Below, piece by piece: positions 1-64,000 of a stretch of 64,000 nucleotides of DNA. The translations under genes were made by a program, and so were the position numbers. Numbering within the stretch: the first letter of the stretch is position 1; the number at the start of each line of letters is the position of its first letter. The notes beneath the pieces were generated by a model. The model did not search any database. It saw only the letters and a list, made by a program, of their open reading frames with translations, and was not told where the DNA came from. Origin of the DNA: Phycisphaerae bacterium (GTDB taxonomy: Bacteria; Planctomycetota; Phycisphaerae; Phycisphaerales; SM1A02); the NCBI GenBank assembly GCA_018701395.1, contig JABIWU010000005.1, positions 1 through 64,000 on the forward strand, in the 5' to 3' direction.

Positions 1-40
1 CCCATGCCTCCTGTATTTGGCCAAATACAGGAGTCATGGG
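1..40. repeat. 40-bp imperfect palindrome at the window edge (probable fold-back)
   Basis: Bases 1-20 are the reverse complement of 21-40 with a single mismatch (position 7 against 34). The inner 26 bases are a perfect palindrome. It falls inside the purD reading frame, where a coding palindrome of this size is not expected. The inverted copy, read backwards, encodes the canonical PurD motif PNTGGMG, while the forward copy reads PNTGVMG. This points to a fold-back artefact at a contig end with one base error, rather than a biological hairpin. Confidence 0.75.
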
Positions 41-650
41 CGCATATAGTCCTGCACCTCTATTAAATGAAGAAATGTATTCGTTTGTTCAACGGGAAAT
101 TTTAGTTCCTGCAGTTGATGCAATGCGAAGAGATGGCATTGAATATCGAGGTGTGTTGTATGCAGGAATAATGTTAACTCCTGCCGGACCAAAGGTACTT
201 GAGTTTAATTGCCGATTTGGTGACCCAGAAACCCAGCCACTCATGGCTCGTTTTAATGGCGACTTAGTGGATGTTCTTTGGAGAACAGCAGCGGGCGAAC
301 TTGATGGGGCAGAATTTTCGTTCGATGATAATGTTGCAAATTGTGTTGTTATGTGCAGCGAGGGTTACCCCGGCTCGTACGAAAAGAATAAAAGTATCAC
401 TGGAATTGAAGAGGCAGAGTCAAATGAAGACATTATTGTTTTCCAAGCAGGAACAAAATGTACACCAGGCGGTTTGGTTACTTCTGGTGGCAGAGTATTG
501 GGCGTGACTGCACTAGCGTCCGATTTAGAAACTGCTCGGCAACGTGCAAACGCAGCATGTGAGCAAATCCATTTCGATGGCGCTTTTTGGCGAAGCGATA
601 TTGGTTGCAGGTCAACTAATGCAAAAACTACTTGCGATTCCGCTGAGTAG
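3..650 (+). CDS. purD: Phosphoribosylamine--glycine ligase (GAR synthetase), 3' part
   Basis: This is the C-terminal half of PurD, which joins 5-phosphoribosylamine to glycine using ATP in the second step of de novo purine synthesis in the cytosol. Visible family signatures are PNTG-MGAYSPAP, the ATP-grasp segment VLYAGIMLTPAGPKVLEFNCRFGDPETQ, and the C-terminal domain beginning about NCVVMCSEGYPGSY. The frame is open to the left edge, so the gene is truncated by the window. The first roughly 18 bases are probably not real gene sequence because they belong to a palindrome. Valine replaces the usual second glycine of PNTGG; the inverted copy of the palindrome suggests this is a base error at position 34. 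The gene ends converging on uvrB with a 23-base overlap. purN lies 31 kb away, so purine genes are not clustered here. Confidence 0.93.
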   Translation, partial: HASCIWPNTGVMGAYSPAPLLNEEMYSFVQREILVPAVDAMRRDGIEYRGVLYAGIMLTPAGPKVLEFNCRFGDPETQPLMARFNGDLVDVLWRTAAGELDGAEFSFDDNVANCVVMCSEGYPGSYEKNKSITGIEEAESNEDIIVFQAGTKCTPGGLVTSGGRVLGVTALASDLETARQRANAACEQIHFDGAFWRSDIGCRSTNAKTTCDSAE

Positions 651-2655
651 ATTTCTTGCCATTGCCTTCACTTCTATTTTGAAGCGCGGTGATTTCATCG
701 CGAAGTACTGCGGCTTTTTCAAAATCTAACTTTTCTGCTGCATCGAACATGTTCATTTCTAACAGTTCAATACGTTCGTCAATGTCAAAATCTTCATTGC
801 TACCTTCTGGATGGAATGCTTCCCTCGCTGTTTGGCGGGCGGAGAGTTCATTTTCAATTCCTCTGCGAATGGATTTCTTAATTGATTCAGGCGTTATGTT
901 ATGTTCTTCGTTATATGCTTTTTGAATCACTCTGCGACGTTCTGTTTCGTCAATTGCAACTTGCATTTGCGGTGTAACTTTGTCGCCATATAAAAAAACA
1001 CGGGCATTTACATGTCTCGCTGCTCTGCCAATAGTCTGAATTAAACTTGTCTCGCTTCGAAGAAAGCCAGCTTTGTCAGCATCAAGAATACAGACTAGTG
1101 ACACTTCTGGAAGGTCTAGCCCCTCTCGAAGTAAGTTCACCCCAATTAGAATATCAAAATTGCCTTGGCGCAATTCTCGTAGAATTTCTAAACGCTTAAG
1201 AGTTTCAATATCGCTGTGTAAATATTTTGAACGCAGACATGTTTTTGAAATATATTCGGATAGATCTTCGGCCATTTTCTTTGTTAAAACTGTAACGATG
1301 ACACGCTCGCCTCGGTCGATACAAATTTTCGCTTCCTCGATGAGGTCATGGACTTGGTTTGAAGCAGGACGAACTTCAATGACTGGATCTAACAACCCCG
1401 TTGGTCGGATTATTTGCTGTGCAATAATTCCATCTGACTTTTCTAATTCATATGGTCCTGGTGTTGCCGAAACATAAACAGTTTGTGGAATTAAATCTTC
1501 AAATTCATCAAATTTCAATGGTCTATTATCAAGGGTGCTTGGAAGTCGGAATCCGTGTTCGACTAGAGTTCGTTTTCGCGCTTGGTCACCGTTGTACATC
1601 GCCCGAACTTGAGGAATAGTTACGTGAGATTCATCAATAAAAAGTAACCAGTCATTTGGATCTCGATTCGGGATGTGCCTGAAGTAATCAAGCAAACAAA
1701 ACGGACGACTTCCTTCAGGACGGTTTTCCAAATGTCGTGCATAATTTTCAATTCCACCGCAATAGCCAATTTCTTCAATCATTTCTAGGTCGTATCTTGT
1801 TCGAGCAATAATCCGTTGAGCTTCTAGTAACTTGCCTTTATTTTTTAATTGTATTACATGCATTTTTAATTCTTCTCGAATTGCACCACATGCACGCTTG
1901 AGCCCTTCTTCTGGCATTACATAATGAACCGCTGGGAATATAAACACATCGGTTTCTTGCGCTAAAGTTTCACCAGAAATCGGGTGTATTAATTCGATGC
2001 GCTCTACTTCATCACCAAAAAATTCAAATCGGATAGCAAACTTTTCATACGCTGGAAAAAGTTCTAACACATCTCCACGTACCCTGAAACATCCACGACC
2101 AAAATCAATGTCATTTCGCTTGTATTGCATTTCTGTAAGTTCAAGTAATAATTCACGTCGATTTTTAGTTTGTCCTACAGAAATAGGAACAATTCTATTT
2201 TGATATGAATCAGGTGAACCAAGTCCGTAAATGCAACTGACAGATGAAACAATAATGACATCGTCACGAGATATCAAACTGCTTGTTGCCTTTAGTCGAA
2301 GTCTGTCAAGGTCATCATTGCGTGCAGCATCTTTTTCTATGTAAATATCCCTCTGTGGAATGTACGCTTCTGGCTGGTAGTAATCGTAGTAACTAACAAA
2401 ATAGGAGACGGCATTCTGTGGGAAAAGCAATCGCATTTCTTCAAAGAGTTGCGCTGCTAATGTTTTATTGTGGCTTAATATGAGCGTTGGTTTATTTGTT
2501 TTGGCAATGACGTTCGCCATGGTGAATGTCTTGCCAGTGCCGGTGGCGCCAAGTAACGTTCGGTACCGCTTGCCTTCTTCTATCCAAGAGGAAAGTTGAT
2601 CAATCGTTTGTGGTTGATCTCCTCTTGGCTCAAAGTCGCTAACGAGTTGGAACAT
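628..2655 (-). CDS. uvrB: Excinuclease ABC subunit B
   Basis: This is UvrB, the DNA-damage verification helicase of nucleotide excision repair, which is loaded by UvrA and then recruits UvrC. The Walker A motif GATGTGKT lies at residues 36-43. The beta-hairpin YYDYYQPEAYIP at about 89-100 clamps the damaged strand. A DESH box and the helicase motif QTIGRAARH follow. A C-terminal UVR domain (ERIELLEMNMFDAAEKLDFE and following) would bind UvrC. The length of 675 residues is normal for the family. It starts with ATG only five bases after the gcvH stop, so it is probably co-transcribed with gcvH, an unusual pairing. Its 3' end overlaps the convergent purD by 23 bases. Confidence 0.98.
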   Translation of the reverse strand: MFQLVSDFEPRGDQPQTIDQLSSWIEEGKRYRTLLGATGTGKTFTMANVIAKTNKPTLILSHNKTLAAQLFEEMRLLFPQNAVSYFVSYYDYYQPEAYIPQRDIYIEKDAARNDDLDRLRLKATSSLISRDDVIIVSSVSCIYGLGSPDSYQNRIVPISVGQTKNRRELLLELTEMQYKRNDIDFGRGCFRVRGDVLELFPAYEKFAIRFEFFGDEVERIELIHPISGETLAQETDVFIFPAVHYVMPEEGLKRACGAIREELKMHVIQLKNKGKLLEAQRIIARTRYDLEMIEEIGYCGGIENYARHLENRPEGSRPFCLLDYFRHIPNRDPNDWLLFIDESHVTIPQVRAMYNGDQARKRTLVEHGFRLPSTLDNRPLKFDEFEDLIPQTVYVSATPGPYELEKSDGIIAQQIIRPTGLLDPVIEVRPASNQVHDLIEEAKICIDRGERVIVTVLTKKMAEDLSEYISKTCLRSKYLHSDIETLKRLEILRELRQGNFDILIGVNLLREGLDLPEVSLVCILDADKAGFLRSETSLIQTIGRAARHVNARVFLYGDKVTPQMQVAIDETERRRVIQKAYNEEHNITPESIKKSIRRGIENELSARQTAREAFHPEGSNEDFDIDERIELLEMNMFDAAEKLDFEKAAVLRDEITALQNRSEGNGKKSTQRNRK

Positions 2656-2660
2656 TTAAA

Positions 2661-3041
2661 TTAGACAGGGTACTTGTCGTCGTACGTTGATTGGTCCATC
2701 AACGCATCATTTGCAGATGTATCTTCAACGCGAATTTTGAGTAGCCAACCAGAACCAAATGGATCGCTGTTCAACAGCGAAGGGTCATCGGCAACTGCGT
2801 CGTTAATTTCGACAATCTCTCCAGTAAAAGCAGAAATAATGTCGCTCGTTGTTTTAACAGACTCAACTTCTCCTGCGGAATCTCCATCAGCGATGGCACT
2901 TCCAACTGGCTGCATCTCAACATAGGTGATATCCGTAAGTTCGTTGGCGGCAAATTGGCTGATTCCTATGGTGACAACATCACCATTGAGCAAGAACCAC
3001 TCATGGGAATCAGAAAAACGGCATTCAGTTGGGCTAGACAT
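2661..3041 (-). CDS. gcvH: Glycine cleavage system H protein
   Basis: GcvH is the lipoyl carrier of the glycine cleavage complex, shuttling the aminomethyl group between the P, T and L proteins. The lipoylated lysine is K63 in GEVESVKTTSDI, and the typical opening DSHEW and ending DDKYPV are present. The 126-residue length is typical. A very strong Shine-Dalgarno sequence (TAAGGAGG, about 3052-3059 on the minus strand) sits eight to nine bases before the ATG and fixes the start. gcvT and gcvP are not in the window. It heads a probable two-gene transcript with uvrB. A TACTAT hexamer (plus coordinates 3076-3081) is a plausible -10 box. Confidence 0.96.
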   Translation of the reverse strand: MSSPTECRFSDSHEWFLLNGDVVTIGISQFAANELTDITYVEMQPVGSAIADGDSAGEVESVKTTSDIISAFTGEIVEINDAVADDPSLLNSDPFGSGWLLKIRVEDTSANDALMDQSTYDDKYPV

Positions 3042-3100
3042 TCGATAAAACCTCCTTAGGTGTTGGTGAGGGGGTATAGTACCGCTTCTTAGAAAACTAT

Positions 3101-3121
3101 AAATCCCTCGTATAGGGATTT
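3101..3121. promoter_or_regulatory. Inverted repeat in the gcvH / isomerase divergent region
   Basis: Two perfect 8-base arms, AAATCCCT and AGGGATTT, are separated by five bases. The site lies in the divergent intergenic region just before the TIM-barrel gene. There is no following T-run, so it is not a terminator. It may be an operator or a 5' leader hairpin. A TATAAA hexamer overlaps its left edge at 3098-3103. Confidence 0.35.
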
Positions 3122-3134
3122 GCGCGAATCTTTT

Positions 3135-3905
3135 ATGACTTTATTACTTACACTAGCCATTCAATCTCTAAACGCTGAAATCGAGGCAGGAAACCAAGAT
3201 ATTTTGGATATTCCAAGAGTTGCTTCAGAACAATTAGGTTTAAGAGGAGTGATGATCGACGCTGACCATTTGAAGGGGTGGGGTGTTGATTCCTATGACA
3301 CCTTTAGGAATAACGGTGATAAAGTTAATTCTCCTTGCTTACTCGTTCGGGATAACTCGAAAATGGATCTCATCGGTTCACAAGAAGAAGCCCGCGAGAG
3401 AATTCAACGTCTTTCTGCAGCGGCAAATCGACTTGGGTGTAATGCAATTTCAATTTCTCCTTCATTTCCAGAGGACAAAAATGCAGTAGACCAAATTATT
3501 GAACAACTCCGCGAAGCAATGGCAGGAGTTGAACGGTTAGAATTAAATCTATTGCTACAACCATGCGAAGGATACTCGAGCAACCCAGATCAGTTAATTG
3601 AAATCATTAAACAAATTGGTGGTTTCAGAATTGGCGCTTTGCCAACATTTTCTTCTGCTGGTGCAACTGGCAATGGATTGGAAGCGTTACGAAAACTTGC
3701 ACCGTATGCAGGCGGGATAGTGGCAGATTTTCCATCTGGTCGAGGCAAGAAAAATATTGATCCAGTAGAAGGCCTTAAAGCTGTTCGAGAAGTCGGCTAT
3801 TCAAACACAATTGCTATTGATTACATTGGCAAAGGTAAAGCGCTGAAAGAAATTCAAAAAGTATCTAAGAAGATGCTAGCATTTCTTGATGACGAAAAGA
3901 AGTGA
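3135..3905 (+). CDS. Sugar phosphate isomerase/epimerase-like TIM-barrel protein
   Basis: The protein resembles the xylose-isomerase-like TIM-barrel family (AP endonuclease 2 / sugar phosphate isomerase fold). Matching segments include LAIQSLNAEIEAG at the first strand, a GLRGVMIDADHL strand that usually carries a metal ligand, NLLLQPCEGYSSNPDQLIEII in the middle, and IAIDYIGKGKALKEI near the end. The substrate cannot be told from sequence. The ATG at 3135 is chosen. An in-frame TTG at 3120 would add five residues, but neither start has a clear Shine-Dalgarno site. The stop overlaps the next start (TGATG), so it is translationally coupled to cmk. That coupling is not known to reflect a shared pathway. 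Confidence 0.75.
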   Translation: MTLLLTLAIQSLNAEIEAGNQDILDIPRVASEQLGLRGVMIDADHLKGWGVDSYDTFRNNGDKVNSPCLLVRDNSKMDLIGSQEEARERIQRLSAAANRLGCNAISISPSFPEDKNAVDQIIEQLREAMAGVERLELNLLLQPCEGYSSNPDQLIEIIKQIGGFRIGALPTFSSAGATGNGLEALRKLAPYAGGIVADFPSGRGKKNIDPVEGLKAVREVGYSNTIAIDYIGKGKALKEIQKVSKKMLAFLDDEKK

Positions 3906-4591
3906 TGTCAGATATACGTAGACTTGTTGTGACAATTGATGGTGCAGCAGGTACCGGGAAAACTTCTGTCGCGCTAGAATTAGCAAGGCGGCTAGACACA
4001 GATTGTTTGGACACAGGCGCTATGTATCGAGCGGTTGCAATTCTTTCTGTAGACAATGGAATTGATCCAACAGATGGCGTGTCACTTGCAGAAAGTATTA
4101 ACAATCTCGGCATTCGATTTGATTGGGACCAAACGCCGCCAGCAATCCTTCTTGGCGGGAATGATATTTCTAAACGTATTCGCGACCTTGATGTAAGTAG
4201 CATTGTTTCAATTGTTGCTAAACAACCCGAAGTTCGAGCGGTACTCGTTGAAGAACAGCGAAAAATTGGAAGAGAGCACCCGCTTCTTGTTACAGAAGGT
4301 CGTGACCAGGGATCAATTGTATTTCCAGATGCTGCAGTCCGATTTTTTCTTGAAGCAAAAATGGATGAGCGTACTAAACGTCGATTAAAACAACTTCGCG
4401 ATTCAGGTATGCAAGTAGAAGATGCAGAAGTACAACAAGATATTTCACAACGAGACACCATTGATTCCACTCGAGCAGATGGACCCCTCACTTGCCCTGA
4501 AGGTGCAATTGTTATAGATACTTCGTCTAAAACAATGATGGATGTCGTTGATTTGATGGAAGAATCTGTCAAGGCATTTTTGTCCGCATGA
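3905..4591 (+). CDS. cmk: (d)CMP kinase
   Basis: Cytidylate kinase phosphorylates CMP and dCMP to the diphosphates with ATP in pyrimidine salvage. The P-loop IDGAAGTGKTSVALELAR occupies about residues 11-28, and it is followed by the CMP-binding LDTGAMYRAVAIL and the lid-region EGRDQGSIVFPDAAVRFFLEA. Its length of 228 residues fits the family. The ATG at 3905 overlaps the upstream stop by one base; a GTG at 3902 would add one residue. Its own stop lies inside an ATGA junction with plsC. The cmk-plsC order is common in bacteria. Confidence 0.95.
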   Translation: MSDIRRLVVTIDGAAGTGKTSVALELARRLDTDCLDTGAMYRAVAILSVDNGIDPTDGVSLAESINNLGIRFDWDQTPPAILLGGNDISKRIRDLDVSSIVSIVAKQPEVRAVLVEEQRKIGREHPLLVTEGRDQGSIVFPDAAVRFFLEAKMDERTKRRLKQLRDSGMQVEDAEVQQDISQRDTIDSTRADGPLTCPEGAIVIDTSSKTMMDVVDLMEESVKAFLSA

Positions 4592-5277
4592 TGTTCTCTA
4601 AATTCCAACTTCGCAGAAGAGCTCCTGGTCTAAGTGCTTACCGAATTTTATTTTGGTGGACGTTTATGATTCGCTTAATGCATTTATTATTTCGTATTTT
4701 TTATCGACTTAGGTGTTCCGGTAGGGAATTAGTACCAAGGACAGGTCCACTTATTTTTGTTGCTAATCACCAATCAAATTTTGATCCTCCGATTATTGGT
4801 GCAGTAATTTACGATCGTCCATCGAAGGGAATCGCAAGAAATACACTTCTTGATTCGAAACTACTTGCCGCTTACATTAGTGCATTTGGAGTTATTTCAA
4901 TAAAGCGTGGAGAGAGTGACTTGGTTGCAATCAAAAAAGCTCTTAAAGAACTTGCAGCGGGGCGTTGCGTAATGATTTTTCCAGAAGGAACACGTACGCA
5001 AACAGGTGAGATGGGAGAATTTCAACGAGGATTTTGGTTGTTGCTTAAGAAGAGCAAGGCAACCGTTGTGCCAGTGGGCATTGATGGGGCTTTTGACGCA
5101 TATCCGATGGGATCGAGTCCAAAACTTCGAGGATGTATTGAAGTAATGGCCGGTGAATCGATGAATGCAGAGTCACTTCTTGAAATGGACGAGAAGGATG
5201 GAACAGCATACGTTCGTTCAAAAGTTGAATCACTCATGCTTCAGTGTAGAGAGAATATTAAAAAACGATCAAAATAG
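4588..5277 (+). CDS. plsC: 1-acyl-sn-glycerol-3-phosphate acyltransferase (PlsC family)
   Basis: This is a membrane-associated acyltransferase of the PlsC/LPLAT family, expected to acylate lysophosphatidic acid to phosphatidic acid. The catalytic HX4D motif is H61-QSNF-D66, and the substrate-binding FPEGTR box is at about 131-136. A hydrophobic segment near residues 18-40 could anchor it to the inner leaflet. It starts at an ATGATG pair inside the cmk stop, so it is translationally coupled. It converges on the TauE gene with a nine-base overlap. The acyl donor and exact lysolipid substrate are not readable from sequence. Confidence 0.92.
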   Translation: MMFSKFQLRRRAPGLSAYRILFWWTFMIRLMHLLFRIFYRLRCSGRELVPRTGPLIFVANHQSNFDPPIIGAVIYDRPSKGIARNTLLDSKLLAAYISAFGVISIKRGESDLVAIKKALKELAAGRCVMIFPEGTRTQTGEMGEFQRGFWLLLKKSKATVVPVGIDGAFDAYPMGSSPKLRGCIEVMAGESMNAESLLEMDEKDGTAYVRSKVESLMLQCRENIKKRSK

Positions 5278-6057
5278 AATTGGAATCGCTTTACTAAATA
5301 ATTTGTACGAAGCGAGTGCTACAAGAATGGCGAATATAACTCGTATGGTTTTATTAGGTAGAACATTTGTAAGTTTTGCCCCTAGCCAGCCACCAATAAG
5401 TGCGCCAGGGATAATTTGTGCTGCATATAATAAGGCGGTTAATCCACCGTTTTCTACATCTTGAAGTGTTAGATCTTTTACAGATGCGCCAACAATCGCA
5501 GTTACGAACATTATTGCAGATGAAGTGCCAATCGCCTTCTTTATTGGTAAAGAGCAAACACGATTTAGTAGAGGAACTTGAATTAAGCCTCCGCCAATTC
5601 CAAGAAGCCCAGAAACTGTCCCAGTAATTCCACCGGTTAAACCGAATCGAAACAGGGAGGTTTGTTTGCTTTGGACTTCTGCTTTCGAATTTTTATTTAC
5701 GAAACAAGAGATTTGATCCCAGAATACCCAAATCAAAAATAATGCAAAACTAAATTCAAGCCAAGCACCATTTATTGAATTACTAAACCACGCTGCAGCG
5801 CTAATACAGAGTAACGAAAGCGGGATGACTCTCCAAACAGCCCTCCACGATACATTCAAATTGTGCTGATGTTTTGCTGCAGATGAAATTGCGACTGCCG
5901 GGTTGACGGTCATGGCGATTGCTTGTGCTAGGTGTATTGACATATCTGGAATGAAAAAAAGCAACACTGGAATCATTATGACCGAGCCACCAATACCGAG
6001 TAATCCGCCAAGGGTTCCGGCGAGAATTCCAAGTGCAACAAACATAATAAATTCCAT
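5269..6057 (-). CDS. TauE/SafE-type sulfite/sulfonate exporter family membrane protein
   Basis: This is a polytopic membrane protein of the TauE/SafE (DUF81) family, whose characterised members move sulfite, sulfoacetate or other organosulfur anions. Two glycine-rich repeats are visible, GILAGTLGGLLGIGGSVIMIPVLL at the N-terminus and GITGTVSGLLGIGGGLIQVPLL in the middle, consistent with the duplicated 4+4 helix fold. The substrate is not predictable. The start is placed at the ATG at 6057 because a TATGAT -10 hexamer ends six bases upstream, implying a leaderless message. An in-frame ATG at 6072 would place the start inside that hexamer. It diverges from the KefB-type gene. Confidence 0.85.
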   Translation of the reverse strand: MEFIMFVALGILAGTLGGLLGIGGSVIMIPVLLFFIPDMSIHLAQAIAMTVNPAVAISSAAKHQHNLNVSWRAVWRVIPLSLLCISAAAWFSNSINGAWLEFSFALFLIWVFWDQISCFVNKNSKAEVQSKQTSLFRFGLTGGITGTVSGLLGIGGGLIQVPLLNRVCSLPIKKAIGTSSAIMFVTAIVGASVKDLTLQDVENGGLTALLYAAQIIPGALIGGWLGAKLTNVLPNKTIRVIFAILVALASYKLFSKAIPILF

Positions 6058-6063
6058 CCCCCC

Positions 6064-6079
6064 ATCATACATGTATGAT
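6064..6079. promoter_or_regulatory. Palindromic divergent promoter, back-to-back -10 boxes (TauE / KefB genes)
   Basis: ATCATACATGTATGAT is a perfect 16-bp palindrome. Each arm is a TATGAT hexamer on its own strand, with four bases between the arms. The minus-strand hexamer is six bases from the ATG at 6057, and the plus-strand hexamer is seven bases from the ATG at 6087. Transcripts starting the usual six to eight bases after the -10 would begin at or next to each start codon. No convincing -35 box was found on either side. Confidence 0.65.
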
Positions 6080-6086
6080 AGAGAGA

Positions 6087-7727
6087 ATGGAGTTTTGGCA
6101 TATTGTTGGAGACATAACGGTTTTACTCAGCGTCGCTGTGTTCTTAGGAATTCTTGCTGAAAAATTTGGTTTTAGTGGAATTGTTGGATATTTAGTTGCG
6201 GGTACACTCGTTGGCCCATCAATATTTGGCTGGGTTGCATCTGATGAGAAGACGATCGTTTCAATTGCAGAAATTGGTGTTTCATTATTACTTTTTACCA
6301 TCGGTCTGGAAGTTAACGGACAACGTTTAAAGCAACTCCTCGGAAGGGGTATGGGGATTGGTGCTTTGCAAGTGTTGCTTACTGGGGCTCTTGGTTATGC
6401 AATCACTAAATTGTTCGGAGAGAGTTACCAATCGGCACTTATTGTTGGTTCTATGGCTGCGCTAAGCTCAACAGCTGTTGTTTCAAGAGTATTACAAGAC
6501 AGAAGTGAACTTGATGCACCACATGGACGCCTTACGTTTAGTGTTCTGCTTGTACAAGATTTAGCAACCGTCCCGCTTATGATTCTTGTAGCATTTCTTC
6601 ATGAACGCCCTGAAGAATCTGCTTTAGTTGCTCAAGTAGGGACCGCTGGCGCGAAACTTGTAGTTCTATTTGTAGTTATTTTGTTGATTGGGGTTTTAGT
6701 TTTACCTAGATTTTTCGGTGCAGCGCTTATTCGACGTTCAAATGAATTTCCAGTTATTTTAGGGCTAGTAACGGCACTTTCTGCAATGTGGTTTGCAGAT
6801 GAATTAAATATGTCACCAGCACTTGGAGCGTTTATTGCAGGATTAATTTTAGCGGGGACTCCGTTTGCATCACAGGTTCGTGGTGATATGGCACCTCTAC
6901 GTTATATATTTTTGACACTGTTCTTTGCATGTACTGGAATGCTCGCAGATTTGCCATGGCTTATTGAATCTTACCATTGGCTTTGGACAATCGGGGTAGT
7001 GGTAGGCATAGTCATAGGTAAATCGACAATCGTTTGGCTAATCTCTATGGCGTTGAAACAACCAAGGCGAGTTTCGATTGCTGCGGGATTGTGTTTAGCG
7101 CAAATCGGTGAATTTAGTTTTGTAATTGGTGCAGAAGCGATGAATTTTGGTTTACTTAGCGACAACTTGTTTCAACTATTAATGAGTTCATCTTTGATAA
7201 CGCTTTTACTATCGCCATTCCTCATTACGAAATCTCGACCAATTGCAAAGTCGATAGATACTATTCTTGGAAGCGACGGGTCGCTTGAATTAAGCGATGA
7301 ATTTAATACAATTCAAAACCACGTTGTGATTATTGGGTATGGTGTTTCGGGAAGGAAAGTAGTAGCAGAACTGATTGAATCTGGCCAGCAAGTACTCGTT
7401 ATTGACATGGGGCCGGTCGGGGTGAATCAAGCAAAGATAGATGGGGCGCTCTCGCTTCTAGGTAACGCACAGCGAAGAGAAATCCTTGAACATGCGGGAA
7501 TTCGCTCTGCGAAGTTGCTTGTGTGCACTTTGCCAGATCACCGAGCATCGTCGCAAATAATTCAGCAAGTCAGGGCATTTGCACCTTCAATTCAAATTAT
7601 TGCAAGGGCGAGATACTCAATTCATGCAAAGCATTTGAAAGACTCTGGTGCAGATATCGTAGTTGACGAAGAAAAATGCGTAGGGGATTCAATTTCTAAA
7701 GAAACATTACAAAAAATTGGTTTATAA
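6087..7727 (+). CDS. KefB/YbaL-type cation:proton antiporter with TrkA-N domain
   Basis: This is a monovalent cation:proton antiporter-2 family protein. Its N-terminal Na+/H+ exchanger domain (about residues 1-385) has roughly a dozen hydrophobic segments, including the typical GYLVAGTLVGPS, SLLLFTIGLE, SSTAVVSRVL and ALGAFIAGLILAG. A C-terminal Rossmann TrkA-N domain starts at HVVIIGYGVSGRKVV and would bind NAD(H), usually to gate potassium efflux. No C-terminal TrkA-C domain is seen. The ATG at 6087 is chosen because it sits seven bases after a TATGAT -10 box; an ATG at 6075 lies inside that box. The stop overlaps the convergent putA stop in a GGTTTATAAACC palindrome. Confidence 0.9.
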   Translation: MEFWHIVGDITVLLSVAVFLGILAEKFGFSGIVGYLVAGTLVGPSIFGWVASDEKTIVSIAEIGVSLLLFTIGLEVNGQRLKQLLGRGMGIGALQVLLTGALGYAITKLFGESYQSALIVGSMAALSSTAVVSRVLQDRSELDAPHGRLTFSVLLVQDLATVPLMILVAFLHERPEESALVAQVGTAGAKLVVLFVVILLIGVLVLPRFFGAALIRRSNEFPVILGLVTALSAMWFADELNMSPALGAFIAGLILAGTPFASQVRGDMAPLRYIFLTLFFACTGMLADLPWLIESYHWLWTIGVVVGIVIGKSTIVWLISMALKQPRRVSIAAGLCLAQIGEFSFVIGAEAMNFGLLSDNLFQLLMSSSLITLLLSPFLITKSRPIAKSIDTILGSDGSLELSDEFNTIQNHVVIIGYGVSGRKVVAELIESGQQVLVIDMGPVGVNQAKIDGALSLLGNAQRREILEHAGIRSAKLLVCTLPDHRASSQIIQQVRAFAPSIQIIARARYSIHAKHLKDSGADIVVDEEKCVGDSISKETLQKIGL

Positions 7728-10721
7728 ACCAGGCGCAAACCCGCGGCGCATCGTATTTTCGCAAATTGCGCGAGGTTCAACAAATTGTAGTAGATAGTCG
7801 CAACCGCCAGCCTTAGAGCCAACGCCTGACATTCCAAAACCACCGAATGGTTGTCTTCCAACAAGCGCTCCAGTTGAGCCACGGTTGAGGTAAAGATTGC
7901 CAACACGGAATTCACGTCGCGCCTTTTCAAGGTTAGAAGGTTTGCGACTGAATACAGCACCAGTTAATTTGTATTCGGTTGAATTTGCTACTTCAAGTGC
8001 TTCGTCGAAATCCTTCACACGCATAACGGCGAGCACTGGACCAAAAATTTCTTCTTGAGCGATTACATGATCGCGAGTGATGCCAGAGAAAATATGTGGG
8101 GCGATGTAATCGCGTCCTGTTTTATCTTCAAGACCTTCAGGTACTGGTTGTGCAAGTTCAAGTTTGCCTTCTGACTTTCCAATTTCTATATATCGTTTAA
8201 TTTCTGCAGCCGCTCCTGCGTCAATGACAGGGCCGAAATCTGTTGCAGGTTCCATAACGTCACCAATGACTAGGGTTCTTGTTGATTCAATCAATCGTTC
8301 TAAAAATAAATCGTGTGCAGAATCAACAACGATTACTCGGCTGCAAGCGGAGCATTTTTGACCTTGGTATCCAAATGCACTTTGGCGGACACCAAGAACA
8401 GCCTCGTCAAGATCAGCAGAAGCATCAATGATAATTGCGTTCTTCCCACCCATTTCACAAACCACCTTTTTAACAAATGGTTGGTTTGGAGGAACCTGTC
8501 CCGCGGCTTCTAGAATATCTAAGCCAACACCTTTTGATCCTGTGAATGCGATGACTGCAACACGCGGGTCGCGCACCATCGCTGAACCGATAATTGAGCC
8601 TGGTCCAGCAACAAAATGTAATACATCTTTTGGAGCACCAGCTTCCCAAAGTATTTCACAAATTAGTTTTGCAATGCCAACAGTTTGACCTGCAGGTTTT
8701 ACAAGTACCGTATTGCCAGTAACGAGAGCTGCGACAGTCATTCCACAACAAATCGCTGATGGGAAATTCCAAGGGCTGATTACCGCGCATACACCACGAG
8801 GTTGATAGAACTGCTGGTCAAGTTCACCAATAAATTCACCAAGTCGTTCATATTCAAAAAGTGGCGGCGCCATTCGTGCGTAGTAGTCGCAGAAATCGAT
8901 TGCTTCACAAACTTCACTGTCCGCTTCACGCCATGTTTTTCCAGCTTCTTGCATGACAACGCCGCAAAGCTCATCCCGCCTCTGTCGCATTAAGTCTCCG
9001 GCTTTCACCAAAACTTCTGACCGAACAAGTGGGTCTTCATCACGCCATGCGGGGAATGCTTCATGGGCTTTTGCGATGTGTAATTCAATTTCTTCTTTTG
9101 TTCTCAAACGTGTAACTTCAGGTACTATTGATGCTGCGATTGCTGTAGCAAAATTATCTCGTTCTTTTGCTATTGAAAAATCTCGGTATGATTCGGTGAA
9201 GAACGGTCTTCCGTCTCCGACTCCAATTACTGCAGGCGAAAGATGGTGACGTTCGGGTCCTTCTTGAATCCGTAAAATCCCCGGGTCTTTTTCAGTATGT
9301 TGAATATGAGGCGAGGCAAGTAAAACGGATGTGTTTGCATCGTCTACGAAACTACTTCGTAACCAAGACTCGTTCGAAGTATTTTCAAGAAGCCTACGCA
9401 CGAGGTACGCCATACCCGGAATCATTTCGCCAACGGGTACATATTCCCTCAACCGTAAACCGTCTTCAAGAACACCAGCTTTTAATTGATCTGCCATACC
9501 TCGGAGCATTTGTAATTCAAGTGCTTCGACGGGCAAATCGTTTATTTCTAGCAGCGCAAGAGCGGCTGCAATCGAGCGAATATTGTGTGAGCCAAGGGCA
9601 AGTTTAATTCCACCTACGCCTTGTGTTTTTGGCGTCGATTCGATGAAGAGTGCTGCCATTCGTTCAAAGCAAGCGTCAGTATCTACTTTTCGGCTCCAGA
9701 CTGGTACAGGCCATCCCATTTCTTCAGCGTGAATAGTTTCGTAATCCCAGTATGCGCCTTTGACAAGACGAACGGTTACAACTCTTCCCGTTCGTTTAGA
9801 CCATTCAATGATTTTCTTCGCGTCATCATCACCACTTCGTAAATATGCTTGCATTGCAATACCTGCAGTGAAATTAATTTCATCACAACATTTCATAAAT
9901 AGATTTAGAGTTAAATCTTTATATTCAAACTGTTCCATGTCAAAGTTGATGAAGACATTATTCTTTTCTGCTTCTTCAAGAATGGGTCGAAGTGCTTTGA
10001 ACAATCCGTCGACGGATAAATCGTGTGCAATCGGGTCTGTGTTAGCAAAAAGTGAGCTGATTTTTATAGATATATTCGTACGTGGAATCGAACCAATATG
10101 GTCGCTTTCAAGAATCGTGTTTTCTTTCCACGATGAAACAGTTTCTGGCAAGTTGACCAGTAAGTCTAAATAGCGCTGTCTGTATTCTTCTGCTTCGACA
10201 TTACTAACACAGGCTTCTCCAAGCAAGTCGACTGAAAACGCAACGCCTTCTTTCCAAATAGTTTGCAATTCTGGAAGGGCAGAAGCCGCGTCAGTTCCTG
10301 CGATAAATCGCTTCGCCATTTTTGTAATTTGACTAGTTACAGTTTTTGTCATCGTGCCTTGGGCAAGCCCACCAGCTTTAAGCCCAATTCCTAATCCTGG
10401 TGGCAATTTGACATTTGGTTGTGTTAAGTAATCTACAAGATGTTCGTGTACTTGCTCTGGAGTGGAGAGCATCGGAAAAGTATCCACAAAACGAAAGAGT
10501 TGAATTTTGAATTCTTCATCTTCCATTGCCCAGTCCATTAGTTTGTCTGACCAAAAAGCAGTTGATAGCCAAGACTGCTTTTTCGATCTGGCATGATTAA
10601 GTAATTTTTCGCCAATTTCGAGAATGCGTTTCTCGGTCGCTTCGTCAAATACACTTTGTGTATTAATTGAGATCTGGTCTGATGGATCGGTTGGTTTATT
10701 TTTTCGTTTGAAGAATGCCAT
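7722..10721 (-). CDS. putA: Bifunctional proline dehydrogenase / L-glutamate gamma-semialdehyde dehydrogenase
   Basis: This is a fused proline catabolic enzyme. The N-terminal FAD-dependent proline dehydrogenase barrel (about residues 110-470) shows RLVKGAYWDYE and LGSHNIRS. The C-terminal NAD-dependent aldehyde dehydrogenase (about 500-985) shows SPWNFP, the AFTGSKGVG loop, the general base in EMGGKNA and the nucleophilic cysteine in GQKCSACSR. It converts proline to glutamate through channelled pyrroline-5-carboxylate. At 999 residues it lacks the N-terminal ribbon-helix-helix DNA-binding domain of long proteobacterial PutA and has no long C-terminal extension, so self-regulation is not expected. 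A TAGAAT hexamer nine bases before the ATG suggests a nearly leaderless mRNA. Confidence 0.96.
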   Translation of the reverse strand: MAFFKRKNKPTDPSDQISINTQSVFDEATEKRILEIGEKLLNHARSKKQSWLSTAFWSDKLMDWAMEDEEFKIQLFRFVDTFPMLSTPEQVHEHLVDYLTQPNVKLPPGLGIGLKAGGLAQGTMTKTVTSQITKMAKRFIAGTDAASALPELQTIWKEGVAFSVDLLGEACVSNVEAEEYRQRYLDLLVNLPETVSSWKENTILESDHIGSIPRTNISIKISSLFANTDPIAHDLSVDGLFKALRPILEEAEKNNVFINFDMEQFEYKDLTLNLFMKCCDEINFTAGIAMQAYLRSGDDDAKKIIEWSKRTGRVVTVRLVKGAYWDYETIHAEEMGWPVPVWSRKVDTDACFERMAALFIESTPKTQGVGGIKLALGSHNIRSIAAALALLEINDLPVEALELQMLRGMADQLKAGVLEDGLRLREYVPVGEMIPGMAYLVRRLLENTSNESWLRSSFVDDANTSVLLASPHIQHTEKDPGILRIQEGPERHHLSPAVIGVGDGRPFFTESYRDFSIAKERDNFATAIAASIVPEVTRLRTKEEIELHIAKAHEAFPAWRDEDPLVRSEVLVKAGDLMRQRRDELCGVVMQEAGKTWREADSEVCEAIDFCDYYARMAPPLFEYERLGEFIGELDQQFYQPRGVCAVISPWNFPSAICCGMTVAALVTGNTVLVKPAGQTVGIAKLICEILWEAGAPKDVLHFVAGPGSIIGSAMVRDPRVAVIAFTGSKGVGLDILEAAGQVPPNQPFVKKVVCEMGGKNAIIIDASADLDEAVLGVRQSAFGYQGQKCSACSRVIVVDSAHDLFLERLIESTRTLVIGDVMEPATDFGPVIDAGAAAEIKRYIEIGKSEGKLELAQPVPEGLEDKTGRDYIAPHIFSGITRDHVIAQEEIFGPVLAVMRVKDFDEALEVANSTEYKLTGAVFSRKPSNLEKARREFRVGNLYLNRGSTGALVGRQPFGGFGMSGVGSKAGGCDYLLQFVEPRAICENTMRRGFAPGL

Positions 10722-10730
10722 AGGTCGTGC

Positions 10731-10736
10731 ATTCTA
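10731..10736 (-). promoter_or_regulatory. -10 box TAGAAT of putA (near-leaderless)
   Basis: On the minus strand TAGAAT matches the -10 consensus at five of six bases and ends nine bases before the putA ATG at 10721. A start six to eight bases after it leaves a leader of only one to three bases, with no space for a ribosome-binding site. Confidence 0.5.
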
Positions 10737-10755
10737 TCGAAGTAAAGCGCCTACG

Positions 10756-11637
10756 TTAGCATTTTGTGGCTCTTAAAAAGCGGTCATCGCCGTACCTATC
10801 TCGCAGGATTTTAGGGTCCTTAAAGTGGGGGTTTGCTTGGGCTAATGCTAGAACTTCACTTTTAATACTGGTAGCTATTTCAATTAGCAAAACGCCATCT
10901 TTTACAAGGCATTCTGGAGTATTTTCAAGGAGTGGGCGAATGTATTTAAGCCCGTCTTGGCCGCCAGAAAGCGCAAGAATTGGCTCCCATTCGCCGACAT
11001 TTTTGTCTAATTGTTTCATTTCGTTTTCAGGAATATACGGTGGATTTGAGCAAATGATTTCAAATGGCTGAAGCGTCGAAAGTGGCTCGGTGAGCGACCC
11101 TTCAAGAAATGAGATGATTCCATCCACGCCATTGCTCTTTGCATTTAGTTTAGCAAGCGTTAACGCTTCGGTAGAAATATCTGTGGCAACCAATTCAACA
11201 CCAGTTGAATTGGCTGCAATCGTAATTGCAATACAACCCGAACCCGTTCCTATGTCTGCAATTCGAACTGGAATAGTTTCAAATTTGGGTGCAAATTGCA
11301 TCGCTTGCTCGACAATGGTCTCGGTGCAAGTTCGAGGAATGAGCGTTGAAGAATTGACGGAAAATTCAATCCCGTAAAACCAAGTTTTCCCAACGATATA
11401 TTGAACCGGTTCGTGTTCTAGAGTCCGTTTGATATATGACCTAAGCGTTTCACGTTCATCATCCGTGGCAATCCGATTTACATTCGCGTAAAGGTCAATT
11501 CGTTGCCCACCAAATAAATGTGTAAGCAACATTTCTGAAATGAGCCTTGGCGATTCAATCGCATGCTCTTGAAAGTGATTAGTCATCCAATCAAGGAGTT
11601 TACGAGTTGTCCATTGTTCTGTATTTGTAGATGCCAC
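10756..11637 (-). CDS. prmC: Peptide chain release factor N5-glutamine methyltransferase
   Basis: PrmC methylates the glutamine of the GGQ motif in release factors RF1 and RF2 using S-adenosylmethionine. The sequence shows an N-terminal helical domain, the SAM-binding motif IADIGTGSGCIAITIA, and the catalytic substrate-binding SNPPYIP (NPPY motif). At 293 residues it is of normal size. The start is a GTG at 11637, six bases after a TACAAT -10 box, implying a leaderless message. It follows the GAF-response-regulator gene by about 33 bases. No release-factor gene is adjacent, although prfA-prmC linkage is common elsewhere. Confidence 0.95.
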   Translation of the reverse strand: MASTNTEQWTTRKLLDWMTNHFQEHAIESPRLISEMLLTHLFGGQRIDLYANVNRIATDDERETLRSYIKRTLEHEPVQYIVGKTWFYGIEFSVNSSTLIPRTCTETIVEQAMQFAPKFETIPVRIADIGTGSGCIAITIAANSTGVELVATDISTEALTLAKLNAKSNGVDGIISFLEGSLTEPLSTLQPFEIICSNPPYIPENEMKQLDKNVGEWEPILALSGGQDGLKYIRPLLENTPECLVKDGVLLIEIATSIKSEVLALAQANPHFKDPKILRDRYGDDRFLRATKC

Positions 11638-11643
11638 CTGCAG

Positions 11644-11649
11644 ATTGTA
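11644..11649 (-). promoter_or_regulatory. -10 box TACAAT of prmC (leaderless)
   Basis: On the minus strand TACAAT ends six bases before the GTG start of prmC at 11637. It lies in the short gap after the upstream gene stop, giving prmC its own promoter. No clear -35 was found at 16-18 bases. Confidence 0.6.
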
Positions 11650-11670
11650 GATTGCTTTTTGCAGGAAAGA

Positions 11671-12960
11671 CTAACAGCCTGCAGTTTTTCGGCAAGCTTT
11701 TTTAACAATTTCGATTAATTGGTCAGTTCGAAACGGTTTGAAAAGTACGGTGTGCATTCCTTCTTGGCTTGCACGCATTATTGAATGATGTGGGTCGTAG
11801 CCGAAACCAGTCATCAGGACTACTGCTTGGTTTGGTCTCATTTCAATAGCCGCAGTAAAAACTTCATACCCATTGCAACCAGGCATGCGAATATCAGAAA
11901 TTATGAGGTCGTAAGGCGTGTCTTTCCTGTGTGCTTCTTTTATTTTGTCAATTGTTTGAAGACCATCAATGCAAACTGTAACTTTGCACCCAAGTTTAAG
12001 AAGAACCGCTTCAACACCTTCGCGGACTGTACCTTCATCATCCGCGATGAGTACATTTTTGCCAGTCATAGCCTTATCTGGCTTTATAAAATTCGCTCTG
12101 TCAGCATCGATAATTGTTTGAGGGCCTGCAGTACATGCTTCGAGCCGATGTTGCACTACGCTTGTAGCGTCTAAGATTTTTTGCCCAACTGCAGGGTTAT
12201 CTTTAGAGAGGTTCGTTGCAAGTTTATTTATTTCTTTGAGAGGTTCGGCAAGTTCATCCAAAATCGTTTTGGCTACTTGTTCATTTGTTGTGTAACGCTC
12301 AACGACAAGAAGGTCAAGGGTGTGCATCGCACTTGCGATATAGCGACCAAATATTTCAGCAAGTCTGCGATCGCTCTCATCAAATGCATCTAACGAATTT
12401 GACTCTGCATTAAACACGCCAATTATTTTATCATTCATCCAAAGTGGAACGGTAAGTGATGATGCAGCAGAGTCAAGACCTTGTTTGTACAGAGGTTCTT
12501 TAGATACGTCAGGACAAATGTAACTTTTTCCAGTTGCTGCAACGTTACCACAGATTCCATTTTCGCTTTCTTTAGCACGAATCACTTCGCCGATTTTAAG
12601 CGGAGACAAATTTTCTGCGATGACAAGTTCTAAATTTTCAGTTCGTTGATCGAGCAATCTGATTTCAAAGTTGTCCATGTCTAAAAGCTCGTGAACATAC
12701 CGAACAACTTTCTGTTCCATTAATCGAAGTCGCTCCGCAACATTGAGTGATTTCACGGTGCCAGCATCAATTTGAGTTAACTCGATGCCAGCATCACAAA
12801 TGGCATTTATCTTGGATTGCATTTTGCCACCGCCCGAAAGTAGAAGGTCATTTTCATCGCCTGACTCCACAATTTCAAAATGTTCGGATAGCGTCGCTCT
12901 AATCTCAGGAGAGATAGAAGCATCGAACGAGATATGCAGGCGTTTACGATCGTGTGTCAT
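11671..12960 (-). CDS. GAF domain protein with C-terminal response-regulator receiver domain
   Basis: This is a signalling protein without an obvious output or kinase domain. A GAF domain occupies about residues 80-220 (GEVIRAKESENGICGNVAATGKSYICPD, then SLTVPLWMNDKIIGVFNAES). A helical linker follows at about 220-290. The C-terminal receiver (about 308-425) carries the acidic pocket IADDEG, the phospho-acceptor aspartate in LIISDIRMPGCNGYE, the switch threonine in VVLMTGF and the conserved lysine in LFKPF. No HisKA, HATPase or DNA-binding domain is visible. It could act as a phosphate sink or a protein-interaction regulator. The N-terminal roughly 60 residues are unassigned. A CAGGA element five to six bases before the ATG may be the ribosome-binding site. 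No partner kinase is adjacent. Confidence 0.85.
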   Translation of the reverse strand: MTHDRKRLHISFDASISPEIRATLSEHFEIVESGDENDLLLSGGGKMQSKINAICDAGIELTQIDAGTVKSLNVAERLRLMEQKVVRYVHELLDMDNFEIRLLDQRTENLELVIAENLSPLKIGEVIRAKESENGICGNVAATGKSYICPDVSKEPLYKQGLDSAASSLTVPLWMNDKIIGVFNAESNSLDAFDESDRRLAEIFGRYIASAMHTLDLLVVERYTTNEQVAKTILDELAEPLKEINKLATNLSKDNPAVGQKILDATSVVQHRLEACTAGPQTIIDADRANFIKPDKAMTGKNVLIADDEGTVREGVEAVLLKLGCKVTVCIDGLQTIDKIKEAHRKDTPYDLIISDIRMPGCNGYEVFTAAIEMRPNQAVVLMTGFGYDPHHSIMRASQEGMHTVLFKPFRTDQLIEIVKKACRKTAGC

Positions 12961-12998
12961 GGTAATCCTGTACTAATAGACTAACCCTAATTTTGAGG

Positions 12999-13018
12999 GA
13001 TGCAATCACGATTGCATC
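12999..13018. promoter_or_regulatory. 20-bp palindrome in the divergent region (GAF-receiver gene / ABC cluster)
   Basis: Perfect 9-base arms GATGCAATC and GATTGCATC flank two bases. The palindrome lies 38 bases from the GAF-receiver start and 90 bases from the ABC ATPase start. There is no T-run on either side, so an operator for a dimeric regulator is more likely than a terminator. The regulator is unknown. Confidence 0.4.
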
Positions 13019-13108
13019 GGAGAATTGCCCTTTTTGCCTTGAGAAAGAGTGTATTTTGTTAAAAAAGCCCGCTAACGGCAAGCAATTTTGTACGATTCCA
13101 CTCTTTAC

Positions 13109-14008
13109 ATGCTTCAAGTCCTCAAAATTAGCAAATTCTTTGGTTCAACCAAGGCCGTCAGGCAACTCGAAATGAATGTACGTGTTGGACAAATTCACGG
13201 ACTTCTTGGCCCTAATGGTGCAGGCAAATCGACAACAATTAGGATGATTTGTGGGGTTTTATCGCCGACCTCAGGCAGAGTCAAAATTGATGGTGTTGAT
13301 CTTGAAGAAAGTCCAAGTGCTGCAAAACGATTACTCGGGTATGTACCAGAAGGTGCTCCGCTTCCAATGGAGTTAGTTCCAAATGAATATCTACGATACA
13401 CAGCGTCAATGTTTTGCATTCACAAAAAAGAACGTGACAAGTTAATTTCATACTGGGCGGACCGATGTGATATTTCAGATGTGTTGTTCAAACCAATCGG
13501 AAATTTATCACGCGGCTATCGACAAAGAGTTTCACTTGCCAGTGCGTTGCTACACAGCCCAAAGTTACTTGTTCTAGATGAACCATCGAGTGGGTTTGAT
13601 CCAGCACAAAATGCAAAGTTTCGTTCATTGCTTAACGAACTCTCTGAGACAACTGCAATTATTTATTCATCGCATCAACTTCCAGAAGTTGAAGCAACAT
13701 GCGATTCAGTTTCAATAATAAATCACGGCAAATTACTCTTTGATGGCGAACTCACAGCTATTAGTTCTGTAAAACCAAGTTTGGTTATTGAAGTTTCTCC
13801 GCCATCGATTGTGGAGCAACTCAACGCGAGTGAGACAACTCAAATAGATTCTAATTGGGTTCGATGTTCTATTAATGCAACTGAAAGTGAAACGGTTGCA
13901 TCGAAAGTCTCATCCCTCGATGGGAATATAAGACTAATACAACCAGAAGCAGAATCTCTTGAATCTAATTATTTGCGAATAATTAGCGAATCGGGGAGTG
14001 CTTCGTGA
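13109..14008 (+). CDS. ABC transporter ATP-binding protein (GldA-like)
   Basis: This is the ATPase subunit of an ABC-2 type exporter. Walker A is LLGPNGAGKSTTIRM, the signature motif is NLSRGYRQRVSLASALLH, Walker B is LLVLDEPSSGFDP, and the switch histidine is in YSSHQL. The C-terminal roughly 80 residues form the accessory domain common to GldA/CcmA-like members. The ATG at 13109 is preferred over an upstream TTG at 13088, as the homologous region starts with LKISKFFGSTKAVR. A TACGAT hexamer ends 12 bases upstream. Its stop overlaps the next start by four bases (GTGA junction), so it is coupled to the permease fusion gene. Confidence 0.92.
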   Translation: MLQVLKISKFFGSTKAVRQLEMNVRVGQIHGLLGPNGAGKSTTIRMICGVLSPTSGRVKIDGVDLEESPSAAKRLLGYVPEGAPLPMELVPNEYLRYTASMFCIHKKERDKLISYWADRCDISDVLFKPIGNLSRGYRQRVSLASALLHSPKLLVLDEPSSGFDPAQNAKFRSLLNELSETTAIIYSSHQLPEVEATCDSVSIINHGKLLFDGELTAISSVKPSLVIEVSPPSIVEQLNASETTQIDSNWVRCSINATESETVASKVSSLDGNIRLIQPEAESLESNYLRIISESGSAS

Positions 14009-16704
14009 AACATGCCATATCTATATCTCGAATTATGTCTATTTTTCGAAGAGATTTATGGTCTTTGTTGGTTATTCCAACGGGCCCAATAGTCGCAGGG
14101 CTTTTTGCGCTTGCTTGTGCAATTGTTTTTGTTGCCCAGGTGATGTTTCCAAATGGAATTGCGAACATGCGACCGGTTTTTGATTTTGCTTCCTGGTTAC
14201 TTCTGCTTCTTTGCCCAGCTATTACGATGCGGCTTGTTGCAGAGGAAAGACGGACAGGAACTTGGGAATTACTGTTAGCATCGCCCGCTTCATCTTTTGA
14301 GATGGTCAAAGGCAAGTTTATCGCTGCATGGGTATTTCTACTTTTTGTACTTGTATCAACTTTTCCATTAATTGCTGCTCTAGAACTATATGCTTTAGTG
14401 GATTACGGCGCGGTTGCAAGTGGGTATCTAGGGTTATTTTTACTTGGCGGTGCAGTCATTGCAACTGGACTACTAATTTCTGCAACAACAACATCGCAGA
14501 CAGTCGCGTATCTTGGGACGACGTTTTTCTGGTTGACAATTTCGTTGTCATTGAAAGTTTTGCCAAGTTATGTGCCTACTCGCTTTGCAAATAGTATTTT
14601 CGCACTAGATCCCGACCTGCGTTCTGGAGCGTTTTCTATCGGGTTGATTGACACTGCAAATATTGTGTATTTTGTTTCTATTATGATTGCAGTTGGCTGG
14701 CTTTCGATAATTGTCTTTGAACGAACTAGGCAATCACGAACATCTACGTTGAAAAATACAATTTCTGTATTCTTACTAGCGGTTGCAATTGTGGCGGTGA
14801 ATAATGTTGCAATGCAAGAGGTTGTTCGTAAGCGGTTTGACGCTACCGGAAGTCGGGCGTACACATTAAGTGAGCAAACGAGTAATTTGCTCAATTCCTT
14901 GGAAAAACCTTGGAAAATAGTTGTTTTGCTCGATGAAAATACAATTTCTAAGCCTGTCGTTCAACAGGTCGATGAGGTTTTGCGCCGGTATAAAGATGGA
15001 TCTTCAAATATACAAGTAGATAGGATTAATCCTGCTGACCCGAACTCAATTACGAAATATGAAGAGTTGCTTAGGTCGTTAATTGAACTATACGGAGATG
15101 AATTAGCAACCGCAGAAAAGGCAATTTCTAAAGCAACCGATTCGTTCAACGAACTGATGATTTTTGCATCAAGCACCTCCGCTTGGGCTGAGCAACTTGC
15201 AGCACTAGCAACAACCAAGCAAGAACAGGACACACTCAAAGCTCTCGCTAGTTCACTAGCACTTCTTGGAAATGATGGCGACTTAATTTTGATTGAAGTT
15301 TCAAAAGCGTTGCGAGTCGACTCTGGTCAACCATTGCCTCAAATTACTATTGCACGAGATATTCTCGTCGCTGCATCCGGTCAGTGGTCAAAAGAATTGG
15401 CTGAAGTTGCATGGTGGTTAGATAGTGGGAGAAGTCAAGACATAGCTTCGATTTGTAAATCTCAATCACCTGCTTTTGAAAAAATGGCAATGCAACTTGC
15501 GAAAGCAGATGATGAGCTTAGGCGTTTAGGTGACCTTGAGTTAGGTCATATATCAACCCAACTTGCAACAGGCGAGGGCGCAATAATCTTTTCACCAACT
15601 CGCGCAACTATGATTCCTGCGAGTTTGATTTTTCCAAAAAGTGGAATTGTGCAGGAAACCACTGCAATTGATCAACGGTTTCGTGGTGAGCAAATTATCT
15701 CATCTGCGATGCGTTCGCTTAAATCGAGCGTTCAGCCGACAGTTGTATTCGTACACGCTGAGGAAGGGTCTCTTCTGGGAAGAAGGCAAAACAATGTTGA
15801 CCTGTGGGCTGCTAAAGGATTATTAGAAACAAGTCGATTTCGAGTTACGCAATGGATTCCATACGCTGGCCCAAGACCGAGTTTATCTGATGGCCCAATT
15901 GTTTGGGTAGTTATTCCCCCATCGAGCCGAGCAGGTCTTACCCCATCGCCTCGAGAGCAAGCACTCATAGACGCAACCATTGGTTTGCTTGCTGGTAACG
16001 AAGCAGTCATGATTAATTTACAGCCAAGTTTATTGCCTAGGTATGGACAAAAAGACCCTTGGGCGGTTCTCGTTAAAGATATTGGCATTGAAGTGGATAC
16101 CGAACGAGTGCTTGTCGAACAAGTCGCTGTTGGTCCGAATCAAATTGAAGTACAGCGGTCTCAAATGATTAACGACATGCACAGCGAACACATAATTGCA
16201 AATGGTGTAAGTGGACGACAAATCTTTTTACCGTTTCCAATTCAAGTTGAAGGTGGCGAAGAACTCATAGTAATTGAGCCGACAGAAGACCATTGGCTTG
16301 ATGCAAAATGGGAAATGGAATTGTTAGAAACCACAGGAAAAACCAGTGTAATGGACCCAATTCAAATCGCGGCAGCTGTTGAACATCACGGAGGTGCTCG
16401 AGCAATTGTTATTGGTTCAGGCGGTTGGCTGTTTACTTGGGCAGCTGACCGAGCGTTGCCACTTGGTGGCAATCAAGTTGCGTTGGTAAACCCTGGCAAT
16501 AGTGAATTGTTATTAGCATCTGTCGAGTGGCTGTCAGGTTTGGATAATTGGATTGCTGCAAGTCCGATTGGACAGCAAGCACAAAGGATACAGGGGTTAT
16601 CGAAGACAGCATATTTTGTTTGGACGTTAGTTTTAGTTTTGGGAATCCCGTCACTTCTCGTTTTTGCTTCAGTGCTTACTTGGGCACGGAGGAATTCTAG
16701 ATGA
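14005..16704 (+). CDS. ABC-2 permease fused to GldG-like domain (GldF-GldG fusion)
   Basis: The N-terminal part (about residues 1-245) has six hydrophobic segments and the ABC-2 permease signature AEERRTGTWELLLASP, matching GldF. A further membrane segment (about 250-270) leads into a large extracytoplasmic region resembling GldG/IFT-like proteins (YTLSEQTSNLLNSLEKPWKIVVLLDE). The protein closes with a membrane helix at about 870-893. In Bacteroidota GldA, GldF and GldG form a gliding-associated ABC transporter; here F and G are one chain of 899 residues. The start is a GTG at 14005 overlapping the ATPase stop. The stop overlaps the next gene in an ATGA-type junction. Cargo is unknown, and motility should not be assumed. 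Confidence 0.85.
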   Translation: MKHAISISRIMSIFRRDLWSLLVIPTGPIVAGLFALACAIVFVAQVMFPNGIANMRPVFDFASWLLLLLCPAITMRLVAEERRTGTWELLLASPASSFEMVKGKFIAAWVFLLFVLVSTFPLIAALELYALVDYGAVASGYLGLFLLGGAVIATGLLISATTTSQTVAYLGTTFFWLTISLSLKVLPSYVPTRFANSIFALDPDLRSGAFSIGLIDTANIVYFVSIMIAVGWLSIIVFERTRQSRTSTLKNTISVFLLAVAIVAVNNVAMQEVVRKRFDATGSRAYTLSEQTSNLLNSLEKPWKIVVLLDENTISKPVVQQVDEVLRRYKDGSSNIQVDRINPADPNSITKYEELLRSLIELYGDELATAEKAISKATDSFNELMIFASSTSAWAEQLAALATTKQEQDTLKALASSLALLGNDGDLILIEVSKALRVDSGQPLPQITIARDILVAASGQWSKELAEVAWWLDSGRSQDIASICKSQSPAFEKMAMQLAKADDELRRLGDLELGHISTQLATGEGAIIFSPTRATMIPASLIFPKSGIVQETTAIDQRFRGEQIISSAMRSLKSSVQPTVVFVHAEEGSLLGRRQNNVDLWAAKGLLETSRFRVTQWIPYAGPRPSLSDGPIVWVVIPPSSRAGLTPSPREQALIDATIGLLAGNEAVMINLQPSLLPRYGQKDPWAVLVKDIGIEVDTERVLVEQVAVGPNQIEVQRSQMINDMHSEHIIANGVSGRQIFLPFPIQVEGGEELIVIEPTEDHWLDAKWEMELLETTGKTSVMDPIQIAAAVEHHGGARAIVIGSGGWLFTWAADRALPLGGNQVALVNPGNSELLLASVEWLSGLDNWIAASPIGQQAQRIQGLSKTAYFVWTLVLVLGIPSLLVFASVLTWARRNSR

Positions 16705-17996
16705 TTAAGAATCGCGACATAGCCATATTGTTTGTAATTGCAACGGTCTTCGTGGTGGTGTCTGTATTACTACGTTCTGCTGACTTCGAAACTTCACAAC
16801 AACAACAAGTAACACTTGTACATAATTCAATGTTGAAGTTTGATGCAGTTGCTAAAATTGAAATAAAGCGAGATGGCGAAGAATTTGTATTTGAAAAACA
16901 GAATGGTGTTTGGAATCAAGTAAATCCGTTTTCGATTCAAATGGATGCAGCATCGATGATTGCACTCATCAGCGCAGTGCAGGGTGTGCAGGTTCTCGGT
17001 CAATTAGAGGGTGAAGCGTCTATCGAATTACTTGGAGTTGGCAAAGATGCAAACATGATTACACTTTTTGATAATGATAAAAGCATATCGGTAAGACTTG
17101 GCAGAAAAACACTTGGGGGCAGGGCATACGCCACTGTGAACGATAGTGCTGTTGTATTAGTTGATCAATCTTTGCATATACGAGCGGTTGATATGGATTA
17201 CCGACTCTGGAGAGATATTCGCCTTTTTCCAAACTTCGCAATTGATGGCACATCGATAGAACGAACTATAGATGGCGATACTTTGGTGATTGAACGCGAG
17301 AAAGGACGTTGGGAAATGCGTGAACCAGTTTCTGCTCGTGTCGACCAAGCAATGTTCGCAGAGTGGGTGGGACGGTTAGCAGCAGCACGAGTTGGTAGAT
17401 TTGTCATTGACGAGCCTGATGATTTTGAAATGTTTGGGCTTGCTGTGCCGGCTGCTGTGTTTACAACTACAGATGGTGCAGGATCTACGCGTTCGTTGTT
17501 GATAGGCGGGAGAGTTTCTGCAGGATCACAAGACCGGTATGTCTCATTGGAGGGGCAACCTATGGTCTTCAGAATGACATGGGCTGCACTTTCAGGATTA
17601 TTCCCAATGCCTGAAATGTTTGTTGACGCAACAGGTAGTGGTGTGTCAAGTTTTGACGTAAAACGAATTGTGATTAGATCAGAAGGCGAACAGCAGTTTT
17701 TTAGCCGAGAACTTGACCGTTGGGTTGATGAAAAAGGCGTGCAAGCAGAGAACGAAAATATCGAAGCATTACTTACATTATTGTTAGATACGAAGCCACC
17801 TTCAGTTGCATTAGGTAGTTACCCAAGAGATGATGAAGTTGCAACAGTTACATTTGAAGGTTATGACTTAGCACCTCTTGATACAGTAAGGATTGCATTG
17901 AATCAAGAAGGGCAGTGGATTTTTGAGAATGGAGATAATGTCCTTCGTCTTCATCCTGCTGAAGTCAGCGAAGTATTTGCTAAGTTTCTAAACTAA
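16701..17996 (+). CDS. DUF4340-family envelope protein of the GldFG cluster
   Basis: This 431-residue protein has one N-terminal membrane helix (about residues 6-22) and a large extracytoplasmic region with repeated beta-rich units. Recognisable units are AKIEIKRDGEEFVFEKQNGVWNQ and RTIDGDTLVIEREKGRWEMREP, the DUF4340 pattern. DUF4340 genes commonly follow GldG-type genes in planctomycetes and other phyla, so it is probably an accessory subunit of the exporter. The ATG lies four bases inside the upstream stop, so translation is coupled. The 3' end overlaps the convergent ribD by four bases. Confidence 0.8.
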   Translation: MIKNRDIAILFVIATVFVVVSVLLRSADFETSQQQQVTLVHNSMLKFDAVAKIEIKRDGEEFVFEKQNGVWNQVNPFSIQMDAASMIALISAVQGVQVLGQLEGEASIELLGVGKDANMITLFDNDKSISVRLGRKTLGGRAYATVNDSAVVLVDQSLHIRAVDMDYRLWRDIRLFPNFAIDGTSIERTIDGDTLVIEREKGRWEMREPVSARVDQAMFAEWVGRLAAARVGRFVIDEPDDFEMFGLAVPAAVFTTTDGAGSTRSLLIGGRVSAGSQDRYVSLEGQPMVFRMTWAALSGLFPMPEMFVDATGSGVSSFDVKRIVIRSEGEQQFFSRELDRWVDEKGVQAENENIEALLTLLLDTKPPSVALGSYPRDDEVATVTFEGYDLAPLDTVRIALNQEGQWIFENGDNVLRLHPAEVSEVFAKFLN

Positions 17997-19063
17997 ATTG
18001 CATTGTTCACAGCGTAGCGCGAGACAATGTCATCCCCTGAAATTTGTTCATCTAAGAGCATGACATTAAGCGACTGTACGATGTGGTTCATATTGCAGAA
18101 TGCAGTTGTTGTCGCTAATTTTGGCGAAGTAAAAACCCACAGTTCATTTGCAAGTTGTTGTTGAAATATATGTTTGAAAAGCGTTGCTCCGCCTTCAACA
18201 ATAACATTCGTAACATCAAATTCTGAAACGATATGTTTGAATAATGGCATTAAATTGAGTACGCCATCAACACTTGGAAGATGAAATAAGTTTACGCCGT
18301 TCATTCTACTCGTGTCTGCATGATCAGCATGAACGAGTAGCGTTGGAGCTTTCTCATTAAGAATTGCTGACGCGAGAGGGGTTCTTGCGTTTGGGTCAAT
18401 TACAATTCGAAGAGGGACTCGGTGTTTTGTTGCTCCGCGAACGGTTAGTTGCGGGTTGTCTGCAACGACTGTGCCAACTCCAACAACAATTGCATCAATG
18501 CATCCACGTTCTTCATGTACTAGTTGTTGACTTTCTTTGCAACTAATCCAAGGCGTGTCACCTGTAGGCGTTTCGATGCATCCGTCTTTTGTTTGTGCCC
18601 ATTTACACGTAATCCACGGTAATCCTGTTTTGATTTTATGTGCAAACGGCGCAATGATTTCCTTGCAAATCTTATCTTCTACAACGTCGACTTCGATACC
18701 GTTGGCTCGCAAAAAATCTGCGCCACCGCTTGCTGTTTCGTGTGGATCGCTTGCGCCAATTACAACTCTATTTAATTTTGCCTCAAGTAATGCTCTTGAA
18801 CAGGGCGGAGTTTTTCCTGTGTGGTTGCAGGGTTCAAGTGAAACATACGCAGTACCGCCGAATGCTTTTTCGCCTGCAATTGCAAGAGCGTTAATTTCTG
18901 CGTGTGCTTCGCCGCATTTTTCATGAAAACCCTCACCTACAATGTTGCCTTGTACATCTGTAATGATGCAACCAACCATAGGGTTTGGCTCGGCTGTCCC
19001 GTGCCCCATTGTGGCGAGCCGACTCGCTTGATGCAACATTGAAATATCAAACTCAGTAATCAT
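17993..19063 (-). CDS. ribD: Riboflavin biosynthesis deaminase/reductase
   Basis: RibD is the bifunctional enzyme that deaminates and then reduces the pyrimidine intermediate of riboflavin synthesis. The N-terminal zinc deaminase shows the HAE motif in CGEAHAEINAL and the cysteines of SLEPCNHTGKTPPCSRAL. The C-terminal NADPH-dependent reductase shows ITCKWAQTKDG, TPWISCKESQ and NVIVEGGATL. The ATG at 19063 is chosen; a longer in-frame start at 19096 would run into the fusA terminator hairpin. A TACTCT hexamer nine bases upstream is a possible near-leaderless promoter. Other riboflavin genes are not in the window. Confidence 0.95.
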   Translation of the reverse strand: MITEFDISMLHQASRLATMGHGTAEPNPMVGCIITDVQGNIVGEGFHEKCGEAHAEINALAIAGEKAFGGTAYVSLEPCNHTGKTPPCSRALLEAKLNRVVIGASDPHETASGGADFLRANGIEVDVVEDKICKEIIAPFAHKIKTGLPWITCKWAQTKDGCIETPTGDTPWISCKESQQLVHEERGCIDAIVVGVGTVVADNPQLTVRGATKHRVPLRIVIDPNARTPLASAILNEKAPTLLVHADHADTSRMNGVNLFHLPSVDGVLNLMPLFKHIVSEFDVTNVIVEGGATLFKHIFQQQLANELWVFTSPKLATTTAFCNMNHIVQSLNVMLLDEQISGDDIVSRYAVNNAI

Positions 19064-19079
19064 GAGACGCACAGAGTAC

Positions 19080-19117
19080 AAAAAAAGGAAGCCCAATGGT
19101 TAGACCATTGGGCTTCC
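19080..19117 (-). terminator. Rho-independent terminator of fusA
   Basis: A perfect 13-bp stem (GGAAGCCCAATGG with its complement, loop of five bases) lies at 19087-19117. On the minus strand it is followed by an uninterrupted run of T at 19080-19086. It sits 28 bases beyond the fusA stop codon. It is the best intrinsic terminator in the window. Confidence 0.93.
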
Positions 19118-19145
19118 TGAGGGTTAATACGTAATAACTAGTAAG

Positions 19146-21257
19146 TTATGCCTTGAGAACTTCTTTCTTGAGGTTTTCTGGCATTAATCGGTACTCTGAT
19201 GGTTCCATTGTGCTTGAAGCGCGACCTTGAGTCATTCCACGAAGTACAGTTGTGTAACCGAACATTTCAGAGAGTGGAACTTCAGCATTAATAATACGAA
19301 CTACACCACGAAGTTCAGAGTCATTGATTTGTCCGCGACGACTTGCAAGGTCACCACTGACTGGACCGAAGAATTCGTCTGGTGTTGTAATAATCACCTT
19401 CATGATTGGCTCTAGCAGAGCAAGCCCAGCTTTTGTACATGCCTCTCTGAAACCAAGAGCGCCAGCTTGCTCAAATGCAACTTGGCTTGAGTCAACTTCG
19501 TGATAAGAACCATCAACAAGTTCACAACAAACGTTTACCATTGGGTATCCACCAAGGATGCCGGATGATGATGCATTCCGAACACCGTGCTGCACAGATG
19601 GAATATATTCACGAGGAATTGAACCGTGCGTAATTTTATCAATGAAGACAACGCCATTTTTCATGACGAGTTCTTGTTCTTCTGCTTCAGCAGCAGTCAT
19701 TGGGCGAACGTTCATGACAACATCACCGAACTGGCCACGACCACCTGATTGTTTAATAAATTTACCACGAACATTTTCAGCAACACCAGTAATGGTTTCG
19801 CGATATGAAACGCGAGGGGTGCCAACGTTGACGCCGATTTTAAGATCGCGTGTAAGTTTATTCTTAACTATTTCAAGGTGAAGTTCACCCATACCGGAAA
19901 TAATAGTTTCTCCGGTTTCTTCGTTGTAGTTCGCGTGGAATGAAGGGTCTTCGCGACGAATAGTCGTAAGTGCTTCACCAAGTTTTTTCTTATCGTCATT
20001 TGTGAGTGGTTCAATTGACATTGAAATAACTGGATCAGGGAAGTGCATTCGTTCAAGAATAATTGGGTTGTTTACGTCGCATAGTGTGTCACCAGTAACT
20101 GAATTCTTCAGACCGATTACCGCAACGATTGATCCTGCACCCGCAAAATCTAGCGCTTCGCGATCTTTTGCGTGCATTTCATAAATGCGTGATACGTTTT
20201 CTTTACGACCGTTGCCTGGGTTTAAAACTCGGCTGCCTTTTTCAAGTCGGCCAGAGTAAACGCGAACGTATGTAAGATCGCCGTGCGAGTCGCTAACAAC
20301 TTTAAATACCAAACCAGAAAATGGTGCGTCTTCGCTATTGGGACGAGATAATTTTTCGTCTTCGTTTTTTGGGTTTGTACCACGAACTTCTGGAACTTCA
20401 GTTGGGTCCGGCAAGTACTCGACAACACCGTTAAGTACTCGTTGAACACCGATGTTCTTTAGTGCAGAGCCACAGTAGGTTGGGAACGCTCGAAGGTCGA
20501 TAGTTGCACGGCGAAGCGCTGCTTTTAGTTGCGATTCAGTAATTGCAGATTCGTCTTCAAGGTAGAGTTCTGTTAATTCATCATCAAGTTCAGCGATTCG
20601 TTCGATAATATCATGTCGCCAAATTTCAGCCATTTCTTGCATGTTTTCAGGGATTTCGCGTTGTTCAACAACTGCACCCATGTCACTTTGGTCGAAGTAG
20701 TACGCTTTCATTTCAATGAGATCAACGATGCCTTCAAAAGTGTCACCAGCGCCAATTGGAAGTTGAACAGCAATGGCGTTTGCGCCAAGGCGCTCTCGAA
20801 GTGTGCCGTAACTGAATTCAAAGTCAGCACCGATTTTATCCATCTTGTTAATTAAACAAAGGCGTGGAACATTGTATCGGTCTGCTTGTCGCCAAACAGT
20901 TTCAGATTGTGCTTCAACACCTTCCTTGCCATCAAAAACTGCAACTGCACCGTCGAGTATTCGCATTGAACGTTCAACTTCAATAGTGAAGTCAACGTGA
21001 CCTGGAGTATCGATTAGGTTTACAGTATATTCAGCACCATTGAATTCCCAAGGACAAGTTGTTGCAGCAGACTGAATAGTAATACCGCGCTCTTGTTCCT
21101 CTTCGAGGAAGTCCATTGTTGCAGTGCCTTCGTGCACTTCACCAATTTTGTAACTCTTGCCTGTGTAATAAAGTACGCGTTCTGTAACGGTCGTTTTTCC
21201 CGCGTCAATGTGAGCGCAGATGCCAATGTTTCGTACGAAATTTAATTCTCTAGCCAT
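19146..21257 (-). CDS. fusA: Elongation factor G
   Basis: EF-G is the translocation GTPase of protein synthesis. The P-loop [23 protein letters not shown], the switch II motif [17 protein letters not shown] and the guanine-specificity motif NKMDKIGAD are intact. Domains II-V follow in order, ending [12 protein letters not shown]. At 703 residues it is full length. Here fusA stands alone rather than in the str operon with rpsL, rpsG and tuf, as occurs for secondary or relocated copies in some phyla. It is transcribed behind a structured leader of about 270 bases and ends at a strong intrinsic terminator. Confidence 0.97.
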
Positions 21258-21302
21258 AGTTCTTTACCATTCAGACAAATTGTCTTATCTTTGATATCCC
21301 TA

Positions 21303-21326
21303 TATCCAACACACGCGTGTTGGATA
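21303..21326. repeat. Inverted repeat in the fusA leader
   Basis: Perfect 10-base arms TATCCAACAC and GTGTTGGATA flank ACGC, starting 46 bases before the fusA start. There is no T-run on the minus strand, so it should not terminate transcription. It could be an operator or a leader hairpin. Confidence 0.5.
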
Positions 21327-21381
21327 CTAATTTACATATATTTTTTACTAACACTTAATTTGCCCAAGCTTTCCTGAGCGC

Positions 21382-21531
21382 TCCCATGTGGGATCAATCA
21401 GTGGAGTCGGGCCTCTTCTTCATCTTCTTGCAACGGTAATCTCCTTCCGCTGCGCCATAGCACGCTATGACTGAGGCCAAGTTACGCCATCTTCAGGTTG
21501 CGACATTCGCAAAAAGAGTGGCTAGCCCCAC
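21382..21531 (-). ncRNA. Candidate structured RNA or 5' leader upstream of fusA
   Basis: This is the main non-coding stretch between the RNase HII-like gene and fusA. Several helices are present: a 6-bp hairpin at 21498-21512, a 6-bp hairpin at 21456-21469, a 7-bp helix with a 10-base loop at 21430-21453, and a 5-bp hairpin at 21382-21393. A long-range 6-bp stem (21410-21415 with 21473-21478) encloses the two central hairpins. One helix needs a G-U pair only on the minus strand, favouring minus-strand RNA. Only very short reading frames exist inside. It does not show the conserved cores of tmRNA, SRP RNA or RNase P RNA. No intrinsic terminator follows, so read-through into fusA is expected. 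Confidence 0.4.
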
Positions 21532-21559
21532 ATTTTATACGAATAAAACGCCTCGTCAA
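21532..21559 (-). promoter_or_regulatory. Promoter for the fusA leader / candidate RNA
   Basis: On the minus strand there is TTGACG at 21554-21559, a 16-base spacer and TAAAAT at 21532-21537. Both hexamers match consensus at five of six positions. It lies immediately after the stop of the RNase HII-like gene, and transcription would start near 21525. This is one of the few promoters in the window with a good -35 box. Confidence 0.55.
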
Positions 21560-21566
21560 TACATAA

Positions 21567-22532
21567 TTAGGAAGAACGGACGAGTAGTTCCCGCTTTATG
21601 CCTTTATCAGCTAGAAACGGCTCTATTTCCTTCAGAAATCGTCGTCCATCTTTTACATATCCTGCAGTTGGTTTTAATTCAGGAATTTCATTTTGAAAGT
21701 AGCGGTTGAGGCGAATCATCTTTAGCTCGCGAGTGTATTTTGCAATCATAGAAGCGAGCGCAACTGGAAGGTGTTTTTCGTCACTTTTGGAAGCAAACGT
21801 AACAGTGGCAAGAGATTTTCCTAGTTGCATTCTATATCTGCTCATCTCGCTATCTTCACAGAGTATTTGTATTTCAGCTTCTGGCCAACAAAGTTGCAAA
21901 TCGTTTCTGTAATTGGTTCGACCACCATGTCGGTCTACCATTATCCGAGGATGTTGCGTTGGATACCTTTTCATGATTGTATGTACATGGTTCATTGCCA
22001 TCGAAAAGTTTAGAGCAGCTTTGGATTCAATGGAAGTTCGCTTGTTGTACATTTGAACATCTACAGAATCACATATTAACCAATCGCATTTAATTTTTGC
22101 GTTTTCAAGAGCGCGATTCAATCGGTTGGAGTTAATTTTTAATTCTTGTGCATCAACTGCAACTGGTACTTGCGTTGAATTTTTAAACCAAGGTTCATCT
22201 GGAACGGAACTTCCGACAAGTTTGAAAAAATCAGAGTCATCGTTGATTGGTTTTCGATTGTGCAATGCATCTAAAAATGCAAAAACGCCTCTTTCGAGCC
22301 CGAATAAATCTGCGGGCTTTGAACCAGATTTAAGTTTTTTTGAATCGTTTACAGCAATCCTTCTGTGTTTATCTTTACGACTTTTGCACACGATTGTATG
22401 CAAAAGTGACCAAAGGTCAGGCGCACCATCATCGGGGTTGTACTCTTCTAAAACAAAAACAGAAGCACCAACACAGAGAGGACCGAACATTGGTCCGTAT
22501 CCAGCTTCATCAATTCCAGCGTACACAAGCAT
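21567..22532 (-). CDS. RNase HII-like protein (divergent RNase H fold)
   Basis: The protein begins with AGIDEAGYGPMFGPL, aligning with the RNase HII/HIII motif GVDEAGRGPLAGPV. It keeps the DSKKL motif, a central MVDRHGGRTNY aspartate and a late SDEKHLPVALASMIAKYTREL segment like the RNase HII helix AAASIIAKVTRD. The four acidic active-site residues therefore seem present. The arginine of the GRG ribonucleotide-sensing motif is tyrosine, and at 321 residues it is about 100 longer than RnhB because of insertions at about 30-130. It may cleave RNA-DNA hybrids with altered specificity, or be a repurposed nuclease. The ATG at 22532 lies seven bases after a TATTAT -10; a GTG at 22538 is possible. 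Confidence 0.7.
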   Translation of the reverse strand: MLVYAGIDEAGYGPMFGPLCVGASVFVLEEYNPDDGAPDLWSLLHTIVCKSRKDKHRRIAVNDSKKLKSGSKPADLFGLERGVFAFLDALHNRKPINDDSDFFKLVGSSVPDEPWFKNSTQVPVAVDAQELKINSNRLNRALENAKIKCDWLICDSVDVQMYNKRTSIESKAALNFSMAMNHVHTIMKRYPTQHPRIMVDRHGGRTNYRNDLQLCWPEAEIQILCEDSEMSRYRMQLGKSLATVTFASKSDEKHLPVALASMIAKYTRELKMIRLNRYFQNEIPELKPTAGYVKDGRRFLKEIEPFLADKGIKRELLVRSS

Positions 22533-22539
22533 CTCCACA

Positions 22540-22545
22540 ATAATA
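22540..22545 (-). promoter_or_regulatory. -10 box TATTAT of the RNase HII-like gene (leaderless)
   Basis: TATTAT on the minus strand ends seven bases before the ATG at 22532, implying transcription starts at or beside the start codon. It favours 22532 over the GTG at 22538, which is only one base beyond the hexamer. Confidence 0.5.
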
Positions 22546-22595
22546 GCTTGAATCGAAGAAGGTTACAGATTTAATTCGGCTAATCTAATACAAAG

Positions 22596-22601
22596 TACAA
22601 T
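22596..22601 (+). promoter_or_regulatory. -10 box TACAAT of mnmA (leaderless)
   Basis: TACAAT ends eight bases before the mnmA ATG at 22610, and there is no Shine-Dalgarno sequence between them. The predicted transcript starts within about two bases of the start codon. Confidence 0.6.
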
Positions 22602-22609
22602 ACCCTTCT

Positions 22610-23686
22610 ATGGCAAAAATACTCATGGCAATGTCAGGAGGGGTGGATTCTTCAGTAGCCGCTGCTCTTCTTGCGAAAGAGGGACATGAAGTTGTAGGCT
22701 GTTTTATGCGCCTTGGTAGTGTTGGGGATCAACTTGATCAAGAAGTATCAATTGGCCACAAGGGTTGTTGCTCAATAACCGATGCCCATGACGCTAGGCA
22801 CGTTAGCGCGAAACTAGGAATGAGTTTTTACGCACTTGATTTCAAAGAAGATTTCAGTCGCATCATTGATTACTTCGTTGATGAATACAATGCAGGCAGA
22901 ACGCCAAATCCTTGTGTCCGTTGCAACGACTGGCTTAAGTTTGGCAAGTTACATGATTACGCAAAGTCAATTGGGGCGGAATTTGTTGCTTCAGGTCACC
23001 ATGCACAAATTAAACAAGGTGAAGACGGCGCTGAATTACATATGGGCGCAGATGCCGGCAAAGATCAAAGCTACGTATTGTTTGGTGCAAGTCGGGATCG
23101 TATTGGTGAAATGATGTTGCCTATTGGTCACTTGCAAAAAAGTGAAGTGCGAGAACTTGCTAAAGAATTTGACTTGCCAATTTTTAACAAGCCGGATTCT
23201 CAAGAAATTTGTTTTGTACCTGACGATAAATATGCAAATTTAATTGCAAAGAAAACTCCAGGTTCAATGAAGCGCGGAGATGTCCTTGATGCAAGTGGAA
23301 ATGTTATAGGCCAACACGAAGGACAACAAAAATTTACTATTGGCCAGCGAAGAGGTCTTGGAATCGCATTACGTAAACCTGCGTATGTTGTTGCTAAAGA
23401 TCCTGTACTAAATACGGTCACAATTGGTGGCGAAGAATTACTTAATACACATGCAGTAATTGCAAAAGAAACAAACTGGTTAATCGATGAAAGCGAAACG
23501 TGGTTGCCATGTCAAGCGAAGATTAGATACAACACCGAGCCAACACTAGGAAAAGTAAGAGCGGTTGGAGAGTTACTTGAGGTTCAATTCGATGCGCCCC
23601 AACGCGGAGGGGCACCAGGTCAAGCGGTTGTTTGTTACCAAGGCACAAAAGTCATTTGCGGTGGCTGGATAGATACAGTGTCATGA
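22610..23686 (+). CDS. mnmA: tRNA-specific 2-thiouridylase
   Basis: MnmA (TrmU) makes the 2-thio group of wobble uridine in tRNAs for Lys, Glu and Gln, using ATP and a relayed persulfide. The PP-loop AMSGGVDSSVAAALL opens the protein. The catalytic cysteines lie in NPCVRCNDWLKFG and in SQEICFVPDD. GQRRGLGIA and the C-terminal GGAPGQAVVCYQG barrel complete the family. Its length of 358 residues is normal. It starts leaderless behind TACAAT and ends in an ATGA junction with the following ggt gene, so the two are translationally coupled. Confidence 0.96.
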   Translation: MAKILMAMSGGVDSSVAAALLAKEGHEVVGCFMRLGSVGDQLDQEVSIGHKGCCSITDAHDARHVSAKLGMSFYALDFKEDFSRIIDYFVDEYNAGRTPNPCVRCNDWLKFGKLHDYAKSIGAEFVASGHHAQIKQGEDGAELHMGADAGKDQSYVLFGASRDRIGEMMLPIGHLQKSEVRELAKEFDLPIFNKPDSQEICFVPDDKYANLIAKKTPGSMKRGDVLDASGNVIGQHEGQQKFTIGQRRGLGIALRKPAYVVAKDPVLNTVTIGGEELLNTHAVIAKETNWLIDESETWLPCQAKIRYNTEPTLGKVRAVGELLEVQFDAPQRGGAPGQAVVCYQGTKVICGGWIDTVS

Positions 23687-25260
23687 TTGACTGGTCGCTT
23701 CCATACGCTTCGAGCCGCGAAGCAGTGCTTGGAAAAAATGTTGTTGCGTGTTCGCAACCGTTAGCAGCTCAAGCGGGCTTGCAAATGATGCGACTTGGCG
23801 GAAATGCAGTTGATGCAGCGCTCGCTTCTGCAATTGCAAGCACAGTTGTTGAGCCATGTGCAAATGGGATTGGTGGCGATGCCTTTGCAATTGTGCGAGA
23901 TGAAAATGGTATTCACGGTATAAATGGTTCGGGTAAGTCACCTGCACTTCTGCCGACTTCCATTGAAGGTGAAATACCATCAGTCGGGTGGTTACCTGTA
24001 ACAGTTCCAGGCGAAGTTGCCACGTGGGTTATGTTGCACAAAAAATTCTGCAAGTTGCAATTTGAAACATTGTTTGAACCAGCAATTTCGTATGCTCGAA
24101 ATGGTTTTTTAGTTTCTCCACAAACAGCTACACGATGGAAGAATGGAACTGATCGATTTAGAAGTGGGCAAGCATGGTGCGACACATTTTTATTTGATGG
24201 CAAACCGCCAGAGGTCGGACAACTAATTACGTTGCCAGATCATGCAAACACACTTCAAGAAATTGCAGAAACCAACGGTGAGTCTTTTTACAGAGGAAAC
24301 CTTGCGAATAAAATGGATGAGGCATCCAAAGCCGGTGGTGGATTCCTAAGAAAAGAAGATTTAGCATCTCATGAGAGCGAATGGGTTTCTCCATTAGCAA
24401 TTGGCGTTGGAGATGCAACCTTATATGAGTTGCCACCAAATGGGCAGGGAATTGCTGCGTTGATTGCTATGAAAATAGTCCAAGAATCAAAAGTCGATTT
24501 GTCTGATTGCGATAATCCAAGTGTATTGCATATTCAAATTGAAGCGATGAAACGAGCATTTTCAGACACACATGCTTTTGTTGCAGACCCAGAAATTTCT
24601 GGCGATTGTGGTGATTTGCTCGAAGATGAGCGAATTAAAAAACATTGTGCAACGATACATAATGAAGCAACGGTTATTGATGCGAATGCAATTCCAAGAT
24701 ATGCCTCAACAGTTTATCTAGCAACGGGCGATGAAACAGGGATGCAGTGTTCGTTTATTCAAAGTAACTTTGAAGGGTTCGGGTCTGGAATGGTTGTGCC
24801 AGGTACAGGCATTGCATTACAAAACCGCGGTCGAGGTTTTTCGTTAGATCCAAAACATCCAAATTGTATTGGTCCTAATAAGCGACCTTTTCATACGATT
24901 ATTCCGGCGTTTCTAAAACGTGGCGAAGGTAAATTTAGTGGAACGCCATTTGGTGTAATGGGTGGGCCGATGCAACCTCAAGGTCATCTTCAAGTTGTTT
25001 GCAGAATGTTGTTTGCAAATCAAAACCCACAATCAGCCCTTGATGCACCTCGTTGGAAATTGAAGGGGAATAAAAAAGTTGCCATTGAATCGGGATTTGC
25101 CGAATCTGTGTACGAAGAGCTTAGAAGCCGCGGTCATGAACTTGAAATTGCACAGCAACGCACAGTTGCATTCGGCGGGGGGCAAATTGTCCACGGAATT
25201 GCCGACGGCTACGCTGGAGCGAGCGATTCTCGCCGAGATGGGCAGGCAGTCACCTTCTAA
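23683..25260 (+). CDS. Gamma-glutamyltransferase family protein
   Basis: This is an N-terminal nucleophile hydrolase of the gamma-glutamyltranspeptidase family, which cleaves gamma-glutamyl bonds, typically of glutathione. The family opening VACSQPLAAQAGLQMMRLGGNAVDAALA and GGDAFAIV are clear. The self-processing site is in the segment ASTVYLATGDETG, where Thr343 is the probable nucleophile and new N-terminus, as in YwrD-like members rather than the TTHYS form of E. coli Ggt. The late glycine-rich FGVMGGPMQPQGHLQV is typical. No export signal is seen, so it may be cytoplasmic. The ATG at 23683 overlaps the mnmA stop by four bases; a longer frame into mnmA is not needed. Confidence 0.88.
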   Translation: MIDWSLPYASSREAVLGKNVVACSQPLAAQAGLQMMRLGGNAVDAALASAIASTVVEPCANGIGGDAFAIVRDENGIHGINGSGKSPALLPTSIEGEIPSVGWLPVTVPGEVATWVMLHKKFCKLQFETLFEPAISYARNGFLVSPQTATRWKNGTDRFRSGQAWCDTFLFDGKPPEVGQLITLPDHANTLQEIAETNGESFYRGNLANKMDEASKAGGGFLRKEDLASHESEWVSPLAIGVGDATLYELPPNGQGIAALIAMKIVQESKVDLSDCDNPSVLHIQIEAMKRAFSDTHAFVADPEISGDCGDLLEDERIKKHCATIHNEATVIDANAIPRYASTVYLATGDETGMQCSFIQSNFEGFGSGMVVPGTGIALQNRGRGFSLDPKHPNCIGPNKRPFHTIIPAFLKRGEGKFSGTPFGVMGGPMQPQGHLQVVCRMLFANQNPQSALDAPRWKLKGNKKVAIESGFAESVYEELRSRGHELEIAQQRTVAFGGGQIVHGIADGYAGASDSRRDGQAVTF

Positions 25261-25270
25261 CGGGTTTTGG

Positions 25271-25276
25271 TACAAT
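25271..25276 (+). promoter_or_regulatory. -10 box TACAAT of the aldolase gene
   Basis: TACAAT lies 31 bases before the aldolase ATG, leaving a leader of about 25 bases that contains an AAGGA Shine-Dalgarno site. This gene uses a led message, in contrast to the leaderless neighbours that carry the same -10 sequence. Confidence 0.5.
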
Positions 25277-25307
25277 AGGTTTTAATTGAAACAAAAAGGA
25301 AAATCGC

Positions 25308-26369
25308 ATGACAACAACGGTTGAATATTTAGGTTCCGAAGCAGAAGGTCTACTGAATTACAAAGCCAAAGTCTCCTCAGACTTACTTCACCATCCAGGT
25401 GGCGATTTTATTGACCGTACTTGGAAAAACAGCGACCGCAACCCACAAGTATTGCGGAATCTTGCCTCCATTTACAATCATGGTCGTTTGAGTGGTACTG
25501 GCTATGTTTCAATTCTTCCAGTTGACCAAGGGATTGAACATTCAGGCGGAGCGTCTTTTACGCCAAACCCACTTTATTTTGATCCAGCAAATATTTGTGA
25601 ACTTGCAGTTGAAGGCGGCTGCAATGCAGTAGCAACAACTTTTGGTGTGCTCGGTACTGTCGCAAGAAATTATGCGCACAAAATTCCATTCATCGTCAAA
25701 ATTAATCACAACGAGTTATTGACGAGCCCAAATACATTTGACCAAGTTATGTTTGGTTCAGTTGAAGAAGCTTGGAACTTAGGCGCAGCAGCAGTTGGAG
25801 CAACTATTTACTTTGGTTCTGAAGAGTCAAGCAGGCAAATTCAAGAAGTCGCACAAGCATTTGAAATGGCACACCAACTTGGTATGGCGACTGTACTTTG
25901 GTGCTACTTGCGAAACAGCGACTTCAAAGTGAACGGTACTGATTACCACGCTTCTGCCGATTTGACTGGTCAAGCGAACCACCTTGGAGTGACTATTCAA
26001 GCAGACATTATCAAGCAAAAATTAGCTACCAACAACGGTGGCTATATTGCGATGAACGAGAGTGGAACTGCATTTGGCAAGTTCCACAAGGGCATGTATG
26101 AGGACCTTTGCACGGACCACCCAATTGATTTGTGTCGGTATCAAGTGTTAAATTGTTACAGCGGACGATGTGGTTTGATTAACTCAGGCGGAGCGTCTGG
26201 CGAAGACGATTTCGGACAAGCAGTACGTACTGCCGTCATTAATAAACGTGCGGGTGGTTGTGGGCTCATTAGTGGACGCAAGTCATTCCAGCGACCAATG
26301 AAAGACGGCGTGCAATTGCTCAACGCAATTCAAGACGTTTTCCTTGATGACGCAATTACAATTGCTTGA
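25308..26369 (+). CDS. fbaB: Class I fructose-bisphosphate aldolase (DhnA/FbaB type)
   Basis: This is a glycolytic/gluconeogenic aldolase cleaving fructose-1,6-bisphosphate through a lysine Schiff base. It belongs to the DhnA-type class I family: [14 protein letters not shown] near residue 70, [13 protein letters not shown] near 125, the [14 protein letters not shown] phosphate-binding stretch near 320, and a C-terminal QDVFLD. At 353 residues it is typical. The start is fixed by an AAGGA site. pgk lies 22 kb downstream, so glycolytic genes are scattered. It converges with the metal ATPase gene, leaving a 21-base gap and no evident terminator. Confidence 0.93.
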
Positions 26370-26390
26370 TCGGTTTCGATGAGTCAATAA

Positions 26391-28397
26391 TTAACTTATT
26401 GCAACGTTACGAATTGGTTTGTGAACTCGTTCATCTTCCATCTTGCGTTGTGATTCAACAACAGAAGTGAACTCTTCGCCGAAGCGGATGAGTCGCAAAC
26501 TATTTGCAATTACAACGATGTAACCTAAGGCGTAATAGAACGGGGTCACCCAAATATTGATATTGCCAGTGGCAGCAAGTGCTAGTCCAACTATTGCAAG
26601 CACGAGTGATGCGCCAATGTTTTGGCCGATTACACTTTTTGTTTTACGTGCAAGTGAAATCAAAAAAGGGATGTTGCGAAGGTCATCATTCATCAATGCA
26701 ACGCCTGCACTATTTGTTGCGATGTCTGAGCCACTTAATCCCATCGCGACACCGACATCTGCAGTTGCAAGAATTGGACCGTCGTTAATTCCGTCACCAA
26801 CAACAAGAGTGCTGTGCCCTCGACCGATTAAATATTTTAACTCTTCATGTTTTTCTTCTGGTAAGCATTCTGCTTCAATGGCATCAACTCCCACTGCTTG
26901 GGCAACGCGCTTTGCAACATCTAAACGGTCGCCGGTAAAAATGGAAACATGACGGACGCCATGTCGACGCATGTCTTCAACAGCGGTTGCTGCATGTGGG
27001 CGTAATTTGTCTTCAAGACCAACAGCGCCGAGGTACGTCGTGCCTTGCATTATGTGAACGCTAGACATTCCTTCAATTTTTTCAGATACGATTTTTACTT
27101 GTGCTGAAATTGCGTCATTTAAACTTTCAAGCCAAGCGCCACGTCCAGCATAAATTTCACCATTGCCAGTGTGTGCGATAACGCCTCTGCCATGGACTTC
27201 TTCGTATTTTTCAACAGTAGTCGGTGTAATGTTTGCTTGTGTTGCAGTTTCTAAAATAGATTTCGCAAGAGGGTGATTGGAATGTTGCTCAGCATCTGCT
27301 GCTGCTTGCAAGAGGGTTGCGCCTTCAATGCCCTGAGCAGGAGCAAGTCGACCAACTGCAAACTTACCGGTTGTGAGTGTTCCTGTTTTGTCCATGATGA
27401 CAGTATCAATACCGGCGGCTGCTTCAAGAGTTTGTGTGTGTTTAATCATAATGCCCAGACGTGCAGCCGCTGCAAATGCAGCAACCATCGCTGTAGGGTG
27501 TGCAATTAGAAGACCACCAGGGCAGGTAACTACAAGTACAGTAATTGCCCGAACAGCCGCAGCACCACGGATTGCTTCGTCTGCGCTTCGGCTTGTGAAG
27601 AACCATACAACTGCCGCAACCATTACAACAATGGAGAAATAATACGATGCTAGTTGTTCGATGAGTTCTTGTTTTTGAGTGCGAGTGGACTCCGCCTCAC
27701 GAATAAGTGATTCAACTTTACCGATAGTAGTTTCCGAAGCAACGGCTGTTACTTTGACATCGATTTGTCCTGTAAGGTTTGTAGTACCAGCATACACATC
27801 TACGCCCGCTTCAACTTCAATCGGTACTGCTTCACCAGTTAGCGATGCTTGGTTAATGTCAGAGGTTCCTGCAACGATTGTTCCGTCAACAGGTAAATTT
27901 TCGCCTGGACGAATTCGAACGATCATTCCAATTTCAATTTCTTTTAATGCAACCATGCGATCTTTTTCGCCATCGACTAATCGCCCTTGCCCAGGTGTTA
28001 AGTCAACAAGGTCTTTGATTGCTCGCTGGGCACCCCACGCAGTACGACTTAGAATGAGGTTCGCCATCCAAAGAAAGAGAGCTAAAAAACCCGCCGCTAA
28101 AAACATGTCTGCTGATAATGCAGCAACAACTGCAAGAGAAGCGAGGGAATCGCTTGCTGGTTTACCAGTTTTAATTTCATTCCATGCACCTGCAAGAAGC
28201 GGAATCACCAAAATAATCGCACCAAGAGCTGCTGGGATTTGTGATATGAGGGTGTGTGAACCAAGGAGGTGCCCAATCCACGATACTGCTAATAAAACGC
28301 CGCCACCGAGTGCGATTAGAAGTCGGCGCTCAAGTTTGCGTGCGCCATCCATGGCGCCGGGTTGTGTGGTTTGATCGATATTTGCTATTTCAGACAT
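26391..28397 (-). CDS. Heavy-metal P1B-type ATPase with an atypical CPG motif
   Basis: This is a P-type ATPase of the heavy-metal (P1B) group. The actuator motif is SLTGEAVPIE, the phosphorylation site is MDKTGTLTTGK, the nucleotide-domain HP dipeptide is in EQHSNHPLAKSI, and the hinge is VVGDGINDGP. About eight membrane helices fit P1B topology. The metal-binding motif in the sixth helix reads VTCPGGLLIAHP, so CPG instead of CPC, CPH or SPC. There is no N-terminal metal-binding HMA or CXXC domain. The transported ion therefore cannot be assigned. An AAGGA element lies about 13 bases before the ATG. No metalloregulator gene is adjacent. Confidence 0.88.
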   Translation of the reverse strand: MSEIANIDQTTQPGAMDGARKLERRLLIALGGGVLLAVSWIGHLLGSHTLISQIPAALGAIILVIPLLAGAWNEIKTGKPASDSLASLAVVAALSADMFLAAGFLALFLWMANLILSRTAWGAQRAIKDLVDLTPGQGRLVDGEKDRMVALKEIEIGMIVRIRPGENLPVDGTIVAGTSDINQASLTGEAVPIEVEAGVDVYAGTTNLTGQIDVKVTAVASETTIGKVESLIREAESTRTQKQELIEQLASYYFSIVVMVAAVVWFFTSRSADEAIRGAAAVRAITVLVVTCPGGLLIAHPTAMVAAFAAAARLGIMIKHTQTLEAAAGIDTVIMDKTGTLTTGKFAVGRLAPAQGIEGATLLQAAADAEQHSNHPLAKSILETATQANITPTTVEKYEEVHGRGVIAHTGNGEIYAGRGAWLESLNDAISAQVKIVSEKIEGMSSVHIMQGTTYLGAVGLEDKLRPHAATAVEDMRRHGVRHVSIFTGDRLDVAKRVAQAVGVDAIEAECLPEEKHEELKYLIGRGHSTLVVGDGINDGPILATADVGVAMGLSGSDIATNSAGVALMNDDLRNIPFLISLARKTKSVIGQNIGASLVLAIVGLALAATGNINIWVTPFYYALGYIVVIANSLRLIRFGEEFTSVVESQRKMEDERVHKPIRNVAIS

Positions 28398-28514
28398 GAT
28401 ATTGGTGGTTCCTTGGTGATTCTCTCTACTATAGCCCCATTCAAGGGGTATTGTTCGTGTAGGATTCTTGTAATCTTATGTGATATATGACTAACAGATG
28501 AAAGCAGGTTTAGA

Positions 28515-29513
28515 ATGACAAATGTAGCTGTAATTGGCGATGGGCAAATGGCCTTAGTAATGGCTGATGCATTGGTGGAACGGGGTGTAAATGTACGATT
28601 ATGGGGTCCTTTTCCAACGCATATTGATGATCTTGCAGAGAGGCGAAAATCTGCAAGGTTGCCAGATTTTATGTTGTCCGATTCTGTCCGCGTAACGCCA
28701 AATATTGATGAAGCATTTGCGGATGTGGATGTAGCGATTAACGCCATACCAACGCAGTTCATCCGAGATGTCTGGGGTGATCTTTCTAAAGCCGTTTCTG
28801 CCGGTGTTCCTATCGCTTGCGTTGCTAAAGGAATCGAAATTGGTACAAACTTATTACCGACGCAAATTATCGAAGAACAACTTGGTGGATGTAATCCAAC
28901 TTGTGTTTTATCTGGTCCAACTATTGCAACGGAGTTAGTCCGAAGGCAACCTGCGGTGATGGTTTCAAGTTCTACAGATGTAGAAATAGCAAAGCAAGTG
29001 CAAGATTTATTTGATGTGCCATGGCTTCGTATTTATACACACGGCGACCCTCTTGGTGTTGAACTTGCAGGCGCTCTAAAGAATGTAATTGCGATTGCTG
29101 CAGGTATTTGTGATGGCATGGAACTTGGCGACAACGCAAAGTCAGCAATGCTTGCTCGTGGTCTTGCAGAAATTTCACGATTAGGTGTTGCGCTTGGTGC
29201 AGAGTTAGAAACTTTTTTCGGGATTGCAGGCGTTGGCGATTTGGCAACAACTTGTTTTAGTCCGCATGGACGAAACCGAACTTGCGGTGAACGACTTGGA
29301 AAAGGCGAAGATTTAAAAACAATTACTGAAACGATGGGCTCAGTTGTCGAGGGTGTATCGACGACGAAGGCAGTGTACGAGTTGGCAAAGAATAAGGGCG
29401 TTGAAATGCCAATTGCTTCTGCAATGTATAGTGTGCTGTTCGAAGAGTTATCAATGAACGATGCAATTTCCTTGCTCATGTCAAGAGACTTGCGCGCGGA
29501 GCAACTTCGCTAG
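28515..29513 (+). CDS. gpsA: Glycerol-3-phosphate dehydrogenase [NAD(P)+]
   Basis: GpsA reduces dihydroxyacetone phosphate to sn-glycerol-3-phosphate, the backbone for phospholipids and the upstream substrate of PlsC-type enzymes. The nucleotide-binding loop reads VAVIGDGQMALVMADAL. SGPTIATELVRRQPAVMV, the catalytic ALKNVIAIAAGICDG and the substrate loop near CFSPHGRNRTCGERLGKG are recognisable. At 332 residues it is full length. GDGQMAL departs slightly from the usual GAGAMG form but keeps the spacing. The upstream GCAGG is a weak ribosome site. It diverges from the metal ATPase gene and converges on the HPr gene. Confidence 0.95.
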   Translation: MTNVAVIGDGQMALVMADALVERGVNVRLWGPFPTHIDDLAERRKSARLPDFMLSDSVRVTPNIDEAFADVDVAINAIPTQFIRDVWGDLSKAVSAGVPIACVAKGIEIGTNLLPTQIIEEQLGGCNPTCVLSGPTIATELVRRQPAVMVSSSTDVEIAKQVQDLFDVPWLRIYTHGDPLGVELAGALKNVIAIAAGICDGMELGDNAKSAMLARGLAEISRLGVALGAELETFFGIAGVGDLATTCFSPHGRNRTCGERLGKGEDLKTITETMGSVVEGVSTTKAVYELAKNKGVEMPIASAMYSVLFEELSMNDAISLLMSRDLRAEQLR

Positions 29514-29563
29514 TACTTTAATGTACCATCGGATAATTGAATTGGTTTTTTTGGGATGGGAGG

Positions 29564-29836
29564 TTATTCGTTGAAGCCAGATGTAACGAGTTCAACGAGT
29601 TCAGAAATCGCGTCATTGGCATCGTCGCCATCTGCGTTTATGATTAAAGCCGTACCTTCAGTTGCTGCAAGCATCATTAATTGCATAATAGATTTCGCAT
29701 CAACCTGGCTGCTATCTTTGTGCCCCACTGTAATAGAGGCAGAAAACTTGCCTGCAATTTCAGCAAATAACATCGCAGGGCGTGCGTGCATGCCAAGTCG
29801 ATTTTGTATTTTTACTGTTTTGGTTGCTGTTGCCAT
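29564..29836 (-). CDS. HPr family phosphocarrier protein
   Basis: This is a small phosphocarrier of the phosphotransferase system. The phosphorylated histidine is H17 in RLGMHARPA. A serine in the regulatory position (S49, in VDAKSIMQLMML) is also present, which in other phyla is the target of HPr kinase. At 90 residues it is standard. It lies about 95 bases downstream of the ptsN-like gene in the same direction, and no sugar-specific permease or enzyme I is in the window. A regulatory rather than sugar-transport role is likely. The gene converges on gpsA. Confidence 0.94.
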   Translation of the reverse strand: MATATKTVKIQNRLGMHARPAMLFAEIAGKFSASITVGHKDSSQVDAKSIMQLMMLAATEGTALIINADGDDANDAISELVELVTSGFNE

Positions 29837-29930
29837 AATGTGGAGCGGGGGAGATAGCGGGGAAAATAGTGGGGTAATTAGAATGACATATCGTTAGAGT
29901 TGCCATTTTTGGAAAAGTAGTGAACGGTCG

Positions 29931-30401
29931 TTAACGTATTGCGTTATCTGTTTCAGTCAAGAGGGTCAGGACATCGTCAGATGTGTTTGCTTGGCGAAGA
30001 AATCGCCTGAATGTATCTTGACTTAGTGAACTGAAAATCGCTTCCATTGCATCGAGGTGGTTCTCGGGCTTGTCTTCAGGGCTTAAAAGTAATATGATTG
30101 AATATACTGGTTCGCGGTCAAGTGCTTTAAAGTCAACACCCCCAGCACTATTACCAATTGCAATGCGCATAGTTTTTATATCAGCGTGTTTTACGTGAGG
30201 AACAGCAACGCCATGACCAAAACCTGTTGAGCCCTTATTTTCACGGCGAATAATTGTCTTTGTGAATTCTTCTCGGTGATCTTCACTAATGCAACCAGCG
30301 TTGACAAGTGCATCAACCATTTCGGCAATCACGCCATCTCGATTTGTTGCCTTTAGTTCAGGAATGATTGCATTTTTTACAATGATGTCCATTAATTTCA
30401 T
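29931..30401 (-). CDS. ptsN: PTS EIIA-like nitrogen-regulatory protein (PtsN family)
   Basis: This single-domain EIIA protein of the mannitol/fructose and nitrogen-PTS family has 156 residues. The phosphorylated histidine is H69 in FGHGVAVPHVKH. The flanking REEFTKTIIRRENKGSTG and the C-terminal helices match PtsN. Its ATG lies inside the hpf stop (ATGA overlap), giving tight coupling, and an HPr gene follows. The hpf-ptsN order echoes the proteobacterial rpoN-hpf-ptsN-rapZ-ptsO cluster, which argues for regulation rather than sugar uptake. Confidence 0.92.
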   Translation of the reverse strand: MKLMDIIVKNAIIPELKATNRDGVIAEMVDALVNAGCISEDHREEFTKTIIRRENKGSTGFGHGVAVPHVKHADIKTMRIAIGNSAGGVDFKALDREPVYSIILLLSPEDKPENHLDAMEAIFSSLSQDTFRRFLRQANTSDDVLTLLTETDNAIR

Positions 30402-30721
30402 CGGTCTTGGCCTCCAGCTGGAGTGTTGTGTTTTTGGTCGCGAAGTTTACTTTTTAGGTCAGTTAATTGACGAACGTTCTTATCAACACAACTGTCAATA
30501 GCTGCGTGTAGGTCTTTTTCTTCGCTGGTTGAAATGATATTGTCATGGTGCTCAATATCGGTAATTATTTCCATTGTAAATCCGTGCGTGGTCTTTTCGA
30601 TTTTTACATCGATTTGTTCGATTCGATCGTAGAATCGAGTAAGTTTTTCTGCCTTTGTTCTTGCGTATTCCTCGATTGTGGGAGTCATTTCAAGAAGCTT
30701 ACTTGTCACGTTGATTTGCAT
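30398..30721 (-). CDS. hpf: Ribosome hibernation promoting factor (short form)
   Basis: This is a short HPF/YfiA-family protein of 107 residues. Members bind the decoding centre of the small subunit and inactivate or dimerise ribosomes in stationary phase. It has the typical alternation MQINVTSKLLEMTPTIEEYARTKAEKL and DVKIEKTTHGFTMEIITD. There is no long-form C-terminal dimerisation domain, so 100S formation by the short-form route would be expected. An AAGGAAAG Shine-Dalgarno site lies six bases before the ATG. It is coupled to ptsN by a four-base overlap. Confidence 0.93.
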   Translation of the reverse strand: MQINVTSKLLEMTPTIEEYARTKAEKLTRFYDRIEQIDVKIEKTTHGFTMEIITDIEHHDNIISTSEEKDLHAAIDSCVDKNVRQLTDLKSKLRDQKHNTPAGGQDR

Positions 30722-30733
30722 TTTTCTTTCCTT

Positions 30734-31582
30734 TTAGTCCTTGGTAGGACTCGTTCCTTCCATTTTAGCAGGTTCTGAACCAGACAATGTTTGGTGATCT
30801 GGCACTAATACACCGCCACTAACAGCAAATCGTATTGCTTCCTCGACGGTAATGGGTAAATCGATAGTGTCCTTTTTTTGCACGGTGATGGTGTAGCCAG
30901 TGAACGGTGTAGGTGAACTTGGGATAAAAATAGTAACCGAATCGGGCAATTTTTTCTCGATTGATTGTAAAGATGTCCCCGTCATAAAGCCAACAGACCA
31001 AATACCTTTTCGCGGATATTCTACTGCTACAACTCTGCTGAATTTTGGTTTATCTTCCTCGTTGATAAGAAAGTCCACAAGTTGTTTTATGTATGGATAC
31101 ACTTTTCGAATTACTGGAACTGCAACCATGATTTTTTCAATCCGTTTGTAAAACGCTCTACCGATAAAGCCACCCACAAGTCGACCAGAAATATACACGA
31201 TAATCGCAGCAACAATTAAGCCGAGCAAATTCATCCATGGATGTTCAGCCCACCAAAAATTTACAGATGATTCAAATAACTCATGTGCAAGCGCATGCAT
31301 TGCAGAGGAATTTTCAACGGAAATATTTTTAGTTGCTGCAGCTGCTGCAAGCGTTTCTTGTGCGGGACCCATTGCTAGTTTTTCAGCGATAGTTGGAAAA
31401 TAGTTTGGAATTTGAATAAATCCAGCACGAATTCCACGATTTATGGGTTCAGCGATTGCAGAATCGATGAATTGATATGCTTTTACGATTAACCAAAGCG
31501 TAAGAATAGAGGGAAGAAGGACAGCAAGACCCCGTAAAAATGGCCGCTTCGTTTTTTTTGTAGTTGAATCAGAGTCGCTCAT
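30734..31582 (-). CDS. DUF502 family membrane protein
   Basis: This 282-residue membrane protein belongs to the DUF502 family, widespread but without an established function. It starts with a charged segment (TTKKTKRPFLRGLAVLLPSILTLWLIVKAY) whose first membrane helix is at about 16-34. A second helix lies at about 118-140 (LLGLIVAAIIVYISGRLVGG). A family-typical soluble domain follows (PKFSRVVAVEYPRKGIWSVGFMTG). The C-terminus is hydrophilic. The ATG sits eight bases after a TATGAT -10 box, so it probably has its own leaderless message even though purN is only 17 bases upstream. Confidence 0.85.
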   Translation of the reverse strand: MSDSDSTTKKTKRPFLRGLAVLLPSILTLWLIVKAYQFIDSAIAEPINRGIRAGFIQIPNYFPTIAEKLAMGPAQETLAAAAATKNISVENSSAMHALAHELFESSVNFWWAEHPWMNLLGLIVAAIIVYISGRLVGGFIGRAFYKRIEKIMVAVPVIRKVYPYIKQLVDFLINEEDKPKFSRVVAVEYPRKGIWSVGFMTGTSLQSIEKKLPDSVTIFIPSSPTPFTGYTITVQKKDTIDLPITVEEAIRFAVSGGVLVPDHQTLSGSEPAKMEGTSPTKD

Positions 31583-31590
31583 AGGATGAC

Positions 31591-31596
31591 ATCATA
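31591..31596 (-). promoter_or_regulatory. -10 box TATGAT of the DUF502 gene (leaderless)
   Basis: TATGAT on the minus strand ends eight bases before the ATG at 31582 and fits exactly in the 17-base gap after purN. It is the same hexamer as in the TauE/KefB divergent promoter. Confidence 0.55.
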
Positions 31597-31599
31597 CCT

Positions 31600-32172
31600 T
31601 TAGTTTTGCATAACAATCCGAATAGCATTTGGATATGCAACGCATTCAAGCGAAAACACTTTATCTGCAAGAGATTTTGGTGTTTCTTCACTGCTTACTT
31701 CACAAGTTTCTTGCAGAATTGTTGGCCCATGGTCATATTCTTCGTCAACGAAATGAACAGTGCAGCCCGAAGTTGCTTTTTGGTGGGCAATGACAGCTTC
31801 GTGGACGCGCATTCCGTACATTCCTTTTCCACCGAAATCAGGTAGTAACGCGGGGTGAATGTTTAGCACTTTGCCTTGCATCCATGGCTCAATGGGGAGC
31901 AAACTTAAATATCCACATAGTAAAATCAAATCTGGTTTTGCCTCGTTTAGCCAAGCAGAAATTTTATTGTTCGCATCCTCTTGGGTGTCCATATCTTGCC
32001 TGGCAATCGCAATATCTAACCCACGGTCCGCAAGAATATCGATTCCAGAAATTGTATTTTTTGATGCAATTGCAAGAACTATTTTTGCATTTAGTTCTCC
32101 GTCTTCAATTTTATTGAGCAGGTTTAGTACCGTTCTTCCACCGCCACTAAATAACACTGCAAGTGTTGTCAT
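31600..32172 (-). CDS. purN: Phosphoribosylglycinamide formyltransferase
   Basis: PurN transfers a formyl group from 10-formyltetrahydrofolate to GAR in the third purine step. It opens with LAVLFSGGGRTVLNLL and has the catalytic asparagine and histidine in LNIHPALLPDFGGKGMYG, followed by HFVDEEYDHGPTILQ with the catalytic aspartate. At 190 residues it is normal. The ATG overlaps the thioesterase stop by one base (TAATG), so translation is coupled. It acts immediately after PurD, encoded at the left edge of the window. Confidence 0.95.
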   Translation of the reverse strand: MTTLAVLFSGGGRTVLNLLNKIEDGELNAKIVLAIASKNTISGIDILADRGLDIAIARQDMDTQEDANNKISAWLNEAKPDLILLCGYLSLLPIEPWMQGKVLNIHPALLPDFGGKGMYGMRVHEAVIAHQKATSGCTVHFVDEEYDHGPTILQETCEVSSEETPKSLADKVFSLECVAYPNAIRIVMQN

Positions 32173-32576
32173 TAGATTTCATCCTGTTGAAAAGTAGAAG
32201 GTGAATCAAACGGTATGGACTTGCCATGTTCATCAACACTCACCATTGTCAATGTAGCAGTTGTGACAACAACTCGGTTGCCAGAATTAAATCGTTCTGC
32301 TTCCACGACTACTTCAATGCCAACAGAAGTACGGCCAGTTCTTGCGGTTTTTGTAATGAAACGGACAACGTCGCCAACAAACACAGGTTTTTCGAAATCA
32401 ACTTTGTCCATTGATGCAGTAACCCATCGATGTATACCATTTCTGCGAGCTTCAACAAATCCCGCCTGGTCAATGTACGACAAGATGATTCCACCAAATA
32501 TAGTTCCAAGGACGTTTGCATCACGTGGCATCATGATGACGCTTAGGGCAGTAGTTTTTTCCATAGTTCGTATCAT
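32172..32576 (-). CDS. Acyl-CoA thioesterase (hotdog fold, YciA/BFIT-like)
   Basis: This is a 134-residue single hotdog-domain thioesterase. The family pattern is PRDANVLGTIFGGIILSYIDQAG, where the aspartate is the usual catalytic residue, then VTASMDKVDFEKPVFVGDVV. It probably hydrolyses acyl-CoA; chain-length preference is unknown. The ATG at 32576 overlaps the upstream stop (ATGA); a second in-frame ATG lies at 32564. It sits in a coupled string of four genes from 35584 down to 31600, so it may be co-expressed with envelope proteins. Confidence 0.88.
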   Translation of the reverse strand: MIRTMEKTTALSVIMMPRDANVLGTIFGGIILSYIDQAGFVEARRNGIHRWVTASMDKVDFEKPVFVGDVVRFITKTARTGRTSVGIEVVVEAERFNSGNRVVVTTATLTMVSVDEHGKSIPFDSPSTFQQDEI

Positions 32577-33556
32577 CGCCTTTCAAGCAATAGCCCGCAA
32601 GTGAATAGTGACCACCATTTGTTTCTAGTTTCACTATTTTGGAGGAATTCAGTTGGAATTTTATTAGCAATCTCAGGTGCAAATCGAAATGCAATCATAA
32701 TCGGGTGTTCGGGATGCGTCCATTTTTTATTTGTAGCGCTTTCGATGAGAATAGGGAAGAATTTGTCAGGATTGGCAAGCATTCCAGCAAGTGCAATATC
32801 TGGATTTATTGTTCCGTCAGACTTATGTATTGCTCGCCAAGCGAGGGCATAATTGTTTTCTGCAAGTATTATTTGGATGGTTGCAAGTTCAGAATTGGAA
32901 GATTTTGCAAATGGAAAAGGAGTATTTAACATAGATGCAAAAAAAACAGCTGCTTTTTGCCGTTCAAAGTCAAAGTCACTGGACCAAGATTGAACCAGTC
33001 CTTGCAATTCTTTTTTTGGGACGCATTTTTCAATGGCAAGAACAGCAAGCAATACGCTACCGTCTCTGTCTCGCAATGGTGTTTCGAGAAGATCGTCGGT
33101 TGGTGGAATATCAGAGAATCCTGCAAGAAAAGACAGGTTTATAAACGGCGATGCGAGGGAGTCATCTAAGACAAGTTTCGGCGAAAGTGGTTGATTGGAC
33201 GCAGTGTTCCACCAAACAACCGAATCGAGCAGGTCACGATTGATTTGTAAATGTGAAAGTTCTTCTGTCCTATGTTCGGAAAATGCACTCGCCGCGAGAA
33301 CTTCTTGCGCCTTAGTTGATGCAGGGCTATGTCCTTGAATAACTTCGCCAAGCAAAATGGTAAGTTCGTCAAACGATAAATGTGCTGCTAATGTAATGCC
33401 AGCGAGTTTGTCTTTGACAGAAGGGGAATCTAACAGACGTACAATTTGCGCTTCTCTTTGTTGAGCATGTAGAAGAACACTAACTCCGACTGCAGTAAAA
33501 ATTGCGCAAACAAACGAAATAGCGGAAGCGTGTTTCACGGTTACAGTGTAATGCAT
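32573..33556 (-). CDS. Hypothetical membrane-anchored protein
   Basis: I do not recognise this 327-residue protein. It has one N-terminal membrane helix (about residues 12-30, HASAISFVCAIFTAVGVSVLLHA) followed by a mostly helical region with leucine/alanine-rich pairs that could be loose HEAT-like repeats. It ends in a basic GLLLERR. Its ATG directly abuts the stop of the DUF4159-like gene (33557), and its stop overlaps the thioesterase start. It is therefore firmly embedded in a coupled run and probably works with its upstream neighbour in the envelope. Confidence 0.75.
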   Translation of the reverse strand: MHYTVTVKHASAISFVCAIFTAVGVSVLLHAQQREAQIVRLLDSPSVKDKLAGITLAAHLSFDELTILLGEVIQGHSPASTKAQEVLAASAFSEHRTEELSHLQINRDLLDSVVWWNTASNQPLSPKLVLDDSLASPFINLSFLAGFSDIPPTDDLLETPLRDRDGSVLLAVLAIEKCVPKKELQGLVQSWSSDFDFERQKAAVFFASMLNTPFPFAKSSNSELATIQIILAENNYALAWRAIHKSDGTINPDIALAGMLANPDKFFPILIESATNKKWTHPEHPIMIAFRFAPEIANKIPTEFLQNSETRNKWWSLFTCGLLLERR

Positions 33557-35584
33557 TTAATCTTCTAACAAAGTATCGATGATTTCCACAGCAGATTTAG
33601 TGGTGTGCCCGTGAATGCCCCAAGAACTTTGTTCGAGAAGTGCATTTCGAAGATCACAATTAACTATGTACACGTCTCCATTTTGAATGGTGGCAACAAG
33701 AGTAGGATTCAGCTCTATTCTGTTCAGCGTAGACCATCCTCTTTTTGAAAAAATATGTTTAAATGAATCTGCAATCGTAAACGATAATGTGGCACTTGCT
33801 TCAATTTTATCTTGCAACGTTGAGGCGAAACCATCTTTGCCACCGATCGATTCAACAAGAACTGTTGAACCTGTTGCCGCAATTCTAATGATTTCGCTAG
33901 CAAGTTCTTCTGTCGCCTCGGTTGCGAAGACTCCACTTACAAGGACTAGTTTTTTCTTTTTTATTAGTTTAATTGGAGCAGTTTTGTATTTCCACTTACC
34001 AAGGCCAACAATTTCTGTGTTCCAATTTCCAGCGTGTTCTGCAATCCAAATTGTTTTTTTAGATTTAACTGGAACTGGTGTGTATAGCCGAGGTTTCCAA
34101 TGTTCTAATTCAGCAGCTCCGCAACAAATATTGACGAGCAATTGAGATAATTTTGATTTTTCAGAAGAGACTAATTTCTTTGCATTCCCATCAACCAGAA
34201 TAATTCGGTCGCGTATTCCATCATTCCAAACAGTTACATGGATATTTTTTATTTTGTACAAAATAGAAATAGACCAATGTGTTGGGTCATCTTTTTTCCT
34301 AGAGCAGTTTGGTAGAAGCGCATCTGCGATAGAGGCGAACTCTTTTGCATCCTTTTTTGAACCGAGCATGACAATTAACCCACCTTGATTAAGGTATTGT
34401 GTTATTTTTGTTTTGTCTTCAGGAATTGCGTTGACATCTTGAATGAGTAGAAGTGGGGACGCTAACCAAGTTGCAACTTGTTCTTTGCTTGTAACAATCT
34501 GCCATGCAAGAGCTCGTTCTGTGTGTTTTGAAATTCTATGAGTAATTATCTCAGATGTTCGAAGCGGATCAACAATTCCTTTGTCCTGAGCAAGTTCACA
34601 CAAAGCGATTGGGACACGTCCTCTCGAAAGAAAAAGAAGAGCAAACGATAAATTAACTGTGCTACCTTTTGCTTTTCGCACACCACAATGAGTTGAAATG
34701 ATTGCCTTAGCACCATCCCTAAACCAATCACGTTTGTGTATTTCAGCAAGTCCACAAGACATTGCAGCCCGTTCAAGGCCGTACAAATAACTCATAAGTG
34801 TCGTGCCACCTACGTTTTTTGTAGTTTTTGCATATTTGTTTAACCATGCAATAGCTTGTTCTATTGAACTGTGCAGCCACTTTGCATCCTCTTTATTAAG
34901 TTTGTTGCCGTGCATCTCGTCTACGCCAAGTAAACAATTTAGTGCCGCGACGGTCATATTGGATGTTGGCTTTCCACTGTTTGCCCCTTGTTGGTAGGAC
35001 CATCCGCCATTTTTTTGTTGTGTAAGTAGCGTTGCGTTTGCAAGCGCAATCCAGCACTCTTTCGGGATTCGTTGGCCACACCTTGTCGCTTCTCGTAATG
35101 CAATCATCCCGAACTCTCTATTTAATGGAGAGGCAGATGAGCGACTTGATGGTGGAACTTCGTAATTTCCCCAACTGCCGGAATGTAAACTCAACGTAGA
35201 AATTAGTTTTTTGCTGTCTTTTTTTAATATCTTTTTGTATCGTTCAGGCATCATTGACCAAATAGATGTTCTTGTTGCGAGAACGTATGTGCTCGGGTAC
35301 TCGATATTTTTCAAAAAAGATAAAGATGATTCAATGGACTTAGTATTTATTGATTCTCCAGAGGAAAGCAACGCAAGTGTGGTGAGTGCGGTTGTTCCTC
35401 CTTCAAACTTTGTTAACCATCCTTCAGAACCATGCTCAGGTTCCCAACAGATTTTTTCATTATGTCTTGAAAGTAATTCATTTGCAATCATAGTGATTGC
35501 GTTTTGAATATCGTTATCATGTAGTGCAGGCGTAGCGGTGGCGCATGCGGTCGAAAGGACCGCCGAAAGTAAGACCATTGACAT
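33557..35584 (-). CDS. Secreted protein with squalene-cyclase-like repeats and DUF4159-like C-terminus
   Basis: The protein has a signal sequence (MSMVLLSAVLSTACATATPA). Its N-terminal half (about residues 25-330) has alpha-alpha-toroid repeats of the prenyltransferase/squalene-cyclase type: GGTTALTTLALLSSG, LLTQQKNGGWSYQQG, NVGGTTLMSYLYGLERAAM. The second half (about 370-675) resembles the DUF4159 / amidotransferase-like domain seen in planctomycete envelope proteins, with YLNQGGLIVMLGSKKDAKEF and GSTVLVESIGGKDGF. Cyclase activity is not implied because the catalytic aspartate-rich motif is not seen. An AGGAAA site lies six bases before the ATG. It is followed without a gap by the anchored hypothetical protein. 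Confidence 0.7.
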   Translation of the reverse strand: MSMVLLSAVLSTACATATPALHDNDIQNAITMIANELLSRHNEKICWEPEHGSEGWLTKFEGGTTALTTLALLSSGESINTKSIESSLSFLKNIEYPSTYVLATRTSIWSMMPERYKKILKKDSKKLISTLSLHSGSWGNYEVPPSSRSSASPLNREFGMIALREATRCGQRIPKECWIALANATLLTQQKNGGWSYQQGANSGKPTSNMTVAALNCLLGVDEMHGNKLNKEDAKWLHSSIEQAIAWLNKYAKTTKNVGGTTLMSYLYGLERAAMSCGLAEIHKRDWFRDGAKAIISTHCGVRKAKGSTVNLSFALLFLSRGRVPIALCELAQDKGIVDPLRTSEIITHRISKHTERALAWQIVTSKEQVATWLASPLLLIQDVNAIPEDKTKITQYLNQGGLIVMLGSKKDAKEFASIADALLPNCSRKKDDPTHWSISILYKIKNIHVTVWNDGIRDRIILVDGNAKKLVSSEKSKLSQLLVNICCGAAELEHWKPRLYTPVPVKSKKTIWIAEHAGNWNTEIVGLGKWKYKTAPIKLIKKKKLVLVSGVFATEATEELASEIIRIAATGSTVLVESIGGKDGFASTLQDKIEASATLSFTIADSFKHIFSKRGWSTLNRIELNPTLVATIQNGDVYIVNCDLRNALLEQSSWGIHGHTTKSAVEIIDTLLED

Positions 35585-35605
35585 GTATTTTCCTAACGTT
35601 TGGTT

Positions 35606-36622
35606 TTACTGATTGTAGAGATACATCAGTTTTGGCATTGCGAACTCATGTAACATTGACTTGATGTCTGATGTTGTAAGATTGTTCGATTGAACGCCAA
35701 GAAGACCACCAAACGAAGGTGTAGCGCGAGAATAGTGGACAATAGTTGCGTCTGTTTTTGTTAATCCAGATCGTTGTTGAGCAAGGTCTATCGCATCATT
35801 TAAATATCCGATGCCATCTATTAAACCATTACTAAGCGATTGCTGGGCGGTGTATGCTGAACCGTTCGCAACCGCTTTTAGTTTTTTCTCATCAGGGATG
35901 GCGGTACTTCTACCTTCTGCAACTCGGCTATAGAAAACAGCGTACATCGCGTTAAGAATGCCATTGACTTTTTGTTTATCTTTTACAGTCCAATTTCGAT
36001 AAACATCATTTGCAACAGATTTTTCAGGAGAGTTTTTTGCGATGAGTGTTATTGGTTTAACTCCAATTTTTTCTAGAAGATCTTGGAATGTCATTATGGA
36101 TGCAATAACACCAATGGAACCAGTAATGGTTGTTTCTTGGGCAAGAATATAATCAGCATTACACGAAATGTAATACCCGCCAGATGCAGCGACGCTTCCG
36201 TAACTTGCAATGAGAGGTAATTTTGCTTCTTTAAGCCGTTGAATATTGTGCCAAATTTCGTCCGATGCAGTAACGCCACCACCTGGAGAATCAACTCGGA
36301 GTACAACTGCGCGAATATTTTTATCTTTAAGAATGTTGTCAATGGCTTGTTCAGCGTACGACGCATTAGAATCGTCTATTAAACCTGAGACATGTAGAAC
36401 TGCGACGGTTGCATTACTGCCAGAATAAGACACATGTGTATTAACGGCACCATTAGGTTCTGTTGCAGCTGCAAAACCAGAAACGCCAGCGATTATTCCC
36501 ACAAGAAATACAATTAGAAAAATAAACATAGCAGCAAGAAATGCTACGAATGTTTTAAATCCGCCAGTTGTTGCGATAACTTTTAGGGTTGTTTGTTTGT
36601 GTGTTTCTGTATCTGCTTCCAT
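35606..36622 (-). CDS. sppA: Signal peptide peptidase SppA (36-kDa type)
   Basis: SppA is a membrane serine protease that degrades cleaved signal peptides and other small membrane proteins. One N-terminal membrane helix (about 25-50) is followed by the ClpP-like domain: LRVDSPGGGVTASDEIW, the catalytic serine in SYGSVAASGGYYIS, and TTITGSIGVIASIMTF. The lysine of the Ser-Lys dyad is probably in ITLIAKNSPEKS. The ATG at 36622 is fixed by GAGGAG seven bases upstream; a longer in-frame TTG at 36637 would start inside that site. It has its own promoter and may also feed the downstream DUF4159-like gene, 22 bases away. Confidence 0.93.
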   Translation of the reverse strand: MEADTETHKQTTLKVIATTGGFKTFVAFLAAMFIFLIVFLVGIIAGVSGFAAATEPNGAVNTHVSYSGSNATVAVLHVSGLIDDSNASYAEQAIDNILKDKNIRAVVLRVDSPGGGVTASDEIWHNIQRLKEAKLPLIASYGSVAASGGYYISCNADYILAQETTITGSIGVIASIMTFQDLLEKIGVKPITLIAKNSPEKSVANDVYRNWTVKDKQKVNGILNAMYAVFYSRVAEGRSTAIPDEKKLKAVANGSAYTAQQSLSNGLIDGIGYLNDAIDLAQQRSGLTKTDATIVHYSRATPSFGGLLGVQSNNLTTSDIKSMLHEFAMPKLMYLYNQ

Positions 36623-36649
36623 GATAGTTCTCCTCAAATATACATTTTC

Positions 36650-36678
36650 ATTGTATGTTTGTTTTTTGGTAAAACCAA
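36650..36678 (-). promoter_or_regulatory. sppA promoter
   Basis: On the minus strand TTGGTT (36673-36678), a 17-base spacer and TACAAT (36650-36655) form a standard promoter. The leader of about 20 bases contains the GAGGAG ribosome site. It shows that the same -10 sequence serves both led and leaderless genes here. Confidence 0.5.
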
Positions 36679-36681
36679 GAA

Positions 36682-37311
36682 TTACTGCGGTAATTCAGCG
36701 CACTTTTTTAGGATGATTGTTGCGTCATGTCCATTTAAGTAGGATTGCGTAAAATCAACGCATGGTGTCATAGAAAGCGCAAAGTCTAGCATGGCTACAG
36801 TGTCAAACCTTGAGGCTGGCTGAAGGTCTTCATTTTTTGGATCTCTACCCGACTTGTTAGAGAGAAAATTAAATGCCACACCTTTTCTGCAAACATTGAA
36901 AGCAGTATCAATCAGTTGCAATGCAGTGGTTTCATTCATCGCATTAAGTGTCCCTGAAAATGTAATCCAATCGTAGCCAGTTAGCGCATCGTTTGAATGC
37001 ACAATGTCTACAGCCGAAAAGGTTGACCGTTTCAGTTTTCGCTTATTGGCTGTTGTAACCATCGCTTCCATCGCATCAATGCCATGAAAAGAACTGAAAC
37101 GTACTTTGTGTTCTAAGAGGTATTCAGCAAAATCTCCAATGCCACAACCAACATCTAAAATCGAAGTTGAATTAAAGTCAACAAATTCGCAAAAAGTTTT
37201 AAATCTGAGAATCTGCCCTTCTTTTGACTGCCAAAGCGTGGCATCAAAAGTGCCCCCATGTTCACCTACTGCTTTAATGTAGGGTCTTAAATAATCGGGT
37301 GAGTCTGCCAC
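36682..37311 (-). CDS. SAM-dependent class I methyltransferase
   Basis: This is a Rossmann methyltransferase of 209 residues. Motif I is ILDVGCGIGDFAEYLL, followed by HGIDAMEAMVTTA at motif II, with WITFSGTLNAM in the motif IV region. The substrate is unknown. The start is a GTG three bases after the stop of the amidotransferase gene, so the two are probably co-transcribed. The last residues continue the fold, so the gene appears intact. Confidence 0.83.
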   Translation of the reverse strand: MADSPDYLRPYIKAVGEHGGTFDATLWQSKEGQILRFKTFCEFVDFNSTSILDVGCGIGDFAEYLLEHKVRFSSFHGIDAMEAMVTTANKRKLKRSTFSAVDIVHSNDALTGYDWITFSGTLNAMNETTALQLIDTAFNVCRKGVAFNFLSNKSGRDPKNEDLQPASRFDTVAMLDFALSMTPCVDFTQSYLNGHDATIILKKCAELPQ

Positions 37312-37314
37312 AAT

Positions 37315-38043
37315 TTATTGTCGTTGACGTGAAAGTCGCGTATGCATTGGCATAAGAATTTGTGAGATGGAATCAAAAAGTCGGTCTGTTAATCTTGTGT
37401 ACTCATTAAAATTTTTCTCCGTGTCCTCTTCAATTTTGGAAGTTGAAATTCCTGCTTCGTTAAGTTGTGCAACATCATCTTTTATCCACGAATCAATTCG
37501 TTCTTTTGTGCATTCTGGATGATATTGCACGGCATAGGAATTAATTCCAATCATCCACGCTTGCACTTTGCAGTATTCACTTGATGCAAGAAGAACTGCA
37601 CCATCGGGAAGCGTGCTGACTTGCCAATTGTGCCAGTGAAATTGTTGACCCGTCCAAGGTTGACCTGAAAGAATAAAATCCGAACATCCCTCTGGAGATA
37701 GGGTAACGTCGTACCATCCCATTTCCGGTTTTTCACATGTAGAAAGCTCGCCGCCCAATGCTCTTGCAAGCAGTTGGCTTCCCAAACACAACCCAAAAAC
37801 AGGAAGTTCAATCTTGTTTGCAGTTCGAAGTAAGTTTAGTTCTTGTTCAACCCACGGCTCATCGCAATTTGGATCTTGAGGCCCTCCGCAACTAATTACA
37901 CCGTCAATTTCATCTAGGTCAGTTGGAAGTTGTTCACCAAGATGAACCCGGACAACTTGCAAACGATGTCCATCTTCAAGAAGCCGTTGCCCAAGTCTGT
38001 CGGAGCCGGTCAAATTGCTGTGTTCAATAATTAATATAGACAT
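37315..38043 (-). CDS. Class I glutamine amidotransferase-like protein (GMP synthase-like)
   Basis: This is a stand-alone GATase1 domain of 242 residues. The nucleophilic cysteine is in FGLCLGSQLLARALGG and the histidine-glutamate pair in AVQYHPECTKE. It resembles the GMP-synthase-like amidotransferases (YfeJ/GuaA-GATase type) rather than a specific biosynthetic subunit. No synthetase partner is next to it, and a C-terminal extension of about 50 residues is unassigned. It sits 11 bases after dxs and 3 bases before the methyltransferase, in the same direction. Confidence 0.85.
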   Translation of the reverse strand: MSILIIEHSNLTGSDRLGQRLLEDGHRLQVVRVHLGEQLPTDLDEIDGVISCGGPQDPNCDEPWVEQELNLLRTANKIELPVFGLCLGSQLLARALGGELSTCEKPEMGWYDVTLSPEGCSDFILSGQPWTGQQFHWHNWQVSTLPDGAVLLASSEYCKVQAWMIGINSYAVQYHPECTKERIDSWIKDDVAQLNEAGISTSKIEEDTEKNFNEYTRLTDRLFDSISQILMPMHTRLSRQRQ

Positions 38044-38054
38044 ACTATTTTTCT

Positions 38055-39986
38055 TTATTTTGTTACGACTATCGGTGAATCAGTTTTGTTTGTACTAAAG
38101 ATTCGCAATGCGGCTGCAGAAATTCCCGCAACATCAATACCTGCTTCTGCGAGTTGTTCTTTACGCGAGCCATGCGAAATCCAATGGTCAGGCAAACCAA
38201 GAGTTGTGATGAGAGTTGCATCAAGATTGCGTCTATTTGCTACTTCAATTACAGCAGAACCAAAACCACCAATGATTGAATGGTCTTCAACTGTAATGAT
38301 TGGAATATTGTTTTTGAGTAATTGTTCGATGAGTTCGCCATCTACTGGCTTTGCAAATCGAGCGTCATATACATCGATTGCCTCAGGATTTACACTGTCC
38401 GCTGCTTCAAGAGCAGCAAGTGCAGTAGTGCCAAAACCAAGGATTGCCAGTTTGGCAGATTTACAACTGCGAATTTTGTGCGCTTTTCCAATCTTGAATG
38501 GGACACAGTCGAAATCATTTAGTTGAACTGCGTCGCGTGGGTAACGAATCGCTGAAAGCCCATCGTTGTAATCAGCCATGAATGCCAATGCTGCTTTTAG
38601 CGATGGTTCATCTATTGCAGCTATGATGACAGAATTAGGTAGGACCCTAAGTAATGCTGTATCACAGAAACCATGATGTACTGCACCATCTCCACCTACA
38701 ACTCCCGCGCGGTCAATGCACAGCCGAACGGGAAGTCCTTGCAAGGCGACCTCTTGAAAAACTTGATCAAAAGCACGATGAAGAAAAGTTGAGTACAGGG
38801 CAAAAAATGGTTTGCATCCAGTTTTTGCCATTCCTGCAAGCATATCCATCGCATGTGATTCGCAAATGCCTGTGTCCCAAACTCGGTTTGGAAATTGTTT
38901 GATGGCTTTGTCAATGCCAGTCCCGTCTGGCATCGCAGCAGTTGCAGCAACGATTTTTTCATCCTTTTGCATTAACTCGCAGAGCGCGTCAGAAAATGCA
39001 GCTGTGAAACTTCGACCAGATGGCTGCATTTCAACAGATGTGTTTTTTACTTCAAATGGTTTTGGCGAGTGAAATGTTGTTGCGTTTTGCTCGGTGTATT
39101 CAAAACCCTTGCCTTTGATTGTGTGCGCATGTAACAGAAGAGGTCTATCAACTTCTTTTACCTCGATGAGCATTTCAATTAAGGATGGTATGTCATGCCC
39201 GTCGATTGGCCCAATCGAAAGTAAACCGAAATGTTCAAACCATGAATCTTCAAAGATTGCATCCTTCATCATTTCAGTCATTCGGTGTGTCATGTCTTCG
39301 AGCATTGAACCGCCGGGCAGTTTGCCCATAACGTTTTTCGCTGCCTTTTTCATAGAGCGATATGTTGAGCCGACTCGTAAATGATCAAAATAATCTGCGA
39401 TTGCACCTTGGGGATTTGCAATACTCATGTTGTTATCGTTCAAAACAATTAGAAATTGACGTTTAAGTGTGCCAGCATTATTAAGACCCTCCATTGCGAC
39501 ACCGTTTACAATCGAAGCGTCACCAACAAATGCAACAACTCTTCTACCTTCGGTATTTTCAGTCGGATCAAATGCTTCCCCGTTTATGGTATCGCCTCTT
39601 GCCATGCCAACGCCAGTTGATATTGAAGTGCCTGCATGACCAACGGAAAATAAATCGTAAGGAGACTCTTCTGGTGAGGGGAATCCGGACATGCCTCCAC
39701 GTTGGCGTAATTTACCTAAGAGGTTTTGCCTGCCGGTAAGTAATTTGTGCGTGTAGCACTGATGCCCAACATCAAACAAAAGCCGATCATGCGAAAAATC
39801 GAAAACATAATGCAGTGCGAGCATTAGTTCCACCACGCCTAGGTTTGGCGCTAAATGACCGCCGCTTTTTTTGACTTGTTCGCAAATTGCGTGACGAATC
39901 TCAGTGGCGAGTCTAGGCAAGGACTCGATTGGGAGTTTTTTTAAATCGGCAGGGGATTGAATTGTTGGGAGAAGTTCAGTGGACAT
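38055..39986 (-). CDS. dxs: 1-deoxy-D-xylulose-5-phosphate synthase
   Basis: DXS is the thiamine-diphosphate enzyme that condenses pyruvate and glyceraldehyde-3-phosphate in the first step of the MEP isoprenoid pathway. It shows DVGHQCYTHKLLTGR, the cofactor motif VGDASIVNGVAMEGLNN, SIGPIDGHD, and DRAGVVGGDGAVHHGFCD in the pyrimidine domain. The ATG at 39986 gives 643 residues; a longer frame would use a TTG inside ispA. A TACAAT hexamer ends 11 bases before the ATG, so dxs may have its own short-leader promoter besides read-through from ispA, 20 bases upstream. ispA and ispG are close by. Confidence 0.96.
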   Translation of the reverse strand: MSTELLPTIQSPADLKKLPIESLPRLATEIRHAICEQVKKSGGHLAPNLGVVELMLALHYVFDFSHDRLLFDVGHQCYTHKLLTGRQNLLGKLRQRGGMSGFPSPEESPYDLFSVGHAGTSISTGVGMARGDTINGEAFDPTENTEGRRVVAFVGDASIVNGVAMEGLNNAGTLKRQFLIVLNDNNMSIANPQGAIADYFDHLRVGSTYRSMKKAAKNVMGKLPGGSMLEDMTHRMTEMMKDAIFEDSWFEHFGLLSIGPIDGHDIPSLIEMLIEVKEVDRPLLLHAHTIKGKGFEYTEQNATTFHSPKPFEVKNTSVEMQPSGRSFTAAFSDALCELMQKDEKIVAATAAMPDGTGIDKAIKQFPNRVWDTGICESHAMDMLAGMAKTGCKPFFALYSTFLHRAFDQVFQEVALQGLPVRLCIDRAGVVGGDGAVHHGFCDTALLRVLPNSVIIAAIDEPSLKAALAFMADYNDGLSAIRYPRDAVQLNDFDCVPFKIGKAHKIRSCKSAKLAILGFGTTALAALEAADSVNPEAIDVYDARFAKPVDGELIEQLLKNNIPIITVEDHSIIGGFGSAVIEVANRRNLDATLITTLGLPDHWISHGSRKEQLAEAGIDVAGISAAALRIFSTNKTDSPIVVTK

Positions 39987-40006
39987 TTCGACAGCACATT
40001 GTACGC

Positions 40007-40900
40007 TTAACGCGTCCTCTGAGCCATCCAAACATTGAAAGATGACAATGTTTCTGCATCGCTATTTAGTGAGGAAATAGCTGTTTCCGCCTTTTTTTGC
40101 AGGTCTTTTACTGCTAGTTTTGATGCCTCAACACCTATCGTTCCCGGATACGTTGTTTTTCCAGCTTCTTCATCTTTGCCAGTTGCTTTACCAACAAGCT
40201 CCGCTGAGCCATGTAGGTCAATCAAGTCATCAACAATTTGGAACATTAAACCAATTGCACTTCCAAAGGTAGAGATTGCTTCAAATTCTTCAGGTGATGC
40301 GTTGCCACAAACAGCACCCATCTGGCAGGCACTCCGAATGAGTGCGCCTGTTTTATTGTGATGTATTTCTTCAAGTTGTTGTAAAGCGTCGAGGTGTTCT
40401 GGAAGTCCGCCAAGGGTGTCATAAACTTGGCCAACAACCATATTACTTGTTGCAGTCGCGAGCAATTGTGTTAGCCTCGCTTGTTGTTCATTTGAATATT
40501 GCTCGCATATTAACTGTGAAAATGCAACTGGCAAAAGTAAATCGCCAGCAAGAATGGCCATTGCTTCGCCAGACTTCACATGCAGTGTTGGTTTCCCTCT
40601 GCGTAATGCATCGTTGTCAATTGCAGGCAAATCGTCATGTACCAAACTAAAGCAGTGGATGAGTTCTACCGCAATTGCAGACGGCATTGCTTGATCGAGA
40701 GTGCCACCGACCGCTTCAGAACATAGAAGTGTAAGAGTAGGGCGAACTCTTTTGCCACCGTTGACCACGGCATAACTGGCAGCTTCTTCGAGATGTTGAG
40801 GCAGATTACACTTTTTTATGCAGGTATCAAGCTCAATTTCAATGTTTTTTGCCACTTCTACTAAGGCGGCGGTTGGATTTGAGTCAGATTTTTGTGTCAC
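40007..40900 (-). CDS. ispA: Polyprenyl synthetase (farnesyl/geranylgeranyl diphosphate synthase)
   Basis: This is a trans-isoprenyl diphosphate synthase of 297 residues. The first aspartate-rich motif is VHDDLPAIDND and the second is QIVDDLIDLHG, with NGGKRVRP at the substrate pocket. It would extend IPP/DMAPP to C15 or C20. The start is a GTG at 40900, preceded six bases upstream by a TACAAT -10 box, implying a leaderless mRNA. A longer frame to 40942 would cross the divergent exbB-like start. It is followed by dxs in the same direction, a common grouping. Confidence 0.94.
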   Translation of the reverse strand: MTQKSDSNPTAALVEVAKNIEIELDTCIKKCNLPQHLEEAASYAVVNGGKRVRPTLTLLCSEAVGGTLDQAMPSAIAVELIHCFSLVHDDLPAIDNDALRRGKPTLHVKSGEAMAILAGDLLLPVAFSQLICEQYSNEQQARLTQLLATATSNMVVGQVYDTLGGLPEHLDALQQLEEIHHNKTGALIRSACQMGAVCGNASPEEFEAISTFGSAIGLMFQIVDDLIDLHGSAELVGKATGKDEEAGKTTYPGTIGVEASKLAVKDLQKKAETAISSLNSDAETLSSFNVWMAQRTR

Positions 40901-40904
40901 GCAC

Positions 40905-40931
40905 AGATTGTATGTTCTAAAACTACAATCT
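40905..40931. promoter_or_regulatory. Symmetric divergent promoter (ispA / exbB-like gene)
   Basis: Perfect arms AGATTGTA and TACAATCT are separated by 11 bases. Each arm contains a TACAAT -10 hexamer pointing outward. The left one ends six bases before the ispA GTG at 40900 and the right one seven bases before the exbB-like ATG at 40937. Only 36 bases lie between the two start codons, so no leader is possible on either side. No -35 hexamer is evident. Confidence 0.65.
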
Positions 40932-40936
40932 ATGCG

Positions 40937-41551
40937 ATGCAAGAAGAACTAATGCAAAATCTATCGACTTTGATTGACCGTGGCGGCTACGTAATGATTC
41001 CGCTTTTTGTAATTAGCGTGATAAGTATTACGCTCATTTTAGAACGGTTTTGGTTTTGGTTGCTTGGTGGAGGTCGCAGTTCACTATCTACATTAAATAA
41101 ATTGAATACGTGCTTTCGAAAAAGCGAAGACGAGTCAGCTAGAAAATTAGCCAAGAAAGATTCATCACTGTATGGTGAAATTGCAAAGGCACTTTCAGAA
41201 GAGGGCGTGAGCGATGCCGTTGCGATGGGAGCCGTTGAAATGCAAAGGCCACGAATAGATCGGTTTATGGTTGTTCTCTCAACAATTATTACTGCAGCGC
41301 CTCTTCTTGGTATTTTGGGAACAGTGATTGGAATAATTCAATCCTTTAAATTACTTGGATCTCAAGAATTATTAACCGATCCGACTGATGTTGCAGGTGG
41401 AATTGCCGCCGCACTTTTAACAACAGCGTTTGGATTGATTATTGCACTTGTAACTTTATTTCCTTATATGTTATTTAGAGGATGGTCATCAAGAGCAATT
41501 GGTAGAGTCGAGGTTATGATTGCAGCAGCGCAACAAGGAGCATCAAAATGA
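40937..41551 (+). CDS. MotA/TolQ/ExbB-family proton channel protein
   Basis: This inner-membrane protein of the TolQ/ExbB family has 204 residues. One helix is at about 17-40 (VMIPLFVISVISITLILERFWFW). The family-typical pair lies in LSTIITAAPLLGILGTVIGIIQSF and AGGIAAALLTTAFGLIIALVTLFPYM. Such proteins use the proton-motive force with an ExbD/TolR partner, but none is encoded beside it. Instead a TraB-like gene follows with a four-base overlap. The ATG at 40937 is leaderless behind TACAAT. Confidence 0.9.
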   Translation: MQEELMQNLSTLIDRGGYVMIPLFVISVISITLILERFWFWLLGGGRSSLSTLNKLNTCFRKSEDESARKLAKKDSSLYGEIAKALSEEGVSDAVAMGAVEMQRPRIDRFMVVLSTIITAAPLLGILGTVIGIIQSFKLLGSQELLTDPTDVAGGIAAALLTTAFGLIIALVTLFPYMLFRGWSSRAIGRVEVMIAAAQQGASK

Positions 41552-42882
41552 TAGTAGCCCTTTCAACAATTTGTTTTGCAACGTCTATGCTGCAGGATAC
41601 AACTCCAGCGGTTGAACTCATAGAACCATCTCTCCAATGGACGAGGCGTACTGAGGGCGAAAACTTAGTTTCACTCGAACTTGTTTCAAGGCGATATGAA
41701 GTAGAAGGCAAGCCCGACCTTTGGCTTGTTGGTGTTGCTCATATTGCTGACGGTTCTTTTTATGAGGAAATTGCCGCTCTTTTAGACGAAATGGATATTG
41801 TGCTTTATGAATCTGTCAGACCAACGGGCTCACGTCCACCAAGTGGAATAACTGAGGAAGAGAAAGTTGCATCTACGAAGTTGTCCTTAGAATTTGTTGC
41901 TGACATTGCCAAGCGCGCTTCTGAAGAGTCTGAATTAATTCCTGAATCTCTCGAAGATATTTTTGCCGACGCATTACTTCTTGATAGAAGATTAGCTGGT
42001 TGGGTAGAAGATGCCTCAGTGGATGCTTGGGGAAGGCCGTTTGCGTTGCAAGTGAATGAAGAACAAATGCGCATTACGTTTTGGAGTTTTGGTTCAGACG
42101 GTGCAGTCGGCGGAAAAGGTAGCGGTGCTGATTTAACATCAACACGTGTATTAGATATTTTAACGGAAGAAGAGTTGCTAGAAGAAGAAGAATTAATGGA
42201 AGCGGGGATTTTTCTTGATGACGATTCAGTAGATAAAGAAAAGGAAGAATCAAAAGGTGTACAGGCGGAACTTGCAGATGCACTTAACTTAGAATTTCAA
42301 CTTGAATCACTTCCGTACGAAGACCCAAATTGGTTTTGCAGCGATTTAACTATCGGTGAAGTTGAAGCAAAATTAGTTGAACGTGGCGCGGACACTTCAC
42401 TGTTAAATTCACTAACCGGCGAATCGTTTGTATCAAAAATTGCAGTTGGCATGATGAAAGTTATCCCAATGCTTGATGGGCTTACAGGTGGTGGCTTCAG
42501 TGAAACAGCGCGTCTTTTAATGATCGAAGTGTTATCAGCGCCGAGTATGGGTAAAATGCTTGAAGGAATTGACACAGAGTTATCCCAAGTAATAATTATC
42601 GATAGAAATACAGAAGTTTTGCGTGATATCGCTTCAACAATTGCGGTTGCTGATGAAATTTCCACTATCGGAGTTCTCTATGGTGCAGGTCACATGGAGG
42701 ATTTGTCATCTCGTCTGTACGAGTTGTTTGGTTATTTACCAGTAGAAGATAGATGGTTTTCAACGATGAAAGTTGATCCAAGAAAGTCTATGCTCGATGA
42801 AAAATATATGCGCCAAATGCGGGTCATGATGCAAATTCAACTGAAGAATGCAAGCAAAATTGAAACTAAAGATACAGACTGA
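41548..42882 (+). CDS. TraB/PrgY/GumN-family protein with acidic insertion
   Basis: This is a TraB-fold protein of 444 residues. It has the characteristic LWLVGVAHIADGSFYEEI near residue 60, IVLYESVRP near 90, and the late GVLYGAGHMEDLSSRLYE. The family includes metal-dependent proteases (TIKI) and pheromone-control proteins, and the conserved histidines and glutamate are present. A hydrophobic N-terminus suggests export. A strongly acidic insertion (about residues 205-245, EEELLEEEELMEAG and following) is unusual. It is coupled to the exbB-like gene by overlap, suggesting a joint envelope function. Confidence 0.75.
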   Translation: MIVALSTICFATSMLQDTTPAVELIEPSLQWTRRTEGENLVSLELVSRRYEVEGKPDLWLVGVAHIADGSFYEEIAALLDEMDIVLYESVRPTGSRPPSGITEEEKVASTKLSLEFVADIAKRASEESELIPESLEDIFADALLLDRRLAGWVEDASVDAWGRPFALQVNEEQMRITFWSFGSDGAVGGKGSGADLTSTRVLDILTEEELLEEEELMEAGIFLDDDSVDKEKEESKGVQAELADALNLEFQLESLPYEDPNWFCSDLTIGEVEAKLVERGADTSLLNSLTGESFVSKIAVGMMKVIPMLDGLTGGGFSETARLLMIEVLSAPSMGKMLEGIDTELSQVIIIDRNTEVLRDIASTIAVADEISTIGVLYGAGHMEDLSSRLYELFGYLPVEDRWFSTMKVDPRKSMLDEKYMRQMRVMMQIQLKNASKIETKDTD

Positions 42883-42900
42883 AACCAGAGCAAAGAATAA

Positions 42901-43824
42901 TTACTGTGTATGACTAAATTTGCTTGCAGGAATGTCGCCTATTTTTTGAGCCTTTGAAATCCACAAACTTTGGTCAGTCAATGTCTCAAGTTCGACATTC
43001 ATGGTTGACCCGTCTGCATTACAAATTGCTGGCATTCCGTTAAAACGACCGAGTGGAATCGCAGTGTCAAATTTTGCTTCAACGCGATTTTGTCCGAGTG
43101 GTTTCCATTTAACAACTCTTGCAAATATGCTAGGAATTGCGAAGTATGTTCCAGTTGTATCGTCTTGCATTTCTTCATAAACACCTTGTTCAGCAAAAAA
43201 GGTGCTGCAAAAAACAATTTGCTTGCTTGATTTTTGAATTTGAGAATCAAATGTTGCCACGACATTCTCGACTCTTCCGTCAGTTAATGTGACCGATTTG
43301 AATAGCATATTTGGTTTGTTAGTGTGGTCATCAGTTTCCCACCAACCGCCGAGGTAAAATCCGTTGTAACCAAACGCAGGTTCAGTTGCAATTTCATTTG
43401 AGTGTTGTGTCAGTTGATTGCCGTTAGATTCCCATTCAACTTCTTTGTAAAAAAGCAGTGAATTCCAGTCATTATTCATGTAACTTAATAACCGCCAAGG
43501 CCAAGGACCAGCTACATTTGAAATTTCAGAATTATATTCGGGTGCAGGTGGAACGATAGATTCATCAGGGAAAGCCCATGCAAGTTTTCGATATTTTTGC
43601 ACCTCGCCACTTAGGTAACCAGGTAGCAACTTGCCTCGATGGTCACCGGTATACATAGCCCACGCTTTGCCAGCGTGACTTATAAGTGCTAGTTCTTGGG
43701 TTTTATTCGCACGCATACGTGCAGATTTAAGTGAAGGAAGAATAATTGCAGCGAGCACCCCAATGATCGCAATGACAACAATCATCTCGATAATTGAAAA
43801 ACCATTTGCGTTTTTGAAATTCAA
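42901..43824 (-). CDS. Prepilin-like protein with type IV N-terminal methylation motif
   Basis: The protein begins MNFKNANGFSIIEMIVVIAIIGVLAAIILPSLKSARMRAN. This is the type II/IV pilin signal, with a cleavable leader ending in glycine, phenylalanine at +1, glutamate at +5 and one hydrophobic helix. The remaining roughly 265 residues resemble the pseudopilin-like proteins abundant in planctomycetes, with aromatic-rich loops. No assembly genes or prepilin peptidase are nearby. The ATG overlaps the ispG stop by four bases, so it is co-transcribed with ispG, apparently without functional connection. It converges on the TraB-like gene. Confidence 0.82.
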   Translation of the reverse strand: MNFKNANGFSIIEMIVVIAIIGVLAAIILPSLKSARMRANKTQELALISHAGKAWAMYTGDHRGKLLPGYLSGEVQKYRKLAWAFPDESIVPPAPEYNSEISNVAGPWPWRLLSYMNNDWNSLLFYKEVEWESNGNQLTQHSNEIATEPAFGYNGFYLGGWWETDDHTNKPNMLFKSVTLTDGRVENVVATFDSQIQKSSKQIVFCSTFFAEQGVYEEMQDDTTGTYFAIPSIFARVVKWKPLGQNRVEAKFDTAIPLGRFNGMPAICNADGSTMNVELETLTDQSLWISKAQKIGDIPASKFSHTQ

Positions 43825-45002
43825 GTGGTGTTGCCTTCGACAGTAATAGGCGCGGTGATAGTCACCGCTTTGTCGCCAAGTTTTGTTTCGCCATTTCGAA
43901 CTCGATCTTGAAGAGACTTACATTCACTTAGCAGGCGGTCTAGGATTTCATCTTCGCTGACATTGGCAACTCGTTCGCCTTGCACGTAGATTATTCCGCG
44001 TCTGTCACCAGCAAAAACGGCGACATCAGCACCTTCTGCCTCGCCTGGACCATTCACGACGCAACCCATCACAGCAACTTTAATTGGAATATCAATATCG
44101 GTTTCTAGTTGGTTGCGTACATCGTCAACGAGTTTGAATAAATCAACTTGTATTCTTCCGCAGCTAGGACACGCAATAAGTTCTGCGCCAATTCTTGGTC
44201 GTAGGTCTAAACAGTTAAGTAATTCAACGCCGTCTTCAACTTCAAAAATTGTATCGCTTGCATAACTAATACGAATGGTGTCGCCTATCCCTTGGGAAAG
44301 CAACGAGCCTATCGCAGAAATGGAACGGATAGATCCGGTTTCGCGCGGTCCGGCGTGTGTTACACCAAGGTGCAAGGGATAATCAAATCTCTTAGAAAGT
44401 TCTTGGTAAATATCGATGACATGCCGAGCGTCCATTAGTTTTGCACTTAGGCAAATGTTATGAAAATCTCTAGCATCAAAAATTTCAAGGTACTCTTCAA
44501 CTTTTGCGATCATCATTGCAAGCAAATGGCCATTAGTACGTTCAGAAAAAAATGAAGCAAGTTCTTCTTGCCTTTTTAACTTATTTTTTCGTTCGACGAC
44601 AGATCCTTCGTTTACGCCGATTCGAATTGGAATATCTGCATCTTTACAGGCGTCAATGACGGAGTTAACTTGCTCGATGTCACCGATGTTCCCTGGATTA
44701 AGACGAATTTTTTGAACACCCGCTTCGATGGCTTCAAGTGCGCGTTTAAAGTGGAAGTGAACATCAGCAACGATTGGCACAGAAACTTGTGAAAGTATTT
44801 CTGTAAGCGCTAGAGTGTCTTTCTTTTCTGGAACGGCTACGCGAACAATGTCAGCACCAGCTTTTGCAAGCCGGTTGATTTCAGCTACGCAGGTATCTAT
44901 TTCATACGTATAGCCCGAAGTCATAGACTGCACTGAAACGGGTGCATTTCCACCAATTGCAATATCGCCAACATGTATTTGTTTTGTAACCTTGCGTTGC
45001 AT
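43821..45002 (-). CDS. ispG: 4-hydroxy-3-methylbut-2-enyl-diphosphate synthase
   Basis: IspG (GcpE) is the iron-sulfur enzyme converting MEcPP to HMBPP in the MEP pathway. The N-terminal TIM barrel opens with VSVQSMTSGYTYEIDT. The [4Fe-4S] ligands are in LIACPSCGR and MGCVVNGPGEAEGADVAV with the nearby conserved glutamate. At 393 residues it is the compact bacterial form. The ATG lies seven bases after a TACAAT -10 box, implying a leaderless message. Together with dxs and ispA it makes this region rich in isoprenoid genes. Confidence 0.96.
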   Translation of the reverse strand: MQRKVTKQIHVGDIAIGGNAPVSVQSMTSGYTYEIDTCVAEINRLAKAGADIVRVAVPEKKDTLALTEILSQVSVPIVADVHFHFKRALEAIEAGVQKIRLNPGNIGDIEQVNSVIDACKDADIPIRIGVNEGSVVERKNKLKRQEELASFFSERTNGHLLAMMIAKVEEYLEIFDARDFHNICLSAKLMDARHVIDIYQELSKRFDYPLHLGVTHAGPRETGSIRSISAIGSLLSQGIGDTIRISYASDTIFEVEDGVELLNCLDLRPRIGAELIACPSCGRIQVDLFKLVDDVRNQLETDIDIPIKVAVMGCVVNGPGEAEGADVAVFAGDRRGIIYVQGERVANVSEDEILDRLLSECKSLQDRVRNGETKLGDKAVTITAPITVEGNTT

Positions 45003-45009
45003 TCGTTGT

Positions 45010-45030
45010 ATTGTAGATTAATTAATCTAC
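45010..45030 (-). promoter_or_regulatory. -10 box of ispG overlapping an 18-bp palindrome
   Basis: TACAAT (45010-45015, minus strand) ends seven bases before the ispG ATG. It overlaps GTAGATTAATTAATCTAC, a perfect 18-bp palindrome at 45013-45030 that fills most of the 34-base gap after topA. The palindrome is AT-rich and lacks a T-run, so an operator covering the promoter is plausible. Confidence 0.5.
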
Positions 45031-45036
45031 GGCTAA

Positions 45037-47733
45037 TTAATCGGGGAATACTTCGAGTTCGATAACGTTACCTTCGATGAGTAAATCTTCAATAGGTGTG
45101 CCTTCTGGAATGACTTTTCCGCTCATTGTGGTGATAATTATTTGCGGATTTGCTTCCATATGCACATTTAACGCTGCATCTAGTTCATCTCTGACGTCGT
45201 CTTCAAGAGTTTTCCAGCCCATTCGACCCTTGCATTTCGGGAAGGTCGAACAACCAAGCCAAGGTCCTCGTTTTCCATGTCGTAAATTCATTGGACTCTC
45301 GCATTTTTCACAGATGAGCGATTCAATAAGAAGAGCTGGTGGAGATGGGTATTTAATCCCACCTTTTTTGTCGAGGTTCACAACAGTTTTTATTTCTGGA
45401 TAATTAACTGATGCGAGGAATGGACCAAATCTGCCAGTTCTTTTTTCCATAGCAGACCCATCTTCTGGGCAAGCAACATCAACTCGTTCTGGAAGTAGAG
45501 GTCGACCTTTGCGGTCAATGGGTGCAGCGTATTTACAATCGGGATAACTCGTGCAGGATAAGAATCGACCATTTTTGCCAAAACGATATTCAGTCCTACT
45601 TTCGCACGCAGGGCATTTGTAAATTGCAGGTTTTGTTTCAGCTTTTGCATGCGGCATTTCTTCGTAGGCAGTTTCTAATCGTTTGCTAAAACGGCCGTAG
45701 AAATCGTGCAACATCTCAACCCAATTAGTTTCTCCCTTGGCAATATTATCAAGGCGCTGCTCAAGTGAGCGAGTATATTCAACACCCATTAATATAGGGA
45801 ATGCTTCAACTAGTTTGTCTGTAACTACTTCGCCAAGGTCCGTTGGGTGGAACGAGCGGTCTATTTTTTCGACGTATTTTCTATATTGAATTACTTCAAT
45901 AATGGATGCATAGGTTGAAGGTCGACCAATTCCCTCGGACTCTAATTTTTTAATCAATGACGCTTCGCTATATCGAGAAGGAGGCGATGAGAAATTTTGT
46001 TTTGGAGTTATATCAAACGGATATAGAACATCTTCTTCTTTTAATACCGGTAGGTTTTGTTCTGTGTCTGAAGAAGGAACGCCACTGGCTTTGTAGAAAC
46101 CATCAAAAGCAAGCGTTCTGCCACCGACTTTAAAAATTGCACCAGTTGCTTCATCTTCACGTTCAAAGTAAAACTCTGTTCGATGCCACCGTGCAGGCAT
46201 CATTTGGCAAGCAACAAAGCGCGACCAAATTAATTTATATAAGCGACGCTGATCTTCATCGATCGACGCAGGTAGTGTGTCGGGATGGCGACCCGCTTCG
46301 GTTGGCCGAATCGCTTCATGCGCTTCTTGCGCATTTTGATTTGCAGATGTATAGAAATTTGGTTTTGCAGGAAGATACGCTTCGCCAAATGTATTGCCGA
46401 CGTACGTACGCACAGAAATGAGAGCATCTCCCGAAAGATGGGTTGAATCGGTACGCATATATGTGATTAAACCAACTTGACCCTCGCCTTTTATGGTGAT
46501 ACCTTCATACAGCGCTTGAGCTGCTCGCATTGTTCTTTTTGCACCAAAACCAAGGACGGTTGATGCAGATGCTTGCAGTGACGAGGTTATAAAGGGGGCT
46601 GGTGGTCGAACGGTATTGTCCTTTTGAGTGATGGTATTCACTTTGTATGAAACGCCATCTGCAAGTTCGCCATCTAAAGTGATGCAATGTTTTGCAGGAC
46701 CTCTGCCTTCTTCATCGTCAACGATAGTAAGCGTTGGGTCAGCAAGTCCGACCGCTTTTCCTACTTCTATCAATCGAGTTTTGTGCAAATCAATAGTGTC
46801 ATCGCAATCACTTGCTCGACTTACTTTAAATGATTTTCCTCCAAGTTCGACAAGGGTGCCCTCAATACTGCCACGCTCTGCTAGAAAAGCATTCATTTGT
46901 TTTCGGGTTGGACCTTTTCCACGTTCGTCTTTTGTAGCAAGGAACTCATTCCATTTACTTTTTACGGAACTGGTGGCATTAGCGTCTAGTGTAAATCGAC
47001 CAACTACACTCCAGGTTTCATCTGGAATATGCGCTTCAATCTCTTTTTCACGTTCGACCACAATGCGCACCGCAACTGACTGGACTCGCCCAGCACTAAG
47101 GCCACCGGCAACTCGTTTCCAGAGAAGTGGCGATACTTTGTACCCAACTATTCTGTCAAGAATTCTTCTTGATTGTTGCGCATCTACGAAATCCATATTG
47201 ATTGGATGTGGGTGTTCGAACGCTTCTTTAATTTGCTTTTTTGTAATGGCGTTGAAAATTACTCGCTTTGCTTTTGTTGGATCAACTTCTAAAAGTTCGG
47301 CAAGATGCCAAGCGATCGCTTCTCCTTCTCGATCAAGGTCGCTTGCAAACCAAACGTCTTTTGCAACCTTCGCAGCTTTTTTCAACTCACTTGCAAGTAT
47401 GTTTTTTCCTTTAAGAACTTCATAGGTTGGCTTGAAATCATTTTCTAAATCAACACCTGGGACGGGTTGTTTCGACCCTTTTGGAGCCCGCGCAGGAAGA
47501 TCGCGAATATGGCCAACTGAAGATGTAACGGCATAATCATCGCCAAGATATTTATTAATAGTCCTCGCTTTAGCTGGAGATTCGACAATTACGAGATGCT
47601 TACCTGTTGCATCTGGCACAGCGTTACGTTTCTTAGACGCAGCTTTCTTACTCGTCTTTTTCTTCGTAGTCTTCTTTTTTGTGGTCTTCTTTTTAGCCAA
47701 AATATTATCTCTGATACGGGGTTCGAGCCTCAT
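45037..47733 (-). CDS. topA: DNA topoisomerase I
   Basis: This is a type IA topoisomerase that relaxes negative supercoils. The TOPRIM domain starts at HLVIVESPAKARTINKYLG with the acidic triad in ASDLDREGEAIAWHL. The active-site tyrosine is in GLITYMRTDSTHLS. C-terminal zinc-ribbon repeats follow: CPACESRTEYRFGKNGRFLSC, a degenerate ribbon lacking cysteines in its second half, and CEKCESPMNLRHGKRGPWLGC. The N-terminus is a lysine-threonine repeat (KKTTKKKTTKKKTSKKAAS), probably disordered and DNA-binding. A TTG at 47700 would give the more natural opening MAKKKTTKK; the ATG at 47733 adds eleven atypical residues, so the start is uncertain. Confidence 0.95.
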   Translation of the reverse strand: MRLEPRIRDNILAKKKTTKKKTTKKKTSKKAASKKRNAVPDATGKHLVIVESPAKARTINKYLGDDYAVTSSVGHIRDLPARAPKGSKQPVPGVDLENDFKPTYEVLKGKNILASELKKAAKVAKDVWFASDLDREGEAIAWHLAELLEVDPTKAKRVIFNAITKKQIKEAFEHPHPINMDFVDAQQSRRILDRIVGYKVSPLLWKRVAGGLSAGRVQSVAVRIVVEREKEIEAHIPDETWSVVGRFTLDANATSSVKSKWNEFLATKDERGKGPTRKQMNAFLAERGSIEGTLVELGGKSFKVSRASDCDDTIDLHKTRLIEVGKAVGLADPTLTIVDDEEGRGPAKHCITLDGELADGVSYKVNTITQKDNTVRPPAPFITSSLQASASTVLGFGAKRTMRAAQALYEGITIKGEGQVGLITYMRTDSTHLSGDALISVRTYVGNTFGEAYLPAKPNFYTSANQNAQEAHEAIRPTEAGRHPDTLPASIDEDQRRLYKLIWSRFVACQMMPARWHRTEFYFEREDEATGAIFKVGGRTLAFDGFYKASGVPSSDTEQNLPVLKEEDVLYPFDITPKQNFSSPPSRYSEASLIKKLESEGIGRPSTYASIIEVIQYRKYVEKIDRSFHPTDLGEVVTDKLVEAFPILMGVEYTRSLEQRLDNIAKGETNWVEMLHDFYGRFSKRLETAYEEMPHAKAETKPAIYKCPACESRTEYRFGKNGRFLSCTSYPDCKYAAPIDRKGRPLLPERVDVACPEDGSAMEKRTGRFGPFLASVNYPEIKTVVNLDKKGGIKYPSPPALLIESLICEKCESPMNLRHGKRGPWLGCSTFPKCKGRMGWKTLEDDVRDELDAALNVHMEANPQIIITTMSGKVIPEGTPIEDLLIEGNVIELEVFPD

Positions 47734-47775
47734 TCCATCGGCAATGCGAAGCGAACGGCTTGCCTTTGGCGAAGC

Positions 47776-47804
47776 ATTGAAACGACTTTTCAGAAATTGT
47801 CAAG
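47776..47804 (-). promoter_or_regulatory. topA promoter
   Basis: On the minus strand a perfect -35 TTGACA (47799-47804), a 17-base spacer and TTCAAT (47776-47781) lie between miaA and topA. It would give a leader of roughly 35 to 70 bases depending on which topA start is used. The -10 match is moderate (four of six). Confidence 0.4.
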
Positions 47805-47808
47805 TGCA

Positions 47809-48741
47809 CTATATAGGTAAATTGTTCGGCAAAATAGACGTAAGTGCTTGTTCAGTAGCATGTTGTACGCCTTTATTGTCCATTTCAATAAAATGTGCAG
47901 AAGGCAAAATTTGGAACTTTCTGAGCCAAGTTCGTTGCTGTTTGGCGTATCGGCGTGTCAAAATTTTGATTCGCTCCCTTGCTTCATCAAGAGAACACTC
48001 ACCCCGCAAATGGGCAAGGATTTGCTTGTATCCAAGTGCCTCGGAGGCTTGTTTCCCGAGATTCTCCTTTATCGCTTCTACTTCTGCGAGAAGCCCCTCA
48101 TTGAACATGGCCTTCACCCGGGCGTTTATTCGTTTGTTTATTGTTTTGACTGGCCAGTTAAGACCAATTATGATTGCATCTTCTCGAGGCATCGGTTTGC
48201 CCCACTGGGATTGCAACGATGAAAGTGGGAAACCCGTCGCTTCGCAAACTTCAATAGCGCGCACAAGACGCCTTTTATCATTTATGTGAATGCGATCGGC
48301 AGCCTCGGGGTCTAATTCACGCAGCCGTGTTTGAAGTTTAGTATTTTCTATTGCATTCAATACATCTCGTTTTTCTTGATCACAATCGGGCCCATCAAAC
48401 AAACCAAACAGGAGTGACTGTACATATAAATTTGTACCGCCAACAACAATTGGCCACTTACCTCGGTTACGAATATCTTCGATTACAGCATTTGCATGTG
48501 TAAGCCATGTTTCAACTGTAAAGCCGTCCTCACTTGGATTAGCAATGTCAACAAGATGGTGCACAGCAGCAGCCCGCTCTTCTTCGGTTGGCTTTGCTGT
48601 GCCAATGTCCATGCCTGTATACACTTGCATTGAATCGGCGCAAATGCATTCACCACCTCCAGGAAGTTCATTTGCGAGCGAAATGGCAAGCGATGTTTTT
48701 CCGCCAGCAGTTGGGCCAAGAATTAGAACGATAGGGTGCAT
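47809..48741 (-). CDS. miaA: tRNA dimethylallyltransferase
   Basis: MiaA prenylates A37 of tRNAs that read codons starting with U, using dimethylallyl diphosphate from the isoprenoid pathway. The P-loop is GPTAGGKTSLAI (residues 9-20), then CADSMQVYTGMDIGTAKPT and VVGGTNLYVQSLL, all diagnostic. At 310 residues it is full length. The ATG at 48741 is nine bases from its TAAGAT -10 box, which forms a palindrome with the -10 of pgk. topA follows in the same direction with its own promoter. Confidence 0.96.
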   Translation of the reverse strand: MHPIVLILGPTAGGKTSLAISLANELPGGGECICADSMQVYTGMDIGTAKPTEEERAAAVHHLVDIANPSEDGFTVETWLTHANAVIEDIRNRGKWPIVVGGTNLYVQSLLFGLFDGPDCDQEKRDVLNAIENTKLQTRLRELDPEAADRIHINDKRRLVRAIEVCEATGFPLSSLQSQWGKPMPREDAIIIGLNWPVKTINKRINARVKAMFNEGLLAEVEAIKENLGKQASEALGYKQILAHLRGECSLDEARERIKILTRRYAKQQRTWLRKFQILPSAHFIEMDNKGVQHATEQALTSILPNNLPI

Positions 48742-48750
48742 ACTTTGTAT

Positions 48751-48768
48751 ATCTTATGAGCATAAGAT
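48751..48768. promoter_or_regulatory. Palindromic divergent promoter (miaA / pgk)
   Basis: ATCTTATGAGCATAAGAT has perfect 8-base arms around AG. Each arm carries a TAAGAT -10 hexamer facing outward. The left hexamer ends nine bases before the miaA ATG (48741) and the right one six bases before the pgk ATG (48775). Start codons are only 33 bases apart. There is no ribosome-binding site on either side. Confidence 0.65.
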
Positions 48769-48774
48769 AGAACT

Positions 48775-49938
48775 ATGAAACAGACTATCGAACAAATTGA
48801 TGTTGGTGGAAAAAGAGTCTTGATGCGTGTGGACTTTAATGTTCCCATCAGGGACGGCGTAATTACCGATGACCGTCGAATAGAGATGGCACTTCCAAGT
48901 ATTAAAAGCGTTCTAAACCGTGGCGGAACTTTAACATTGATGAGTCACCTTGGAAGACCTAAAGGCAATGGCTACGAGGAAGAATTTTCCCTTTCGCCAG
49001 TCGCAGAGCGATTGAGCGATTTGCTTGAGAGGAAAGTGGTCTTCTCTGATGAAGACACGACTTCTGAAATAGTTCTCGTTGAAAACTTACGTTTTTCAGC
49101 AGGAGAAAAACAAGGAGATGCTTCTTTTGCAGAATCCCTCGCCGCTAAAGGCGACATTTATTGCAATGATGCATTCGGCACTGCACATCGAAATCACGCA
49201 TCAATGGTAGCAGTCCCAGAAGCGATGTCAGGCAAACCGCGTGTCGCGGGGTTATTGCTTGCAAAGGAATTGAAATATTTAGATGAAACAATTACACATG
49301 CGTCGAAACCATTCGTTGCAGTTATTGGTGGCGCGAAAGTTTCTGACAAGATGGGAGCAATCGAAAATTTACTTGGCAAAGTCGATACAATTTTAATTGG
49401 TGGTGCGATGGCATATACTTTTTTGGCTGCGAGGGGAAAACAAATTGGTAGCAGTTTGCTTGAGCAAGATCGAATTGAAGATGCTTTGCGAATTATTTCG
49501 GCAGCAGAAAAAAGTCCGACGTCCTTGTTGTTACCAATGGATCATGTTTGTGCAGAAGAGATTAAAGAGGGCACCGCAATACAACTTGTGAATGATGAAA
49601 TTCCAGATGGATGGATGGGTTTAGATATTGGCCCAGAAACGAGCAGTCAATACGTTGAAGTGTTGCTTGAAGCAAGAACAATTATCTGGAATGGACCGAT
49701 GGGGGTGTTTGAAATGCCACCATTTTCTGTTGGAACACGGCAGATTGCTGAGGCAATAGCAACAGCAACGGATGGGGGCGCAATCTCCATTGTTGGTGGA
49801 GGTGATTCCGCAGCAGCGATTTCTAGGTTCAATTTAGCCCCTCAAATGACCCATATTTCTACTGGCGGGGGCGCTAGCTTACAAATGCTTGAAGGAAAGG
49901 CGTTTTTAAGTGTTACCAAACTCGATGATACCGTATGA
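48775..49938 (+). CDS. pgk: Phosphoglycerate kinase
   Basis: PGK transfers phosphate from 1,3-bisphosphoglycerate to ADP in glycolysis. The sequence shows LMRVDFNVPI, the arginine/histidine substrate segment TLMSHLGRPKG, VLVENLRF, YCNDAFGTAHRNHAS and the C-terminal nucleotide loop GGAISIVGGGDSAAAI. At 387 residues it is normal. It starts leaderless six bases after TAAGAT and is followed by the thioredoxin-like gene with a separate Shine-Dalgarno site. It is not linked to gap or tpi in this window. Confidence 0.97.
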   Translation: MKQTIEQIDVGGKRVLMRVDFNVPIRDGVITDDRRIEMALPSIKSVLNRGGTLTLMSHLGRPKGNGYEEEFSLSPVAERLSDLLERKVVFSDEDTTSEIVLVENLRFSAGEKQGDASFAESLAAKGDIYCNDAFGTAHRNHASMVAVPEAMSGKPRVAGLLLAKELKYLDETITHASKPFVAVIGGAKVSDKMGAIENLLGKVDTILIGGAMAYTFLAARGKQIGSSLLEQDRIEDALRIISAAEKSPTSLLLPMDHVCAEEIKEGTAIQLVNDEIPDGWMGLDIGPETSSQYVEVLLEARTIIWNGPMGVFEMPPFSVGTRQIAEAIATATDGGAISIVGGGDSAAAISRFNLAPQMTHISTGGGASLQMLEGKAFLSVTKLDDTV

Positions 49939-49990
49939 TTACACATATTAAGAGAGAGTATTCTCTGAAGAAACTTAAGGAGTTTTATCA

Positions 49991-51049
49991 ATGCGAGTTC
50001 GAACAATATTTACATTAGCCCTTTTTTCAATTTTTTGCTTGGTTACATTTGCAGATGCTCAACCAGGTGGCAGGCAAACATTGTCTGTTGGCGATTCAGC
50101 GCCCGCGCTGAATGTTGAAACTTGGGTAAAGGGAGAATTTAATCCTTCTAATGCCGAAGTATATGTCGTTGAATTTTGGGCAACTTGGTGTGGACCATGT
50201 AAACGCTCTATTCCACATCTAACGCAACTTCAAGAAGAATATGCTGAAGATGGTTTGACAATCGTTGGGATTTCAACAGATGAAGATTCAAGTTTAGTTA
50301 AGAAGTTCGTCGCCCAACAAGGCATGAAGATGGATTACACAATTGGCGTGGACAATCGTCGCCGAACACAACGCAATTGGATGGACAAGGCAGGACTTAA
50401 AGGTATACCTTCGGCATTTATTGTTGACATAAATGGAATTATTCAGTTCATCGGTAACCCCCTTGAAGAAGCATTTGAAGATACCTTGCATTTGGTAATG
50501 TCAGGTCGATACGATTTGCAAAAAAGCGAAAAAGCACAGCCAGCGATTGACGGCGCAAAACAATTTCGTAAGTTAAACAGTTGGGCAGAAGCAGAAAAAC
50601 ATTACAATCAAGCAATCGGCGTCGATCAATTTGTATTTGCAAAGCTGTATCTTGAGTTATTCGAGATGTTATTGCTTGAACAAGGTGACACGACTGGAGC
50701 ATATAAGCTTATTGGAGATGTCATGCTAACTCGGGGTTCTGAAGATCCAGAACTTTTAACTTGGTTCGCAAAAATGATTGCAACAGACGATCGCATTACG
50801 GGATCAAAACGTCGCATGGACGTTGCCATGTCATTAGCAAAAACTGCACAATCATTTGCTCGAAAGAAAACCGATCCACTTTACTTATCAACAATTGCGT
50901 TAGTGCACTTCGGAAATGGGAACATGGAAGAAGCAATCGAATGGCAACGTAAAGCGTATTTCTCAGCAAAAGCAAAAGAAAAAGCGGAATACAAATTTAC
51001 CTTAGATAGTTACAAAACGCAACAACAACGCGCAAGCGCCAGCGAGTAA
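49991..51049 (+). CDS. TlpA-like thioredoxin with C-terminal helical repeats
   Basis: This exported protein of 352 residues has a signal peptide (RTIFTLALFSIFCLVTFADAQ, about 1-24). A TlpA/ResA-like thioredoxin domain carries the redox motif FWATWCGPCKRS (cysteines 67 and 70) and the cis-proline in KGIPSAFIVD. The C-terminal half (about 175-350) is helical and looks like TPR repeats (WAEAEKHYNQAIG, NGNMEEAIEWQRKAY). It probably acts as an extracytoplasmic thiol-disulfide protein with a protein-binding tail. AAGGAG about nine bases before the ATG fixes the start. rpe follows after two bases. Confidence 0.88.
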   Translation: MRVRTIFTLALFSIFCLVTFADAQPGGRQTLSVGDSAPALNVETWVKGEFNPSNAEVYVVEFWATWCGPCKRSIPHLTQLQEEYAEDGLTIVGISTDEDSSLVKKFVAQQGMKMDYTIGVDNRRRTQRNWMDKAGLKGIPSAFIVDINGIIQFIGNPLEEAFEDTLHLVMSGRYDLQKSEKAQPAIDGAKQFRKLNSWAEAEKHYNQAIGVDQFVFAKLYLELFEMLLLEQGDTTGAYKLIGDVMLTRGSEDPELLTWFAKMIATDDRITGSKRRMDVAMSLAKTAQSFARKKTDPLYLSTIALVHFGNGNMEEAIEWQRKAYFSAKAKEKAEYKFTLDSYKTQQQRASASE

Positions 51050-51051
51050 AT

Positions 51052-51741
51052 ATGACAACACAGGCTAAGACGATGAGTTTGATTACTGCTCCTCCAACGC
51101 TTCCGCTTATTGCTCCATCCATTTTGTCTTCTGATTTTTCAAATCTTGGAGACGAATGCAAGGCAGTTTTAAATGGTGGTGCTGACCTTTTACATCTTGA
51201 TGTTATGGATGGATATTTTGTGCCCAACCTAACTATGGGCCCTGCACTTTGTAGTTCACTTCGAGTGACATTGCCAGAGGTCTATTTGGATGTGCATTTA
51301 ATGGTGAACAAGCCTTTGATGTATGTTCAATCATTTGCAGATGCTGGAGCGAATTTGTTCACCACTCATGTTGAAGCGGAAGATGACCCGCTAGAGGTAG
51401 CAAGTGCTGTGCACGCGGCAGGTATGGATGCTGGCATTGCAATTAATCCTCCAACAGATGTTCAAAAAATATTGCCACTCATAGAAGCATTTGATTTGAT
51501 TTTGGTAATGAGCGTGAACCCTGGTTTTTCAGGGCAGGCATTTATTCCTGAAGTGTTAACAAAAGTTGAAACAATTTCGAAACGACTACGACCTGACCAG
51601 CGACTTCAAATGGACGGTGGAGTTGGTTTAAAAACCTGCCAAGAGTGCAAGGACGCTGGTTGTGATGTTCTTGTTGCTGCATCAGCAATTTTTGGTGCAG
51701 ATGATTATCCTGCAGCAATTGCGGGACTGAGGGGACATTAA
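51052..51741 (+). CDS. rpe: Ribulose-phosphate 3-epimerase
   Basis: Rpe interconverts ribulose-5-phosphate and xylulose-5-phosphate in the pentose phosphate pathway. The TIM barrel shows IAPSILSSDFSNLGDE, the metal ligands in LLHLDVMDGYFVPN and LDVHLM, MSVNPGFSGQAFI, and MDGGVG. At 229 residues it is normal, with a short extra N-terminal segment before the first strand. It follows the thioredoxin gene by two bases, so it is co-transcribed. A 44-base gap separates it from accD. Confidence 0.96.
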   Translation: MTTQAKTMSLITAPPTLPLIAPSILSSDFSNLGDECKAVLNGGADLLHLDVMDGYFVPNLTMGPALCSSLRVTLPEVYLDVHLMVNKPLMYVQSFADAGANLFTTHVEAEDDPLEVASAVHAAGMDAGIAINPPTDVQKILPLIEAFDLILVMSVNPGFSGQAFIPEVLTKVETISKRLRPDQRLQMDGGVGLKTCQECKDAGCDVLVAASAIFGADDYPAAIAGLRGH

Positions 51742-51785
51742 CCGATAGCAATCCTTGATACGGTGAGTCCAAAAATAGTAATTTC

Positions 51786-52637
51786 ATGAAAAATCAAGAA
51801 CAAACACAACAATGGGCAGATGAAGCTACATCTCCCGCAAAAAGGCGATCTATACCCGAAGGTCTCTGGATGCGTTGTGATGAATGCAGCGCGATTCTCT
51901 TCCGCAGGAGTGTTGAAAACAATCTTCAAGTGTGCCCCGAATGCCAAAGACATTTTCGAGTTGCTTCAGAGCAACGAATTGTTCAATTAGTCGACCCAGA
52001 AACTTTTGAAGCTTTTGACGAGGATTTAACTCCTCAAGATCCGCTTGAATTCGTTGACTTAAAATCGTACAAAGATAGACTCGTTGCAGCACAAAAGAAA
52101 ACAAATAAAAACGATGCAATCCATACTGGTTACGCGTTCATCAAAGGCCGAAAAGTAGTTCTTGCTGTTATGAATTTCGCCTTTCTTGGTGGTTCAATGG
52201 GAAGCGTAGTCGGAGAAAAAATCCTACGTGCAATCGAGCGAGCAGCTGACCAAGATTTGCCAATCATTATTGTCACGGCTTCTGGTGGCGCGCGCATGAT
52301 GGAGTCAGGTCTCTCATTAATGCAAATGGCAAAAACTTCCGCAGCACTTGCAAGGTTCGATGATATGGGTGGTCTATTCATTTCTGTTTTGACTGACCCA
52401 ACTACAGGTGGAGTTACAGCAAGTTTCGCAATGCTTGGTGATGTTATTTTAGCTGAGCCAAAAGCCCTTATTGGTTTTGCAGGTCCGCGAGTAATTCAAC
52501 AAACCATTAAACAAGAATTACCTGACGGATTTCAGCGCGCAGAATTTTTACTCGAATGTGGGTTTGTAGATTGCGTAGTTCCACGAAGTGAGTTACGCAG
52601 TGAAATTTCTAGTTTAATCGATTACGCAGGGAAATAA
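51786..52637 (+). CDS. accD: Acetyl-CoA carboxylase carboxyltransferase subunit beta
   Basis: AccD is the beta subunit of the carboxyltransferase that makes malonyl-CoA for fatty-acid synthesis. It has the N-terminal zinc ribbon MRCDECSAILFRRSVEN...VCPECQRHFRV and the crotonase-like core with VTASGGARMMESGLSLMQM and LGDVILAEPKALIGFAGPRV. At 283 residues it is normal. accA is not adjacent. A TTGATA and TAGTAA pair upstream is a weak promoter candidate close to the ATG. Its stop overlaps the lnt start by one base (TAATG). Confidence 0.95.
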   Translation: MKNQEQTQQWADEATSPAKRRSIPEGLWMRCDECSAILFRRSVENNLQVCPECQRHFRVASEQRIVQLVDPETFEAFDEDLTPQDPLEFVDLKSYKDRLVAAQKKTNKNDAIHTGYAFIKGRKVVLAVMNFAFLGGSMGSVVGEKILRAIERAADQDLPIIIVTASGGARMMESGLSLMQMAKTSAALARFDDMGGLFISVLTDPTTGGVTASFAMLGDVILAEPKALIGFAGPRVIQQTIKQELPDGFQRAEFLLECGFVDCVVPRSELRSEISSLIDYAGK

Positions 52638-54274
52638 TGAAAACTTGGCTATTGGTGATAATTGCAATTGCTTCTGCAATTTGTACTTTGCTTGCATTTT
52701 CTCCAGTTGGATTAGGTATTGGCGCAATTGGCGCTCCGATGTTTTTAATACTCATCGCGCTGCACGCGAAGAACACAAGAAGCGCTGTGTTTTGGACGTT
52801 TGTATTTCAAATCCCATTGTGGCTTTGGTTGCACGCTTGGATCGAACAGGTTGCGTTCATTGGCTGGTTTGGTCTAGCTTTATATATGTCGTTGTGGGCT
52901 CCACTCTTTGTATATTTACTTCGCCTAGTTCAAAATCAAAAAAGAATTTCATTAGTTCTCTCAGCGCCAATACTTTGGGTTGGGCTTGAATGTCTTAGAG
53001 GAATAGTAATTTTTGATGGCTACCCTTGGTACCTTGCAGGAACTGGCATTGTAGATTTACCGATGGCAGACGTCGCCACAATCGGCAGCGTTTGGCTTGC
53101 AAGTTTTCTCGTAGTTTCAATCGCATCCTTGCTTGCAAACATTATGCGAGTTCGTTGGTGGACGATTGCAATCGTGGGTGTTGTTTGTGCAGATTCGGCA
53201 ATGAGAGAGTATGGTTTTTATTACTTGATTGAACGCACTCGCTCGTATATTGATGTCGCAGTCATACAAACGAATGTTTCGCAATCGAATAAAGTTGCAT
53301 GGAGTTGGGAGAGGCAACAGATTGATGTTTCAAAAGCAATTGACTTAACCTACAAAGTCGCTCTTGAAGAAGATAAGCCAGATCTAATCATTTGGCCAGA
53401 AACCATGTTGCCAGGATCTGGTTTTGAAGTGAACGCAACAAATTTTGAACCATGGCACGAGGAGTTTTTACCGCTTTGGTATTGGGCTGAAACAATTCGT
53501 CGTACTTCTGTGAATTTAGATATTCCAATACTAGTAGGAGCTCAAACTTGGCTTGATATAAAAATTATTGAAGAGTCAGAATCGCTACGCATTAAGACCG
53601 GTTCGCAATTTAATTCCGCAGTTTTGGTTCGACCAGATGGAAGCGCGCAACGATACGACAAAGCGTTTCTAACACCGTTCGGGGAAAAAATCCCGTACCT
53701 AGATTGGTTTCCAACGGCGCAGGATTGGGTGCGAGAAACGTTCGGAGCAGCAATGCTATTTGATTTAAGTGAAGGCGAGGATTCAAGTGTGTTTGCATTG
53801 CCGGCTACAACAATGAGTGGAGATGCATCAACTCTCGATCTCACTTTCGCAACACCTATTTGTTTTGAGGACACAGTTCCAAGTGTTGTTCGAAAAATGG
53901 TTTGGGAAGACGGTAAACGCAAAGCGGACGTGTTAATTAATTTAAGCAACGATGGTTGGTTTGGAGATGATGTAGGAGCGCATTGGCAACATGTTCGAGA
54001 AGCTCAAATGCGTTGCATTGAAAATAGAACGCCAATGATTCGCGCAGCCAACACTGGTATTAGTTGTTTAATAGATGCTCGCGGGCAAGTAATGGAAAAA
54101 TTACCTGTGCTTGAATCGGGAATTTTGCGCGTGAAGGTATACAAGGGAGTCCAGAAGCCACTGAGCCGATACTTCGGTGATACGGTTGCATGGGCTTCAT
54201 TACTTGGTAGTATCCTGCTCATTCTTGTTTCAAGAAAAAAATGGAGTTCAAGCAATGATGAAATTTCTACGTAG
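52637..54274 (+). CDS. lnt: Apolipoprotein N-acyltransferase
   Basis: Lnt transfers the third acyl chain onto the N-terminal cysteine of lipoproteins in the inner membrane. The first roughly 200 residues form about six membrane helices. The C-terminal nitrilase domain has the catalytic triad: glutamate in IIWPETMLPG, lysine in YDKAFLTPFGEKIP and cysteine in TPICFEDTVP. NLSNDGWFG is also typical. At 545 residues it is full length. It is coupled to accD by overlap and to the next gene, which encodes a lipoprotein, by a 20-base overlap. The latter is a functionally suggestive neighbour. Confidence 0.93.
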   Translation: MKTWLLVIIAIASAICTLLAFSPVGLGIGAIGAPMFLILIALHAKNTRSAVFWTFVFQIPLWLWLHAWIEQVAFIGWFGLALYMSLWAPLFVYLLRLVQNQKRISLVLSAPILWVGLECLRGIVIFDGYPWYLAGTGIVDLPMADVATIGSVWLASFLVVSIASLLANIMRVRWWTIAIVGVVCADSAMREYGFYYLIERTRSYIDVAVIQTNVSQSNKVAWSWERQQIDVSKAIDLTYKVALEEDKPDLIIWPETMLPGSGFEVNATNFEPWHEEFLPLWYWAETIRRTSVNLDIPILVGAQTWLDIKIIEESESLRIKTGSQFNSAVLVRPDGSAQRYDKAFLTPFGEKIPYLDWFPTAQDWVRETFGAAMLFDLSEGEDSSVFALPATTMSGDASTLDLTFATPICFEDTVPSVVRKMVWEDGKRKADVLINLSNDGWFGDDVGAHWQHVREAQMRCIENRTPMIRAANTGISCLIDARGQVMEKLPVLESGILRVKVYKGVQKPLSRYFGDTVAWASLLGSILLILVSRKKWSSSNDEIST

Positions 54275-55337
54275 TGTCTTAGCGCTCGGCTTACTAACTG
54301 CATGTGGCCCAGATGCTGTAAAAAGAGCGAGCGAAGATCCTTGGAGTTCTAAAAACCAATCCATCAGGAGCGTAAATGAAAGTGCGAAAACTTCTATTGC
54401 GCCTAAAGTTGTCGACGGGAATACCGTAAAGCAATCGGCGTTATCCCTCCTTCTAGATAATACAGAGTCAAACAATTCACGATTCCGTGCAAATGCAATC
54501 GAAGCACTCAGGTATGCCCCGAACGATCTGCTTGAGCGTGTTTTGCGACTTGCACTTGGGGATAATAATCGCGGTGTTCGTTTTGTTGCAGCGATGATGA
54601 TTGGAGAAAAAAAACTTTGTTCCCTTTCAATGTTACTCGAACCCCTGTTGCTAGATGAATCAGAATCCGTCCAAGCAGCAGCACTTTATTCACTGTATCG
54701 TTGTGGTTTAAAAGTAGACTTAAATTTGTTAGCACATATGTTACAAAGCGGAAATCCTGAACTTCAAGGCAATGCTGCGATGGTGCTTGGGATGATGGGC
54801 AATACATCCGCTGTGCATATGATTCGCGATGCATTAAAAGTTCCTCAAGATTTAATTACACCAATCCGCAGGCGGCTCATTAATTTGCAAATGGCGGAAG
54901 CATTAATTTTACTCGGTGAGCGCAACGAGTTAGAAGTTGTTCGGGCTGCAATTTTCAGTTCGGCACAAGAATCTGAAGTTACGGCGTTAGCTTGCCAAAT
55001 TGCAGGTCGTCTTGGTGACGTAGAAGTAGTGTCGACTCTCGAGAGTATTACGATGTCCCCAAAAAGATATCCAGACGAAATTCGCTTAGTTGCGGCGACT
55101 TCACTTGCGGAAATTACGCCCCGGCGAATGCCATTAGAATTAGTACTTAGCTTTTCTTCAAATGATTCTGCGAACATCAGATCGCAATGTGCTACCGCCT
55201 TGGGCGTGCAGGGGTATCAGCTAAGTCTTGGACCACTTGCTCTTATGCTCAAGGATGTTGACCCATTGGTGCAGATTTCTGCCGCAGGAGGCATTCTTCG
55301 TATCGATAATGACGATTCTATGCCTGAATTGGATTGA
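54255..55337 (+). CDS. HEAT-repeat lipoprotein
   Basis: From the ATG at 54255 the protein begins MMKFLRSVLALGLLTACGPD, a lipoprotein signal with the lipobox LTAC and acylated cysteine 17. The rest (about residues 60-360) consists of HEAT-like repeats: RFRANAIEALRYAPND, GVRFVAAMMIGEKKL, ESVQAAALYSLYRCG, ELQGNAAMVLGMMGNTSA, NIRSQCATALGVQGY. It is probably a membrane-anchored scaffold or binding protein; the partner is unknown. A GGAG site nine bases upstream, inside lnt, supports this start over a longer frame that would hide the lipobox. It is coupled to lnt. Confidence 0.82.
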   Translation: MMKFLRSVLALGLLTACGPDAVKRASEDPWSSKNQSIRSVNESAKTSIAPKVVDGNTVKQSALSLLLDNTESNNSRFRANAIEALRYAPNDLLERVLRLALGDNNRGVRFVAAMMIGEKKLCSLSMLLEPLLLDESESVQAAALYSLYRCGLKVDLNLLAHMLQSGNPELQGNAAMVLGMMGNTSAVHMIRDALKVPQDLITPIRRRLINLQMAEALILLGERNELEVVRAAIFSSAQESEVTALACQIAGRLGDVEVVSTLESITMSPKRYPDEIRLVAATSLAEITPRRMPLELVLSFSSNDSANIRSQCATALGVQGYQLSLGPLALMLKDVDPLVQISAAGGILRIDNDDSMPELD

Positions 55338-55401
55338 CAATAGACCCTAATCGGGGTAAAACTACCAACCTCTAGTACTTATACTAGTGGCTATACAGGG
55401 G

Positions 55402-55421
55402 GCTGGCGTTTGTAAGCCAGC
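55402..55421 (+). repeat. Leader hairpin before the MreC-like gene
   Basis: Arms GCTGGC and GCCAGC are separated by eight bases in the 107-base gap before the coiled-coil gene. A second small inverted repeat (CTAGTA-CTTA-TACTAG) lies just upstream and includes a TATACT hexamer that could be a -10 box. No T-run follows, so this is not a terminator. Confidence 0.3.
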
Positions 55422-55444
55422 GAATTGGATCCAAGGTTGCTGAA

Positions 55445-56347
55445 GTGAGAGGTTTACTCGTGCATATTCTTACAAAAATTTTCATCGTTCTAGTTACGCT
55501 ACTTGCGGTAGCAATGGTTCCATTAGTGGCAACTTACACCACAAATGAGAATAGCTACAAAGCGATGTATCGCGCTTCGAACGATCAACAACTACTTGCT
55601 CAATCTCGCGCAAGTGATGCAGAGCAAGCACTCATCTCTCAACAACTACAACAGAAACATGACATTGATGCACGTGAAGCAACCATTGGTTCGCTTCGGT
55701 CAAGTCAATCTAGCACTCGCGCTTCAATTGAATCAATGAATGACCAAATTCGTACGCTTAAGTCACAACTTGATCAATCGAATGCGAATCTTCAAGCACT
55801 TTCAACTGCTAGCCAAGTGAACAGTGAACTAAAAGAAAGATTCGTAAAAGAAAATTATGAGTTGCGTGAAAAACTTATTAAAGGCACACGCCAAGTGATG
55901 GAAATGGAAGATACGCTTGAACAAATTCAATACGAAGCAGACGAAGCTGAACGCGCAAAACGAAAAGCAACAGAAGAACGTCGTTTGATGGAAACGCAAC
56001 TTATTGATTTGTCTGACAAGTACGATGCATTTGTTGCAAAGTATGGCGAATTAGAAGTGGTAGCAGCAGTTGAAACTGGTGTAGCTCCAAACAAGACACT
56101 CACTGGAACTGTTCTTCAAGTTTCACGTGCTGATGAAAATGTTCTCGTAGAAATCAACGTAGGTTCACGAGATGGGGTTCAAGAAGGTTGGGTGATGACA
56201 GTCGGAGATGACGGAACGTTCCTCGGAAGGCTCCTCATTCACGAAGTAGACATCAATCGGTCAGTTGGTCGCGTTACGCTCGAAGATGCTTCACGGGGTG
56301 AGGTTGTAGTTGGCTCGACAGTTTATTCTGTAAAAGGGCGAAATTGA
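55445..56347 (+). CDS. Membrane-anchored coiled-coil protein with MreC-like C-terminal domain
   Basis: This 300-residue protein has one N-terminal membrane helix (about 10-30), a long coiled coil (about 35-200, rich in Q, E, R and S heptads), and a beta-rich C-terminal domain (about 218-298). The C-terminal domain has GTVLQVSRADENVLVEINVGSRDGVQEGWVMTV, like the beta-barrel part of MreC. This layout copies MreC, yet a separate mreC follows two genes later. It may be a second MreC-like scaffold of the elongation machinery. The start is GTG at 55445; a GTG at 55460 is possible. I found no named family for it. Confidence 0.75.
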   Translation: MRGLLVHILTKIFIVLVTLLAVAMVPLVATYTTNENSYKAMYRASNDQQLLAQSRASDAEQALISQQLQQKHDIDAREATIGSLRSSQSSTRASIESMNDQIRTLKSQLDQSNANLQALSTASQVNSELKERFVKENYELREKLIKGTRQVMEMEDTLEQIQYEADEAERAKRKATEERRLMETQLIDLSDKYDAFVAKYGELEVVAAVETGVAPNKTLTGTVLQVSRADENVLVEINVGSRDGVQEGWVMTVGDDGTFLGRLLIHEVDINRSVGRVTLEDASRGEVVVGSTVYSVKGRN

Positions 56348-56350
56348 CCC

Positions 56351-56521
56351 ATGTCTGATTCTCCTACGATTGCTCGTTCTTGTATTCTAGATGTTTTCAC
56401 AGTCCTCCTAGTCGTTGCAACGTTGTTGCTCGTCGGAGGAGTAGCATGGATGGTATTGGTAAATACTGAGCACTCAGCATCAGATCGCACAGAAGGCGGT
56501 CCAATGGTATTGATTGACTAA
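56351..56521 (+). CDS. Small single-pass membrane protein (56 aa)
   Basis: This short frame starts with ATG three bases after the stop of the MreC-like gene and ends with TAA at 56521. It encodes 56 residues. A hydrophilic start (MSDSPTIARSC) is followed by one strong membrane helix at about 14-37 (VFTVLLVVATLLLVGGVAWMVL) and an acidic/polar tail ending MVLID. Its codons look like those of neighbours. The tight spacing suggests co-translation with the MreC-like gene. It resembles no family I can name. A role in the Mre envelope complex is an inference from position. Confidence 0.65.
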   Translation: MSDSPTIARSCILDVFTVLLVVATLLLVGGVAWMVLVNTEHSASDRTEGGPMVLID

Positions 56522-56647
56522 ACTTGGGGTTGCGCGGGTCTTTTCAAGACCAGCACTCGGTCACCACATGGCCTTCTCCAATTTCCCGTATCATCTCCTA
56601 GTAGACGTAGATGTTTGATTGAATTGTTGCATTGAGGAGCATACGAA
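56522..56647 (+). other. mreB leader region
   Basis: This 126-base gap holds one hairpin (GGTCTT, loop TTC, AAGACC at 56537-56551) with no T-run after it. A GAGGAG ribosome site lies about nine bases before the GTG start of mreB. No clear promoter was found. The hairpin could attenuate or separate mreBCD expression from the upstream pair. Confidence 0.35.
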
Positions 56648-57694
56648 GTGTTTGACAAGTTACTAAGTTGGTTTAGTGTTGATATGGGGATTGACCTTGG
56701 CACATGCAATACGCTTGTGTGTGTTCGCGGAGAGGGCATCGTTCTAGACGAACCCTCTGTAGTTGCTGTAAAGCGCGGGACCAATCGTGTGTTGAATAAT
56801 GGCAATGCAGTTGGCTTTAGTGCAAAAGAAATGCTTGGTAAAACTCCAGGTTCAATTACAGCAATTCGTCCATTGAAAGATGGCGTTATAAGCGACTTTG
56901 AAATTACAGAAGCGATGCTGAGTTACTTCATCCGTAAAGTTAGCGGCCGAGGCAGAGTCATCGGGCCGCGTGTTGTCATTGCAGTACCATCAGGGATTAC
57001 AGCTGTAGAAAAAAGAGCTGTACTTGATTCCGCTGAACGAGCTGGTGCACGGAGAGTCTATTTAGTTGAAGAGCCAATGGCCGCTGGAATAGGCGCTGGT
57101 CTTCCAATTGCAGAACCAACTGCATCTATGATTGTCGACATCGGCGGGGGAACGACCGAGGTAGCAATTATGTCACTTGGTGACATTGCTACTTGCGAAT
57201 CTATTCGTGTTGCAGGCGATGACTTTGACGAAGCAATTATCAGTTACATGAAAAAGAACCACGGTCTGACAATCGGCGAACAAACTGCTGAGCGAATTAA
57301 AATTGAGGTTGGCTCTGCTTCCCCAATGGAGAATGAAACAACAGTTGATGTTCGGGGCCGCGATAATATTACTGGCATGCCAGATAAAAAATCTGTCAAA
57401 AGCGAAGAAATTCGCGAAGCAATGTCTGAACCAATTGAAGCAATCATTGAGGTTGTAAAACGCACACTTGAACGAGCAGAACCAGAATTATCAGCTGACC
57501 TTGTCGAAAACGGCATTTATATTGCAGGCGGTGGTGCTCTTCTTCGTGGAATAGATGTTGTCATTTCAGAGGCAACTGGTTTGGATGTAACAATAGCTGA
57601 CGATCCATTGACTTGTGTTGCACAAGGGACAAGTATTTATCTTGAAAACCTCGAGCTCTGGAAAGCAGTACTCGAATCAGACATGGACGATTAA
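56648..57694 (+). CDS. mreB: Rod-shape-determining actin-like protein MreB
   Basis: MreB is the bacterial actin that directs lateral cell-wall synthesis from the inner membrane face. The actin-fold phosphate loops are GIDLGTCNTLVCVRGEGIVLDEPS and VDIGGGTTEVAIMSLG, with the adenosine motif YIAGGGALLRGID. The N-terminus MFDKLLSWFS is amphipathic, as expected for membrane binding. At 348 residues it is full length. The start is GTG at 56648 behind GAGGAG. A small hairpin (57696-57712) lies between it and mreC. Confidence 0.97.
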   Translation: MFDKLLSWFSVDMGIDLGTCNTLVCVRGEGIVLDEPSVVAVKRGTNRVLNNGNAVGFSAKEMLGKTPGSITAIRPLKDGVISDFEITEAMLSYFIRKVSGRGRVIGPRVVIAVPSGITAVEKRAVLDSAERAGARRVYLVEEPMAAGIGAGLPIAEPTASMIVDIGGGTTEVAIMSLGDIATCESIRVAGDDFDEAIISYMKKNHGLTIGEQTAERIKIEVGSASPMENETTVDVRGRDNITGMPDKKSVKSEEIREAMSEPIEAIIEVVKRTLERAEPELSADLVENGIYIAGGGALLRGIDVVISEATGLDVTIADDPLTCVAQGTSIYLENLELWKAVLESDMDD

Positions 57695-57695
57695 T

Positions 57696-57712
57696 AAAGC
57701 ACTTCGTGCTTT
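57696..57712 (+). repeat. Hairpin between mreB and mreC
   Basis: A 7-bp stem AAAGCAC / GTGCTTT has a three-base TTC loop, immediately after the mreB stop. Only a weak T-rich stretch follows. It may partly terminate transcription or stabilise the mreB message, lowering mreCD relative to mreB. Confidence 0.4.
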
Positions 57713-57718
57713 GCTGTT

Positions 57719-58612
57719 GTGAGCAACTACGGAACAATTCGTAAAAGTACTAAAGCACTACCCGCTGCAGTTGTCATTATTATTGTAATTTCTATGTTTC
57801 CTGCAAGGTGGCTTGGCTGGACTGCAGATGTCGCAGATGTCTTTCGTATTCCAGTTACGCCATTTTCCCATGTCGGTATGTTGATTAAAAGTTGGGCAAG
57901 ACCAGCGATTGAACCGTTCGACTTGCCAACTGATGAGAAAGAACGAAATGATCTCGCAATTGCTGAACGCGATGAGTATAGACAATTGTATTTATCGCAA
58001 ATGTTACGGTCGACAGAGTTGGCTGGGCAGTTAAGAATTATGCAATCGCTCCCTGAAACGACACTCCGCAATCCATTGCCACCACTTCTCATCTCTGTTG
58101 ACTTAACAGGAATAAAACCAAGTGATCCTTCTGGCGCTATTGAATTGAAATTGTCTCGTTCGACTCTCGGTCGAATTATTGAAGGGGACATTGCGATTTT
58201 CGGTACAGATATAGTTGGCCGTATTTCGCGAGTTGGAATGACGAGAATGGTATTGTTTCCTTCAACACATAAAGAAACGGGGTATATACGAGCATCGATT
58301 GTTCCTGCTCACCCACTGGAAGACGATCGCGCACCATTGCTTGCTTCAGAAATTTCAATTCAACCGAATGAAGCAGGCTTCTTTACTTCAGAAGTGCCGG
58401 CAATTCTAGGAATTAAAGAAAACGATCTTGTTATTTTAGATGACCCCTCATGGCCAGTTTCAGGCAGGGGGTTGATTCTGGGTGTTGTACGAAGTGTTAG
58501 CCAGTTAGATGAAGCACCGCTCCGCAACATATTGAGAATCGAGCCAAGACGACGCGCTCGCGAACATACCATCGTTGTTGTTCTTGGTTCAGGCAAGGAG
58601 GTAACAGAATGA
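57719..58612 (+). CDS. mreC: Rod-shape-determining protein MreC
   Basis: This bitopic envelope protein of 297 residues scaffolds the elongasome. One membrane helix at about 17-34 (AAVVIIIVISMFPARWLGW) is followed by a short helical region and a beta-rich C-terminal domain (ELKLSRSTLGRIIEGDIAIFGTDIVGRISRVG, GIKENDLVILDDPSWPV). The pattern fits MreC although it is divergent. The start is GTG at 57719 with no good ribosome site. Its 3' end contains AAGGAGG for mreD and overlaps mreD by four bases. Identity rests partly on position between mreB and mreD. Confidence 0.85.
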   Translation: MSNYGTIRKSTKALPAAVVIIIVISMFPARWLGWTADVADVFRIPVTPFSHVGMLIKSWARPAIEPFDLPTDEKERNDLAIAERDEYRQLYLSQMLRSTELAGQLRIMQSLPETTLRNPLPPLLISVDLTGIKPSDPSGAIELKLSRSTLGRIIEGDIAIFGTDIVGRISRVGMTRMVLFPSTHKETGYIRASIVPAHPLEDDRAPLLASEISIQPNEAGFFTSEVPAILGIKENDLVILDDPSWPVSGRGLILGVVRSVSQLDEAPLRNILRIEPRRRAREHTIVVVLGSGKEVTE

Positions 58613-59178
58613 ATGCGATTGTAGTCATTGTTGCGACGATTCTGGCACTTGCGTTTGATTCAAGTTTTGCAGAAATTTTCACATTACGATCAAGCGGTTC
58701 AATTACACCTCAGGCGATGCCATGCCTTGTTGTTTTTGTAGCTCTTTTTGCGCCTGAATCAACGGCACTCTTCGTGGGCATGGCTCTTGGCATTTTGGTT
58801 GATCTATCGCCAGGGCACGGTCAACTAGGTGCAGGAGCGCATTTGATTGGACCAAATGCTCTTGGATTTACAGTTACTGCTCTGTTGATTCTAAAAGTAC
58901 GAAATATTGTATTTCGACGTCGAATAATCACGATTGCTTGTTTTGTATTAGGAGCGGTCATCGTAACAGCAGCAGTACATACGTTTATTCTCATAACCCG
59001 CGGTTTTATGCCTTGGAATGACGTTACATATGGTGGAGGTATCGCCGAATTAGCAAAACTTTTCGGAACTGCGATCTATTCGGGGCTTCTTGCCGTACCA
59101 CTGGGATGGTGTTTCTTATCGACAATCGGTATTTGGAAATTTCATTCACCAACTGGTAGAAGAGCAACTTGGAGATAA
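58609..59178 (+). CDS. mreD: Rod-shape-determining protein MreD
   Basis: This is a small integral membrane protein of 189 residues with about five hydrophobic helices (for example AIVVIVATILALAF, MPCLVVFVALFAP, TALFVGMALGILVDLSPGHGQLGAGAH, IITIACFVLGAVIVTAAVHTFIL). MreD is poorly conserved; the GMALGILVDL segment and position support the call. It starts in an ATGA junction with mreC behind a strong AAGGAGG site. Seven bases separate it from the nucleotidyltransferase gene. Confidence 0.83.
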   Translation: MNAIVVIVATILALAFDSSFAEIFTLRSSGSITPQAMPCLVVFVALFAPESTALFVGMALGILVDLSPGHGQLGAGAHLIGPNALGFTVTALLILKVRNIVFRRRIITIACFVLGAVIVTAAVHTFILITRGFMPWNDVTYGGGIAELAKLFGTAIYSGLLAVPLGWCFLSTIGIWKFHSPTGRRATWR

Positions 59179-59185
59179 CGCAACT

Positions 59186-60193
59186 ATGACACAGTGGTAC
59201 ATCAAAGACGAAAATCAAGAATCGCTTGCACCGTTATCTGACTTACGTGCTTCTTTTGAGCATCGAACAGGCGGGGTTACGACACTGGAAAGAATTTCCA
59301 AACTGATGGGTAGCTCTCCATCGGGTTTTCTTTGCGATGATGCACAGCGTGCAGCAATGATATCCGCAAGAACTGGGTTGGAACATGTTGAAAATAAAAC
59401 CGCCCAACCAGTAGATCATCCTGAAATAAAAACTCCCTGGGATATTTTAAATAATTTACCTACTTTATTAGCACACGATTTAGAACATGCGACACCACTT
59501 GATGGAAAATTTGCCGCAAAAACTATTGGCGAGAAAACTATTCACGTCCATGCTACTGCGATGATTTTCCCCGGTGTTGTGCTGGATGCTACAAGTGGTG
59601 CAATAAGAATTGAAGAAGGTGCAGTTATTAAATCGAACGCCGTCCTTTGTGGTCCATGTTGGATTGGCAAAGATTGTGTAATCACCGAAGGTGCACTGAT
59701 AAAAGCGAACACGGTATTTGGACCTCAATGTAAAGTTGGTGGTGAAGTTGGCGGTACTATTTTTCAAGGTTATTCCAATAAATCACATGATGGACATCTT
59801 GGCGACAGCATTATTGGCGAGTGGGTTAACATAGGTGCAGGCACAACCAATTCAAATTTACTTAACACATATGGCGATGTCATAGTGACGGATCTGCAGG
59901 GTAAACGACATCGAACAGGACGACAATTTGTAGGCTGTTTTGTTGGGGACCACGCAAAATTTGCAATCTGTTCTGTGATTATGACGGGGACAATAATAGG
60001 AACAGGTGCGATGGTTGCAACGTCTGTTCCTGCGCTTTCACCAACTAAACGGTTTGCTTGGTTGACTGATGTTAGCGAGCGAACATATCAAATTGAGAAG
60101 TTTCTTTCCGTTGCAAAAAAAATAATGGCACGACGTGGCATAGAACTCGATGAAACAACGGAAACAATCATCAGGAATTTGGCAACAAACTAA
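59186..60193 (+). CDS. Sugar nucleotidyltransferase-like protein with left-handed beta-helix
   Basis: This 335-residue protein has an N-terminal region (about 1-140) related to putative sugar-nucleotide transferases (PLSDLRASFEHRTGGVTTLERI). A left-handed beta-helix built from hexapeptide repeats follows (about 145-300): IHVHATAMIFPGVVLD, IRIEEGAVIKSNAVLCGPCWIGKDCVI, GEWVNIGAGTTNSNLLNTYGDV. It resembles GlmU-like proteins of planctomycetes and Bacteroidota of unproven substrate. The usual GXGTRM nucleotide loop is not seen. The ATG at 59186 is chosen; a longer frame lies inside mreD. A TAATG junction couples it to polA. A cell-wall precursor role is suggested by the mre neighbours. Confidence 0.8.
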   Translation: MTQWYIKDENQESLAPLSDLRASFEHRTGGVTTLERISKLMGSSPSGFLCDDAQRAAMISARTGLEHVENKTAQPVDHPEIKTPWDILNNLPTLLAHDLEHATPLDGKFAAKTIGEKTIHVHATAMIFPGVVLDATSGAIRIEEGAVIKSNAVLCGPCWIGKDCVITEGALIKANTVFGPQCKVGGEVGGTIFQGYSNKSHDGHLGDSIIGEWVNIGAGTTNSNLLNTYGDVIVTDLQGKRHRTGRQFVGCFVGDHAKFAICSVIMTGTIIGTGAMVATSVPALSPTKRFAWLTDVSERTYQIEKFLSVAKKIMARRGIELDETTETIIRNLATN

Positions 60194-63006
60194 TGTCTTC
60201 CCTGTACATTATTGATGGGCACGCTCAATTTTTTCGTGCGTATTATGCAATTCGCACACCAATGAGCAGCCCAGCAACAGGTGAACCGACAAACATGGTG
60301 TACGGGTTCACTTCAATGTTGTTGAAACTATTGCGCGAAGAAAATCCAGATTACTTAGCGGTCGTGATTGATGTTGCCGGAGATGACGAATCATTTCGTA
60401 CAGAAATTGATCCAGAATACAAAGCAAACAGAGAGCCACCGCCAGATGATTTCGGAAGTCAAGTTGATAGATGTTTAGAAGTTTTAGAAGCTTTGCAAAT
60501 TCCAATACTTGGCGAACCAGTTGTTGAAGCAGATGATGTTATTGCAACTCTTGTAAAACGAATGAGAAAAGACGAGCCGGAATTATCTATTCGTATTATT
60601 TCTCGCGATAAAGATTTAACACAATTGATCGATGACCGAGTTGAATTGTTCGATGCGCACAAAGGCGCAACAGTTTCGCCTGACGATGTTTTTAAAACAC
60701 AAGACATGGGAGTACCACCACACATGGTGGCGGACATTCTCGCGCTGATGGGAGATTCAAGCGACAATATTCCTGGTGTTGTTGGAATTGGACCAAAAAC
60801 TGCAGCGAAACTAATTATGGAATTTGGTTCTATCGCAGGCATTTACGACAATATTGAAACTATAAAAGGCAAACGAAAAGAAAACTTGCTTGCAGGACAA
60901 GAACAATTAAAAACTAGCAGGATACTCGTAACATTAAAAGATGATGTCGAATTTGATTTTCAACTTGCTGATGCAAAGTCGGATTGCAAGCAATGGAATA
61001 TTCAAGAAATTTCTTCTCTATTCAAAGGACTTGGTTTCAATCGTTTTCCAGATGAAGTGAAACGACTTGCAAGTGGAACAGCAAGTACGCAAGTTGAGTT
61101 AAAAGAAGAAGTCAAACCCGCAAAAAAAACAAAAGCAAAACCGACAATTCTAGGCGGGTTATTTGATATGGGTCCAGACCGAAGCCATCCCGCATATAGC
61201 GCGGATTATGGTTTGGTTGACACTAAGAAAAAATTAGATGCTCTCGTGAAGAGATGCAAACAAGCGAAAATTATCGCAGTCGATACTGAAACGACTGGAT
61301 TAAATCCGATGACAGCTCAACTTTGTGGTATTTCGGTATCTCTTGGCGCTGGTGATGGCGCTTACATTCCAACGATGTGCCCTGAAGAACACCTTGAGCA
61401 AGAAGTGGTTATTGAATCACTCAGAGAAATATTAGAAGACGACGCTATAGCGAAAATCGGTCACAACATCAAGTACGATCTAGTAGTTTTAGAAAACGCT
61501 GGTGTTAAAATCCAAGGGCCGCTGCATGACACGTTGATTGCTGCATGGATTGTTGATGCATCAAGGTCTGGTTACTCAATGGATGCTGTTGCTCTTGGGA
61601 CACTTGACTATGAATGCATTTCAATCAAAGAGTTGATTGGCTCTGGAAAATCACAAACGACCTTCAACCACGTGCCATTGGTAGATGCATGTCCATACGC
61701 ATCTGAAGATGTTGATATTACATTTCAGTTGTGGGACATATTCGAACCACAATTAACCGGCGAATTACGAACGTTATATGAAGAAGTCGAGATGCCTCTT
61801 GTGCGAGTTCTCGCAGCGATGCGGATTGCTGGAATTAAGGTTGACCCGAACGAATTGCACCGGCAACGAGTTGCAATTTCAAAACGAATTGATGAGTTGA
61901 AAGAAGAAATTGAAAGCGTTGCACCGTATCCGTTTAATCCCGATTCACCTAAGCAGTTGTCTGAAGTTTTATTCAATGATTCGCCTGGGCTTGGTATAAA
62001 ACCAATCAAAAGAGGAAAATCATTTCACTCTACAAATGTAGAAGTATTAGAAAAATTAGCTGGCGATCCTGACATTGCAACTACGTTACCTACTTTGATT
62101 CTTGAATATAGAAAATTAACAAAATTAGTGAATACGTACCTTGGTTCATTAGTAGAAGCAATTCATCCTGCGACTGGAAGAGTGCATGCTTCATTTAATC
62201 AGACAGGAACTTCAACAGGCAGATTGAGCAGTAGCGACCCGAACTTGCAGAACATTCCGATTCGTTCTGAAATTGGCCGTGAAATACGAAGAGCGTTCGT
62301 TCCAGAAGCAGGAAATATATTTGTCTCGGCGGATTATTCTCAAGTCGAATTGCGGATGCTCGCTCATTTGAGCGGTGATGAAGCGTTATTGCAAGCATTT
62401 CGTGAAGGACAAGATATTCATCGAGCTGTCGCTTCAGAAGTATTCGATACTCCGATTGATGAAGTGACAAGCGAGCAACGCTCTGAAGCAAAAGCAGTAA
62501 ATTTTGGCATAGTGTATGGAATTACTAAATGGGGTTTATCGCGGCAATTAAATTGTTCTCCAGATAAAGCAGAACAAATTATTACAGATTACAAATTGCG
62601 TTTTAAGGGGATCGACACATTCCTCGCAACTTGTGTAGATCAAGCAAACGAACTTGGTTACGTAGAAACGATTAAACACCGCCGGAGACAAATTAGAAAT
62701 ATACACTCAACGAATCAACAACAACGAGCATTAGCAGAACGCGTTGCGATTAATAGTGTTGTGCAAGGAAGCGCTGCTGACTTAATTAAAGTCGCGATGA
62801 ACAATGTGCACCAACAATTGTTGAAAGAATTTCCAAAAGCGAAGTTGCTCATGCAAATACACGATGAGTTAGTGGTTGAATCACCAGAGGCGGACGCTGA
62901 GGCAGTGTTCAAATTGCTGGTCACTGCGATGGAATCGGCGATGGAGTTGACAGTTCCTATCGTGGCGGATGCTTCAATTGGCACTAGCTGGGCAGACTGC
63001 AAATGA
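60193..63006 (+). CDS. polA: DNA polymerase I
   Basis: PolA processes Okazaki fragments and fills repair gaps. All three parts are present. The 5'-3' exonuclease (about 1-300) shows IDGHAQFFRAYYAI, EADDVIATL and MGDSSDNIPGVVGIGPKTAAKL. The 3'-5' exonuclease (about 345-520) has the intact acidic motif AVDTETTGLNPM and IGHNIKYDL, so proofreading is likely. The polymerase domain has TGRLSSSDPNLQNIP, DYSQVELRMLAHLSGD, AKAVNFGIVYG and IHDELVVE. At 937 residues it is full length. It is coupled to the upstream gene by TAATG and followed by a terminator shared with tRNA-Asp. Confidence 0.97.
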   Translation: MSSLYIIDGHAQFFRAYYAIRTPMSSPATGEPTNMVYGFTSMLLKLLREENPDYLAVVIDVAGDDESFRTEIDPEYKANREPPPDDFGSQVDRCLEVLEALQIPILGEPVVEADDVIATLVKRMRKDEPELSIRIISRDKDLTQLIDDRVELFDAHKGATVSPDDVFKTQDMGVPPHMVADILALMGDSSDNIPGVVGIGPKTAAKLIMEFGSIAGIYDNIETIKGKRKENLLAGQEQLKTSRILVTLKDDVEFDFQLADAKSDCKQWNIQEISSLFKGLGFNRFPDEVKRLASGTASTQVELKEEVKPAKKTKAKPTILGGLFDMGPDRSHPAYSADYGLVDTKKKLDALVKRCKQAKIIAVDTETTGLNPMTAQLCGISVSLGAGDGAYIPTMCPEEHLEQEVVIESLREILEDDAIAKIGHNIKYDLVVLENAGVKIQGPLHDTLIAAWIVDASRSGYSMDAVALGTLDYECISIKELIGSGKSQTTFNHVPLVDACPYASEDVDITFQLWDIFEPQLTGELRTLYEEVEMPLVRVLAAMRIAGIKVDPNELHRQRVAISKRIDELKEEIESVAPYPFNPDSPKQLSEVLFNDSPGLGIKPIKRGKSFHSTNVEVLEKLAGDPDIATTLPTLILEYRKLTKLVNTYLGSLVEAIHPATGRVHASFNQTGTSTGRLSSSDPNLQNIPIRSEIGREIRRAFVPEAGNIFVSADYSQVELRMLAHLSGDEALLQAFREGQDIHRAVASEVFDTPIDEVTSEQRSEAKAVNFGIVYGITKWGLSRQLNCSPDKAEQIITDYKLRFKGIDTFLATCVDQANELGYVETIKHRRRQIRNIHSTNQQQRALAERVAINSVVQGSAADLIKVAMNNVHQQLLKEFPKAKLLMQIHDELVVESPEADAEAVFKLLVTAMESAMELTVPIVADASIGTSWADCK

Positions 63007-63042
63007 TCTGGAACTGATTTAAATTCGTACTAAGAGCGCATG

Positions 63043-63076
63043 AAAAAAGACACCACGTGAGTAGTGTCTTTTTTGT
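63043..63076. terminator. Bidirectional intrinsic terminator between polA and tRNA-Asp
   Basis: A stem of GACACCAC with GTAGTGTC (one mismatch) and loop GTGA is flanked by six A on the left and six T on the right. It can act as a rho-independent terminator on either strand. polA arrives from the left and the tRNA transcript from the right. Confidence 0.85.
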
Positions 63077-63085
63077 TTCCAAAAG

Positions 63086-63159
63086 CGAGGCGGACGGGAA
63101 TCGAACCCGCAACATCCGGCTCGACAGGCCGGTACTCTAACCAATTGAGCTACCGCCCC
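63086..63159 (-). tRNA. tRNA-Asp (anticodon GTC)
   Basis: A 74-base cloverleaf on the minus strand. The acceptor GGGGCGG pairs with CCGCCTC with one G-U pair. The anticodon stem is CCGGC/GCCGG with loop CTGTCGA, so the anticodon is GTC. The T-loop is TTCGATT, and the discriminator is G as expected for aspartate. The 3' CCA is not encoded. It reads leftward into the bidirectional terminator. Confidence 0.96.
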
Positions 63160-63228
63160 AATTGGGAAGAGGGATTTTAGCATGGTCTGGCAGATGTTCA
63201 AGGGGCTGAGATGATTGATTTGTAAACC

Positions 63229-63336
63229 TTATTTTGTATTAAAAAATGCCTGTTTTGATCGCGGATTGCAATAGAATCCCCCAACTTCTCGTTGAATCGA
63301 TGATAAGTAATTGGGACAATGCTTTTCACAAGTCAT
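63229..63336 (-). CDS. Small cysteine-containing ORF (35 aa)
   Basis: This short frame encodes MTCEKHCPNYLSSIQREVGG followed by FYCNPRSKQAFFNTK, 35 residues. An excellent Shine-Dalgarno sequence, AGGAGGAG, ends six to seven bases before the ATG, better than at most genes here. It has cysteines at 3, 7 and 23 and a histidine at 6, which could bind a metal or form disulfides. A strong hairpin lies directly before the ribosome site. It is upstream of tRNA-Asp in the same direction. I recognise no family, and the ORF could be a leader peptide or a real small protein. Confidence 0.5.
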   Translation of the reverse strand: MTCEKHCPNYLSSIQREVGGFYCNPRSKQAFFNTK

Positions 63337-63350
63337 ATTTCTCCTCCTAA

Positions 63351-63386
63351 CCTTGGCGGGCAAACGCTCGCCGAGGTTATTTTTTG
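63351..63386. terminator. Terminator-like hairpin beside the small ORF
   Basis: Stem AACCTTGGCG pairs with CGCCGAGGTT (one T-G pair) around a GC-rich loop and is followed on the plus strand by ATTTTTT. This is a good intrinsic terminator for plus-strand RNA, but no plus-strand gene precedes it. On the minus strand the same hairpin sits directly before the AGGAGGAG site of the small ORF and could control its translation. Confidence 0.55.
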
Positions 63387-63662
63387 GGCGTTCTGGGGTG
63401 GAAGAATGCATTGCATAAAATGTGCAATTTACCCAATATGACCTTTTGATTGGTTCAGCAGGTACCAAAAACAAATAAATGAATAGAAAAGCATTGATTT
63501 AATATAATATGCTGGCTTTTTGAGTAAAAATCAGTATCCTTGGGGTGTTAATGGGGATTTATTGTTGTTTGTGGTTAATAAACCGCAACCCTTATTGAAG
63601 GTACACGAATGTGTATACGAGGTCCCATGGTGGGATCACAATTACCAGCAGGAGTTAGTCAT
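63387..63662 (+). promoter_or_regulatory. Promoter and long leader of the secreted-protein gene
   Basis: A consensus -10 TATAAT lies at 63503-63508, about 155 bases before the ATG at 63663, with only a weak -35. The predicted leader of about 145 bases contains a stem-loop (GTTG, GGTT, loop AATA, AACC, CAAC near 63563-63588), a small TCCCA/TGGGA hairpin near 63624-63636, and AGGAG before the start. The left part (63400-63450) has an ATTGCA / TGCAAT inverted repeat. No known riboswitch core was recognised. Confidence 0.4.
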
Positions 63663-64000
63663 ATGTTTATTCGATCAATCGCACTTCGTACAAGCATCGC
63701 AACTTGCCTTTCAATGGCATTCGTAGCGATTGCACAAGCAAAACCACTTGGTGTTCCAACATTGAACCCACTCGAAAGAGCAATCAATGATGTGTTACAC
63801 CTTGAAAACAGTTGGAATGCAACTGTGCGAATCAATCCTGCAATCGGTCAGTCAATTTCAGTTTCAATCCCATTTGACAACAGAAATTACACATTGGAAT
63901 TGGAACCGTATTCAGTTCGTTCCGATGATTACAAAGTTTTTATGCAAGACGACGCGGGCGAACTGTACGAAGTTCCTGCAATTCCAGTTCGAACGCTCCG
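63663..64000 (+). CDS. Secreted protein, N-terminal part (possible metallopeptidase propeptide)
   Basis: The frame starts with ATG at 63663, eight bases after AGGAG, and runs off the right edge after about 112 codons. It begins with a signal peptide (MFIRSIALRTSIATCLSMAF, VAIAQA, about residues 1-26). The mature part contains YTLELEPYSVRSDDYKVFMQ and EVPAIPVRTLR. This resembles the N-terminal propeptide-like region of large secreted M12-type metallopeptidase-related proteins in planctomycetes. The catalytic region would lie beyond the window, so the function is only a guess. The export call is firm. Confidence 0.6.
   Translation, partial: MFIRSIALRTSIATCLSMAFVAIAQAKPLGVPTLNPLERAINDVLHLENSWNATVRINPAIGQSISVSIPFDNRNYTLELEPYSVRSDDYKVFMQDDAGELYEVPAIPVRTL

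Follow-up and report, generated by a model that had tools for sequence, protein, structure and literature searches.

How should a perfect palindrome that is built almost wholly of putative promoter elements be read? The window analysed here, 64,000 nt long, comes from a marine member of the Phycisphaerales (Planctomycetota), whose genome comprises 1.94 Mb in 102 contigs with a G+C content of ∼43% and has its nearest public records among MAGs of the same order. It contains the 16-bp palindrome ATCATACATGTATGAT between divergently transcribed genes of the TauE family and the KefB type. The first-pass annotation had described it as two opposed TATGAT hexamers, four bases apart and 6 and 7 nt from the start codons, and had concluded that the two genes should compete for polymerase in a built-in either/or switch. 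The sequence, coordinates and geometry were exact as described. The question is whether the site is such a switch, an operator, a chance palindrome, or two ordinary promoters lying close together.

The two genes and their starts

The features of the locus are listed in Table 1. The Pfam matches bear out the gene identities originally proposed, and the KefB-type protein also has an NCBIfam KefC/KefB-like match, although this is below the cut-off. The neighbouring genes encode a cytidylate kinase, an acyltransferase and a PutA-type protein. On the minus strand, the first base of the TauE-family ATG is 6057, while the ATG of the KefB-type gene occupies 6087–6089, with a probable leaderless start at 6087; the N-terminus of the KefB-type protein, ME/DFW, is conserved across the genus. 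In-frame upstream ATGs are present inside the palindrome, with first bases at 6072 (minus strand) and 6075 (plus strand), and were rejected as starts because they are not conserved among relatives in the genus.

Table 1. Coordinates of the genes and putative promoter elements at the palindrome locus (positions in the window)
Feature	Position	Strand	Remarks
TauE/SafE-family membrane protein, 262 aa, probable leaderless start 6057	5269..6057	-	PF01925, E 2e-49; start supported by orthologue N-termini
-35 position of the plus-strand promoter at a 17-bp spacer, ATTCCA, on TauE codons 1-3	6051..6056	+	not TTGACA-like
Perfect 16-bp palindrome	6064..6079	.	sequence given in text; single copy in genome; kept only in the sister species G028
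Probable -10 box TATGAT of the TauE-family gene, 6 nt (6058-6063) before ATG	6064..6069	-	conserved in genus
Spacer CATG, giving each -10 box a G immediately upstream	6070..6073	.	
Probable -10 box TATGAT of the KefB-type gene, 7 nt (6080-6086) before ATG	6074..6079	+	conserved in genus
KefB/KefC-like CPA2 cation/proton antiporter with TrkA-N domain, 546 aa	6087..7727	+	PF00999, E 3.4e-55; PF02254
-35 position of the minus-strand promoter, CTCCAT (minus strand), on KefB codons 1-2	6087..6092	-	not TTGACA-like

A genome-wide signature of leaderless genes

The occurrence of TANNNT was counted as a function of distance to the ATG for 1143 genes, the starts being those called by a home-made gene finder over 1.6 Mb of the genome (loci L035-L154). 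Against a background of ∼20 per position, 109 hexamers lie 6 nt and 58 lie 7 nt before the ATG, giving 167 where ∼40 would be expected (Poisson P ∼3e-50), and the divergent genes show the same peak. A G precedes 75 of these 167 boxes, compared with 206 of 806 positions at control distances. Shine–Dalgarno-like motifs are found at a minority of starts in the genome.

In the work of Zheng et al. (2011; PMC3160421), leaderless bacterial genes are those with a TANNNT ∼12 bp before the start. The genes described here have in common with those TA-led genes the TANNNT ∼12 nt before the start codon, the genome-wide positional peak and the lack of a conserved Shine–Dalgarno motif. They differ in their Phycisphaerales host, the word ‘Planctomycetes’ being absent from the main text of that study, and in the placing of two leaderless-type boxes back to back (PMC3160421). 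We take the peak at 6–7 nt to be the signature of leaderless genes, a spacing from box to ATG which would imply leaderless mRNAs, an implication that the first-pass annotation had left unmentioned. Both halves of the palindrome fit it. Each of the two genes has a TANNNT at the distance from which transcription is predicted to begin at the start codon, and the stretch of 6–8 nt that follows the box differs freely from genome to genome in the genus, with no conserved Shine–Dalgarno sequence; the GGGGGG that abuts the TauE ATG is not at Shine–Dalgarno distance.

Conservation of the boxes and of the palindrome

A complete divergent TauE/KefB pair is found in 11 genomes of the genus, the source genome included. 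In all 11, TATGAT or TATCAT lies 6–7 nt before the orthologous ATG on the KefB side, and a TANNNT (TATGAT, TAAGAT, TACGAT, TACCAT, TACAAT or TAAAAT) lies 6–8 nt before it on the TauE side. Together with the genome-wide peak, this conservation makes it very probable that the two hexamers are, as first suggested, the -10 boxes of both genes. The start-to-start distances in the 11 genomes are 30, 30, 61, 62, 62, 75, 90, 133, 143, 152 and 384 bp, where the two 30-bp values belong to the source genome (G000) and its sister species (G028; KefB 95% identical). The palindrome, whose conservation had been put forward as the test of the switch, is present in these two genomes only and absent from 9 of the 11 with the pair, where the individual boxes are conserved; the same architecture was found in no other genome of the 181 searched in the family.

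In the tree, the two species with the 30-bp pair form a clade with support of 100/100, grouped with relatives that have distances of 75 and 152 bp. The back-to-back arrangement is thus confined to a single small clade, and the simplest account of it is a shortening of the intergenic region. Since the boxes are kept in 11 of 11 genomes, and the palindrome and its spacing are confined to this clade, the conserved item would be one leaderless promoter per gene, with the palindrome a lineage-specific result of two close boxes. All 29 intergenic bases are identical in the two species, and the four-fold sites of both genes differ at 55 of 393; the chance of no intergenic change at the four-fold rate is ∼1%. 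This mildly favours selection on the segment as promoter DNA, although part of the identity could stem from a short divergence time.

Intergenic inverted repeats whose arms resemble GGGTCTGACCCC or AATAAACTCACCCCCGG were noticed between divergent genes at L109:9409-9501, at L104:98052-98145 and upstream of KefB in L012. These are possibly members of a dispersed family of short palindromic repeats that lengthens intergenic regions in the genus.

How the palindrome arises

Perfect 16-bp palindromes are common as a class in this genome, with 55 in 1.58 Mb against ∼28 expected from base composition, so that the palindrome alone carries little weight. What does go beyond chance, judged from the sequence comparisons, is the position of each box, at a 6–7 nt spacing that is over-represented genome-wide and conserved at both genes. 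The dyad arises because both boxes read TATGAT, have the favoured G in front of them and leave AT between them at the centre of the spacer. Two TATGAT boxes each preceded by G already yield a CNNG spacer, and the only remaining requirement is a self-complementary central dinucleotide, a one-in-four event for which no further cause is needed. A pattern search with N6/N6 spacing gave no match, because the site is N6/N7.

The fold of the region drew attention to an outer similarity flanking the palindrome, between ATGGAATTT and ATGGAGTTT, which encodes Met-Glu-Phe in both proteins. Because both proteins start with these residues, the opening nine coding bases of one gene (6049–6057) and of the other (6087–6095) make up an imperfect inverted repeat that encloses the palindrome. 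A hairpin or cruciform was considered and rejected, as the DNA fold of the palindrome region is no more stable than that of shuffled sequences (z -0.5).

Promoter geometry and competing explanations

We consider it highly probable that two ordinary back-to-back promoters with TANNNT-type -10 boxes drive leaderless mRNAs of the TauE-family and KefB-type genes. Each promoter would be of the housekeeping type and set by a -10 box 6–7 nt before the start codon, so that leaderless mRNAs are made in opposite directions. As the intergenic region of the source genome and its sister is just 29 bp, the boxes lie back to back, 4 bp apart. The predicted transcription starts are the two start codons themselves, 6057 (minus strand) and 6087 (plus strand), 30 bp apart. 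As had been anticipated, each -35 position falls within the opening codons of the gene on the other side, where neither hexamer resembles TTGACA; no -35 hexamer or sigma70-type -35/-10 pair is recognisable on either strand at the locus.

From the general properties of sigma70-type complexes, polymerase footprints at the two boxes would overlap, and simultaneous occupancy of both promoters is therefore unlikely. The predicted melted regions (∼-11 to +2), however, flank the centre of the palindrome and do not overlap. Opposed polymerases would exclude each other sterically and passively, and at ordinary promoter strength both genes would be transcribed stochastically and nearly independently.

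The almost complete overlap of the footprints that follows from the geometry would also suit an evolved either/or switch, in which polymerase competition at the opposed -10 boxes has been selected to make the two transporters mutually exclusive. The unchanged intergenic region in the sister species points the same way, and in Escherichia coli a bidirectional promoter that is strongly activated on one side can be repressed on the other; the basal activity of the five bidirectional promoters tested there was, however, too low for competition (PMC12825309). Exclusion without feedback would, moreover, give no lasting two-state behaviour. Close relatives keep both boxes and not the palindrome or its 4-bp spacing, which makes a dedicated switch unlikely, and the restriction of the architecture to two of the genomes searched in the family likewise argues against it. 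We regard a selected switch as very improbable: the proposal finds no support in a -35 hexamer, in operator-like recurrence or in conservation of the palindrome. A perfect dyad between divergent genes is also in the typical position of an operator, here one bound by a dimeric regulator of both transporter genes. Yet the whole genome has a single copy of the exact 16-mer, and sites with one or two mismatches lie elsewhere in the genus, being found at the TauE/KefB pair in the sister only. The two -10 boxes with their flanking G account for the dyad, and none of the adjacent genes named above encodes a regulator. The operator reading, which we hold to be very improbable, was rejected because the site is neither recurrent upstream of other genes nor conserved at orthologous loci beyond the sister.

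It could be argued instead that the palindrome has no promoter function and arose by chance, the genes being transcribed from elsewhere. The abundance of such palindromes, the lack of a consensus -35/-10 pair and a DNA hairpin no better than shuffles would all agree with this, but both boxes lie at the preferred leaderless distance of the genome and are kept in every one of the orthologous pairs, and we find a chance origin very unlikely. To return to the two ordinary promoters, weak-to-moderate and nearly independent leaderless transcription from each would be expected unless an activator or feedback is at work. Other divergent leaderless pairs in the genome have spacings that range from overlapping boxes to >100 bp, and the locus, a compact region of divergent leaderless promoters, is nothing out of the ordinary.

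Comparison with bidirectional promoters

The bidirectional promoters of Warman et al. have one shared -10 element and starts that are mostly 18, but also 10 or 23, bp apart (PMC12825309). For the five tested in E. coli, mutual exclusion was without effect at basal activity, and competition was seen only once one direction was substantially activated (PMC12825309). The palindrome locus is like these promoters in being symmetric promoter DNA between divergent genes, with overlapping polymerase footprints. It differs in having separate -10 boxes (6064–6069 and 6074–6079, which do not overlap) in place of a shared one, 4 bp apart, and predicted starts separated by 30 bp rather than ∼10, 18 or 23 bp (PMC12825309). 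As a result of the unshared boxes and the 30-bp distance, it lies outside the strict bidirectional-promoter class.

This genome does have candidates for that class, in the form of divergent pairs whose -10 boxes overlap and whose start codons are 18, 20, 23, 24 and 24 bp apart. Those at 20–24 bp are at L052:13365-13389, L052:16243-16267, L127:9541-9564 and L115:10760-10780. The sequence CATCCGTGTATGCTACATGGATG (L040:3686-3708, G000:C6; orthologues L166-L175) lies between the divergent genes for an ABC-transporter ATPase and for a protein of 795 aa that is probably secreted and has no Pfam match. An 18-bp interval separates their start codons, which share a single -10 box, TATGCTA; orthologous loci with exactly this interval are present in 10 of 13 genomes of the genus. 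The TATGCTA pair is a strong candidate, and on sequence grounds a better one than the palindrome locus, for a bidirectional promoter that is conserved and yields two leaderless mRNAs.

Across the genus, the 18-bp shared-box pattern is not enriched overall (19 matches, compared with 16 for the reversed control), even though one orthologous site is strongly conserved. The start-to-start distances of divergent pairs (n = 187) show no sharp peaks. It is possible, though we think it rather doubtful, that leaderless transcription is so common in the genus that divergent pairs can be split by -10 DNA alone (17–40 bp), where one shared or two abutting boxes set both start codons. The orientation of polymerase would then pick the mRNA at each initiation, and the start-codon spacing would report the promoter geometry.

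Implications

In the literature library searched, no earlier relevant report on leaderless genes in Planctomycetes/Planctomycetota was found, and in the planctomycete lineage analysed here the signature of such genes is strong. The locus also illustrates that a striking palindrome can come from two nearby conserved promoter boxes, rather than from a switch or an operator.
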